From positions 1 through 40,652 of the forward strand of contig JALHUM010000134.1 in NCBI GenBank assembly GCA_022865905.1: a DNA stretch of 40,652 nucleotides. Direction: 5' to 3'. The stretch comes from Anaerolineales bacterium (GTDB lineage Bacteria; Chloroflexota; Anaerolineae; Anaerolineales; Villigracilaceae). This document shows, in pieces, positions 1 to 40,652 of the stretch; within the stretch, counting starts at the first letter, position 1, and every line of letters begins with the position of its first letter. The notes below the pieces were generated by a model, which was given only the letters and a program-made list of their open reading frames with translations, was not told the origin of the DNA and ran no database searches. The position numbers and the translations under genes are program-made.

Positions 1-870
1 GCGATGCTGGGGTTCGTCTTGTCCGGATGCCAACCTATCCAACTCACGCCAGCCGTCCCCGCCGCACAAGTACTACCCACCCCCGAGTCCCTCCTACCCA
101 TCTGGTGGATGAACCCCACTCTATCTTCGCAGGCACCCATCCCAATTAGTGCAACAACCGATATCCCATACACGAGCGAGGAATTGCTGGATGTATACGC
201 ACCCGTCTCCGCGGGTGACTGGCCAATTGTGGTCGTCTTCCACGGGGGTGGTGACTACAAGGGGATGGTGAGCGAGCTAGCCCGGGCGATTGCTGAACAG
301 GGAGCGGTTGTCTTCGCCCCGACATTTCACTCCAGCGCGCCGAAACCTTCCAGCCGGATCGGCCTCGGGGCCGAGGATGCGGCCTGCGCCGTCCGTTTCG
401 CGCGCGCGCATGCCTCCACATACGGGAGTGACAACGATCGGGTGATTGTCGTGGGTCACTCAATAGGCGGGCTCATGGGGGCGCTCATGATGTTCGCCGG
501 GGACGACTTCCAGGGCGATTGTCTTACTCAGGAGGGAAGCGCCCTGCCGGATGCCTTCGTAGGCCTGGATGGCGGCTACGACCCAATCCCCTTTATACCC
601 GAGGAATTGCTCACGGCGGATCCGGCCGGCTGCCTCAAGATTGATCCTTTCACCTACATTGACCAAAAGCCTGTGCGGGAGGGAGTTAGTTTTCTGTTGT
701 TCGTGGGTTCGTATCTGACCGCACAGGTGCAGGGACAGGCATTCCGGGACGCGCTGCAAGCCGCCGGGTACGAAGTGCAGCTAGTGCAAATCCCAGGCAT
801 TGATCATTACGATATGGCCAGACCCCAGCCTGAGACGATAAACGCAATTGCCGAATTATTGCATCCATAG
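1..870 (+). CDS. alpha/beta hydrolase, probable lipoprotein (5' end outside window)
   Basis: The reading frame is open to the left edge; an ATG lies at position 4 but is probably internal. Only eight residues precede a lipobox-like LSGC and no basic residue is present, whereas a lipoprotein signal normally has a charged start and a longer hydrophobic stretch. A proline-rich linker follows. An HGGG oxyanion-hole motif lies near residues 79-82 (counting from that ATG), the nucleophile elbow GHSIGG at 151-156 makes Ser153 the likely catalytic serine, and the histidine in GIDHYDM fits the third triad position. This is the chlorophyllase/dienelactone-hydrolase style of fold; the substrate cannot be read from the sequence. 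Its last 15 bases overlap the 3' end of the convergent gene on the other strand. Confidence 0.8.
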   Translation, partial: AMLGFVLSGCQPIQLTPAVPAAQVLPTPESLLPIWWMNPTLSSQAPIPISATTDIPYTSEELLDVYAPVSAGDWPIVVVFHGGGDYKGMVSELARAIAEQGAVVFAPTFHSSAPKPSSRIGLGAEDAACAVRFARAHASTYGSDNDRVIVVGHSIGGLMGALMMFAGDDFQGDCLTQEGSALPDAFVGLDGGYDPIPFIPEELLTADPAGCLKIDPFTYIDQKPVREGVSFLLFVGSYLTAQVQGQAFRDALQAAGYEVQLVQIPGIDHYDMARPQPETINAIAELLHP

Positions 871-1556
871 AGAAGCTGGCACAGCCACCTTCGTCGGTCC
901 GCCTTTTTTGAAGCGGAAGTCGCATTTCGGAGCGCCTTCGGCCAGCGTCTGTGTGCGCATCAATCCCCAGCCGAGGGCGTCGTGTAGAGAATGTCCACCG
1001 GGCAAAGGTAAGGAGCGAGTTCGGGCGCGCCTTGTTTCGCCAGGAATTTGCAGGAGGCGCATTCGAGGTAATCCACGCCGTAATCGAACGTCGTGCCATC
1101 GCCTTCGACGAAGTTGTAGACGTAATCATCGGGGTACTGCCGCAGATGCGACTCGGCAGCCCGCTTCCGCAGGCGGCCAAGATAGAACCGGGAGAAATTC
1201 ATGCCGCCGAAGAAGCGCGCCAGGAAGGCCGGGGATGATTTTAGAAAGGCCCGGCCAATCTCATAAACCAGTTCGCCGGTCTGCTCCACAGTTTTGCCAT
1301 GTGCCTGGCTGACGCGGTAAACTGCCAGCAGCATCCCCGTGAAGACGATAAACTCGGTGAAGGGCTGCTTCCCACCGATGTAGGGGAGTTTGGGGATCAG
1401 GGCTTCGAATTCCCGGCGCGTGTCTGCAACCAGCGTATTGACATTCTCCTCGCCAAAATACCTGCCCAACACGGGATGAGCGGATTTCGCAACAATGTCG
1501 AATTCTTTCAAGAAGCGCGCTTTGTGTGAGATGTAGTTATTTGATGGATCGGACAT
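856..1556 (-). pseudogene. L-2-amino-thiazoline-4-carboxylic acid hydrolase-like protein, frameshifted near its C-terminus
   Basis: From the ATG at 1556 the frame runs 198 codons and stops near 960. The C-terminal part has the cysteine-rich signature of this family (ECASCKFLAKQGAPELAPYL then CPVD). The expected family ending, with RTQTLAEGAPKCDFRFKKG, is present immediately downstream in another frame and runs to a TAA at 856-858. A loss of one base around 970-980 explains this. Either the gene is freshly broken or the base is a sequencing error. The known family member opens the thiazoline ring of ATC during cysteine formation, but many relatives have unknown substrates. It is the last gene of the leftward methyltransferase operon, 28 bp after the preceding stop, with an AAAGG-like ribosome site. 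A joined protein would be about 233 residues, close to family size. Confidence 0.72.
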
Positions 1557-1584
1557 GGCTCACACGCCTTTCAAGTTGTGCGTC

Positions 1585-2382
1585 TCATTCTCTCAACCGG
1601 TAATGCAGAATGTAATTCATATTTGCCAACGGCGGGATAAAACGCATCAAGTTAGCCGGGCCCAGGCGCGGCTCATGCTGATCGAAATAGCCCCATTTTT
1701 CGACCAGGCGCAAGCCCCAGGATTCTAGGGCGTGTGGATCATCCACACCCCAACTGAGGTGCGCACCCGTTTCTTTCAAGACGGGGTGGGTGCGGTTATG
1801 TAAGCGGACAGAAAATGACGTAAGTTCGTCGAAAACCAGTTCGCCACCGGGGAAGCGTTCTGCAAGCGCAGTGATCACCGGCTTGACTTCCGCTTCTGTG
1901 AAATACATGAAGACACCCTCCGCCAGAAAGATGACCGGCTTGTTCATTTGCGCGACGGCGTCCAGCCACGTAAGATCAAGCATCGAGCAGGGCAGCGACC
2001 GGCAGCGTTCGGCATCCGGGAGAAACTGGCGGCGCAGGGCGATGACTTCGGGCAAGTCCAGCCCCAGCCAGGCCATCTGACCATCGTCGAGACGGTCGAA
2101 GCGCGTGTCCAGCCCGCAGCCGATATCCACCACCAGCCCGCCGGGACTTTTGGCGAGGAAGGCGCGGGCGCAGCGGTCAAACTGACGAGCGCGCATCACC
2201 GTAAAGGTCTGGTCCAACTCGCTCATTCCCATCAGGCAGTCCATCCCGCCTTCGAGTTTGGCGAGCAGTTCTACGACGCGCGGGTCGTGCAGCAGGGCAT
2301 CGGGGCGGGCCGCTTCTCTGGCGCGGCACGCCAGCGGCACGAGCAGGGTGCGGGCAACGCCTTGCAGGTTGGGTGTGGTCAT
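1585..2382 (-). CDS. class I SAM methyltransferase, leucine carboxyl methyltransferase/TcmP-like
   Basis: This 265-residue protein has the LCMT-family (PF04072-type) layout: an N-terminal LLVPLACRAREAARPDALL segment, a SAM-binding VDIGCGLDTRFDRL motif, an acidic GLDLPEV strand, and the characteristic PVIFLAEGVFMYF motif. Such enzymes transfer a methyl group from S-adenosylmethionine to carboxylates or hydroxyls of small molecules; the acceptor here is unknown. The ATG at 2382 was chosen over one 72 bases upstream because it starts the conserved region, has a GAGGCAGG ribosome site, and lies 8 bp after the preceding gene's stop. It sits inside the operon of ICMT-like enzymes, so it probably modifies the same or a related product. 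Confidence 0.85.
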   Translation of the reverse strand: MTTPNLQGVARTLLVPLACRAREAARPDALLHDPRVVELLAKLEGGMDCLMGMSELDQTFTVMRARQFDRCARAFLAKSPGGLVVDIGCGLDTRFDRLDDGQMAWLGLDLPEVIALRRQFLPDAERCRSLPCSMLDLTWLDAVAQMNKPVIFLAEGVFMYFTEAEVKPVITALAERFPGGELVFDELTSFSVRLHNRTHPVLKETGAHLSWGVDDPHALESWGLRLVEKWGYFDQHEPRLGPANLMRFIPPLANMNYILHYRLRE

Positions 2383-2389
2383 ACCTGCC

Positions 2390-3004
2390 TCACTTTCGCA
2401 ACTTCGGAAAGAACCTGCCAGTGCGCTGCATATACGCTTTATATTTCTCGCCAAATGTCTCGATCATCATCTGCTCCTCTTTCGGGATGCGCACGATCAA
2501 CCCGACAATCGAAAGCACGGACACTGCAACGAAAATCCAGTTGGCGGTCAGCAGGGACAGCGCAGTGCCCCAGCCAAACATCGATGTGTAGAGCGGATGG
2601 CGCATTCGGGCATACGGTCCGGTTGTGATGAGATGATGATCATCACGCAGTTGCAGTTGGGCTGACCATTGCGTATCCAGCGTCACCTGAGTCCACGTCA
2701 TGAAAGCTACGCTGAGGATGCCAAGCGAAAATCCTATCCAACGCAGCCAATCAGGAAGCATGAACATAAAAACATCAATCCATGCCATGCCCGCGATGTA
2801 CATAGCAAGAAATGCCATCAGAGCAACGAATGCCACCACGCGGAAGATGAAAAAGCCGCGCCCGCCCTCGCGCTTGATCGCGCTTTCATCAGGCATGATC
2901 CGCCCGCCCGAGGAGCGCACCTTGATCATGAAGTAGAACCGCATGGCAAACAGCGCCGCCAGCAAGATAACAAACGCCAGGCGGAAAGCTGATTCAGTTG
3001 TCAT
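2390..3004 (-). CDS. ICMT-family membrane methyltransferase (copy 1)
   Basis: The 204-residue protein has about four to five hydrophobic segments and the C-terminal ICMT/PEMT signature: LITTGPYARMRHPLYTSMFG followed by a helix and then KEEQMMIETFGEKYKAYMQRT. In this family the RHP motif and the downstream glutamates bind S-adenosylmethionine at the membrane face. Bacterial members methylate isoprenoid, thiol or lipid acceptors (MddA makes dimethyl sulfide from methanethiol, for example), so the substrate is open. The start has a strong AAAGGAG site. It is one of three diverged paralogues in one operon; its long polar stretch near residues 30-50 distinguishes it from the other two. Confidence 0.88.
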   Translation of the reverse strand: MTTESAFRLAFVILLAALFAMRFYFMIKVRSSGGRIMPDESAIKREGGRGFFIFRVVAFVALMAFLAMYIAGMAWIDVFMFMLPDWLRWIGFSLGILSVAFMTWTQVTLDTQWSAQLQLRDDHHLITTGPYARMRHPLYTSMFGWGTALSLLTANWIFVAVSVLSIVGLIVRIPKEEQMMIETFGEKYKAYMQRTGRFFPKLRK

Positions 3005-3038
3005 AGGTTTACACTCCTTTCAACGAGACGCGCATTCA

Positions 3039-3650
3039 TCACCACAGTCTTGGGAAAAACGCGGGAACGCGTTTGCAATACTCCCGCCACTGCTCCCCAA
3101 ACTCAGCCGCCAGCGCCTGCTCCTCGCGCCGGGCGCGTAACAGGACAAATGGTGCAAATATGGCAAAGGCCAGCGCGGTCCAGGTCTGGTACAGCAGCAG
3201 GCTGCCCAGCGCGGCTGTCACCAGGCCGAGGTACATTGGGTGGCGGACGATGGCAAATGGGCCGCCGGTCACCAGATTGTGGTCAGCGTACAGTTGCGCG
3301 CCGAAGCCGGTTGAAACGAAATACATCTTTCCCAGCGCCAGCCGCGCCCAGAGCAGGAATGCCATGCCGGGAAAGTACACCAGTGTTCCAGCGGCAAGAC
3401 AGGCCAGTCGTGCCGCCGGGGACAGGTTCAGGGGCAAAGGCTTCCAGAAGAAAATGGAGATGAACAGGAAACAGGCGGTGGCGAGGAAGTAGAACAGGGG
3501 CGAGCGCAACAACGCGGCGGAGCGCCCGCTCGTGCGGCCTGCCTGGCGATGGGTCCCGCGCCAGATGCCGTAGAGAAGCACTCCCAGCGTGGTGTATGCC
3601 AGCAGTCCGCCCGCCCAGCGAAGGATGGTTTGGACCAATCCCAGGCTCAT
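3039..3650 (-). CDS. ICMT-family membrane methyltransferase (copy 2)
   Basis: The 203-residue membrane protein carries the family motifs NLVTGGPFAIVRHPMYLGLV and RREEQALAAEFGEQWREYCK, with hydrophobic segments near residues 5-25, 40-60, 75-95, 130-150 and 155-175. The start chosen is the ATG at 3650 because it overlaps the stop of the upstream methyltransferase as ATGA, a sign of translational coupling; an upstream ATG at 3692 would add 14 residues that are simply the neighbour's C-terminus in another frame. It lies between a zinc-ribbon methyltransferase and ICMT copy 1. The acceptor is unknown. Confidence 0.87.
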   Translation of the reverse strand: MSLGLVQTILRWAGGLLAYTTLGVLLYGIWRGTHRQAGRTSGRSAALLRSPLFYFLATACFLFISIFFWKPLPLNLSPAARLACLAAGTLVYFPGMAFLLWARLALGKMYFVSTGFGAQLYADHNLVTGGPFAIVRHPMYLGLVTAALGSLLLYQTWTALAFAIFAPFVLLRARREEQALAAEFGEQWREYCKRVPAFFPRLW

Positions 3651-4480
3651 GCGGGTTTCCTGAACTCCAGGCAGTACAGCCAGCCCTTCCACACGTCGAA
3701 GAGGCGCGTTTCGAGCATGGTTTTTGGCACCAGGTCAACCGGGGCGACAATTGCCGCGCGCTGGCCGCTAAAGGATTTCTTGAAACCGGGGATGAACTTC
3801 TCGTACCCCCGCGCCCCCTTTTCGCTCTCGTCAGCGATGAGGATGCGCGTCCCCGGCCTGGCAACGCGGATCATCTCGTCAATGGCGGCTTTTTTGTCAT
3901 TGAAGAAGTTGATGCCGCCCACGTGGAAAACGCCCTCGAAGGATGCGTCCCGGAATGGCAACTGCTCGCCGTTACCGAGGAATAAATCCACGCCCCAGCC
4001 TTTTTTGCGGACATAACTCAGGCAGTGCCGCAATTGTCCGAGGGAGATGTCCAGCCCGTACACTTCGCTGACATCCGGGCGGTTGACCAGGTAAGGCAGG
4101 TTCACTCCCGGCCCGATGGAGATTTCCAGCACGCGCCCGCCGCGTCCCGTGCTAGAACCGGGACTACCACGCGGTTCGAGCCGGTCGGTGATCTCGCGGC
4201 GGCCTGTCTCCTCGGACATGCCGATATAGGCAAAGGCAATTTTGGAAAAGAGGCGGTAGCCCCAGGAGAACCAGTCGTACATGCGAGCAAAGCGGCGGTT
4301 GAGGCCGGTCAACTGCTCGGGTTGGACGAAGTGCGGGATGCCCTGTTCGATGGGATAGTCCTTTTGGCAACGTTCGCAGCGCAGGCGGCCGCTTTCCAGC
4401 GGGCCAGCCGTCCCGTCGTGCAGGGTCAACGGCGCGTGGCAGGCCGGGCAGGCCAGAAGATCGAGACTGTTTCGTTTCAT
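3647..4480 (-). CDS. SAM-dependent methyltransferase with N-terminal Trm112-like zinc ribbon
   Basis: The protein is 277 residues long. The first 60 residues form a Trm112-like zinc ribbon: LLACPACHAPL and then LRCERCQKDYPIEQGIPHF give two CxxC pairs. A class I methyltransferase domain follows with VLEISIGPGVNLPYL as SAM motif I, YGLDIS as motif II, GNGEQLPFRDASFEGVFH, and a post-motif segment typical of UbiE-like (Methyltransf_11) enzymes. The start has a strong AGGAGG site, and the stop overlaps ICMT copy 2. A short stretch between RLEPRG and GRVLE, coded by 4143-4178, contains a GTCCC/GGGAC hairpin and looks like a small in-frame repeat insertion just before SAM motif I. It is cytosolic; the acceptor is unknown. 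Confidence 0.85.
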   Translation of the reverse strand: MKRNSLDLLACPACHAPLTLHDGTAGPLESGRLRCERCQKDYPIEQGIPHFVQPEQLTGLNRRFARMYDWFSWGYRLFSKIAFAYIGMSEETGRREITDRLEPRGSPGSSTGRGGRVLEISIGPGVNLPYLVNRPDVSEVYGLDISLGQLRHCLSYVRKKGWGVDLFLGNGEQLPFRDASFEGVFHVGGINFFNDKKAAIDEMIRVARPGTRILIADESEKGARGYEKFIPGFKKSFSGQRAAIVAPVDLVPKTMLETRLFDVWKGWLYCLEFRKPA

Positions 4481-4492
4481 TTCGACCTCCTG

Positions 4493-5173
4493 TCACCAGA
4501 TGCCGGGAATCAGTTTCTTCGACTTGCGGATGTAGGTTCGGTAGTCTTCGCCGAACTGTTCGGTCAGCAGGCGTTCCTCGACCTTCATCCTGTAGGCCAG
4601 ACCCGGCAGCAGCAAAACCGGGACGGCGGCCAGCCCGATCAGGCTGGAGTAGCCGATTGCCACCCCGAGCGTCATCAGCAGGAAACCAGTATAACCGGGG
4701 TGGCGGACGAAACGATAAGGGCCGCTCTGCACCAGGCGATGCCCCGCCAGCACTTCCACGTGCCCAGAGTACAGGCCGCGCAGGTGCGCCCGCGTCCAGA
4801 CGCGCAGCGCCACGGCGGACAGGATCAGCACCAGCCCGGTGATTTGCATCCAGAGGAGGCGCGGAAGAACAGCCGGCAGGTATATCCACTCGAGGGGTGA
4901 TGCGAAGAAGGCAACCAGGAAGCCGGGCAGGATGAGCCAGAACGAACGGTCCCCAGTCTCTTCGCGCGCTCTCCCGCCAGCCTGCGCGGACTTCCAGAAC
5001 GGTTCGCGGCGGATGAAGTAGTAGATTATGCTCCCGGCCGGGTAGGCGATACCGAGCACGAGCAGGAACCAGCCCAGGAAATTGTCGCGCAGCGTTTCCA
5101 GTCCCAGCAGGGCCAGGAAGATGGCCAGGGCAGGCGCAAGGATTATCAGGAACAGGACGGCGATTCGACTCAT
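4493..5173 (-). CDS. ICMT-family membrane methyltransferase (copy 3)
   Basis: This is the longest of the three paralogues, 226 residues. Two N-terminal hydrophobic segments (about 5-23 and 33-52) precede a polar loop with YYFIRREPFWKS and then the ICMT core: hydrophobic segments near 78-95 and 102-122, HRLVQSGPYRFVRHPGYTGF and VEERLLTEQFGEDYRTYIRK. It begins 25 bp after the P-type ATPase stop, with a GATGAGG-type site, and ends 12 bp before the zinc-ribbon methyltransferase. The three ICMT-like proteins keep the catalytic RHP motif yet differ elsewhere, which suggests different acceptors or successive steps rather than a recent duplication. Confidence 0.87.
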   Translation of the reverse strand: MSRIAVLFLIILAPALAIFLALLGLETLRDNFLGWFLLVLGIAYPAGSIIYYFIRREPFWKSAQAGGRAREETGDRSFWLILPGFLVAFFASPLEWIYLPAVLPRLLWMQITGLVLILSAVALRVWTRAHLRGLYSGHVEVLAGHRLVQSGPYRFVRHPGYTGFLLMTLGVAIGYSSLIGLAAVPVLLLPGLAYRMKVEERLLTEQFGEDYRTYIRKSKKLIPGIW

Positions 5174-5197
5174 AGGAGCCTCATCATCATAGCGCGG

Positions 5198-6595
5198 TCA
5201 GTCGTTGTGGTGAATCATGTTGCTGATCCACTTCCCGATCTCGACCACCACCAGCAGACCCAGCGCGATGGCCGCCACCAGCGACCACTCCGCCAGCGTC
5301 AGCGGGACGATGCCCAGCAGGTCGCGCAGGCCAGGGATGGCAAAAGCGATAAAAACCATCAGCAGACCGGCCAGCGCCGCCCAAACGAGCGGCATGTTGG
5401 CGGTCAGTTTGTTCATCTTCCATAGCGAACGGCGCATACTCCGATAAGCGAAGATATAAATCATCGAATTAACCGCGAAGGAGGCAAAGACGATGCTGCG
5501 TCCTTCGACCGCGTTCGCATGGATGGAATACATGTGGTTGAATAGGAACAAGGCCCCGATCGCGCTAGAAACGCTGATTACGCCGATGAGGGAAAGCCCC
5601 AGGCGATTCAGGATGGGCTCTTTCAGCGACCTCGGCTTTTCGTCCATGATGCCACCTTCCTTTGGCTCGAAGCCCAGCACAATGTCGGAAGGGCCGTCGC
5701 AGATCAAATGGATCCACAGGATCTGGGCCACTACCAGCGGAGCCGGCCAGCGCAGTATCATGGCAGTAAAAATGGTCAACACCTCGGCAAAGGAATTGGA
5801 AAGCGTGTACGCCACCACCTTGCGGATGTTCTGGAAGATGATGCGCCCTTCCTCGATGGCTGCCACGATGGTGCGGAAGTTGTTGTCGAGCAGGATCAGG
5901 TCGGCGGTCTCCTTGGCTACGTCGGTGGCGCTGCCCACCACCACGCCGATGTTAGCCCGCTGCAGGGCTGGGGCGTCGTTGACGCCGTCCCCGATCATGG
6001 CGGTGATCTCGCCGTTGGTTTGCAGCGCCTTGATGATGCGGAACTTATCCTGCGGCCGGATGCGGGCGAATACTGAGGTCTGGCGGACGCGCTCCTGGAG
6101 ATCGCCGTCGCTCAAGGCGGCCACCTCGGGCCCCTCCAGGCTCTGGTCGCCTTCCTTCATCAGACCGATGGTACGGGCAACGTGCTCGGCGGTCTTGCGG
6201 TAGTCGCCGGTGATCATCTTGATCTGGATGCCGGCCTGCTGCGCCACCCGGACGGCCTCCATGACGCCCTCACGCACCGGGTCTTCCATCCCGACCAGCC
6301 CCACCCAGGTGTAACCGGTGTAATCGTCAAGCTTGCCCAACGGCCGGTAAGCCAGTCCCAAGAGTCGAAGCCCTTCACCGGCCCACTTGTCCACCAGCGC
6401 CAGGAAGCGGGCTTTCTCCTCGGGGGCGATTGCGCACATGCCCATGACGACCTCAGGCGCGCCTTTCAAGAAATTGAAGCCTTTTCCCTGGAACAGGCTG
6501 CCGGTGATGGCGGTGATCATGTACTTGGTTTCACTGGTGAACAGCTCTTCCTCCAGCCGTTTCGACTGGTCAACCATCTGCTGGGGATCCGCGGA
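5198..6595 (-). pseudogene. P2-type cation ATPase, C-terminal part (after an in-frame stop)
   Basis: This part continues the ATPase in the same reading frame after the TAA at 6596-6598. It holds the rest of the nucleotide-binding domain (KGAPE), the phosphorylation-domain motifs MITGD and MIGDGVNDAPAL, and six C-terminal hydrophobic segments. An ATG at 6577 could restart translation, but no convincing ribosome site precedes it. Ion-site positions differ from calcium pumps: M5 reads SNSFAEV and M6 reads HLICDGPSD where SERCA has NVGEV and NLVTDGLPA. The two halves together would make about 815 residues, a plausible complete P2-type pump. Either the gene is inactivated, the halves are made separately, or the stop is a sequence error. 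Confidence 0.8.
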
Positions 6596-7648
6596 TTAGA
6601 ACTGCCGGGTATGCTCCCACAAGGCGATGTCCACCGGGCCTTCCAGGTTATTGCATAGCACCATCGTCTGCAAGGCGCGCTGCTGGTCGTTCATTTCCGA
6701 GCAGGTGACGCGCATCAGGCCCTCGGTCAGCGTGCCGGTCTTGTCGGTGCAGATGACAGTCACCGAGCCGAGCGTCTCAACCGCCAGCATCCGCTTGACC
6801 AGGCCGTTGCGCTTCAATATCTTGCGCATGCCCAGCACCAGGATAACCGTCACAGCGATGAGCAAGCCTTCCGGCACAGCCGCGATGGCCAGGATGATGG
6901 AAGTGCGCAGCATATCGAGAAATTCCCGGCCCAGCAGGAGGCCGGCTGCCAGAATGGCCAGGGTGAAGCCGACCACGATCCAGGTCAGGGTCTTGCTGAA
7001 AGCTTTCAACCGCACCTGGAGCGGGGTATCTTCCTCGACGTGCTCCTGCAGGCTGGTGGCGATCTGGCCCAACTCGGTGGCGGGACCGGTCTGCTGGACC
7101 TGCATCAGGCCGCGCCCGGTTAACACCGTTGTGCCCATGAAGATTTTGTCTTCGGCGACCTTGTTGACCGGCTCGCTTTCCCCGGTCAGGATAGCCTCGT
7201 CCGCGGCCAGTTTGGTGCTTTCGAGCAGTTTGCCATCGCCGGGCGCTTTCTCGCCAGCGTTGAGCAGCACCATGTCGCCGGGCACCAGTTCCCAAATTTC
7301 CACCTCGCGCCGCTCGCCGTCACGGAGTACGGTAGTGGTGGGCTTGAGCAGGCCCTTGAGGGCGGTGTAGGTCTTCTGGGCCTGGTACTCCTGGATGAAA
7401 CCCAGGACAACATCAATGACGACCACCGCCATGATGATGGCGAAGTCTCCGTATTCGTTGGCAAACAGGGAAACCAGCGCCGCCACCAGGATGATGTATA
7501 CCAGGGGACTTTTGACCTGGTTGAGCAGAATGGCCCACACTGAAGTGGTTTTTTCAGCCGGTAAACGGTTCTCGCCGAACTGGTGGCGTCGCTCCAGAAC
7601 CTCGATGCTCGTCAGGCCGGTCGGGGAGGATCTATCCATTTTTAACAT
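6596..7648 (-). pseudogene. P2-type cation ATPase, N-terminal part (ends at in-frame TAA)
   Basis: The 350-codon part has the N-terminal cation ATPase domain, M1-M2 (about 47-85), the actuator domain with LTGES at 154-158, M3-M4 with AVPEGL near 257-262, and the phosphorylation loop DKTGTLT with Asp302. It ends at TAA directly after LWEHTRQF, inside the nucleotide-binding domain, so it cannot be a complete pump. PEGL in M4 and the absence of CPx or N-terminal CxxC motifs place it with P2 (Ca/Mn or Na/K-like) rather than P1B heavy-metal pumps. The start overlaps the 3' end of the ArsR gene by 17 bp, so the two are cotranscribed. Confidence 0.8.
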
Positions 7649-7946
7649 GCGTTACACCCTGTTGGAACAATGCGATGATGTGCTCATCTTCAACCCGATA
7701 ATATACTTCTTTACCATCCCGCCTGGCCTGCACAAATCCCATCTGGCGCAGCCCGCGCATGTGGTGTGACACAGCCGACTCGCTGATGCCCACGATCCCG
7801 GCCAGTGCGCTGACATTCTTCTCGCCTTCCACCAGGGCAGACATGATGCGCACCCGGCTGGTATCGCTGAAGGCGCGGAAGAGTTCCGCCACGTGGGCGG
7901 CGGTGTGTTCATCGAGAACAGTGGTTGAAATGGAAGCAGACATCAT
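7632..7946 (-). CDS. ArsR/SmtB-family transcriptional repressor
   Basis: The 104-residue winged-helix protein has the ArsR core: FRAFSDTSRVRIMSALVEG, recognition helix VSALAGIVGISESAVSHHMR and wing RRDGKEVYYRV. The C-terminal helix reads D87-x-H89-x10-H100-x2-N103, which matches the alpha-5 metal site of SmtB/CzrA (D-x-H-x10-H-x2-E) except that Asn replaces the last Glu. No ELCxxD alpha-3 cysteine site is present. A zinc-type or related ligand is therefore plausible but not proven. Two adjacent ATG codons (7946 and 7943) follow AGGAG; the second has the better spacing. It heads the operon of the ATPase and the methyltransferases, and its own promoter contains a matching operator. Confidence 0.88.
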   Translation of the reverse strand: MMSASISTTVLDEHTAAHVAELFRAFSDTSRVRIMSALVEGEKNVSALAGIVGISESAVSHHMRGLRQMGFVQARRDGKEVYYRVEDEHIIALFQQGVTHVKNG

Positions 7947-7952
7947 TAACTC

Positions 7953-7968
7953 CTGAGTATATGTTCAG
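7953..7968 (-). promoter_or_regulatory. probable ArsR/SmtB operator
   Basis: The sequence CTGAGTATATGTTCAG is a near-perfect 16-bp dyad (12 of 16 positions symmetric). On the coding strand it contains TGAACA, as in smt-type operators. It lies just downstream of the expected transcription start and abuts the ArsR ribosome site, a usual place for autorepression. Confidence 0.6.
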
Positions 7969-7979
7969 ATGTTTCCGTC

Positions 7980-8008
7980 ATTATATTCCCCCTTTGCTTG
8001 AGCGTCAA
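7980..8008 (-). promoter_or_regulatory. sigma70-type promoter of the ArsR-ATPase-methyltransferase operon
   Basis: On the minus strand TTGACG (8008-8003) and TATAAT (7985-7980) are separated by exactly 17 bases. This is the best consensus promoter in the window. The predicted start is near 7973, upstream of the operator and the ArsR gene. Confidence 0.75.
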
Positions 8009-8039
8009 CCAGTTGACGGCTTGGGAACCAGCCGTGCGA

Positions 8040-8777
8040 TTAGAATTTCCAGACCGTGGACCCGTAGCCTGCCTTGAGGTATTTCTCGATGGAGGCGCGC
8101 ATGTCCTCCTCATCCACGAAGAGCAAGGGGATTTGCGAGCGTTGACAGGCGAAACCGTCCTGCCAGGCCTTCAAGCCGGAGGGGGAAATTTCTAGCGAGA
8201 AGGTTTCAGGCTCCGCAGGGAGCCAGTCAGCGAGGGTATGTTCGCCGTAGACCAGGTACGGGTAGTCGGCGTAATGCCAGAGCGAGTGACCGGTATGCTC
8301 AGCGGCGCGGCGTGTCAGGCTGTGGTCACGGTGGTTGCCGATACCCAATGGCGCAACCAGTTCACAGGTCTCAGGGAGGTTTTTGCGGAAGAAATCGGCT
8401 GCGAGCGGGACGAGGTAAGCTTCGTCCGGTTCGAGCGGCTTGAACTGATCCTCGTTCTCTTTGATGACCGGTTCGTTGCTCCCAGGGAGGTATCGGTAAA
8501 TGTTGTCGGGCACAGTATAGCGGCGGAAACCTGTGCCCAGCACGCGGCAGCAGGCGGCGTCCTCCAGGCTGCGAGTGAGAGGAACATCCTCGCCAATGTT
8601 CCAGAAGCCGTGCAGGAGCTGGGCATATTCGGTCAGCGGCTTACCGGCGGGAGGGTCGCCGGCGCAGATGGTCCAGACCTCGACCCGGTCGCCGCGCCGG
8701 GTCAGCTCCCAGACCAGACCTCCAACGGAAAGGACAACGTCGTCGAAATGGGCGGAGAGAAAAATCCAGGTTTTCAT
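8040..8777 (-). CDS. PIG-L (LmbE-like) zinc-dependent deacetylase
   Basis: The 245-residue protein begins with the family motif AHFDDVVLSVGG (H10, D12, D13; usually AHPDDE) and has a second metal motif NHRDH with H149 and H152. PIG-L enzymes remove N-acetyl groups from N-acetylglucosamine-type sugars, mycothiol or bacillithiol precursors, or related amides; Asp13 acts as base and two His plus one Asp bind zinc. The start has AGAGG spaced 6 from ATG. It lies 92 bp beyond the MFS gene at the end of the leftward catabolic cluster, suggesting that the imported compound carries an acylated amine. It ends just upstream of the ArsR operon promoter. The exact substrate is unknown. Confidence 0.87.
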   Translation of the reverse strand: MKTWIFLSAHFDDVVLSVGGLVWELTRRGDRVEVWTICAGDPPAGKPLTEYAQLLHGFWNIGEDVPLTRSLEDAACCRVLGTGFRRYTVPDNIYRYLPGSNEPVIKENEDQFKPLEPDEAYLVPLAADFFRKNLPETCELVAPLGIGNHRDHSLTRRAAEHTGHSLWHYADYPYLVYGEHTLADWLPAEPETFSLEISPSGLKAWQDGFACQRSQIPLLFVDEEDMRASIEKYLKAGYGSTVWKF

Positions 8778-8869
8778 TTAGAACCTCTAACAAACCTGCT
8801 CCCATCGCCGTCCCCGGCGGCGCCCCACAGGGGTGCTGCGCGAAGGACGCCGCCTTGAGCAAGGTTTTG

Positions 8870-10174
8870 TTAAGAACTCTTAGTTCCCTTGATGCGGGAA
8901 TCTAACTCCTTCTGCGGCACTTTGACGGCAAACACGACGCCGCCAACCAGGAATAGGATGGCCGAAATGATGAAGAGTGCCATGAAAGTCCCTTTGGTCA
9001 GGGTTGTCAGGATAACACCGAAGATCAGCGCGGCGAGGGCGCCGGAAAGGCCGGTCGAAAGGTTATTGTAGGCCATATATTGTCCGGCTTCATCCTTCGG
9101 GGCCAGGTCGCTGGCCAGCGCAGGGACGATCGCAAAGATCGGCCCGGTGGCAGCCGAACGGATAGCGGCCATGATTAGGAAGGTGATGAAGTTGGTGCTC
9201 AAGCCCATCATCAGCGTGGCGGCGGCGCAGACGAACATCGCGCCCAAGATCAGAGAGCGCCGCCCGATCTTGTCTGAAAGCACCCCAGACCCAACGGCTG
9301 CCAGCATGGTCACCAGCAGGCTGATCCCACCCATCGTGCGGAAGGCCGCGTCCGGGCTGATGGAAGGGAAATAAACCTCAAAGAAATAACGGGCGAAGAA
9401 CTGCATGCTGTTGAGGCCCATGTTCGCCAGCAGTGCGGCCAGCACCACCCAGAAGAAGACGGCGACACGCGTGCGCACCCGGAACATATCGCACACGGCT
9501 CGCCCCAGGCTGATCCTGTCCGAGGGATCGGCTGGCGTGTCTTTTCCCCGGATGACCAGCGCATTGAGGATACCGGTCAAGGCAAATATGCCGCCGGTCA
9601 GCCACAGCGCCAGCCCCGTCTGCCCGTTCTGGTTGAGGGCGGTGATGGCGAGGATGCCAACCGCCGCGCCGATCAGGGTCAACAAGCCCTGGATGCCGGA
9701 GGCTGTCCCTCGCTGGTGTTCGGGCACCACATCCACCAGCAGCGGCCACCAGGCACCGTTGCCGACATTGGTGAAGAATTGCATCCCCAGGTAGCTCAGG
9801 ATGATGACCGGCAGCGCCGCAGGCAGGAGGGCCGCTCTCCATGCCGGAGAGAGGATGAGAGCGGGCAGGCCGATGAGCGGCAGGGCAAGCAGCGCGCCGA
9901 TCAGGATGGCCGGGGTGCGCTTGCCCCATTTGCTGGCGGTATGGTCGCTGAGGATGCCCGCCAGGAGGCTGACCACGACGGCGAGAAGTGTCCCAAAGAA
10001 CCCGATCAGGCCAACCACCAGTCCCTTGCTTTCCGTCACCACGTTTTCAACCAGCGTGGGCAGCAGAACGCTATTGTATGACACCCACACAACGTTCGCG
10101 CCCAGCATCAGCAGGCTCATGCCGAACAGGAAACCGATGGAGCGTTTTGCCATAGACACTGGATGAGTCGTCAT
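8870..10174 (-). CDS. MFS transporter, GPH/SLC45-like
   Basis: The 434-residue protein has about twelve hydrophobic segments in two six-helix halves, with loop motifs SDHTASKWGKRTP (helix 2-3) and SDKIGRRS (helix 8-9). The layout resembles the glycoside-pentoside-hexuronide/SLC45 carriers. The ATG at 10174 was chosen over an upstream one at 10432 because MTTHPVSMAKRSIGFLFGMS starts the first helix and AAAGAGGTG precedes it; the extension would translate a repeat-rich spacer. The frame ends with TAA, which shows that TAA is a normal stop in this genome. It is in the cluster of Gfo/Idh/MocA enzymes and peptidase-like hydrolases, so it probably imports their substrate. Confidence 0.85.
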   Translation of the reverse strand: MTTHPVSMAKRSIGFLFGMSLLMLGANVVWVSYNSVLLPTLVENVVTESKGLVVGLIGFFGTLLAVVVSLLAGILSDHTASKWGKRTPAILIGALLALPLIGLPALILSPAWRAALLPAALPVIILSYLGMQFFTNVGNGAWWPLLVDVVPEHQRGTASGIQGLLTLIGAAVGILAITALNQNGQTGLALWLTGGIFALTGILNALVIRGKDTPADPSDRISLGRAVCDMFRVRTRVAVFFWVVLAALLANMGLNSMQFFARYFFEVYFPSISPDAAFRTMGGISLLVTMLAAVGSGVLSDKIGRRSLILGAMFVCAAATLMMGLSTNFITFLIMAAIRSAATGPIFAIVPALASDLAPKDEAGQYMAYNNLSTGLSGALAALIFGVILTTLTKGTFMALFIISAILFLVGGVVFAVKVPQKELDSRIKGTKSS

Positions 10175-10203
10175 GAGCACCTCTTTAAACACAAAGGGCA
10201 CGA

Positions 10204-10424
10204 CCCCCAGAGAGCGGGGGCAGGCGGAACATGAGGGAAAAACTTGTGTCCCTTTGCCGTCTCGCACCCCGTTCGGACCAATAGACCCAGCCCGCCGGGG
10301 CGAAAAGGCCGGCGTACACAGGATCGCTTCGCTGATGCCGCCGGTGTTCGCCTGTCCTGGCGGCCAGGCCAGGGCGGCACGCTTGCACCCCGTTCGGGCC
10401 GCGAGCCCGCCGGGGCGAGACGGC
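10204..10424. repeat. GC-rich spacer with a duplicated element
   Basis: The roughly 300-bp spacer between the MFS start and the SCP2 stop holds no credible gene. A CCCCC/GGGGG hairpin lies at 10204-10220. The element GCACCCCGTTCGG..CCCGCCGGGGCGA occurs at 10264 and again at 10385, about 40-50 bp each, in the same orientation, with a CGCTTCGC stretch between. Confidence 0.6.
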
Positions 10425-10473
10425 CTGCGCAAGTGCAGGCGAACGGTGTGTACTTCGTGTTTGGATTTTTGAC

Positions 10474-10800
10474 TTACAGCATCAACTTTTGCAGCTTCAT
10501 CAGGTCTTCCATCGCACCCTTGACCTGAATCTTGCGCTGCATGTAAGCGGTGGTGCCGTTGATCTTCTTATCCATCACACCGGCCAGGATGTCGGTGGCC
10601 ACGGTCACCAGGATATCCGGCTTTTCGACGGCCTCCTGCGCCAGGGTCGCTTCCTTGCCGTCCACCGCCCGGATCAGCCAAATCTCGTTCGTATCGGTGA
10701 ACTTGAATTGCAGGGTCTTGGTGAAGCCCTTCAACGCGGCCTGCACGCCGGGGTTGGCGAAGCGGTCCACCATTTTCTGAAGATAGGGTTGGATGTCCAT
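10474..10800 (-). CDS. SCP2 sterol-binding domain protein
   Basis: The 108-residue protein is a single SCP2 domain: a helical start, FKGFTKTLQF-like strand region (here LKGFTKTLQFKFTD), then IWLIRAVDGKEATLAQ, EKPDILVTVATDILAGVMDKKIN and a C-terminal KGAMEDLMKLQKL helix. SCP2 domains bind lipids or other hydrophobic ligands in a cavity and often accompany catabolic or modifying enzymes. The start is supported by AAGGAG. It lies 54 bp from the Gfo/Idh/MocA gene on the same strand. No enzymatic role can be read from it; it may carry a hydrophobic pathway intermediate. Confidence 0.85.
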   Translation of the reverse strand: MDIQPYLQKMVDRFANPGVQAALKGFTKTLQFKFTDTNEIWLIRAVDGKEATLAQEAVEKPDILVTVATDILAGVMDKKINGTTAYMQRKIQVKGAMEDLMKLQKLML

Positions 10801-10854
10801 TGAATTCTCCTTTTTGTATGTGCTTCGCCGGGCCTTAGCCCCACCGGAAGCAGG

Positions 10855-11883
10855 CTAAACCTGAATAAGTTTGTTTCCGTTCTTCGCCGACTCATAGGCT
10901 TTCTCGATCACATTGACGGCGTAACAGCAGTCGAGCGGATTCACGGTCGGCGGACGGTCCTCGACGACGGTGCGGACGAAATCCTTGACCTCTTCCACGA
11001 TGGAGAAATAGTGCCAGCCCAGCGGGTCGTATTCCGGACCCTTTAGCGGCATACCGTCAAAATCAACCGGCTCGGCGTAGAATTTGACCGGCGGGTTCAC
11101 CAGTTGATCCACGATCAGCGAGCCGGTCGTGCCGTACACTTCCAACCGTTCGCTGTGTGGGATCTCGGCGGTAAATGTGAAACTGGACAGGAAATCCGCG
11201 CCGCAGGCCAGTTTGCCGCGCACATCGGCGTTGTCTTCCACCTCGCTGTCCACTTTGTAGAGTTGCGAGGTGAAAGCGACCAGTTCCCTGACCTCGCCAA
11301 ACAGCCACTTGAGAAGGTAGAAGGTATGCGGCCCGGAATCGATCAGCGCCCCACCGCCGAAACCTGCCTTCTTACCCCAACACTTATTACTCGACAGGCG
11401 CACCCGCTCATTGGCAGGCAGGAAGGTGCGGACGAGGGTGATGTCGCCGAGTTTGCCGGCCTTGATGATCTTTTCGGCCTCGACGTAGGCTCGGATGAAG
11501 CGGGTGTTCTCGGCCACACCGAAGTGGATTCTTGCCTTTTTCGCCGCCTCGTAAATTTCCATGGATTGCTGGTATGTTACCGCAACCGGTTTCTCCAGCA
11601 GCAAGTGCTTCATCGCCCGGATGACATCCATCGCCACCGGGTAGTGGAGATTGTGCGGGAGCAGAACATCTACCAGGTCAATTTCGGGGTCGGCGAGGAG
11701 TTCGCGGTAATCGGTGCAGACGCGGGCGTCGAACAGCGTGGCCAGGTTTTCGGCGCTCTCACGATTGATGTCGCAGACGGCGACCACCTGCGCCAGGTCG
11801 GGCACTTCCTGGAACCCGGCGGCGTGGTTGGGGGCGATCAGCCCCGCACCGAGAATGGCGACTTTGAGTTTTTTGGGCGACAT
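10855..11883 (-). CDS. Gfo/Idh/MocA-family oxidoreductase (copy 1)
   Basis: The 342-residue protein has the N-terminal Rossmann motif VAILGAGLIAPNHAAGF for NAD(P), the EKP motif of this family (LLLEKPVAVTY) and a C-terminal alpha/beta substrate domain with GGGALIDSGPHTFYLLKWLF; the histidine in that segment is the usual catalytic position. Such enzymes oxidise or reduce sugars, inositols and other polyols. The start has an AGAGG site. It is clearly related to the 339-residue copy at 14442-15461: both have the LLKWLFG/LFKWLFG segment and similar endings. Two paralogues in one cluster suggest an oxidation-reduction pair acting on the same sugar, as in 3-keto-glycoside chemistry, but this is inference. 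Confidence 0.88.
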   Translation of the reverse strand: MSPKKLKVAILGAGLIAPNHAAGFQEVPDLAQVVAVCDINRESAENLATLFDARVCTDYRELLADPEIDLVDVLLPHNLHYPVAMDVIRAMKHLLLEKPVAVTYQQSMEIYEAAKKARIHFGVAENTRFIRAYVEAEKIIKAGKLGDITLVRTFLPANERVRLSSNKCWGKKAGFGGGALIDSGPHTFYLLKWLFGEVRELVAFTSQLYKVDSEVEDNADVRGKLACGADFLSSFTFTAEIPHSERLEVYGTTGSLIVDQLVNPPVKFYAEPVDFDGMPLKGPEYDPLGWHYFSIVEEVKDFVRTVVEDRPPTVNPLDCCYAVNVIEKAYESAKNGNKLIQV

Positions 11884-11908
11884 TCAAAATCCTCTTTCAA
11901 GCCGCCTC

Positions 11909-11929
11909 GGGCGACAGCATGGGTCGCCC
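11909..11929. repeat. dispersed hairpin, GGGCGAC/GTCGCCC
   Basis: A 7-bp stem (GGGCGAC at 11909, GTCGCCC at 11923) lies between the M24 and Gfo/Idh/MocA genes and is followed by CCTACAAGGACGG. It is one of several modular hairpins in the window. Confidence 0.6.
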
Positions 11930-11956
11930 CTACAAGGACGGCGGCTCGCAATGACA

Positions 11957-13087
11957 CTAAAACTTCCTTTCGATAATCTCCACCGGCAGGGTGCTGAGTT
12001 TCTCCGGCTCGCCATCCGTCACGACGAAGGTCTCCTCGTCGCCGATCATGACAGCTTCATCGCTGAACGAGTACAGCTCGATGTTGAGCACCATGCCCTT
12101 GGCGATGACCGTCGGGTCGTCGGCCATCAGCCAGTGCTCGTCAACGTGCAGGCCGATGCTGTGACCGACGTGCAGGAACATCGGGTCCACGCCGATCTGG
12201 GCGTACAGGTCAAAGGCGTGGGCGTGGAGTTCGCCGAAGGTTTTGCCGGGCTTGAGCGCCTTGCCCATCTCGGCCACCACCCAGCACAGTTTCTTGTGCA
12301 GTTCTTTCAGCGACTCGGGCACAGTTCCAGTATAGACCAGCCGCCGGTTGTCCGAGACGTAGCCCTCGTAGACCGCGCCCAGGTCGAGGGTCACGATCTG
12401 GTTCGGCTCGAGGATCTCGCCCAGGGCGATCTCCGGGTTGGCAGAGCCGAAGGCGACCGTGACGTGGTCCACGCCGTGGGCGCCGTTCCTGTGCAGGCGA
12501 GCCTTGGCCTCCTGGATGAGTTCCAGGCGGGACATGCCGGGGCGTAGGATGTCGGCTAGTTCCAGCACGGTCTGGTCAACGATGGCGGTGCTGCGGCGGA
12601 TGCGCTCGATCTCCGCCGGAGTCTTGACCAGCTGCAGGTCGTGGATCAGGTCGTCGGCCACGACGAGGGTCACCGGCTTGACGTTTTCCTGAATGATCTG
12701 CAGGAGGAAGTACGGGAAGGTCGAGTCGACCCCCAGCGTGCAGCCCGGTTTGAGTTTTTCCTGAACGAAGGCGGTCAGTTCGCCGAGCGCCAAGTCGTAA
12801 GTGAAAAACGAACGGACGTCTTCCGTACCGTACTCGATGCCCATCGCCGCCTGCGCCCAGCACAGCAGGCTGAGACTCCCGTCGCTGCCGGCGTAGGAGA
12901 AGAAGGGTAGTTGGTTGCGCAGGGCGTAGATGATCGGGTTGCCGCTGCCCGGCAGACACGGGTAGCCGGTGGTGTAGAAGACGTTCTCCGGCGAGGAGAA
13001 GAAGATGCCGTCCAGGCCGCGGGCTTGCATCATCGCGGTCAGGCGGGCGCGGTCGAGGCCGACAGGAAGGAAGGATACATCAGACAT
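11957..13087 (-). CDS. M24-family metallopeptidase-like protein (Xaa-Pro peptidase/creatinase fold)
   Basis: The 376-residue protein has a creatinase N-terminal domain (about 1-145) and a pita-bread catalytic domain. All five metal ligands of the family are visible: the two Asp in TLDLGAVYEGYVSDNRR, His in HVGHSIGLHVDEH, Glu in LNIELYS and Glu in GDEETFVV. The family contains aminopeptidase P, prolidase, creatinase, ectoine hydrolase and DddP-type enzymes, so the reaction may be C-N hydrolysis of a small compound rather than peptide cleavage. A strong AGGAG site precedes the start. It sits between the NTF2-like gene (9 bp) and the oxidoreductase gene. Confidence 0.88.
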   Translation of the reverse strand: MSDVSFLPVGLDRARLTAMMQARGLDGIFFSSPENVFYTTGYPCLPGSGNPIIYALRNQLPFFSYAGSDGSLSLLCWAQAAMGIEYGTEDVRSFFTYDLALGELTAFVQEKLKPGCTLGVDSTFPYFLLQIIQENVKPVTLVVADDLIHDLQLVKTPAEIERIRRSTAIVDQTVLELADILRPGMSRLELIQEAKARLHRNGAHGVDHVTVAFGSANPEIALGEILEPNQIVTLDLGAVYEGYVSDNRRLVYTGTVPESLKELHKKLCWVVAEMGKALKPGKTFGELHAHAFDLYAQIGVDPMFLHVGHSIGLHVDEHWLMADDPTVIAKGMVLNIELYSFSDEAVMIGDEETFVVTDGEPEKLSTLPVEIIERKF

Positions 13088-13096
13088 ATTTCTCTC

Positions 13097-13477
13097 CTAA
13101 TTCGGTACAGCAACGGAGATGTGAGTATGAACAAACTTCCACTCATCATTCTCTTTATGAAGGATAAATGTATGACGAACAAGTACTTCACTGCCATTGG
13201 GCAGTTTAACCTTGACACGATCCGCCGCCCAACCCACTGTGACTTCGCTGTAGGCTTTTAGATCACTCGTCTGAATTTTCAAACCTGCATTAGTCGCTGC
13301 CTTGTAAAGGCTGATGACTGATTCGTAATCTTCAAGCCACTCATTGGGATCGGTGCCTATAAATAGAAGGCCTTCCTGGCGCGAATAGAACCGCTTGGCA
13401 AAGCCAAGAACTCCCCCGGAGGCTTCTTTTTCGTAAAGCTGAAGAATAACGTTTTTGATTTCAGGTGATTCGATCAT
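13097..13477 (-). CDS. NTF2/SnoaL-like protein
   Basis: The 126-residue protein has the small cone-shaped NTF2-like pattern: helical N-terminus, FYSRQEGLLFIGTDPNEWLEDY, central strands, and the C-terminal strand pair HTFILHKENDEWKFVHTHIS. Family members serve as small-molecule isomerases, hydrolases or just binding and assembly domains. It is packed between the S33 hydrolase (11 bp) and the M24 gene (9 bp), so it is cotranscribed. A catalytic role cannot be assigned because no diagnostic Asp-His pair is certain. Confidence 0.75.
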   Translation of the reverse strand: MIESPEIKNVILQLYEKEASGGVLGFAKRFYSRQEGLLFIGTDPNEWLEDYESVISLYKAATNAGLKIQTSDLKAYSEVTVGWAADRVKVKLPNGSEVLVRHTFILHKENDEWKFVHTHISVAVPN

Positions 13478-13488
13478 AGTTTTTCTAA

Positions 13489-14388
13489 CTACGCCTCAAC
13501 CCGGTTCAAAAATTGGCTGAGCACCTGCAGATATCGTTCGGTCTCCTCTATGTGAGGAAAATGCGCACTGTTCTCGAAGATGACCCATTCGGAGCCGGGA
13601 ATGCCGCGATGGATCGTCTCCGTGATGGTGGGAGTCGCTTCGTCATAACGGCCTCCGATCACCAGCGTGGGCATGCGAATCTCGCCAAGGCGGTTCGTGA
13701 TGTCCCAGTCTTTCAGCGTGCCAGTCACACAGAACTCGCTTGGACCCCACATGGTGAGATAGACTTCATTGGCTTCGAGTTTTTCAAAAGCCCGTTTGAC
13801 CCACTCGGGCTTTGGGTCAATATGACCTCCGCCATGATGTCGAGAGAAAGCCTTCATTGCCTCTTGATACTCAGGAGAGTTTGTTGTGCCTGCCGCTTCG
13901 TGTTCCTGGATTATTTGCTGCTCATCCGCTGGAAGTTCACTGACCAGGCGTGTCGTCTCAGCCGCCCACTGGGGCGCGCTGGCCAGCGTGTCGGCGAGAA
14001 TCAGACTCGCCAATCCTTCTGGTTGCGTCAGGGCATACTCCATCGCCAGCTGCCCTCCCCACGAATGGCCTAGAATGTGAACGCGTTCCAATCCCAGGGC
14101 GCGGCGAATAACACCAAGTTCCTCCACGAAGAGTTTTACCGTCCACATGGACGGATTATGGGGGTGATCTGAGTTACCCCAACCCAATTGGTCATAAAGA
14201 ATCACGCGACGCCCGGTGGTGGACATAGCCTCCAGCGACTCGAAGTAATCATGCGTTGCTCCGGGGCCACCATGCAAGCATATTAGCGGCAGTTTGCCTG
14301 GCTCTTCATGGCTGCCGACGATGCGGTACCAGGTCTTATAACCACGGAACGAAACGAAATCTTCTTTGGCTGGCATTTCTGCATTCAT
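13489..14388 (-). CDS. S33-family alpha/beta hydrolase (proline iminopeptidase/amino-acid amidase type)
   Basis: The 299-residue protein shows HGGPG at 39-43 as oxyanion hole, ILYDQLGWGNSD (the DQxGxGxS signature of proline iminopeptidases) at 64-74, GHSWGG at 107-112 with Ser109 as nucleophile, the Asp in GGRYDEATP and the His in NSAHFPH. A helical cap lies between about 140 and 225. Such enzymes release N-terminal proline or hydrolyse amino-acid amides. With the M24 gene in the same operon this makes a pair of proline- or amide-directed hydrolases. The ribosome site is GGAAAGAG. Confidence 0.87.
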   Translation of the reverse strand: MNAEMPAKEDFVSFRGYKTWYRIVGSHEEPGKLPLICLHGGPGATHDYFESLEAMSTTGRRVILYDQLGWGNSDHPHNPSMWTVKLFVEELGVIRRALGLERVHILGHSWGGQLAMEYALTQPEGLASLILADTLASAPQWAAETTRLVSELPADEQQIIQEHEAAGTTNSPEYQEAMKAFSRHHGGGHIDPKPEWVKRAFEKLEANEVYLTMWGPSEFCVTGTLKDWDITNRLGEIRMPTLVIGGRYDEATPTITETIHRGIPGSEWVIFENSAHFPHIEETERYLQVLSQFLNRVEA

Positions 14389-14441
14389 GACGTTACTCTT
14401 TCCTTATGACTCTGCGCTCACAGCGAGCAGGCTAACTAGAA

Positions 14442-15461
14442 CTAGAGATTAACTGCTTGTTTCTGCTCAATGGATTGGGCAACCGCCTCCGCCGCCTTCA
14501 GCGCGTACAGCGCATCCGCCGGGTCGACGCGCGGCGGGCTGTCTTCGATGACTGCCGTGACGAAGTCCCTGACCTCGGCGATCATCGAGTTGAACTTCCA
14601 GCCTAGCGGGTCGAAGGGCACATCCTCTACAACCGTGCCATCTATGTCGTTCGAGCCGAGGTAGTATTTCACCACCGGGTCCGCCAGCTGGTCAATGATC
14701 ATCCCGCCCTTGCTGCCATAGATTTCCACCCGCTCGGTCCACGGGATTTCCATCGTGCAGGAAACGTTGAGCTGATATTCCGCGCCGTTTGCCAGGTGTC
14801 CGAAGATCAGGCCGTTGTCCTCCATCTCGCCCTCTGGTACGATCCTGGAGGCGAAGCCGAGCACGTCCCGCACGCCGCCGAACAGCCACTTGAACAGGTA
14901 GAAGTTGTGCACTGCTGAATCCAGGATGACGCCGCCATAGGGCGCTTTGCCATGCCACAGGTTCGGGTTTTTGATACGAAGGACTTCGCTGCCGGCAACC
15001 AGCGTGCGGACGGTCCAGATGTCGCCGAGAATCCCCTGCTTGAGGATTTCTTCTGCCTTCAGGTAGGCGGTCACAAAGTGGGTGTTTTCCGCCACGCTGA
15101 ATTTCAGTCCCTTCTGATTCGCCAGGGCAATCAACTCCTCAGCCTGTTCCGACTTGACCGTGATGGGCTTCTCCACCAGCACGTGCTTACCTTTTTCGAG
15201 GGCGGCTTTCGCAATCTCGTAGTGAAATTCGTGCGGGACGATGATGTCCACCACGTCCACGGCGGGGTCGGCCAGCAGGTCCTGGTAGCGGGTATAGGCT
15301 TTGGCGTCGTACATCGCGGCACGGCTGACCGCCTCTTCCTCACGGATGTCGCACATCGCCACGATTCGACACACCTCGCCCATTTCGAAGTAGCCCGCCT
15401 CGTGCGCAAAGGCGATACCCCCCAGACCGATGATCCCCAGGCCAAGTTTCTGTTCAGTCAT
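14442..15461 (-). CDS. Gfo/Idh/MocA-family oxidoreductase (copy 2)
   Basis: The 339-residue protein has the Rossmann motif LGIIGLGGIAFAHEAGY, EKP in VLVEKPITVKS and the substrate-domain segment GGVILDSAVHNFYLFKWLFG. The ATG at 15461 was chosen because AAAGGAG stands 7 bp upstream; an alternative at 15521 would extend through the terminator hairpin of the preceding toxin gene. It is the first gene of the catabolic cluster after that terminator. It is a diverged paralogue of copy 1, with the same residue layout around the catalytic histidine. Confidence 0.88.
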   Translation of the reverse strand: MTEQKLGLGIIGLGGIAFAHEAGYFEMGEVCRIVAMCDIREEEAVSRAAMYDAKAYTRYQDLLADPAVDVVDIIVPHEFHYEIAKAALEKGKHVLVEKPITVKSEQAEELIALANQKGLKFSVAENTHFVTAYLKAEEILKQGILGDIWTVRTLVAGSEVLRIKNPNLWHGKAPYGGVILDSAVHNFYLFKWLFGGVRDVLGFASRIVPEGEMEDNGLIFGHLANGAEYQLNVSCTMEIPWTERVEIYGSKGGMIIDQLADPVVKYYLGSNDIDGTVVEDVPFDPLGWKFNSMIAEVRDFVTAVIEDSPPRVDPADALYALKAAEAVAQSIEQKQAVNL

Positions 15462-15487
15462 AGCGTCTCCTTTAGCAAGGCTTTCGT

Positions 15488-15527
15488 AAAAAAGATCGGG
15501 GCTTGTGATCCTGAAAATCACAAGCCC
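15488..15527 (-). terminator. intrinsic terminator of the antitoxin-toxin operon
   Basis: On the minus strand an 11-bp perfect stem (GGGCTTGTGAT at 15527-15517, ATCACAAGCCC at 15509-15499) with a 7-nt loop is followed, after CGATC, by six T. The toxin's last Gly-Leu codons and TGA stop lie inside the 5' arm of the stem, so termination and the end of translation overlap. Confidence 0.8.
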
Positions 15528-15880
15528 AACAGATCTTTCATCTCAGCATTGACTTTCAGCATCAATTCGTCTTCAAGATCACCTATTTTCTTCGTGACTC
15601 GCTTTTTGTCAATTGCACGCAATTGAAAGACAAGCAAAACAGAAGGTGTGCTCAATCCATTTCGCGTGGATGGTTGAATAAGAATCGTATACGGGAATCG
15701 TTGCGCTTTGAGATTACTCGTGAATGGCAAAATCATGATGACGGACAAAGTCTCGCTCGTGGCGTCATCCTGCCGAAGGCCTACCGGCACGACAAGCGCT
15801 GGCCGCGTCCCCACTTGTTCGTGACCAGCGCCATCAGCAGCTTGCGGCAAATTGACGAGAACGATGTCGCCACGCGTCAC
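15518..15880 (-). CDS. MazF/PemK-family toxin (endoribonuclease)
   Basis: The 120-residue protein opens with the family pattern RGDIVLVNLPQ, followed by GTRPALVVPVGL and SVIMILPFTSNLKAQRFPYTI, the usual SH3-like barrel strands, and ends with a C-terminal helix. MazF toxins cut RNA at short motifs; the conserved Arg and Thr/Ser positions are in RPALVV and LPFTSN. It starts 3 bp after the antitoxin stop. The stop codon is inside the terminator stem. Confidence 0.87.
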   Translation of the reverse strand: MTRGDIVLVNLPQAADGAGHEQVGTRPALVVPVGLRQDDATSETLSVIMILPFTSNLKAQRFPYTILIQPSTRNGLSTPSVLLVFQLRAIDKKRVTKKIGDLEDELMLKVNAEMKDLLGL

Positions 15881-15883
15881 GGT

Positions 15884-16144
15884 TCAATCCAATCCATTTT
15901 CAAAATATAATAACGCTTCATCACTAGCGGCGTCCCAGGCTTTGAACTCGGCAGCAAAATCGTCATACAGAGCGGGATGTTCTGCTACCTGCCGCAGGCG
16001 TAACTTGCGGATCTGGCGCGTTTCCAGATATGACCGCAGGGCCTCACGGATCAACTCACTGCGCGAGCGGTGTTCTTCCGCAGCCACGCGGTCAATATTT
16101 TCGAGAAATTCCTGGGGCAGGGAAAATAGTACCTTTATAGCCAT
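15884..16144 (-). CDS. ribbon-helix-helix antitoxin for the MazF-type toxin
   Basis: The 86-residue protein has a CopG/RHH DNA-binding N-terminus (IKVLFSLPQEFLENIDRVAAEEHRSRSELIREALRSYL) followed by an acidic, probably flexible C-terminus that would wrap the toxin. It is the first gene of the module. It probably represses its own promoter through the palindrome directly upstream of its start. Confidence 0.85.
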   Translation of the reverse strand: MAIKVLFSLPQEFLENIDRVAAEEHRSRSELIREALRSYLETRQIRKLRLRQVAEHPALYDDFAAEFKAWDAASDEALLYFENGLD

Positions 16145-16145
16145 A

Positions 16146-16170
16146 GGATATACCTTGTATATCCATTATA
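16146..16170 (-). promoter_or_regulatory. -10 box and palindromic operator of the antitoxin-toxin operon
   Basis: On the minus strand TATAAT (16170-16165) is followed at once by a perfect 8-3-8 palindrome, GGATATACCTTGTATATCC on the plus strand (16146-16164), which ends 1-2 bp before the antitoxin ATG. Binding there would block the transcription start. The -35 region is weak (TTTTCA). Confidence 0.78.
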
Positions 16171-16251
16171 CATCCCAATGCATTAGGTGAAAAGGTGCGC
16201 TCGACCCCATTCCCAACATGCTAACTTGCCGATGGTTCAACGCTTGAACGC

Positions 16252-17646
16252 CTACGACCACCGCCAACTTGTGCCATCCTTGTTATCCTCGATGCCCACA
16301 CCCAGCTCCTTGAGCCGGTCGCGGATCAAATCGGACATCGCCCAAATCTTCTGCTTGCGCATCTCGGTACGGATCTCCACCAGCAAATCCACGAACTTAT
16401 CCGCCTCGCCCGCGCCTTTCTTCTCGGCCAGGCGCAGACCGAGCACGCCGGTCAACGCGCGCAGGGTATCCTGGGCAGGTTTAAGCTCGGTGCCGGTCGC
16501 GCCGTTGTCGCGGGCGGTGTTGATGGTACGGACTAACTCAAAGAGGGCAGCCTGCGACCCGGCGGTGTTGAAATCGTCGTCCATGGCTTCGACGAAGGTC
16601 TGTTGGGCCGTCTCGGCCTGCTTGTCCAGCCAGAGGCGCGTTTCGGGGGGAGCGCCGCGGGCGTCCGTCAAAGCTGGTTTAAGGGCGGCATGCAAACGGT
16701 CCAGGCCGCGTTCCGCCTGTTCGATGATCCCCTCGCTGAAAGATAACGGGGCGCGGTACGAGCCGTTCAACACCATCATACGCAGGGCATCCGCCTCGTG
16801 CTTCGATAGAAGTTCTTCGATGGTCACCAGGTTGCCCAGCGACTTGGACATCTTCTCACCGGCCAGTTGAAGCATACCGTTGTGCAGCCAGTAACGGGCG
16901 AACTGTTTGCCGGTGTAGCTCTCGGATTGGGCGATCTCGTTCTCGTGGTGCGGGAAGATCAGGTCGTTGCCGCCGCCGTGGATGTCAATCTGCTCGCCGA
17001 GGATGTCCAGGTTCATGGCCGAGCACTCGATGTGCCAGCCGGGGCGGCCCTTGCCCCAGGGGCTATCCCAGGCCGGTTCGCCGGGTTTGGCAGCCTTCCA
17101 AAGGGCGAAATCCATCGGGTGTTCCTTCTGCTCGCCGACCTCGACACGCGAGCCAGCCTGCATATCATCCAGCCTGCGGCCGGAGAGTTTGCCGTATTCT
17201 TTGTCTTTGGTGACGCGGAAGTAGACATCCCCAGCCGCGGCGTAGGCGAAGCCCTTAGCGATCAGCCCCTGGATCATGGCCTGGATCTTGTCCATCGTCT
17301 GGGTGGCGCGCGGGTTGGCCGTCGCCGGCAGGATATTCAGGTCGGCGAGATGCCGCCGGAAATCCTGGATGTAGCCTTCGGCCAGTTGGAAGGGGTCCGC
17401 GCCCATCAGGTTGGCGCGGTTGATGATCTTATCGTCCACGTCGGTGTAATTCATAACGTGCCTGACCTGGTAGCCGCGATACTCGAAGTAGCGGCGGATG
17501 ACGTCGAAAACCAGAGCCGACATGGCATGCCCGACATGCGCGTCGCTATAGACCGTCGGGCCGCAGACGTACATTTTGACCACGCCTGGTTCGATGGTCT
17601 GGAATTCTTCTTTCTTGCGGGTGAGGGTATTGTAAACGCGCAACAT
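16252..17646 (-). CDS. cysS: cysteine--tRNA ligase
   Basis: The 464-residue class I synthetase charges tRNA-Cys. It has [18 protein letters not shown] with zinc-ligand Cys28 and the HIGH-equivalent HVGH (37-40), the second zinc region [25 protein letters not shown] and the KMSKS motif in [10 protein letters not shown], followed by the helical DALR-like anticodon region and the C-terminal domain. The ATG at 17646 has an AGGAG site; an upstream start at 17790 would add non-homologous residues across a repeat and a terminator. It lies downstream of the PIN/TRAM gene on the same strand, but a terminator separates them. In many bacteria yacL, ispD, ispF and cysS are neighbours; ispDF is absent here. 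Confidence 0.96.
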
Positions 17647-17681
17647 AGGCAGGCTCCTGAAACAGTGTCTTTCTATTATAA

Positions 17682-17711
17682 CCACAGATGAACACAGATG
17701 AACACTGATTT
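17682..17711. repeat. short tandem repeat, ACAGATGAAC units
   Basis: A 10-bp unit repeats about two and a half times (CCACAGATGA, ACACAGATGA, ACACTGATTT) just upstream of cysS. Similar CACAGATGAA stretches are known dispersed repeats in other genomes. Confidence 0.6.
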
Positions 17712-17715
17712 GGGA

Positions 17716-17744
17716 TAAAAAGAGCGCGACCTGCGCCGCGCTCT
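17716..17744 (-). terminator. intrinsic terminator after the PIN/TRAM gene
   Basis: On the minus strand AGAGCGCG and CGCGCTCT pair over 8 bp around an 8-nt loop and run into TTTTTAT. It lies about 50 bp after the stop of the PIN/TRAM gene. Confidence 0.75.
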
Positions 17745-17759
17745 CACTGTTCGCTGATG

Positions 17760-17781
17760 ATGGTAGCCAGGTGGCTACCAT
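17760..17781. repeat. dispersed hairpin, ATGGTAGCC/GGCTACCAT
   Basis: A perfect 9-bp stem with AGGT loop lies just after the PIN/TRAM stop. The same stem sequence appears twice upstream of that gene (18900-18946), so the gene is bracketed by related hairpins. Confidence 0.7.
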
Positions 17782-17794
17782 AACTGACACCCGA

Positions 17795-18856
17795 TCACTT
17801 CTCTTTTTCTTCCGGGCGGGCGAAGATCATACGCCCGGCCGCCGTCTGCAAAACTTTAGTCACGGTGACATTAATCTCCCGGTTGAGGTACTTGTTGCCG
17901 TTTTCGATGACGACCATCGTGCCGTCTTCCATGTAGCCCACACCTTGCCCGGCCTCTTTGCCTTCCTGGATCACGTTTACGACCATGATCTCACCGGGCA
18001 AGACAACCGACTTGACCGAGTTGGCCAGCTCGTTGATGTTGAGGATTGGCACGCCTTGCAGCTCGGCGATGCGGTTCAGGTTGTAATCGTTGGTCAGGAT
18101 GGGACACTTCATCTGCCGCGCCAAGATAACCAGCTTATCGTCCACTTCGCGCACGCCTTCCACGTCAATGTCGCTGATGCGGACCACAACCGAGGTGGCC
18201 TTTTGCAGTTCAGAGAGCACTTCCATGCCGCGCCGTCCGCGCTGGCGGCGCAGGCTGTCGGGTGAATCAGCGATGTATTGCAGCTCGTTCAGCACGAAGC
18301 GCGGGATGAGTAGCGTGCCGGGCAGGAAGCCGGTCTTGGCGATGTCGGCCACACGCCCGTCAATGATGACGCTGGTATCCAGCAGGATGGTGCGGCTCGA
18401 TTGCGACCAGCTTGCGGCCGTCCCATTCTCACGGCGGGAAGTGACCGCGCCCAGGATGTTGGCGATGTCATTCCGGCGCATGACGAACAGGGCGACGCCA
18501 AAATAGCTGAAGATCAGTACGCCAATGAAAGGCAGGATTTGCCCGAAGGGCACAGGGAGCAGTGAAAACGGAAAGGCCAACAAGGCCGCGATCAGCAGCC
18601 CGGCGACCAGCCCGAACAGACCGGAGAACAACGTTTCTGCGGATTGTTTGCCCAGTATCGCGCGCAACAACCGCATCGGGCGCGTGGTCAGGTAAGGCGT
18701 CATGACCAGCCCGAATAACGCACCCACCAGGCCGATTGCAAGGATGTAGATTATCTGCTGTTCAGCGGTATCTTTTCCCAGCCAGCCTCCCCCGTACACT
18801 CCCAGCAACGCAAAGACAACCATCCCGATAAGACGGGCAATAAAATCAGCACTCAT
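17795..18856 (-). CDS. PIN/TRAM-domain membrane protein, YacL-like
   Basis: The 353-residue protein has four N-terminal hydrophobic segments (about 5-25, 35-53, 78-98, 105-126), a PIN nuclease-like domain beginning with [12 protein letters not shown] (Asp160) and containing [19 protein letters not shown] and [11 protein letters not shown], and a C-terminal TRAM domain (about 285-345). This is the usual layout and length of YacL. The PIN acidic residues are kept, suggesting RNA cleavage or binding at the membrane; the physiological role is not settled. AAAGGAG precedes the start. Confidence 0.9.
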
Positions 18857-18899
18857 TTAATAACTCCTTTGAATAAATAAAGATGATTACAGTCTCATG

Positions 18900-18946
18900 A
18901 TGGTAGCCGATTGCGCTACCATGATGGTAGCCGATTACGCTACCAT
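18900..18946. repeat. two tandem 24-bp hairpin units
   Basis: The unit ATGGTAGC-CGATTGC-GCTACCAT occurs twice in a row with a 24-bp period (loop CGATTGC, then CGATTAC). Two copies are too few for an array of any known type. Confidence 0.75.
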
Positions 18947-18985
18947 GATAGCACGCCTGAGACGAGCCGTCAATTGCCTGTCTTT

Positions 18986-19303
18986 TTATCTTCTACGCCG
19001 CAGAATGTAGATGAATATTCCCAGCGAGATCGAAAAGGCGAGAATGGACAACCTGGCAAGCGCCAAAAGCCCCCTATACCCTGTGCTTTGGAAAGGTTCT
19101 GTCTGTCCGGTTATGGCGATACCATCCGGCGCCTGGCCGCGTGGATTGACCCCAATGCCCCCGGTCTGCGCGGTGAAAGGGATCACTTCCGCCTAGCATG
19201 TGGACAGGATCGCCGCTACGACGCCCAACGCGCTGACGCCCGCCTGCCTGCCCCGGAACGTGATCTCATTCACAGCCACAGCCCGGTCGCCGCTCACCGG
19301 CAT
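18986..19303 (-). pseudogene. remnant of a membrane-anchored protein, in-frame TAG
   Basis: On the minus strand a frame starting at an ATG at 19303 reads 36 codons to TAG (19195-19193) and then continues in the same frame to 18986. The end looks like a C-terminal membrane anchor: LARLSILAFSISLGIFIYIL followed by RRRR. The first part contains SALGVVAAILSTC. No family is recognised. The composition is that of the high-GC chromosome, not of the adjacent AT-rich island. It may be the eroded end of a secreted or surface protein. The rest of the 18947-19390 stretch shows nothing else convincing. Confidence 0.35.
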
Positions 19304-19393
19304 TGACAACGAGCCTCTCTGAGAGTGGTAAAACGGCTGCGGACGGATGGCTAAGGGTTAGACGGTCGACGAATTACTCTTGTAAAAAAACCA

Positions 19394-19464
19394 ATACGGT
19401 TGTAAGATAAGAAACTAATATATAGTTAAATAATATTCTATTACCGTATGATATATTATACGAT
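19394..19464 (+). promoter_or_regulatory. AT-rich control region with ATACGGT-type motifs upstream of the XRE gene
   Basis: ATACGGT occurs at 19394, its complement ACCGTAT at 19443, and a third variant ATACGATT at 19458. The second and third form an inverted repeat, CGTAT-N8-ATACG. This is a plausible operator set for the XRE protein encoded next. The base composition changes sharply to AT-rich at about 19370. Confidence 0.4.
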
Positions 19465-19503
19465 TAACGAATAATTGTCAAGGGTTTGAAAGGTCTAATA
19501 TCC

Positions 19504-19887
19504 ATGCTTTCAAGCATTTTAGATAGTTTTTATAAAGGGGATGTCCCGAATAAATTTACTGTTAGCATGGGGGAACTTATTCGGCAAGCTAGAGTAGAAG
19601 CGAAGATGAGTCAAGCCAATCTTGCCGAAAAAGCCTATTTTAGGCAAGCAGCAATTTCGCAAGTTGAAACTGGTAAAAGGGAAGTAAGCTCCAGTGAACT
19701 TGTTTATTTGAGCTATGCTTTAAATAAACCAATAACATATTTCTTTCCAAAAGAAATTGTTCGTCAAATAGACTCAGAAAAATTAACAGTCCTTGAACAA
19801 GAACTTCTTGTACAAGTACGACGATTAGATACCGATGATTTACGAAGGCTAATTGCTCAAGCTAGAGCTTTATCTGAAATGAAATAA
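19504..19887 (+). CDS. XRE-family helix-turn-helix regulator
   Basis: The 127-residue protein has an HTH_3 domain at about 18-75: MGELIRQARVEAKMSQANLA, then EKAYFRQAAISQVETGKREV and SELVYLSYALNKPITYFFP, which is typical of Cro/CI-type regulators. The C-terminus is a helical extension (VLEQELLVQVRRLDTDDLRR) that may dimerise. The ATG at 19504 is preferred, with GAAAGG about 10 nt upstream; a TTG at 19486 is possible. It opens the AT-rich island and is followed 65 bp later by a membrane protein on the same strand. It probably regulates the island through the ATACGGT motifs upstream. Confidence 0.85.
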   Translation: MLSSILDSFYKGDVPNKFTVSMGELIRQARVEAKMSQANLAEKAYFRQAAISQVETGKREVSSSELVYLSYALNKPITYFFPKEIVRQIDSEKLTVLEQELLVQVRRLDTDDLRRLIAQARALSEMK

Positions 19888-19952
19888 AGGTAATTCTGGA
19901 GAAACGACAAAAGAAAAATAATGATTTTGTCGAATAGTCTGGAGAAGAAAGA

Positions 19953-20666
19953 ATGAAAAAAACTTTCTTGAAGACTTTGTTGATTTCCATCGCTGCAATC
20001 ACGCTTATCGCTTTTTATTCATATTTTCACTCTATCGTTTCTAACGTTGCTTTTATAGTTACTCTTGACCAGATTCTCTCTACCATAATCAGCGAATTAT
20101 GGAAATTTATTTCAACCCCTACTATATTTATTGCTTCATTGGTAATTATCATTCTTTGGCTATTTAGAAAAAATATATCAGCTATTTTTCCAGCGATAAA
20201 GCAAATCAAAGCCGGTTCGTTTTCAGCCACAATCGATTATTCCGATATCTCTAAGAGTGTCTCAGAATCCCAAACTTCTTCAGATGTTCAAAACAAAATT
20301 GAACTCACTGATGAATTCTTAGATGTAATTACTCGTCAATTTGGGGAAAAAACATGGAATTTCCTTTTGGATATTGATGACAAAATACTCACTTTAGATG
20401 ACCATGTAGCGAGATATAAAAAAATAGCGTATTTATTTGAAGACGAAGACTCTATGAATGAATTTGAAAAAGCTTTTGGTATAGATTCCCTAAGAATATT
20501 TTATTATGGGGTATTCAAAATGAATGGAGCTGCCTTTAGGAATTTATTATTTGACGTGAAAATAAGCGAAAATCTAATGTCAGGAAGTTATACTCTCAAA
20601 CCTAAATTCCGTCATAAATTAGAAGCAAGATTGAAAGAAATAGAACAAGAGAAAACTTCTAAATAA
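19953..20666 (+). CDS. membrane protein of unknown function, two N-terminal helices
   Basis: The 237-residue protein is not recognised. Two hydrophobic segments (about 8-24 and 49-68) are followed by a basic stretch and a roughly 165-residue cytosolic part rich in acidic and aromatic residues (LTDEFLDVITRQFGEKTWNF, YLFEDEDSMNEFEKAFG), ending in a charged helix. The layout, a membrane anchor with a soluble sensor or effector part, is common among accessory and defence proteins but proves nothing. A GGAGAAGAAAG ribosome site precedes the ATG. It has low GC like its neighbours and is probably cotranscribed with the XRE gene. A tRNA-like fragment lies 33 bp after its stop. Confidence 0.7.
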   Translation: MKKTFLKTLLISIAAITLIAFYSYFHSIVSNVAFIVTLDQILSTIISELWKFISTPTIFIASLVIIILWLFRKNISAIFPAIKQIKAGSFSATIDYSDISKSVSESQTSSDVQNKIELTDEFLDVITRQFGEKTWNFLLDIDDKILTLDDHVARYKKIAYLFEDEDSMNEFEKAFGIDSLRIFYYGVFKMNGAAFRNLLFDVKISENLMSGSYTLKPKFRHKLEARLKEIEQEKTSK

Positions 20667-20699
20667 TTCAACTCTATGCCGAACAGGAATAGAGCCTGA

Positions 20700-20736
20700 A
20701 TACGCTTGGTCGCTGGTTCGATTCCAGCCGTGCCCA
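20700..20736 (+). other. 3' fragment of a tRNA gene (T-arm and acceptor strand)
   Basis: A perfect 5-bp T-stem (GCTGG/CCAGC, 20712-20728) closes the canonical loop TTCGATT, and is followed by seven acceptor-strand bases (CGTGCCC) and an A in the discriminator position. No matching 5' half (GGGCACG) is found upstream, so this is a remnant, as left by elements that integrate into tRNA 3' ends. Confidence 0.6.
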
Positions 20737-20886
20737 TATTTGAAGCACCAACTAATGTGCTAGTTATTAAATATTGGTAAATTAATAATATTATCTCTTA
20801 TAAAAAACCGTATTCCCATGTTTAGAATATCTTTTTGGGTGCATAAAAAATCCAATAATTTGTATCAATAATCTCGGGAGGAAATT

Positions 20887-22821
20887 ATGAAGGATCAACC
20901 ACTAATCAGTTTGGCGATTATCAATATTGAATGGAATCAGCACCACAGAGATTATGTCGACAATTTTGTACCATTCATCTCAGTGTGTTTATCAGAGATG
21001 AAAGCAAGTGTCGTTAGCCTTAAGGATGTTCAAGAGTCTGTAAACAAGAGATTTTGTATCCATATTCCTCTTGAAGCTTTACGTACAATTATGGGCAGAG
21101 TCTATTTGAAGGGATATATCGATTCCAAAGCGGGAGTTTATACAATCAGACATGATAAATTGGCGGAATTCGATTTCAATAAGCTCGAACAAGATGCACT
21201 TCGGCAGCACAACTCTCTCATTGGACTATTCCGTCAGTATATTCTTGCACGCATTAACGAAGATTGGAGCGAAGAGATAGCTGAAAAGGCAATTCTAGGT
21301 TTCATACGAAAGGGTTCCCTGCCCATATTGCAAGCCGCAATCGATGGACAACCAATTCAAACAACAGATGATACAACACAGGGGACATATTATTTGACTA
21401 GTACATTTATTAAGCATCTTTATGATGAAGATCCTCTCGGCTTTGGTTGTTTTGAAACCTTTGTTAAGGGCTATATGCTGACAAGTGTGTTGTATCTCCC
21501 GCAAATCACTCAGGAACAATTGAGCAAGAATCTCCGAGATGTAGAAATTTACTTTGATACACCATTCATAATTCACGCCCTCGGAATAACCACTTCTATT
21601 TATCGGGATGCATATCAAGAATTGTTCTTGCTTTTATACCGGATGAAGGCGAAATTGCGGATTTTTACGCACACTCGCGACGAGATAAGAAATGTCCTAC
21701 ATAATCTTGCTGACAACTTTGAAAAAGGAACACTACTCCCAACGGCACGAGATGCTGAAACATTTACCTATTTCACTTCACAAAGATTGCAGCCAGACGA
21801 CATCCGAAGAAAAGCTGAATTATTAGACTCAGATTTGAAGGCAATGCGTATTGATGTAACACCAACACCGAGTCTTAAAGAAAAATATACATTGAATGAA
21901 GAGAGGTTTCGAGAAATGCTAGATAAGGGTGTTGGATATCGGTTTGAGGCGACGCGTGACAGAGACATTCATTCAATTACAGCTATAAATCAGATTCGCG
22001 ATGGTATTCGAGAAAGAAAAATTGAGCGTTCAAAAGCAATCCTAGTAACAAACAATGATCCACTTGCTAGAGTCAGTAAGATTTACTTCCAAGAGTATGA
22101 GGGATATAACGATAATTATGTTCCTCATTGTTTTCCAGCACATTTATTTACGACTTTAATTTGGCTAAAAGACCCACTAAAGGCGCCCGACCTTCCGCGC
22201 AAACTGATTCAGTCTGCTTGTTTTGCTGCTCTAAATCCAAGCGAGGAATTATGGCGGCAATATATTAACGAAGCCGACCGATTGCGCAAGCAGGGAACTA
22301 TTACTGAAGAAGCTTACTCTATTGCCGTTCACAGTAACGCTGCTCGCAAAGTACTCATGGAGATTACAACAGGAGATTTTGCTGCATTCTCTCATGGTAC
22401 ATTTGAACAAGTCTTAGAATATGCTATCGAATACTATAACTCCGATCTCAAGGCTCAGGTTAATGATCAGTCTTCAAAACTCTCGATTTACCAAGGAAGA
22501 GACCAACGAATTGCTAATGCCAGCGGTCTACTAGCAAAAGGACTTCTAAAGTTCATAGTAATTGGTTCAGAGATAACAGTGGCATTTTTGAATATAAAAC
22601 AGTTACTTCAGGATACGAATCGTTCTTGGCTAGATTATTTGGGTGTGTTTGCCATATCGGTAATATTGATCTACACAATCATTGATTTTATTTTTGCACT
22701 AAAAGTAGAAAAACTATTTATTGATTTTGAGTTGTGGGTATCTGCCAATGCATTAAGGTTTCTAACACCTAAGGAAATTCTAGATAAGCATGTAACTAGA
22801 CCGAAAAAAGCAACACCTTAA
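20887..22821 (+). CDS. winged-helix/PIN-like/membrane-anchored protein, possible defence nuclease
   Basis: The 644-residue protein is not a family I can name. Residues 25-90 look like a winged helix (SLKDVQESVNKRFCIHIPLEALRTIMGRV, then YLKGYIDSKAGVYTI). The middle has a PIN-like acidic set: VEIYFDTPFII (Asp224), THTRDEIRNVL (Glu266), ATRDRDIHSI (Asp358/360) and AILVTNNDPLARVS (Asn390, Asp391), in the right order and spacing. The C-terminus has two hydrophobic helices (about 553-573 and 593-614) and a short cytosolic tail. This suggests a membrane-tethered RNA- or DNA-cleaving protein with a nucleic-acid-binding front end. The ribosome site is GGGAGG. It is AT-rich, stands alone on the plus strand, and lies between two tRNA 3' fragments. 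Confidence 0.75.
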   Translation: MKDQPLISLAIINIEWNQHHRDYVDNFVPFISVCLSEMKASVVSLKDVQESVNKRFCIHIPLEALRTIMGRVYLKGYIDSKAGVYTIRHDKLAEFDFNKLEQDALRQHNSLIGLFRQYILARINEDWSEEIAEKAILGFIRKGSLPILQAAIDGQPIQTTDDTTQGTYYLTSTFIKHLYDEDPLGFGCFETFVKGYMLTSVLYLPQITQEQLSKNLRDVEIYFDTPFIIHALGITTSIYRDAYQELFLLLYRMKAKLRIFTHTRDEIRNVLHNLADNFEKGTLLPTARDAETFTYFTSQRLQPDDIRRKAELLDSDLKAMRIDVTPTPSLKEKYTLNEERFREMLDKGVGYRFEATRDRDIHSITAINQIRDGIRERKIERSKAILVTNNDPLARVSKIYFQEYEGYNDNYVPHCFPAHLFTTLIWLKDPLKAPDLPRKLIQSACFAALNPSEELWRQYINEADRLRKQGTITEEAYSIAVHSNAARKVLMEITTGDFAAFSHGTFEQVLEYAIEYYNSDLKAQVNDQSSKLSIYQGRDQRIANASGLLAKGLLKFIVIGSEITVAFLNIKQLLQDTNRSWLDYLGVFAISVILIYTIIDFIFALKVEKLFIDFELWVSANALRFLTPKEILDKHVTRPKKATP

Positions 22822-22880
22822 GTATCTCGAAATGAGATATGGATAATGGGCTGCTGGCATAAGAAAAATGTATGTGAATA

Positions 22881-22931
22881 GGACTAGGACCTCTAACCGC
22901 TAGGTTCGAGGTTCAAGTCCTCGGAGAGGAG
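22881..22931 (+). other. 3' fragment of a second tRNA gene
   Basis: A perfect T-stem (CGAGG/CCTCG, 22907-22923) with the canonical loop TTCAAGT is followed by GAGAGGA and G, which is the acceptor strand and discriminator seen in tRNA-Asn-like genes. Upstream, ACCTCTAA resembles an anticodon loop, but the stem does not pair and no TCCTCTC 5' strand exists. It marks the right edge of the AT-rich island. Confidence 0.55.
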
Positions 22932-23056
22932 CTGTGGATAGAGCCAGAGCCAGAAACTGGGGCATTGTTCGAGCAGGTCAAAGCAGGGAGGATATGCAAG
23001 AAAACCTGATCCACGGAGTTTACAATGGAGACGAAGGGGAAAAGAAAGAAATCCAG

Positions 23057-23062
23057 TATAAT
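23057..23062 (+). promoter_or_regulatory. -10 box of the flippase-like gene, apparent leaderless start
   Basis: TATAAT ends 8 nt before the ATG at 23071 and there is no Shine-Dalgarno site. The transcript would start at or next to the ATG. No good -35 box is visible. Confidence 0.55.
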
Positions 23063-23070
23063 CTCGAATT

Positions 23071-24081
23071 ATGCGCAAAACCTTCCTCGTGATCGTCTTG
23101 ATCCTTGTCGTTGTTTTGATCATTTTCAGTTTCTCGGAATTGGAGACTATCCTAAAAACGATCGAACACAGCGATTGGCGTTTCCTTGGGCTGGGTTTGA
23201 TCATCGAAACTGTCTGGTTATTTAACCTGGCAACCACCTTCCGGGCGCTGTACCGCCTGGTGGGCCTGGAGGAGGACAGCCGGCATTTGATGCTGGTCGC
23301 AGCCGCAGCCAATTTTATCAATGTGGTTGCCCCGAGCGCGGGTTTTGGCGGGATAGCCGTTTTTATAGATGACGCCAAACAGCGCAATCACGCCTCGGGC
23401 CGGGTGACAGTGGTCGGCGCGCTGTTCGTGTTGTTCGACTACATCGCCTTTCTGTGCATTTTGGCTTTGGGCTGGGTCGTCCTGATCCGTCGCAACAACC
23501 TCAACGCGGGCGAGATCACCGCTTCGATCATCTTGCTGTGCCTGGCCGTGGCATTTGCGGTCATGCTGTATTTGGGCTATCGGTCAGCCGCAGAACTAAG
23601 CAAAGCTCTGGCATGGATGGCGCGCGCGCTCAACCGGGTGCTGCGTCCCTTCCTTCACCGTGATTACCTCAGCGTCGAACGCGCCTACACTTTCGCGGAT
23701 GAAATCGCGGAAGGTCTTTCTGCCATCCGGGGGAAACGGAAAGAGCTGCTCTGGCCGTTCCTGTTTGCGCTCAACAACAAAGTTCTGTTGATCTGCGTCC
23801 TGGCGCTGACCTTTCTGGCCTTCCAGACGCCTTTCACGGTCGGGACTTTGGTTGGGGGGTTCAGCATCGGCTATCTGTTCCTGATCGTCTCGCCGACGCC
23901 GGCTGGCCTTGGTTTCGTCGAGGGGGCATTGACGCTTGCGCTGAATTCACTGCGTGTGCAATTGGGGACAGCCGGCGTGATCACACTGATCTACCGCGCC
24001 ATCACTTTCTGGTACCCGCTTGGGATAGGTGCGCTGGCGCTGCGGGCGTTGCAGAAGAAGCCGAAGGAGGGCGACCGGTAG
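23071..24081 (+). CDS. flippase-like/lysylphosphatidylglycerol synthase TM-region protein (UPF0104 type)
   Basis: The 336-residue integral membrane protein has about eight hydrophobic segments and the hallmarks of the LPG_synthase_TM family (PF03706): FRALYRLVGL, FINVVAPSAGFGGIAVFIDD, FVLFDYIAFL, and near the end LFLIVSPTPAGLGFVEGAL and IYRAITFWYPLGIGAL. Members move or modify lipid-linked substrates, such as AglD in archaea; many stand-alone bacterial copies are uncharacterised. The N-terminus is a hydrophobic helix starting with MRKTF. It is the first high-GC gene after the island and is monocistronic. Confidence 0.88.
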   Translation: MRKTFLVIVLILVVVLIIFSFSELETILKTIEHSDWRFLGLGLIIETVWLFNLATTFRALYRLVGLEEDSRHLMLVAAAANFINVVAPSAGFGGIAVFIDDAKQRNHASGRVTVVGALFVLFDYIAFLCILALGWVVLIRRNNLNAGEITASIILLCLAVAFAVMLYLGYRSAAELSKALAWMARALNRVLRPFLHRDYLSVERAYTFADEIAEGLSAIRGKRKELLWPFLFALNNKVLLICVLALTFLAFQTPFTVGTLVGGFSIGYLFLIVSPTPAGLGFVEGALTLALNSLRVQLGTAGVITLIYRAITFWYPLGIGALALRALQKKPKEGDR

Positions 24082-24158
24082 GCAGTTGGAGGCTGGAGTT
24101 GTGCATCTGCCCTGCGTCTGTACCCCATCTGTGATACAGTGTAGGGGAGGAGATCCCT

Positions 24159-24419
24159 ATGGCTAAGGCAGCAATGATCCGGGCACGAATCGAACCGGAA
24201 CTCAAGACAGCTGTCGAGAATATATTCCAGGAGTTAGGATTGTCCATCACTGAGGCGATCACGCTGTTCTACCGGCAATTCAGGCTGAACAGAGGGCTGC
24301 CATTCGAGGTCAGAATCCCGAATGAAACCACTGCCAGGACTTTTCAAGATTCCGATGCCGGACGAAATGTAATCCGTACGGAAAACGCTGAGGAAATGTT
24401 CGAGAAACTGGGGGGTTGA
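24159..24419 (+). CDS. RelB/DinJ-family antitoxin, no toxin partner seen
   Basis: The 86-residue protein has the RelB/DinJ ribbon-helix-helix: AMIRARIEPELKTAVENIFQELGLSITEAITLFYRQF, then NRGLPFEVRIPNETTARTF and an acidic C-terminus. A strong GGGGAGGAG site precedes the ATG. Normally a RelE/YafQ toxin follows within a few bases, but a terminator hairpin starts 39 bp downstream and no toxin frame exists between. It is an orphan antitoxin, either a remnant or a repressor or neutraliser acting in trans. Confidence 0.85.
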   Translation: MAKAAMIRARIEPELKTAVENIFQELGLSITEAITLFYRQFRLNRGLPFEVRIPNETTARTFQDSDAGRNVIRTENAEEMFEKLGG

Positions 24420-24458
24420 TGCGTACGCCAGGTTACACTGATCTGTTTGATTAATTTC

Positions 24459-24491
24459 ACCGACCGAGAGCCTGCGCCCTCGGTCGGTTTA
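24459..24491 (+). terminator. intrinsic terminator of the relB-like gene (copy 1 of a duplicated hairpin)
   Basis: A perfect 10-bp stem (ACCGACCGAG/CTCGGTCGGT) with a 10-nt loop AGCCTGCGCC is followed by TTTATTCTTT. The same stem and loop recur exactly at 24926-24957. Confidence 0.75.
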
Positions 24492-24512
24492 TTCTTTCCT
24501 TCGCCCAGCGAA

Positions 24513-24758
24513 CTAAACCCGTAACAGTGTGCTTACGGCAACATCTTCATCCACTTCTTCCCAGTGAATGCCTACACCGCGTGCAATGAAACGCCAGCGA
24601 TTGCGCTGTTCATGCGTGGCATTGCGCAGGCGGGGAAACCACTCCAGCGGCACAGATACTTCGCGCCCGTCAGAGAGACTCACGTGCATAGAATCTTCCG
24701 AAAATCGGATATTGACTGCCAGAACAGCAGTCGGGCTACTAACGTTTAAGGTGGTCAT
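24513..24758 (-). CDS. DUF2442 protein
   Basis: The 81-residue protein matches the DUF2442 pattern: VRFSEDSMHVSLSDGR-like strands (here NIRFSEDSMHVSLSDGREVS), VPLEWFPRLRNATHEQRNRW and GVGIHWEEVDEDVAVSTLL. DUF2442 proteins commonly pair with DUF4160 proteins, as here, where the ATG overlaps the DUF4160 stop (ATGA). The pair is suspected to be a toxin-antitoxin-like module; its biochemical role is not established to my knowledge. Confidence 0.85.
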   Translation of the reverse strand: MTTLNVSSPTAVLAVNIRFSEDSMHVSLSDGREVSVPLEWFPRLRNATHEQRNRWRFIARGVGIHWEEVDEDVAVSTLLRV

Positions 24759-24868
24759 ATATTGGCGGCATTTTCAGCCGTTTCCACATGGATATGAGGC
24801 GGTTCGTTGTCCTCGCGGCTGAAAAAGAAAAAGCGGTGTGGCCCAATCACTCGCACGGTAGGGGACAT
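24755..24868 (-). CDS. short DUF4160 protein (about half the usual length)
   Basis: A 37-codon frame reads MSPTVRVIGPHRFFFFSRED, then NEPPHIHVETAENAANI and TGA. The start, RFFFFSRE and PPHIHVE are typical of DUF4160, but the usual domain continues for about 40 more residues, which are missing. It may be truncated or a natural short form. The stop overlaps the DUF2442 ATG, which suggests translational coupling. There is no Shine-Dalgarno site; a TATAAT lies 6 nt upstream of the ATG. Confidence 0.7.
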   Translation of the reverse strand: MSPTVRVIGPHRFFFFSREDNEPPHIHVETAENAANI

Positions 24869-24874
24869 ATTTAG

Positions 24875-24880
24875 ATTATA
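24875..24880 (-). promoter_or_regulatory. -10 box of the DUF4160-DUF2442 pair, apparent leaderless start
   Basis: TATAAT on the minus strand is 6 nt from the DUF4160 ATG and no ribosome site is present, so the mRNA should begin at or near the start codon. Confidence 0.5.
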
Positions 24881-24925
24881 CAACATCTTCCAGCAATCTT
24901 TGTTTGCAAGGATGTCAGACCAAAC

Positions 24926-24957
24926 AACCGACCGAGAGCCTGCGCCCTCGGTCGGTT
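24926..24957. repeat. duplicate of the relB terminator hairpin (copy 2)
   Basis: An 11-bp perfect stem (AACCGACCGAG/CTCGGTCGGTT) with the same loop as the hairpin at 24459 lies about 58 bp upstream of the DUF4160 start. The two copies bracket the DUF4160-DUF2442 pair in direct orientation. Confidence 0.75.
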
Positions 24958-25006
24958 CATTTCACCCTATCCATCTCGCCCTGAGAGGAATCGAAGAGAT
25001 GATACT

Positions 25007-25801
25007 CTAAATGTATAGATCACGCCTGTTGTAAATCCAATATGCCGCGATCACGCTGACGACGATGATCGCCGCCGAAAGCAGCAGGTACGTCGCGTCC
25101 AGCTTGCCGGATTGGAGAAGCGCGGCGGCATCGAAAAACTTGAACGGCGTGAAATATTTCAGGAAATCCAGTTTCTCGTTCATCACGGAGACAATCGCCA
25201 GGAAGTAGGCCGTCAGGATGATGGCGACGGCGGTGGAACCGGAGCGTTTATACTGCTTCATGGCGCAGCCCAACAGCAGCCCGATGGCCAGGAAGATCAG
25301 CTCGATTACGAACATGCCCTCCATTTCGAGTGCCAGGAAGTTATAGAAGGCCTGGTCGGGGTCATACGATTGCACCGCCGCCAGCGACACTACCCAGGTG
25401 ATCAGCACGAAGGCGATGCAGTTGACCAGAGCAGCCAGCCCCTTGGCTGTGACGACCCTGCTGCGCGTTACCGGCAGCACCAGCGAAAACTCGACCGTCT
25501 TGTCGCGCTCTTCTTTGGAGATGCTGTCGCTGCCCCACATGGCGGCTGCGATCGCGGCCATCAGTCCAAAGTAGATGAACATGACGCCGTAGAAACCGCT
25601 GATCGTCGTCAGGTTAAAGGCGCTCATGCTCAAGGCATCCAGCATCGCCGGGGGCATCGAATCCAGCATTTTCAGCAGCTCGGGATCGCCGGCAAAGGCG
25701 GAATATTTGGCCCCTGCCATAAAGATCAGCAGCATAATTATTGCGCTCCAGATCAACAGCGATTTGAGGTTGGCTTTTAGTTCACGAAGAAAAATGTTCA
25801 T
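25007..25801 (-). CDS. ABC-2 type transporter permease (copy 1)
   Basis: The 264-residue protein has six hydrophobic segments. It starts with FLRELKANLKSLLIWSAIIM, has a large outside loop rich in Met (MLDSMPPAMLDALSM), then GVMFIYFGLMAAIAAAMWGSDSISKEER, the conserved EFSLVLPVTRSRVVTAKGLA segment, and a C-terminal IYNRRDLYI tail. This is the NatB/ABC2_membrane_3 style. The ATG at 25801 follows a strong AAGGAGG site; an upstream start would overlap the neighbour without homology. It works with the second permease and the ATPase of the same operon. The cargo is unknown. Confidence 0.88.
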   Translation of the reverse strand: MNIFLRELKANLKSLLIWSAIIMLLIFMAGAKYSAFAGDPELLKMLDSMPPAMLDALSMSAFNLTTISGFYGVMFIYFGLMAAIAAAMWGSDSISKEERDKTVEFSLVLPVTRSRVVTAKGLAALVNCIAFVLITWVVSLAAVQSYDPDQAFYNFLALEMEGMFVIELIFLAIGLLLGCAMKQYKRSGSTAVAIILTAYFLAIVSVMNEKLDFLKYFTPFKFFDAAALLQSGKLDATYLLLSAAIIVVSVIAAYWIYNRRDLYI

Positions 25802-25812
25802 CAGGCACCTCC

Positions 25813-26622
25813 TTATGACACTGCCGGGATGTCGCGGCGGGTGTACAGCCAATAACTGACTGCCAGGGCAATTATGGTCACCGCCACGTTGAGCAGCACC
25901 AGCGGCGTGTTAAATGCGCCGTGCTTGACGATGTAGGGCGCATCCAGGTGCTTGAAGGGCGTGATCAGCTCCAGCGCCACCTCGCCAAACACGCCGCTGA
26001 ACGCGCTCAACACGTACATGCCGAAGCCCAGGCCGAGGGCATACGGCGTCACGCTGCGCACGCGCTTGACCAGCAGCGAAATGACCAGCCCAACACTCAA
26101 GAAAAAGAGTTGGAAGATCACGATGCTGAGCATCAGCAAGAGCAGCGTGGACATGTTGTACTCACGGTCCTCGCGGAAAAGCAAGATGGCTACAAAACTG
26201 CTCACCCACACGACCAGGTTGGTGATGGTCAGGCTGGTCAGCGCGGCCAGCAGTTTGCTGGTCAGCACCTGCGCGCGGCTGACCGGTTTGCTCAACAGGA
26301 AGTCCGCCGTCAATTCGCTCTCTTCGATCGAGACCAGCCCAAAGCCGTAGTTGCTGGCCTGGATCGCCAGGCAAAGTTGGACGAACATGAAGATGAAGCT
26401 GTAAAAACCCAGCACGGTGGCCAGATCCATGTTATCCATACCGAAGGCGGCCCGCAGTTCCTGCGGGTATTTTGCCAGGAATTCGTTCATCAGCGCAGCC
26501 TGGTCAGCAAATACTGGGAACAGCGAGAAAAAGAAAACGATCAGGAACGTCAAAGCCAGCGACCAGATGATCACCGATTTCAACCGGATGCGGAATTCGT
26601 GTCGGTAGATGTTTGCATTCAT
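25813..26622 (-). CDS. ABC-2 type transporter permease (copy 2)
   Basis: The 269-residue protein is built like its neighbour: YRHEFRIRLKSVIIWSLALT, a loop with NEFLAKYPQELRAAFGMDNM, then FYSFIFMFVQLCLAIQASNYG, SIEESELTADFLLSKPVSRAQVLTSK, and a C-terminal YWLYTRRDIP. The two permeases probably form a heterodimer in the membrane. The stop lies 11 bp before the next start and the gene begins 9 bp after the ATPase stop. Confidence 0.88.
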   Translation of the reverse strand: MNANIYRHEFRIRLKSVIIWSLALTFLIVFFFSLFPVFADQAALMNEFLAKYPQELRAAFGMDNMDLATVLGFYSFIFMFVQLCLAIQASNYGFGLVSIEESELTADFLLSKPVSRAQVLTSKLLAALTSLTITNLVVWVSSFVAILLFREDREYNMSTLLLLMLSIVIFQLFFLSVGLVISLLVKRVRSVTPYALGLGFGMYVLSAFSGVFGEVALELITPFKHLDAPYIVKHGAFNTPLVLLNVAVTIIALAVSYWLYTRRDIPAVS

Positions 26623-26631
26623 GGTCTCTGC

Positions 26632-27504
26632 CTATTCGTAGTAGTGCATGAAGATTTCTTCCAGCGTCGGCTCTTCGATGGTCACATCGGCAACCTGGAT
26701 GCCGCTGATCTTCTTCAGCACCGCGTTGATATCACCTTTGAAGAAGAAATGCAGCGCGCCGTTTTCAGTCTGCAAATTGGTCACCCCCGGCAGGTCAAAG
26801 GTCGCTGGGTTCAGCCCGTCAGCCATCACGTTCACCTTCTTATAGTTATTCTGCTGCAGGGTGCGGATGTCGGAGATTTCAACGATTTTTCCCTCGCGGA
26901 TGATGCCCACGCGGTTGCACAGGCGCTGCACTTCGCCCAAAATGTGCGACGAGAAGAATACGGTCACGCCGCGGGCATTCTCGGCGCGAATCAGGTCGAA
27001 GAACTTGCGCTGCATGAGCGGATCGAGGCCCGCGGTCGGCTCATCCAGGAAGAGTAGTTTGGGGCTGTGCAGCAAACCCTGGACGATTCCGACCTTCTTC
27101 TTGTTGCCATAGGACAGGTCACTAATTCGGCGGTTCATCTCCAGTTCCATGATCTCGGAAAGTTCGTGCATCCGCTGGGTGCAGTCGCAATCGTAGAAAC
27201 TGGCGGAATACTTGAGCAGGTCAATGACTTTCATGCCTTCGTAGTAATAGACTTCCGAGGGCAGGTAGCCGATATCGCGGCGGATTTCCGGGCCGTGGGC
27301 GACCACATCTTTACCAAACACTTTGGCGCTGCCGCTGGTCGGATGGATCAGCGACAGGAGCAGGCGGATGGTGGTGGATTTCCCGGCGCCATTCGGCCCA
27401 ATAAAGCCGAAGATTTCCCCTTCTTCCTCGCTGAAAGAGACATCCACGATGCCGCGCGACTTTCCGTAGTACTTGGTCAGATTGGTCACTTCGATGACGC
27501 TCAT
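26632..27504 (-). CDS. ABC transporter ATP-binding protein
   Basis: The 290-residue protein has Walker A GPNGAGKST (about 36-44), a Q-loop region, the signature segment DLSYGNKKKVGIVQGLL, Walker B KLLFLDEPTAGLDP and the H-loop in FFSSHILGEVQ, followed by a C-terminal extension of about 80 residues typical of the CcmA/NatA-like drug and antibiotic exporters. The ATG at 27504 is preferred over a GTG at 27513 because AAAGGAG is properly spaced from the ATG. It drives the two downstream permeases. Confidence 0.93.
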   Translation of the reverse strand: MSVIEVTNLTKYYGKSRGIVDVSFSEEEGEIFGFIGPNGAGKSTTIRLLLSLIHPTSGSAKVFGKDVVAHGPEIRRDIGYLPSEVYYYEGMKVIDLLKYSASFYDCDCTQRMHELSEIMELEMNRRISDLSYGNKKKVGIVQGLLHSPKLLFLDEPTAGLDPLMQRKFFDLIRAENARGVTVFFSSHILGEVQRLCNRVGIIREGKIVEISDIRTLQQNNYKKVNVMADGLNPATFDLPGVTNLQTENGALHFFFKGDINAVLKKISGIQVADVTIEEPTLEEIFMHYYE

Positions 27505-27563
27505 AAGGGACACTCCTTTGAAAAAAAAATGTGGTGCTACAAGTCATACAACCATCGGGACAT

Positions 27564-27592
27564 ATTCTATTTCTAATAGGTATATTTGGCAA
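27564..27592 (-). promoter_or_regulatory. sigma70-type promoter of the ABC operon with an inverted repeat
   Basis: On the minus strand TTGCCA and TAGAAT are 17 bases apart (each 5 of 6 matches to consensus). The spacer and -10 carry a small inverted repeat, CTATT-TCT-AATAG on the plus strand at 27567-27579, which could be a regulator site. Confidence 0.6.
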
Positions 27593-27678
27593 CCCTCCAC
27601 GCCGTGAAGGGTATGGCCTTAATTTTCGGGAAAAGTAAGACAGCCGGGTTCGTCAACCTCTCCCAGGTCCAAGGAAAA

Positions 27679-28290
27679 TCAACTCAGCAACGCCTGCACA
27701 GAATGCAGCACACCGGCTGTCCCGCCTTCGACGAAGAACATGGCAACCCCAATGGCAATAAAAATTGCTCCCACCGCCGTATTGAGCGTCTTTTCTGTAG
27801 CGCGGTTCGCCACCTTGCTGAATAAAGCCCCGGACGCCATGGCCGCCAGCCCAATGATGATGCCATCCAGCCAGGGGATATGTCCCTGAAGCGTGTACCC
27901 GACCACTCCGGAAGCTGCCGAGATTGCCATGAGAGCCGTCGCCGTGCCGATGGCGGTATGGATAGGAAAATCCATCACGTAGATGAGCACCATCAGGATG
28001 GTGGCGCCTCCGCCCGTGCCGAAAAGTCCCGTGGAAATGCCAATGTAAAGGCCGATTGCAATCGTGGCCAGGATTTGATTCGTATTATTCTTGAATTTGA
28101 ACTTGGCCAAAGTGAGCTTGCGTTTTCCAAAAGCCCGGTAGAAAAAAGACAACCCCGAAAGAATAGTAAAGACGCTGAAACCGCCTTGCAGTCCCTCCTG
28201 TGGGATGAGGCTCGCAAGGTGGGAGCCGGCCTGCGCCCCGACGATGGCGCCCAGAGCCAGCCAAACCCCGGAGCGCAGCTCGATCCGGCC
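27679..28290 (-). pseudogene. TauE/SafE-family permease, C-terminal part after in-frame TAA
   Basis: In the same frame as the part at 28291-28491 the sequence continues for about 203 codons: GRIELRSGVWLALGAIVGAQ, a cytosolic loop, and the second half-repeat with GLYIGISTGLFGTGGGATIL, IHTAIGTATALMAISAASGV and the last helices. The second copy of the GxxxGxxGxGGG-like motif and the DUF81 fold are clear. An ATG at 28152 could give a half-size protein without support from a ribosome site. The complete gene would be about 270 codons, normal for this family of sulfite, taurine or sulfoacetate exporters. Confidence 0.8.
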
Positions 28291-28491
28291 TTACCGGTAA
28301 TAGTTATAGGCCACGTTGATGGACGCGATCACATCCACCAGCAGGCTGGTGCCGATGGCGGCGTGCATGGTATAGCCCAGGATGACTGCCAGGAGCGGGA
28401 CAACCACCATCACCCCGCTGCCCGCGCTGATGGCGGTAATGGTGCCGGTCAGCAGACCAATCAGAACAAGAATAATGATCTTTTCGACCAT
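28291..28491 (-). pseudogene. TauE/SafE-family permease, N-terminal part ending at in-frame TAA
   Basis: The ATG at 28491 starts VEKIIILVLIGLLTGTITAI, SAGSGVMVVVPLLAVILGY and HAAIGTSLLVDVIASINVAY, the first half-repeat of the family, and then reads NYYR-TAA at 28293-28291. The TAA is in frame with the rest of the permease, so a single base change (for example TAC, Tyr) would restore the gene. It diverges from the helicase gene, with 91 bp between the starts. Confidence 0.8.
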
Positions 28492-28568
28492 GGTTTGCGA
28501 TTCGCAGTGGGTCGGATTGTAACCTCTAACATCAATCTGCTCAAGAGAAAAAACAAGCCCTATATGGG

Positions 28569-28574
28569 TATAAT
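28569..28574 (+). promoter_or_regulatory. -10 box of the helicase gene, apparent leaderless start
   Basis: TATAAT is followed by 8 nt and the ATG at 28583. No Shine-Dalgarno site precedes the start. Confidence 0.55.
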
Positions 28575-28582
28575 TGTTCTCG

Positions 28583-31285
28583 ATGTCCCTGAACTTGCTG
28601 CTCGATTCCTGGCGCACGGACCCGTTGACGGCTCCGAACCTCCCTGCCTGGCGGATCCTGCCGCCGCGCCCCGCGGACCTGCGGCCTTTCCCCCCTGATT
28701 TGCCGCCCGCCCTGGAGGATTCACTGACGGCGCGCGGAATCACATCGCTCTACAGCCACCAGGTGCAAGCGTGGGAGCTTACACGACAGGGGAATAATAT
28801 CGTATTGGCAACAGGCACCGCCAGCGGCAAGACGCTCGGCTACAACCTGCCCGTTCTTGCAGCGTTATTTGAAAGTGCTGAGGCGCGGGCGCTGTATCTT
28901 TTCCCCACAAAGGCGTTGACGCAAGACCAGTTATCAGTGTTGCAAAAAGTACTGATAACTGATCACTGGTCTCAGATCACTTCAATTTATGATGGCGATA
29001 CCCCCCAGTCTCACCGTCCGCAAATTCGCAAGAACGCCCGCATCCTCCTGACAAACCCGGACATGCTGCATACCGGCATCCTGCCGCACCACACCAAATG
29101 GGCTGAATTCTTCCGCAACCTGAAATTTGTCGTCATTGACGAGATGCACACCTACCGCGGCGTGTTTGGCTCGCACGTTGCCAACGTGATCCGACGCTTA
29201 AAACGGGTAGCGCGTTTCTACGGGGCGAACCCGCAGTTCATCCTCACCTCCGCCACCATCGGCAACCCGGTGGAACTGGCAGGATGGCTGGTAGAAGAGC
29301 CGGTTGTGCTGATCGAGAAGGACGGCTCTTCACGCGGCGAGAGGCATTTTCTCATCTACAATCCGCCGGTTGTTGACGAAGCCATCGGCCTGCGGAAAAG
29401 ATCGCTGCTGGAAAGTGTCCGCCTGGCGCAGGATTTGCAGGCCGCGGGCGTGCAGTCTGTGGTGTTCGCCCGCTCACGGCGCAGTGTGGAGATGATTTTG
29501 AAGTATTTGCAAGAAAGCCCCACCCGGCCTTCAGCCGCCCTCCCCAAATCCTTCGGAGTTGGGGAGGGGCGAGGAGGGGAGGGGTCTCGCGGCTACCGTT
29601 CCGGCTACCTCCCCTCCCAGCGGCGCGAGATCGAAAAGGGACTGCGCGATGGCACTGTCCACACGGTCGTCGCCACCAACGCCCTGGAACTGGGTATAGA
29701 TATCGGCGGGCTGGGCGCGGCGGTGTTGGTCGGTTATCCGGGGACGATCGCTTCGACCTGGCAGCAGGCGGGTCGGGCGGGGCGCGGCGACGAACCGGCC
29801 GCGGCGGTGCTGGTCGCCTCGGCCAGTCCGCTCGACCAGTTCCTGGCCCACCATCCAGATTACTTCTTTGGGCGTTCGCCCGAGCAGGCGCTGGTCAATC
29901 CCGATCACCTGCTCATCCTGCTCAACCACCTGCGCTGCGCCATGTTCGAGCTGCCGTTCCAGAAAGGCGAAACCTTCGGCGGACGGGCGGTGGATGAGTT
30001 TCTCGAATTCCTGGTTACGAGTAACGAATCACATTTCTCGAATGGCCGCTTTTACTGGATGGCCGATTCTTACCCGGCGGCGAACATCTCCCTGCGCTCG
30101 GCCTCGCCGGAAAGTTTCATTTTGCAGGCGACCGAGGAAAATGGCCCGCGCACAGTCGGCATTGTGGACGGAGAAAGCGCCTTCTGGATGGTCCACCCCG
30201 GCGCGGTCTACCTGCACGAGGCGCAGTCGTTCTTTGTCGAAAAACTCGACCTCGATCAAAAGATCGCCCACCTGCGCCCGCTGGAAAGCGACTATTTCAC
30301 CGAGCCGCTGAAACAAACGACGGTGCAAATTCTATCCGTCACGGATCACACGCCTCGCGTCACACATGATACTAACTGGGGCGAACTGCAAGTCACTACG
30401 CAGGTGACCGGCTTCCGCAAGCTGCGCTGGTACACGCGCGAGAACCTGGGCCAGGAGCCGCTCGACCTGCCGACAACCGACCTGCAGACCACCGGCTACT
30501 GGTTCTCGATTTCCGAGAAAACTGTGGAACGCCTCAGCCAGGACGGCCTGTGGACCAATGCCCCCAACGATTACGGCCACGGCTGGCCGCGCCTGCGTAA
30601 CGCCGTCCGCGCCCGAGATGGATACCGTTGCCAGGTCTGCGGTCTAGCCGAAACAAGCCGCCAGCACGACGTGCATCACAAGGTGCCACTACGCGCGTTG
30701 ATCCGGAGTGCGACGACTCCAGTCGTCACAAAGCAGCAAAGTCAGGAGAATATGCACTCCGCTGTAGAACATACAAGCCGGAGTGAGGCGTCTCCAGACG
30801 CCGCAATGCGAAATCATGAGATTTCACGCTCCGCTATCGCCCGCGCAAATCAGATGGATAATCTCATCACCCTCTGCCCGGCCTGCCACCGCAAAGTCGA
30901 GGCCAACGTCCGCATGAGGAGTGGGCTGGCTGGGCTGGGCTACGTGCTGGGTCAACTCGCCCCGCTTTTCCTGATGTGCGACCCCAGCGACCTGGGCATA
31001 TTCACCGACCCGGCCTGGGCGTATGCCGAAAACCTGCCGTCCGTTGTCTTGTATGATCTCGTCCCGGCGGGAATCGGCTTCAGCCAGAAACTCTACGAGA
31101 TGCACGATGAGCTGCTCGCCCACGCCGAGGAACTGATACGCGCCTGCGGGTGCGCGGATGGTTGTCCCTCTTGCGTGGGACCTGCCGGGGAGAATGGCAT
31201 GGGAGGCAGGCAGGAGACACTGGCTATTCTGCGTGAACTATCAATTCCACCGGACCAGAAAATTGGCGAAACGGGGACCGTGTAA
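28583..31285 (+). CDS. DEAD/DEAH-box helicase of the DUF1998 (YprA/MrfA-like) family with HNH-like insert
   Basis: The roughly 900-residue protein has the helicase core: ATGTASGKT (Walker A, about residue 76), VVIDEMHTYRG (DExH, about 185), LTSATIGNP, the second RecA domain with VVATNALELGIDIGG and QQAGRAGRG (about 393), and the C-terminal DUF1998 part with CGCADGCPSCVGP. MrfA-type proteins are DNA-repair helicases acting on mitomycin-type damage. Unusual: between the core and DUF1998 it has an HNH-like motif, CQVCGLAE, HDVHHKVPLR, NLITLCPACHRKVE (about 682-770). Two stretches are probably repeat DNA read in frame: 29516-29587 and 30705-30832, the latter splitting the HNH-like motif. No stop arises from them. 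Confidence 0.88.
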   Translation: MSLNLLLDSWRTDPLTAPNLPAWRILPPRPADLRPFPPDLPPALEDSLTARGITSLYSHQVQAWELTRQGNNIVLATGTASGKTLGYNLPVLAALFESAEARALYLFPTKALTQDQLSVLQKVLITDHWSQITSIYDGDTPQSHRPQIRKNARILLTNPDMLHTGILPHHTKWAEFFRNLKFVVIDEMHTYRGVFGSHVANVIRRLKRVARFYGANPQFILTSATIGNPVELAGWLVEEPVVLIEKDGSSRGERHFLIYNPPVVDEAIGLRKRSLLESVRLAQDLQAAGVQSVVFARSRRSVEMILKYLQESPTRPSAALPKSFGVGEGRGGEGSRGYRSGYLPSQRREIEKGLRDGTVHTVVATNALELGIDIGGLGAAVLVGYPGTIASTWQQAGRAGRGDEPAAAVLVASASPLDQFLAHHPDYFFGRSPEQALVNPDHLLILLNHLRCAMFELPFQKGETFGGRAVDEFLEFLVTSNESHFSNGRFYWMADSYPAANISLRSASPESFILQATEENGPRTVGIVDGESAFWMVHPGAVYLHEAQSFFVEKLDLDQKIAHLRPLESDYFTEPLKQTTVQILSVTDHTPRVTHDTNWGELQVTTQVTGFRKLRWYTRENLGQEPLDLPTTDLQTTGYWFSISEKTVERLSQDGLWTNAPNDYGHGWPRLRNAVRARDGYRCQVCGLAETSRQHDVHHKVPLRALIRSATTPVVTKQQSQENMHSAVEHTSRSEASPDAAMRNHEISRSAIARANQMDNLITLCPACHRKVEANVRMRSGLAGLGYVLGQLAPLFLMCDPSDLGIFTDPAWAYAENLPSVVLYDLVPAGIGFSQKLYEMHDELLAHAEELIRACGCADGCPSCVGPAGENGMGGRQETLAILRELSIPPDQKIGETGTV
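29516..29587. repeat. in-frame repeat insertion in the helicase gene (element 1)
   Basis: The segment has a 10-bp inverted repeat (CCCTCCCCAA/TTGGGGAGGG) and encodes a low-complexity Pro/Gly/Ser stretch between two conserved helicase blocks. Its end CCCCACCCGGCC is the reverse complement of GGCCGGGTGGGG in the intergenic repeat at 35332-35408, so both belong to one family. Confidence 0.7.
30705..30832. repeat. two palindromic repeat units inside the HNH-like insert of the helicase gene
   Basis: Unit 1 (30705-30760) is bounded by GGAGTGC and GCACTCC and holds GACGACTCCAGTCGTC. Unit 2 (30780-30832) starts with GGAGTGA, ends with CGCTCC, and holds GGCGTCTCCAGACGCC and GAAATC-ATGA-GATTTC. Both are read through in frame, adding about 45 residues between the HH and the CPAC halves of the HNH-like motif. 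Confidence 0.75.
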
Positions 31286-31457
31286 TTAGTGAATGCCCTC
31301 CAGCCAAAGGAAAGGATGGATAGTTGTATGAAGCTGTTAGCCATCTAAGGCACGCCCCTCCGCCTGCCCGGTAGGCGAAGAACGCAATCCCGCTTTGGAA
31401 AGGGTGGGATTGAAGGTAGAATACAACCAGTATTTCTCCATGCGCAAGAGCGTAACA

Positions 31458-31463
31458 TACACT
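31458..31463 (+). promoter_or_regulatory. TACACT -10-like box upstream of rlmB, possible leaderless start
   Basis: TACACT is followed by exactly 8 nt and the ATG at 31472, the same spacing as upstream of the helicase and flippase-like genes. A convincing ribosome site is missing. The 31286-31471 spacer otherwise holds only a CAATCCC/GGGATTG inverted repeat. Confidence 0.4.
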
Positions 31464-31471
31464 GATAGCTT

Positions 31472-32212
31472 ATGAAAGAATTCATCTACGGCCGAAACCC
31501 TGTCTATGAAACCCTGCGCGCCAAACGGCGGGATTTTTTTCGTCTGCAAATCTCCGAGGGGGTGCAGGAAAAGGGAAAATTAGCTGAAATGTTACAGTTG
31601 TCACAGCAACGTCAAATCCCGGTCGAGCGTGTACCCCGCGCCCGGTTGGATAAGCTCTCGGATTCGCATCAGGGCGTGGCGCTGGAGGTCAGCGGCTACC
31701 CATACGCAGCGTTGGATGACATCCTCGAAAACGCCCAAAAGCGCGGCGAGCCGCTTTTTGTGCTGATCCTGGATACGCTGCAAAACCCGCAGAACCTGGG
31801 CACGCTCATCCGCACGGCGGAAGCGGTCGGCGTGCACGGCGTGGTCATCCCGTCTCACCGCGCCGCCGGGGTGACGCCTGCCGTCGTCAGCGCGTCGGCG
31901 GGAGCCAGCGAACACATGCTCGTCGCACAGTCCAACCTGGCGCAGACCATCGCAGACCTGAAGGAGGTTGGGGCCTGGGTGGTTGGCCTCGACCAAAATG
32001 GTGATTTGGTCGGGGCGAGTCATGACTCGCCCTTACAGGGCGCATTGGCTGTAGTGGTGGGCAACGAGGGCGAGGGTATCCGTCCGCTGGTAAAATCCAA
32101 GTGCGATTTCCTGCTACGCCTGCCGATGCAGGGACAAATCGAATCATTGAACGCCGCCGTTGCCGGTTCCGTTGCGTTGTACTTGGCTTACCTGGCGCGT
32201 CATCATTCGTAG
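31472..32212 (+). CDS. rlmB: 23S rRNA (guanosine-2'-O-)-methyltransferase, TrmH/RlmB family
   Basis: The 246-residue SPOUT methyltransferase has the N-terminal substrate-binding domain beginning FIYGRNPVYETLRA, and the knotted catalytic domain with LDTLQNPQNLGTLIRTAEAV (motif 1), VVVGNEGEGI (motif 2) and LPMQGQIESLNAAVAGSVAL (motif 3). These are the TrmH/RlmB signatures. RlmB methylates G2251 (E. coli numbering) in 23S rRNA. A perfect 20-bp palindrome at 32013-32032 is read in frame as GASHDSP, just before motif 2. It is a plus-strand gene following the helicase and preceding the GH1 gene. Confidence 0.9.
   Translation: MKEFIYGRNPVYETLRAKRRDFFRLQISEGVQEKGKLAEMLQLSQQRQIPVERVPRARLDKLSDSHQGVALEVSGYPYAALDDILENAQKRGEPLFVLILDTLQNPQNLGTLIRTAEAVGVHGVVIPSHRAAGVTPAVVSASAGASEHMLVAQSNLAQTIADLKEVGAWVVGLDQNGDLVGASHDSPLQGALAVVVGNEGEGIRPLVKSKCDFLLRLPMQGQIESLNAAVAGSVALYLAYLARHHS
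32013..32032. repeat. perfect 20-bp palindrome inside rlmB
   Basis: GGGCGAGTCATGACTCGCCC is perfectly self-complementary and is read in frame in a variable loop of RlmB. It belongs to the modular hairpins of this window. Confidence 0.75.
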
Positions 32213-32232
32213 GACGGGTTGGCACCCCGTCC
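32212..32232. repeat. hairpin GGACGGG/CCCGTCC directly at the rlmB stop
   Basis: A 7-bp stem with loop TTGGCAC starts at the last base of the rlmB stop codon and ends 17 bp before the GH1 ATG. There is no T tract, so it is more likely a repeat module than a terminator. Confidence 0.6.
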
Positions 32233-32248
32233 CACATCGGAGGACAGC

Positions 32249-33583
32249 ATGCCTATCGCTTCATTCCATTTTCCGAAAGGTTTTTTGTGGGGAGCAGCCA
32301 CCGCCGCGCATCAAGTCGAAGGTAACAACAATAATAACCAGTGGTGGGCATGGGAGCAACAAGAAGGTTACATCGTAAATGGGGAGAAATCCGGCCTGGC
32401 CTGCGACTGGTGGGGCGGGCGCTGGAAGGAGGATTTCGACCACGCCGCCCAGGGCGGACAGAACGCCCACCGCCTGTCGGTCGAGTGGAGCCGCATCCAG
32501 CCCGCGCCCGACCGCTGGGATGAAGACGCGCTCGAACATTATCGCCAAATGCTGCTCGGGCTGCGCGAGCGCGGCATGATCCCGATGGTCACGCTGCACC
32601 ACTTCACCGATCCACTCTGGCTCGACGACTTTGGTGGGTGGGAGACTGAGGCCGTCGTCCCACTCTTCGAGAAATTCACGCGCAAAGTGGTGGAGGCACT
32701 GAAAGATTATTGCTCTCTGTGGTGCACCATCAACGAGCCGAACATCTATGCCTTAAGCGGTTACGCCGCAGGCGCCTTCCCGCCCGGCAAAAAGGATTTG
32801 CGTCTGGCAATGCGGGTGCAGGCCAACATGGCGCGCGGCCACGCCGCAGCTTACCGCGCCATCCACGCAATCCAGCCTGAGGCGCGCGTTGGCTATGCCT
32901 TGCACTACCGGCCGATGCTCGCGGCCCGGCCTGGCTTCCCGCTCGACCGGCTGGAGCGTAATATTCTCTTCAACGCCATTAATATGGCCTTTCCGACTGC
33001 CATCAGCACGGGCGTCATGCGCACGCCATTGGGCAAGGTGCGTACCCCGGAAGCGAAAGGCACGCAAGACTACCTGGGTCTCAATTACTACTCGGTTGAC
33101 AGCGTGACCTTTGACCTGCGTAAACCCGGCGAACTGTTTGGGCACCGGTTCTACCCGCAAGGCTCTGACCTGAGCGACACCGGTTTCATCGCGAATATGC
33201 CGGAAGGGATGTTCGCTACGATCAAATGGGCTGTAAATTCCTACCCTGGCCTGCCGCTCATCGTCACAGAGAACGGCATCGAGTGCGCTGACGACCACAT
33301 CCGCCCGCGTTATCTCGCCCAGCATATTCACCAAATCTGGCGCGCCGTCAATTTCAACTGGCCGGTCAAGGGCTACTTCCACTGGTCGCTGGTGGACAAC
33401 TTCGAGTGGGAGCGCGGCTGGACGCAGCGCTTCGGCCTGTGGGAACTCAACATCCGCACTCAGGCGCGCCGCAAGCGTCCCAGCGCGGACCTGTATGCTG
33501 AAATTTGCACGGAAAACGGGCTTTCCAGCGAAATGGTGCAGAAGTATTGCCCGGAGGTGTTCGAGAAGTTGTTTCCAGGTTAA
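32249..33583 (+). CDS. glycoside hydrolase family 1 (beta-glucosidase/beta-galactosidase-like)
   Basis: The 444-residue TIM-barrel enzyme starts with FPKGFLWGAATAAHQVEGN, as GH1 proteins do. It has the acid/base motif TINEPN (Glu163) and the nucleophile motif IVTENGIE (Glu341), HRLSVEWSRI, the HHFTDP segment and the C-terminal GYFHWSLVDNFEWERGW. It hydrolyses beta-glycosides with retention; the sugar is not clear. The ATG at 32249 follows GGAGG. It is cytosolic (no signal peptide) and stands alone between rlmB and a toxin-antitoxin module. Confidence 0.93.
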   Translation: MPIASFHFPKGFLWGAATAAHQVEGNNNNNQWWAWEQQEGYIVNGEKSGLACDWWGGRWKEDFDHAAQGGQNAHRLSVEWSRIQPAPDRWDEDALEHYRQMLLGLRERGMIPMVTLHHFTDPLWLDDFGGWETEAVVPLFEKFTRKVVEALKDYCSLWCTINEPNIYALSGYAAGAFPPGKKDLRLAMRVQANMARGHAAAYRAIHAIQPEARVGYALHYRPMLAARPGFPLDRLERNILFNAINMAFPTAISTGVMRTPLGKVRTPEAKGTQDYLGLNYYSVDSVTFDLRKPGELFGHRFYPQGSDLSDTGFIANMPEGMFATIKWAVNSYPGLPLIVTENGIECADDHIRPRYLAQHIHQIWRAVNFNWPVKGYFHWSLVDNFEWERGWTQRFGLWELNIRTQARRKRPSADLYAEICTENGLSSEMVQKYCPEVFEKLFPG

Positions 33584-33609
33584 ATGAGCCGAGTCTATTC
33601 CATAGGTGA

Positions 33610-33633
33610 TATAATACGTATCGAATACGTATT
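33610..33633 (+). promoter_or_regulatory. -10 box and double-palindrome operator of the second antitoxin-toxin module
   Basis: TATAAT (33610-33615) runs into two copies of the self-complementary octamer ATACGTAT (33614-33621 and 33625-33632), separated by CGA. Both lie over the expected transcription start, about 13 bp before the antitoxin ATG, as expected for autorepression. Confidence 0.7.
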
Positions 33634-33645
33634 GCGAGGTGTTTC

Positions 33646-33861
33646 ATGCAGAAGAAACTCACCATTACTCTGGATTCTCGGGTTTACGAAGGACTTCATC
33701 GGGTGATCGGGAGGGGGCACATCAGCCAATTTGTCGAGGATCTGGTTCGCCCCCATGTTCTCGGCAAGGATATGGAAGCGGCCTATCGCGCCATGTCACA
33801 AGACGAAGAACGCGAAGCCGAAGCGCTCGAATGGGCAGAAGCGACACTCGGAGATCTTTAA
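33646..33861 (+). CDS. antitoxin of a MazEF-type module (RHH-like)
   Basis: The 71-residue protein begins QKKLTITLDSRVYEGLHRVI and SQFVEDLVRPHVL, a ribbon-helix-helix pattern, and ends with an acidic tail (SQDEEREAEALEWAEATLGD) typical of toxin-binding parts. GAGGTG lies upstream of the ATG. The stop overlaps the toxin start (TAATG), indicating coupled translation. Confidence 0.85.
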   Translation: MQKKLTITLDSRVYEGLHRVIGRGHISQFVEDLVRPHVLGKDMEAAYRAMSQDEEREAEALEWAEATLGDL

Positions 33862-34181
33862 TGAAGCGCGGTGAAGTTTGGTGGGTCAGCTTTGACCCAT
33901 CCATTGGGGGCGAAATCCGAAAACAGCGTCCTGCTGTCATCCTCAGCAATGACGTTTCCAATAAGTATCTGAACCGCGTTCAAGTCGTTCCTATCACAAG
34001 CAAAGTAGAAAAACTTTACCCTAGCGAGGCCTATGTCACCGTAGGGGGAAGGCAGAGCAAGGCCATGACCGATCAACTGGCAACGGTCAGCAAGGAAAGA
34101 ATGGTCAAGCTAATAGGACGCGTCACCGCGGCTGAAATGATGGGAATCGAAAAAGCCCTCCGCATCCAACTCAGCCTTTAA
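33861..34181 (+). CDS. MazF/PemK-family toxin (second module)
   Basis: The 106-residue protein has the complete MazF pattern: KRGEVWWVSFDPSIGGEIRK, QRPAVILSNDVSN, VQVVPITSKVEKLYPSEAYV, and the C-terminal SKAMTDQLATVSKERM and helix. The ATG shares one base with the antitoxin stop; a longer frame upstream lies over the antitoxin gene and is rejected. It cleaves RNA when freed from its antitoxin. It is not closely similar to the 15518-15880 toxin, so the two modules are probably independent acquisitions. Confidence 0.9.
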   Translation: MKRGEVWWVSFDPSIGGEIRKQRPAVILSNDVSNKYLNRVQVVPITSKVEKLYPSEAYVTVGGRQSKAMTDQLATVSKERMVKLIGRVTAAEMMGIEKALRIQLSL

Positions 34182-34219
34182 TCTGAAGCTCGCATTTATA
34201 TCCCCTAACCCTATCAGAT

Positions 34220-35161
34220 TTGAACCTGCCATCCTCCTTTATCACCACCATCCTCAATACTTATCGCGATGACGGCAAACGCTGGCTGGCGGAATTGCCC
34301 GCGCTGATTGACGAAGCCTCTCGCCGCTGGGGATTGACTGACATCACGCCTGTCGAGAATCTTTCATACAACTTTGTTGCGTATGCAAATCGCCCATCGA
34401 CTGCACTTCGTTCCACTCAGGGCGCAGTGCTCAAGATAGGCGTGCCCAATCCCGAATTGATCAGCGAGATGGCCGCGCTGCGCTGCTTTGATGGCTATGG
34501 CGCCGTGCATTTGCTCGAAGCCGATCCTGAGCGAGGCATGTGCCTGCTGGAACGCTTATATCCAGGCGAAATGCTGGCCGCCCTGGCAGACGATGATCAG
34601 CGCACACACATCGCTGCGGATGTAATGCTCCGCCTGTGGAAGCCTGTCCCCGTAGGGGAACCCGCACCGCAGGGTTTGCCATTCATCAAATTATCAGATT
34701 GGTTTGCCGGATTGGACGGCGTGCGCCCGCACTTCGGCGGCGGGACGGGGCCATTCCCGCAGCGCATCCTCGAAATGGCTGAGGCCCTTATCCCTGAATT
34801 GTTTGCAACCTCGAGTCCACCCCTCCTCATCCACGGCGACCTGCACCACTTCAACATTCTCTCCTCCGGGCGAGGCTGGCTGGCAATTGACCCCAAGGGC
34901 GTCATCGGCCCGCCCGAATACGAGGTCGGGCCGTTACTGATCAATCCCATCCCTGATTTTCTCAGAGGCGAGGCGGCTGTCAGGCAGGCGGAGCGGCGCA
35001 TTGCCATCTTATCCGAGCGGCTTGGATTCGCGCCTCAACGTATCCGCGACTGGGCCATCTGCCACGCAATCCTTTCCGCATGGTGGGACATTGAAGACAG
35101 TGGCGAGGGCAGCGAATATGCGCTTGCCTGTGCAGAGGTTTACGGTCAAGTCAAAGTATAA
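34220..35161 (+). CDS. aminoglycoside/hydroxyurea phosphotransferase family kinase, APH(6)-like
   Basis: The 313-residue protein has the streptomycin 6-kinase family arrangement: LLERLYPGEML in the hinge region, the catalytic loop LIHGDLHHFNILSS with the Asp base, the metal-binding WLAIDPKGVIGPPEYEVG, and the helical C-terminal part. True APH(6) enzymes phosphorylate streptomycin; many chromosomal relatives have unknown substrates, so resistance is only possible. The likely start is TTG at 34220, because no in-frame ATG precedes the conserved part and no ribosome site is obvious. The segment NRPSTALRSTQ (about 34387-34420) looks like a small in-frame repeat insertion; its DNA resembles the TTCGAC..CTCAGG type repeats. 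Confidence 0.85.
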   Translation: MNLPSSFITTILNTYRDDGKRWLAELPALIDEASRRWGLTDITPVENLSYNFVAYANRPSTALRSTQGAVLKIGVPNPELISEMAALRCFDGYGAVHLLEADPERGMCLLERLYPGEMLAALADDDQRTHIAADVMLRLWKPVPVGEPAPQGLPFIKLSDWFAGLDGVRPHFGGGTGPFPQRILEMAEALIPELFATSSPPLLIHGDLHHFNILSSGRGWLAIDPKGVIGPPEYEVGPLLINPIPDFLRGEAAVRQAERRIAILSERLGFAPQRIRDWAICHAILSAWWDIEDSGEGSEYALACAEVYGQVKV

Positions 35162-35540
35162 AGCTTGCAGGGTCCCAAAGACGCTGTTGAAAAAACGTTG
35201 CAGTTCGTTTTAATAATGATTGCATGGATCCTTTTATGCGCGGGGCGCTGGTGCGCAGCGCGGACGCCTTCTTCGCGAACTGTCCGCTCGGCCTTGACCT
35301 CGGAAGGCGGACTTCAGCGGCAGCGGCGGGCTCTCCCTCTCCATTTTCGAAGAAAATGGGGAGGGTGACCGCTGCGTCCCCGTAGGGGGCAGGGCCGGGT
35401 GGGGTCTCCCCATTATCGCGCCATTTCTGGTAAAGCTTGCCCTGAGCTTGTCGAAGGGCGCGCCGGTTTCCGAGCGGCGTAGCCGGCTGCCTGCCCCGGT
35501 TCTATCGGGGGAGCCGGTGTTAGGTTTCTCTTCTAAAGAA
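35162..35540. repeat. gene-free spacer of composite repeats, ending in GTTAGGT
   Basis: No credible gene. It holds an AAAACG/CGTTTT hairpin soon after the kinase stop; a hairpin element at 35332-35408 (CCCTCTCCATTTTC/GAAAATGGGGAGGG, ending GGCCGGGTGGGG) of the family also inserted in the helicase gene; a segment at 35411-35490 sharing CGCGCCGGTTTCCGAGCGGC with the spacer at 38020, but interrupted by a CCCTGAGCTTGTCGAAGGG repeat; and CCCCGGTTCTATCGGGGGAG followed by CCGGTGTTAGGT (35493-35525), shared with 39549-39581. The terminal GTTAGGT is 16 bp from the phosphotriesterase stop. Confidence 0.65.
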
Positions 35541-36464
35541 TCAACGGGCAAAGGCCCGATAGGGATTGGCGTGAGTTAGTTGATTGATCGTTACCTCATC
35601 CACTCCGCAAGCCCGTAGCTTGGGCAGAAATTGCTCTGGAAGATATGTGTATGGTTTGGGAACACCACCACCCGGCAGAGCTGGATCATACCATCCTCGA
35701 TCATGACTCAGCAGCAATTGATCACCCAGACCAGCGTCTAACAAGCGTTGAATGTGGTTCACATGGTACTCATCATTTTCACTGTCGATATTACCAATTG
35801 CGTCATACTCAAGCCAAGCCCCGCGTCGAGCCATCTCCAAGTGTAACTCGAAATCCGGCTCTGCCTGGGTATGGATCCAGATAAATCGTTCTGTAGAATA
35901 ACCCATTGCCTCGATAATATCGAGTTGGTCCCGAACTACCCGGCCTCTAATCGTATGACTGCCTATAACTGCATTCGTTTCTCGACCAGCAGTTGCAGCC
36001 GCCCGTAGGATTTTAGTTTCACAGGCCGTTAACCCGTCATCACCTGCGCTCAACTTAATCCAACCGGCTTGCATCCCGCTTTCTTCAATTTCACCTTGCA
36101 GTTCGCTCAGCATCCACTCGGCCAATTTGGCCTCGCTGGCTGCATGTGCCCAATCCGGAACCCAAGGTTCACGATAAATACCTGTTGGGATCACCAAGGG
36201 TAGATTGGTAGCCTCAGACACAGCTCGATCAATATCAGCCCGACGTCCCACGCCGACTGTACTGCATTCTACAATGGCTGTTACACCGGCTTTTTGTGCC
36301 TTTATTATTTCCGGAGCCATTAGCCGGATCACTTCTTCAACTTCGGCCTGGGCATAGCCAGGAGTGTCCCAAGTCCGAAGATCAACAAAGATGTGTTCAT
36401 GGGGCAAAATCATACCCAATTCGGTGGAACTCTTAAGACCAAGGGTGGTTATAATTCTAACCAT
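35541..36464 (-). CDS. phosphotriesterase-family amidohydrolase (PTE/PLL-like)
   Basis: The 307-residue TIM-barrel metalloenzyme has the binuclear metal set: HEH in LPHEHIFVDLR, the candidate carboxylated Lys in GWIKLSAGDDG, His in VIGSHTIRG, His in IWIHTQAEPD and Asp in LLSHDRGWYDP. A VECSTVGVGRRADID segment is typical of the family. Members act as lactonases, phosphotriesterases or esterases; many are lactonases. The ATG at 36464 follows AAGGAA; the longer frame from 36518 reads into repeat DNA. Codon use is more AT-rich than in the core genes, like the other genes of this repeat-flanked block. Confidence 0.9.
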   Translation of the reverse strand: MVRIITTLGLKSSTELGMILPHEHIFVDLRTWDTPGYAQAEVEEVIRLMAPEIIKAQKAGVTAIVECSTVGVGRRADIDRAVSEATNLPLVIPTGIYREPWVPDWAHAASEAKLAEWMLSELQGEIEESGMQAGWIKLSAGDDGLTACETKILRAAATAGRETNAVIGSHTIRGRVVRDQLDIIEAMGYSTERFIWIHTQAEPDFELHLEMARRGAWLEYDAIGNIDSENDEYHVNHIQRLLDAGLGDQLLLSHDRGWYDPALPGGGVPKPYTYLPEQFLPKLRACGVDEVTINQLTHANPYRAFAR

Positions 36465-36537
36465 AACACTATTCCTTAACAATCTGCTATTTCCAAAGAC
36501 AGGCAAGCAATGTAACAATACGGCGGATGACAGAGAA

Positions 36538-36766
36538 ACCTAACGGATTGGCTTCGCGACATCGTACCCGTAGGGTAAGCACCCCCGAAGCATAGCGTAG
36601 GGGGTTGCGCCTGTCCTGCCTGCGCCAGTGCCGCAGGCACAGGTGAGCGAAGCGAAGGAGCAGCGGTGGGACCGGCAAAGAACGATTGCTCACCCATGAC
36701 CTCGCTGGGGCGGCACGCGTACCCTACGATGCGAAGCACCAGTCAGCTTTCATGCGGGGGTTGGGC
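36538..36766. repeat. composite spacer element bounded by ACCTAAC and GTTGGGC (attC-like ends)
   Basis: The spacer between the phosphotriesterase start and the MBL stop begins with ACCTAACGG (36538). Its first 48 bp are the same as 39403-39450. It ends with GTTGGGC (36760-36766), 17 bp from the MBL stop. The middle contains several GC-rich partial inverted repeats (GCGAAGCGAAGG, GCACC). No gene is seen. Confidence 0.6.
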
Positions 36767-36783
36767 GATAAAAACAGGGGTTG

Positions 36784-37761
36784 TCAATGAGCTTGCTTGC
36801 CTCCGTTTGGCGAACTCATGCGTTCACATAGGAAACGAATATTGGCCTTGTAGAACTGGGGCTGTTGCCAATGTACATACCTCTCAGCGATCTTGAGTTC
36901 TGTAATCTTATCCTCGTAAGCATTTCCTTTATCAACCAGCAATTGCGCTGTATCCAAACAATGCTCGACATACTCAATCAACAACTTGAGATCGTCGACT
37001 CTCCCGACTGGCCCATGTCCTGGTATGAAATAAGTCGCATCGAGCCGGTTCAGCTCTCTCAAGGCTTTCAGAAGTTGAAGCGGATCACCATCTGCAAGGT
37101 AAGGATGGCAACCAACAAACAACAAATCGCTCATGTAGACGATACCTTCTTTCGAAAGATATAGAACCGTGTCGTTTTCTGTATGTGCGCCCTCAAATGT
37201 GATCAGTTCAGATGTGTGCTTAGCGCCATGAATCTCAAGGTGGTTGCTGAAAGTGATGCTTGGCAGACACACTTTCAAATGCGGTAATGCCTCGACTAGG
37301 CCTTCATAGTAGCCAATCCATAATAAGAGTTGCTTCTGTTGTTGCTCATCTTTCGTGTTTTGGTATTGAGCACGAAGAGATTCAAGCCGTTGTGCAGAGT
37401 TTAATGAATACCATCGGAATTCTTCCGCTCCGGCCGTGGCAATCAGAGCGCGAGTACGAGTGCTTGATACAATTTGCGCGTCAAGCGCAAATACCTGGTT
37501 GCCCCAAATATGATCATTGTGATAATGGCTGTTGATTACGAGTCGGGGTGTCCGTTTGAGGATATCAATGGTTATTTGTCGAAGATCTATCGCAGCTTGT
37601 GGTGTCAGGAAGGTATCAAAGACCAGGATTTGTTCACCGAGGTCAATCACGCCCGAGTTGCTGATCGCTGAGCCGCCATCTTCTGCAACTGCAGCGAAAA
37701 TACCCTCGGCTAATTGGTGAAGCACAAAGTGCTTTGATCTAGTAATGAGATTTTTGCGCAT
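36784..37761 (-). CDS. metallo-beta-lactamase-fold hydrolase
   Basis: The 325-residue protein has the MBL signature NSHYHNDHIWGNQVF (HxHxDH), FEGAHTENDTVLYL (third His) and the C-terminal FIPGHGPVG (fourth His), with the N-terminal beta strand GVIDLGEQILVFDTFLTPQA. It belongs to the SoxH/class B beta-lactamase-like hydrolase group; an antibiotic or thioester substrate cannot be distinguished. The ATG at 37761 starts the conserved region; the frame extends upstream into repeat DNA. It has moderate AT content and lies between two repeat spacers. Confidence 0.88.
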   Translation of the reverse strand: MRKNLITRSKHFVLHQLAEGIFAAVAEDGGSAISNSGVIDLGEQILVFDTFLTPQAAIDLRQITIDILKRTPRLVINSHYHNDHIWGNQVFALDAQIVSSTRTRALIATAGAEEFRWYSLNSAQRLESLRAQYQNTKDEQQQKQLLLWIGYYEGLVEALPHLKVCLPSITFSNHLEIHGAKHTSELITFEGAHTENDTVLYLSKEGIVYMSDLLFVGCHPYLADGDPLQLLKALRELNRLDATYFIPGHGPVGRVDDLKLLIEYVEHCLDTAQLLVDKGNAYEDKITELKIAERYVHWQQPQFYKANIRFLCERMSSPNGGKQAH

Positions 37762-37809
37762 TACGGGGTACTCTTTTTGTGGACACCTTTTCGATGACTG
37801 AAGTTCAAA

Positions 37810-38050
37810 GCCCAACGGTTTGCGTTCGCGAAGCACCCCCATAGGGGGCTGCGGCAGCGGCGGAACTGGCGACTAGCCGAGGCTTGGCTGAGGCGGCGTC
37901 AAGCCGCCATCAGCCACTTCGACGCCATGAGGCGTCGAAGGAAGAGCCGCCATCGGCTGTTCCGGCGACATGAGTCGTCGGAGACTACTCCTTCACAATT
38001 ATGGCACATTTCTGGCAAAACGCGCCGGTTTCCGAGCGGCGCAGACGGCT
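37810..38050. repeat. composite hairpin-rich spacer, begins with GCCCAAC
   Basis: The spacer begins with GCCCAACGG (37810) 49 bp upstream of the MBL start. It carries GGCGGC/GCCGCC (37892-37908), a 10-bp stem CTTCGACGCC/GGCGTCGAAG with ATGA loop (37917-37940), and CCGGCGAC/GTCGTCGG, again with ATGA loop (37962-37981). Its right part (37998-38050) shares CGCGCCGGTTTCCGAGCGGC with 35459. No GTTRRRY end and no gene were found up to the MFS stop at 38121. Confidence 0.65.
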
Positions 38051-38120
38051 ATTCTTTCTTGTCTTTTGCCAGTCTCGGCAGGGCGCGTAAGTCGTGAACC
38101 ATGTGCCTGCCTTACACGCT

Positions 38121-39383
38121 CTAAGCCACTGGCGCTTCTGCTGCGGGTCCTTTTTGCGAAGCTTTCCCGGTCAGGTAAGCCAGCACTGCGCCCACCGCGA
38201 ACAGAACGATGTTCAGGATGAAGGGTAGGCCCTTATTGACTCCGGAGAGCGTCCCGGCAATCCAGCCGAACGGCGAAGTGAGCAGAATAATGCCCACATA
38301 CAGGATTGACTGGATGCGGGCGCGCTCCTTTGGGTCAATCGTCAGCACGATCATCTGGTCCACGAGCGGGCTGACAGCGGCAAAGCAACACGCTTCCAGG
38401 AATACGCTGAGGATAAGAAAGAAATAGCCCTGGTCTGGTGCAGTGATCAGCAACAACTGGCTGAGAACAAAGCCGAGAAACCCTAGCATCAGCGGCAGCT
38501 TGAAGTGCATTGTGCTAATGCGCGGCATCACCACGAAAAAGAAAAGCAGCATGATGGCTGATTTGACAAATGGAAAGATAGCCAGATTCTGGGCCGGGAT
38601 GTGCAGCTTCTCGGTCACAATGATTGACCAGAAGCTCCCGCTGATCATTGAGGAAATGCTGAGTACCAGCATTATCCCGGCGGTATAGAGCGTCTGCGGT
38701 GTGTTGAGCAGGGTGCGTAAAACGCCTTTATACTCGCCCAGCACACTAATGACGCTCTGATGGCGCGTCTCATGCAGGCGTACCTGACCCTGCCCGGTCT
38801 CCTGCGTCATCTGGTAGGTGGCTACTGCTTTCAGCGTAAACATGACTGCTGCAAAGATGTATAACCCGCGCATGGTCGGCACGAGCGAAAAAACGCCGAT
38901 CAATGCTCCCGCCAGCGGCGCGATAAAGCCGACCATAATATTGGCAATATAGATCCAGGTGTAAATATCTACCAACTGGCTTTGGTCGGCGTCTTCCACC
39001 AGCAGGCAGGTCCATGAATTATGGACGATACGCCAGACACTGTTGACGATGCCCGCCGCCAGGAAATACCAGAAGTTTTGAGCCAGGGCTGAAATCAGCG
39101 CTGGAACGCTCCATGAAAGAATGTCAAAGATCAGGGTTGTGCGTCTGCGTCCCAGTTTGTCGGTGACCACGCCGCTCAACAGTGCCAGGACGATCTGAAA
39201 GCCCCAACTGATGCTGACAATCAGTCCGATTTGTTTATCAGACAGGCCGAGGGCCAGCATATAAATTGAAACATACGGAGCATACAGGTTGAAAGGGATG
39301 CCCCATAATGGTTCGGTATAGACACAACCGCGCGGGTTCCCGCGCAGGCTTTTCAGGGTAGTGATTAACGAGTGATTATTCAA
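38121..39383 (-). CDS. MFS transporter, efflux type
   Basis: The 420-residue protein has about twelve hydrophobic segments and the helix 2-3 motif GVVTDKLGRRRT. The N-terminal PLWGIPFNLYAPYVSIYMLALGLSDKQIGLIVS is typical of the MFS_1 group. The start is probably TTG at 39383, with AGGAG about 10 nt upstream; the first in-frame ATG is inside helix 1. Neighbouring phosphotriesterase- and MBL-type hydrolases on the same strand are in keeping with export or import of a xenobiotic-like compound, but the repeat spacers argue against a single operon. Confidence 0.87.
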   Translation of the reverse strand: MNNHSLITTLKSLRGNPRGCVYTEPLWGIPFNLYAPYVSIYMLALGLSDKQIGLIVSISWGFQIVLALLSGVVTDKLGRRRTTLIFDILSWSVPALISALAQNFWYFLAAGIVNSVWRIVHNSWTCLLVEDADQSQLVDIYTWIYIANIMVGFIAPLAGALIGVFSLVPTMRGLYIFAAVMFTLKAVATYQMTQETGQGQVRLHETRHQSVISVLGEYKGVLRTLLNTPQTLYTAGIMLVLSISSMISGSFWSIIVTEKLHIPAQNLAIFPFVKSAIMLLFFFVVMPRISTMHFKLPLMLGFLGFVLSQLLLITAPDQGYFFLILSVFLEACCFAAVSPLVDQMIVLTIDPKERARIQSILYVGIILLTSPFGWIAGTLSGVNKGLPFILNIVLFAVGAVLAYLTGKASQKGPAAEAPVA

Positions 39384-39402
39384 GCAGGTAAGCTCCTGGG
39401 CT

Positions 39403-39581
39403 ACCTAACGGATTGGCTTCGCGACATCGTACCCGTAGGGTAAGCACCCCTCGCGAAGCACCCCCGGAGCGCAGCGTAGGGGGCTGCCTTGCGCGCTCGT
39501 GGCCTCAAGCCACAGAGCGCCATGCCGAAGGCGTTGGCCTTCGGCGCTTCCCCGGTTCTTTCGGGGGAGCCGGTGTTGGGC
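39403..39581. repeat. composite spacer element bounded by ACCTAAC and GTTGGGC (attC-like ends)
   Basis: The element starts with ACCTAACGG (39403), 19 bp from the MFS start, and ends with GTTGGGC (39575-39581), 6 bp from the stop of the next gene. The 48-bp start equals that at 36538. Inside are a CGAAGGC/GCCTTCG hairpin and CCCCGG-TTCTTT-CGGGGG, shared with 35493. GGCTTC near the start and GGAGCC near the end can pair, as L''/L' do in attC sites. Confidence 0.65.
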
Positions 39582-39587
39582 GGCGAT

Positions 39588-40460
39588 CTATGATTCAAGA
39601 AGTATTCTTGTTACTGTAATATCTCTTCCTTTTCCAGGGTTTACCAACCGAAAAGAGAAAGGCACATCATCAAGATTGCTTCCACTAAGAGTTATATCAA
39701 CTCGAATTACGCCTGCTCCTAGCTTCAAATCATCATTCTTTAGGAATTTTCCGCCCCTATAACTCTCTAATGAATATGCAAAACAATCTTCATCATCTTT
39801 CTGCTTTATCCCAATGCATAATATTCTTTCGTCTCCATTGGCTGGTATGGTCATCTGGGTAAATTCATAATCTTCTTTCGGAACAGTCAATCTAGAAGGT
39901 TCTCGCCCGGCCCACAATCCTTTAATCTCCTTCCCTAGGATATCGTCGCCTTTGTCATTGTGGTACCTTATTCTGGCAATTACTTCTACCGCATCATGCA
40001 CTTTAGCACGTCTTTCGGGATTGTTCTGGAATTCAACCAAAACATAAGTTTGTTCAGTGATCTCCACATCGCTACTATCGGTGTCCCCATATATTTGGCG
40101 AACTGCTGGCTTATAGTCCATTGCGATCCCTGTGCCGCCCGCATACCTGTCAACGACATCGGCCATACCAGCATGATCGTAGAAGACGAAATCTGTTGTA
40201 GGAACGTTTCTTCTTGGATAAGCTTTTTTCACAACAATATGTGGGCGTGAGTTTAAAAGTTTATTAAGCTCCGCTTGGGGCTTTATTGCCTGAATGACTA
40301 ATAAAACAACAAAGATGCCAAATGAGAATGAAAAACCATTCTCTATGTGAACACCGAGCAAATCTAAAATCAACTCTGCCACCAGTATAAGTATTCCTAG
40401 CAGGCCAATTCCGTAATCGGAAAAGAATCGTCTGATTCTGGCCATATTCATCAATTCCAT
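39588..40460 (-). CDS. unknown protein with two N-terminal membrane helices
   Basis: The 290-residue protein is not recognised. Two hydrophobic helices (about 15-36 and 43-60) are followed by a soluble part of about 220 residues with many predicted strands: TYVLVEFQNNPERRAKVHDA, ARIRYHNDKGD, LTVPKEDYEFTQMTIPANGD and VDITLSGSN. This suggests one or two beta-sandwich-like domains. Alternative starts lie at 40451 and 40445. GC content is lower than in the core genes. It is closely flanked by attC-like elements on both sides (20 and 6 bp), as an integron cassette gene would be. Function unknown. Confidence 0.72.
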   Translation of the reverse strand: MELMNMARIRRFFSDYGIGLLGILILVAELILDLLGVHIENGFSFSFGIFVVLLVIQAIKPQAELNKLLNSRPHIVVKKAYPRRNVPTTDFVFYDHAGMADVVDRYAGGTGIAMDYKPAVRQIYGDTDSSDVEITEQTYVLVEFQNNPERRAKVHDAVEVIARIRYHNDKGDDILGKEIKGLWAGREPSRLTVPKEDYEFTQMTIPANGDERILCIGIKQKDDEDCFAYSLESYRGGKFLKNDDLKLGAGVIRVDITLSGSNLDDVPFSFRLVNPGKGRDITVTRILLES

Positions 40461-40480
40461 CTTCTCTTATTTTAGACGCT

Positions 40481-40537
40481 GCCTAACGTGCAGATCACCG
40501 GCGGCTGTAAGCCGTCCGGTGGATTAGCGGGTTATGG
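40481..40537. other. attC-like recombination site candidate
   Basis: The 57-bp element begins with GCCTAACG (RYYYAAC) and ends with GTTATGG (GTT conserved). Inside, CACCGG-C-GGCT and AGCC-GT-CCGGTG pair around a GTA loop with unpaired bases on the two arms, as the extrahelical bases do in integron attC hairpins. The TAA stop of the gene entering from the right lies inside the terminal repeat. Confidence 0.5.
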
Positions 40538-40652
40538 ATTTAATAATTCTTTAAATCTTGGTGTCCAATATCTACAACGTACAACCCTGTAGCCACCGAA
40601 TTCTGCCCTTGACACTATCAGTTCCGCACCAGTATGTTTCACCAACTCCGCA
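40532..40652 (-). CDS. C-terminal end of a gene entering from the right edge
   Basis: On the minus strand a frame open to the window edge reads about 39 codons, including ELVKHTGAELIVSRAEFGGY and RVVRCRYWTPRFKELLNP, and ends with TAA at 40534-40532. The stop is inside the terminal repeat of the attC-like element, the arrangement usual for integron cassettes. Too little is present for a family call. Confidence 0.5.
   Translation of the reverse strand, partial: AELVKHTGAELIVSRAEFGGYRVVRCRYWTPRFKELLNP

Follow-up and report, generated by a model that had tools for sequence, protein, structure and literature searches.

A probable distal segment of a chromosomal integron with enlarged attC sites in an Anaerolineales bacterium

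Among described systems, the sedentary chromosomal integrons, such as the Vibrio cholerae superintegron with its VCR attC sites, come closest to the locus considered here: same-strand cassettes of mixed function, an attC family largely peculiar to the lineage and an intI gene elsewhere in the genome are found in both. The two differ in the recombination sites themselves, for which a length range of 57–141 bp has been described (PMC5371416); in the present genome they reach ~319 bp and have palindromes inserted inside the L boxes. Chloroflexota are already listed among the phyla with integrons, as presence only (PMC8618304, PMC2426708), and the relatives examined here, from the same or a related phylum, bear intI together with attC arrays whose sites are mostly 126–131 bp long. 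In that literature on Chloroflexota integrons (PMC8618304, PMC2426708) we found no description of an enlarged attC family, and it is this family, rather than the occurrence of integrons in the phylum, that is new.

The array and its cassettes

The stretch of DNA analysed (the window, 40,652 bp) is an entire contig, C58, of a fragmented assembly of 359 contigs with 5.17% contamination; homologues of a helicase encoded in the window mostly share 64–74% identity with it within the same family, which indicates that the contig belongs to the lineage. The cassette array spans 35290–40652 on the minus strand, and its right side is truncated by the contig end (Table 1). A sequence-only reading had proposed an integron-like cassette block at 35519–40652 and had noted the lack of an integrase in the window. 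Both statements held: covariance matches were obtained at two sites, genes alternate with attC sites, and two intI genes sit elsewhere in the genome, on contigs C114 and C29. We consider the segment to be the integrase-far (distal) end of a chromosomal integron array, with a probability of roughly 0.93. The boundary between array and chromosome, placed by eye, lies somewhere near 35290–35525. Adjoining this end on the opposite strand are a PemK/MazF-like gene (33639–34181, +) and a gene for an APH(6)-like kinase (34220–35161, +).

Table 1. Cassette genes and attC sites of the window, from the truncated right side to the distal end
Feature	Coordinates	Strand	Remarks
Cassette gene, 3' end, rest lost at contig end	40532..40652	-	open frame read from sequence; TAA stop overlaps attC 1 R'' box
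attC 1, 57 bp, compact type	40481..40537	-	R'' CCATAAC, R' GTTAGGC
Cassette gene, 290 aa, function not assigned, probably membrane-anchored	39588..40460	-	
attC 2, 179 bp, type B (L box GGCT)	39403..39581	-	model R1 51.9 bits, E 1.3e-11
Cassette gene, MFS transporter	38121..39383	-	PF07690 E 1.7e-23
attC 3, ~319 bp, type-A-like R' (GCAAACCGTTGGGC)	37810..38128	-	model R1 18.6 bits for 37933-37810
Cassette gene, metallo-beta-lactamase-fold hydrolase	36784..37761	-	PF00753 E 5.7e-18
attC 4, 229 bp, apparent hybrid	36538..36766	-	type-A-like 5' half and type-B 3' half, dispersed palindromic repeat inside
Cassette gene, phosphotriesterase family	35541..36464	-	PF02126 E 3.4e-44; likely ATG at 36464
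attC 5, last of array	35290..35525	-	type-B 5' half intact (5' motif match), R' lost

The phosphotriesterase, metallo-beta-lactamase and MFS cassette genes named in the earlier reading are each backed by a Pfam match (Table 1). The phosphotriesterase-family protein scores under the cut-offs of the named NCBIfam PTE models and the metallo-beta-lactamase-fold hydrolase under every NCBIfam beta-lactamase cut-off; the likely start of the latter gene is the ATG at 37761, a longer ORF reaching into the R' box. The 290-aa protein had no match in Pfam, NCBIfam or PADLOC. Further cassettes outside the window encode a SieB superinfection-exclusion protein, an adenine methyltransferase, an aminotransferase and an alcohol dehydrogenase. 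Some cassettes on other contigs (L043:5134-5676; L053:313-1233; L256:1349-1963) resemble phage-related defence genes, namely SieB, adenine methyltransferase and a Mads2-like fragment. Tandem same-strand cassettes with one gene per attC and short gaps between them are found in the window as well as on C214, C346, C73 and C183, and we infer that these array pieces on separate contigs together form one array.

Only attC 1 and attC 2 are good sites within the window, attC 3 and attC 5 being decayed. The bottom strand of attC 1 folds into a strong hairpin (among 300 dinucleotide-shuffled versions of the 5.5-kb region, 2 reached its score), and a TAA stop overlaps the R'' box of the site. Being of a different, short type, attC 1 was not found by covariance model R1 (described below) even with filters off. 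The 5' motif of attC 2, CYAACACCGGCTCCCCCGA, has 10 copies in the genome against 0 for the control. In attC 3 a degenerate R'' box, GGCTTAG, read by eye, overlies the MFS stop, and the internal part of the site is homologous to sites on C183 and C346. The weakest site of the window is attC 4, which is without the L-box register, obtains only 3.4 bits from model R1 with filters off, and seems to be a hybrid between two attC types; its 3' 48 bp are identical to attC 2, and recombination within shared repeats would explain such a hybrid. At the end of the array, attC 5 retains an L' arm, GCCGCTGCCGCTGA, its R' box is not recognisable, and it decays near 35290. An old array end would be in keeping with such decay of attC sites in the distal direction.

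These sites amend the sequence-only reading in two places. It correctly recorded the long 179- and 229-bp spacers and missed that the MFS–metallo-beta-lactamase spacer is itself a degenerate ~319-bp attC (38128–37810); the box it placed past the phosphotriesterase gene is real, and the corresponding attC starts at 35525 and decays near 35290. Its doubt over spacers as long as 179 and 229 bp has for the most part been removed, as attC sites of 150–319 bp characterise this genome and are related to a ~126-bp compact form still present in relatives.

The attC family and its probable enlargement

A general multi-phylum attC alignment (A2) lost register in about half of its rows and was replaced by one of a single spacer geometry (A3). 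The proposed attC structure has 87.5% of its cells paired compared with 72.1 +/- 1.6 in shuffles, and the stem covariation score is 0.394 compared with 0.154 +/- 0.019, comparisons that are not p-values, the alignment rows being related and chosen for L-box pairing at the given geometry. All eight L-helix pairs vary on both sides, and the signal is gone when the partner is slid by 1–3 columns. Model R1, trained on 20 attC sites of relatives and of other contigs of the genome, none of them in the window, recovered attC 2 on the predicted strand over its full box-to-box extent, as well as a second window site ending at 37810. In 234 kb of contigs of the same genome it found ~30 sites at E < ~0.02, some training sites included, on ~14 contigs and on one strand in each. 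C214, C346 and C73 are rich in such sites, and most of the fetched contigs without the motif have none; genome-wide counts given here come from searches of the genome and of the fetched contigs. Long arrays of the same attC family adjoin intI in relatives. Large arrays on single contigs occur in two related genomes (G030:C4:132537-148750 and G036:C28:272821-281612, with 32 and 36 model matches per genome), which are better places to study the integrons of the lineage.

Two attC types coexist, type A (L box GCGT) and type B (L box GGCT), with a shared spacer asymmetry of 3 and 5 nt. Many sites of the genome are 149–319 bp long, others in the same arrays 57–130 bp. Model-matching sites of relatives are near-constant in length, mostly 126–131 bp, as far as can be judged with a model of ~126–131 bp, which favours sites of such length. 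The described range includes attC 1 and is exceeded by attC 2 to attC 4 and by many other sites of the genome. Type B sites conserve an internal core, GCGCG.TTTGCCAGAAATG.GC.ATAAT, which recurs in compact sites of two genomes of the same genus (L298, L299) and, in another family, in an array linked to intI (L301). The type B sites of the present genome carry in addition one block directly after GGCTC (CCCCGATAGAACCGGGG) and another directly before AGCC (GCCCCC..GGGGGTGCTTCGCGA), and half-grown homologues exist, namely L300, where the first kind of block alone is present, and L312, which shows the second. From this series we read the extra blocks as probable stepwise insertions just inside the L boxes; attC length would then have been gained and not lost, because the compact form is the widespread one.

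By the known mechanism of integrons, carried over by homology, the bottom strand of attC would fold to a hairpin that the integron integrase cuts, and circular cassettes would be excised or inserted; the genes for the phosphotriesterase, the metallo-beta-lactamase-fold hydrolase, the MFS transporter and the uncharacterised protein would thus be stored and reshuffled. Many attC sites of the genome would have been enlarged by palindromic repeats seated directly inside the L boxes, while the integrase-binding R and L boxes have remained paired in several copies and decayed in others. On this reading the array would still be active.

Perhaps, however, the long type B sites are dead relics, palindromic insertions having broken recombination and left the array fixed, an explanation that we regard as a real possibility while not favouring it. 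The minimum-energy fold of attC 2 leaves the R and L boxes unclosed (predicted pfold 0.0006), two further long sites, C214_8644 and C73_7650, have predicted pfold values of 0.0003–0.0007, and the hybrid attC 4 with its 48 bases shared with attC 2 would accord with fixation. On the other hand, sites of 318, 210, 164 and 184 bp pair their R and L boxes with a predicted pfold of 0.30–0.64, the 164-bp one, on C214, being a near twin of attC 2 that closes both boxes (0.64), and near-identical attC sites follow different genes. A large variable terminal structure may favour non-recombining folds (PMC5371416), a statement in agreement with the mixed pfold values of the long sites here. The integron reading of the window has its own caveats in that the contig stops short of any integrase, two of the five sites are weak or hybrid, the pfold of attC 2 is low, and the assembly is fragmented and in part contaminated. 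We suggest only tentatively, as a rather doubtful proposal, that in this genus a palindromic micro-element moving into hairpin loops has repeatedly invaded attC sites just inside the integrase-binding boxes, and that the enlarged 160–320-bp sites are still recombination-competent and spread with their cassettes.

Integrases, orphan clusters and chance boxes

The sequence-only reading had named a lack of covariance matches together with a lack of an integrase in the genome as telling against it; two window sites match, and two integron integrase genes are present, one at C114:1316-2278 (TIGR02249, 455 bits) and one at C29:16549-17595 (331 bits), both above the cut-off of 265. In an alignment of ten integrases R156, H286, R289, H312 and Y321 (C29 numbering) are invariant, which we take to be the tyrosine-recombinase catalytic residues. 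Boxes read by eye upstream of both genes, GTTAGGC and GTTAGGT, are candidates for part of an attI site. Divergently from intI, C29 carries the GTTAGGC box, a small gene, a 130-bp attC with 25 arm pairs, a gene that by eye resembles alpha/beta-hydrolases and, where the contig ends, a 165-bp attC; on C114, intI is accompanied by GTTAGGT, an HNH-like gene (by eye) and a further R' box before the contig ends. Matches to intI at E < 1e-60 were obtained in 33 of the 61 genomes searched, the present one counted, and the named IntI relatives belong to Anaerolineales, Thermoflexales, Ardenticatenaceae, Roseiflexus MAGs and other phyla, from which the host is probably a member of the Chloroflexota. The C29 integrase (L041:16549-17595) is a divergent IntI, with 81% identity to that of a Roseiflexus MAG, 62% to G038 and only 42–48% to the rest, a pattern that suggests horizontal transfer. 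A C-terminal intI remnant at 16426–16491 adjoins this gene.

Might the window array be an orphan attC cluster (CALIN), that is, leftover or off-site cassettes, either served in trans or immobile? Taken alone, the window fits the description of a CALIN, since the contig has no integrase and several of its attC sites are degenerate. We think this unlikely nevertheless: the sites beside both intI genes are of the same attC family as those on C214, which bears both of the window types, and C58 simply stops at 40652 before any integrase. Physical linkage of intI with attC sites is seen on C29 and C114. As part of a chromosomal integron array, the window cassettes would presumably be served by one of the two integrases, that of C114 or that of C29.

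The boxes reported earlier are all at their coordinates, with ACCTAAC at 39403 and GCCTAAC at 40481. Bare 7-mer boxes prove little by themselves: RYYYAAC occurs 35 times on the plus strand of the window, 9 times inside the array region, and GTTRRRY 26 times, 5 of them inside it. An extended R' motif, [CG][ACG]AA[AT]CCGTT[AG]G, has 3 occurrences on the array strand and 0 elsewhere in the window, with 0.003 expected per shuffle, its presence there being partly by construction as it was derived from the same window sites; a shorter form of the L'-R' motif clusters elsewhere in the genome (38 matches compared with 8 for the control). A permissive box-plus-arm scan is indecisive alone, chance matches in 40 kb being too numerous, and no Rfam family matched the window at gathering thresholds. 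Chance boxes, with spacers made up only of dispersed palindromic repeats between ordinary genes, are extremely improbable, for although the 7-mers are common and dispersed repeats make up much of the spacer DNA, the covariance matches, the box-to-box ends at gene borders, the single strand per contig and the intI genes of the genome rule such an arrangement out.

Dispersed palindromes and the meaning of enlarged sites

The sequence GGGTGCTTCGCGAAG has 49 copies with at most one mismatch in the genome against 0 for a reversed-pattern control, and many of the copies outside attC sites lie in hairpin loops. For 39 distinct repeat copies, own flanks pair with a mean of 8.52 compared with 6.50 +/- 0.28 for flanks exchanged between copies (7.28 at most in 200 shuffles), the left boundary being free to vary in observed and control cases alike. 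A dispersed repeat of the approximate form GCCCCCTTCGGGGGTGCTTCGCGA occupies loops of hairpins, some of them terminator-like, besides the attC interiors. Examples are found at 8785–8875 of the window (module 8831–8845) and at L268, L269, L281, L288 and L294, and by eye similar loop-seated repeats exist in other genomes (L306, L307, L310). A second dispersed palindrome, CACCTGTGCCTGCGGCACTGGCGCAGGCAGGACAGGC, with ~20 copies, lies at 36620–36680 of the window, inside attC 4, and at L013, L015, L029 and other loci, some copies apparently within coding frames. As for a RAYT origin of the repeat module, genes for Y1 transposases (possible RAYT) are present, most of them have no close module copy alongside, and such an origin is unproven. 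Elements that target attC sites or REP sequences, such as group IIC introns, IS1111-attC and insertion sequences in REP (PMC7923331, PMC8450116), similarly place mobile or repetitive DNA in attC or other palindromes. Here, in contrast, the inserted elements are gene-free palindromes of ~20–60 bp, seated just inside the L boxes and in ordinary hairpin loops.

The default maximum attC length of IntegronFinder is 200 bp. Finders with such a length limit would overlook a good share of the sites considered here, so that counts of the arrays in this lineage are probably too low. A separate lead is offered by the dispersed repeat seated in hairpin loops. The attC family of this genome indicates that an attC can grow to two or three times its length with the R and L boxes still paired in several copies, and the compact, half-grown and full forms in related genomes make the tolerance of the integrase for its hairpin substrate testable.
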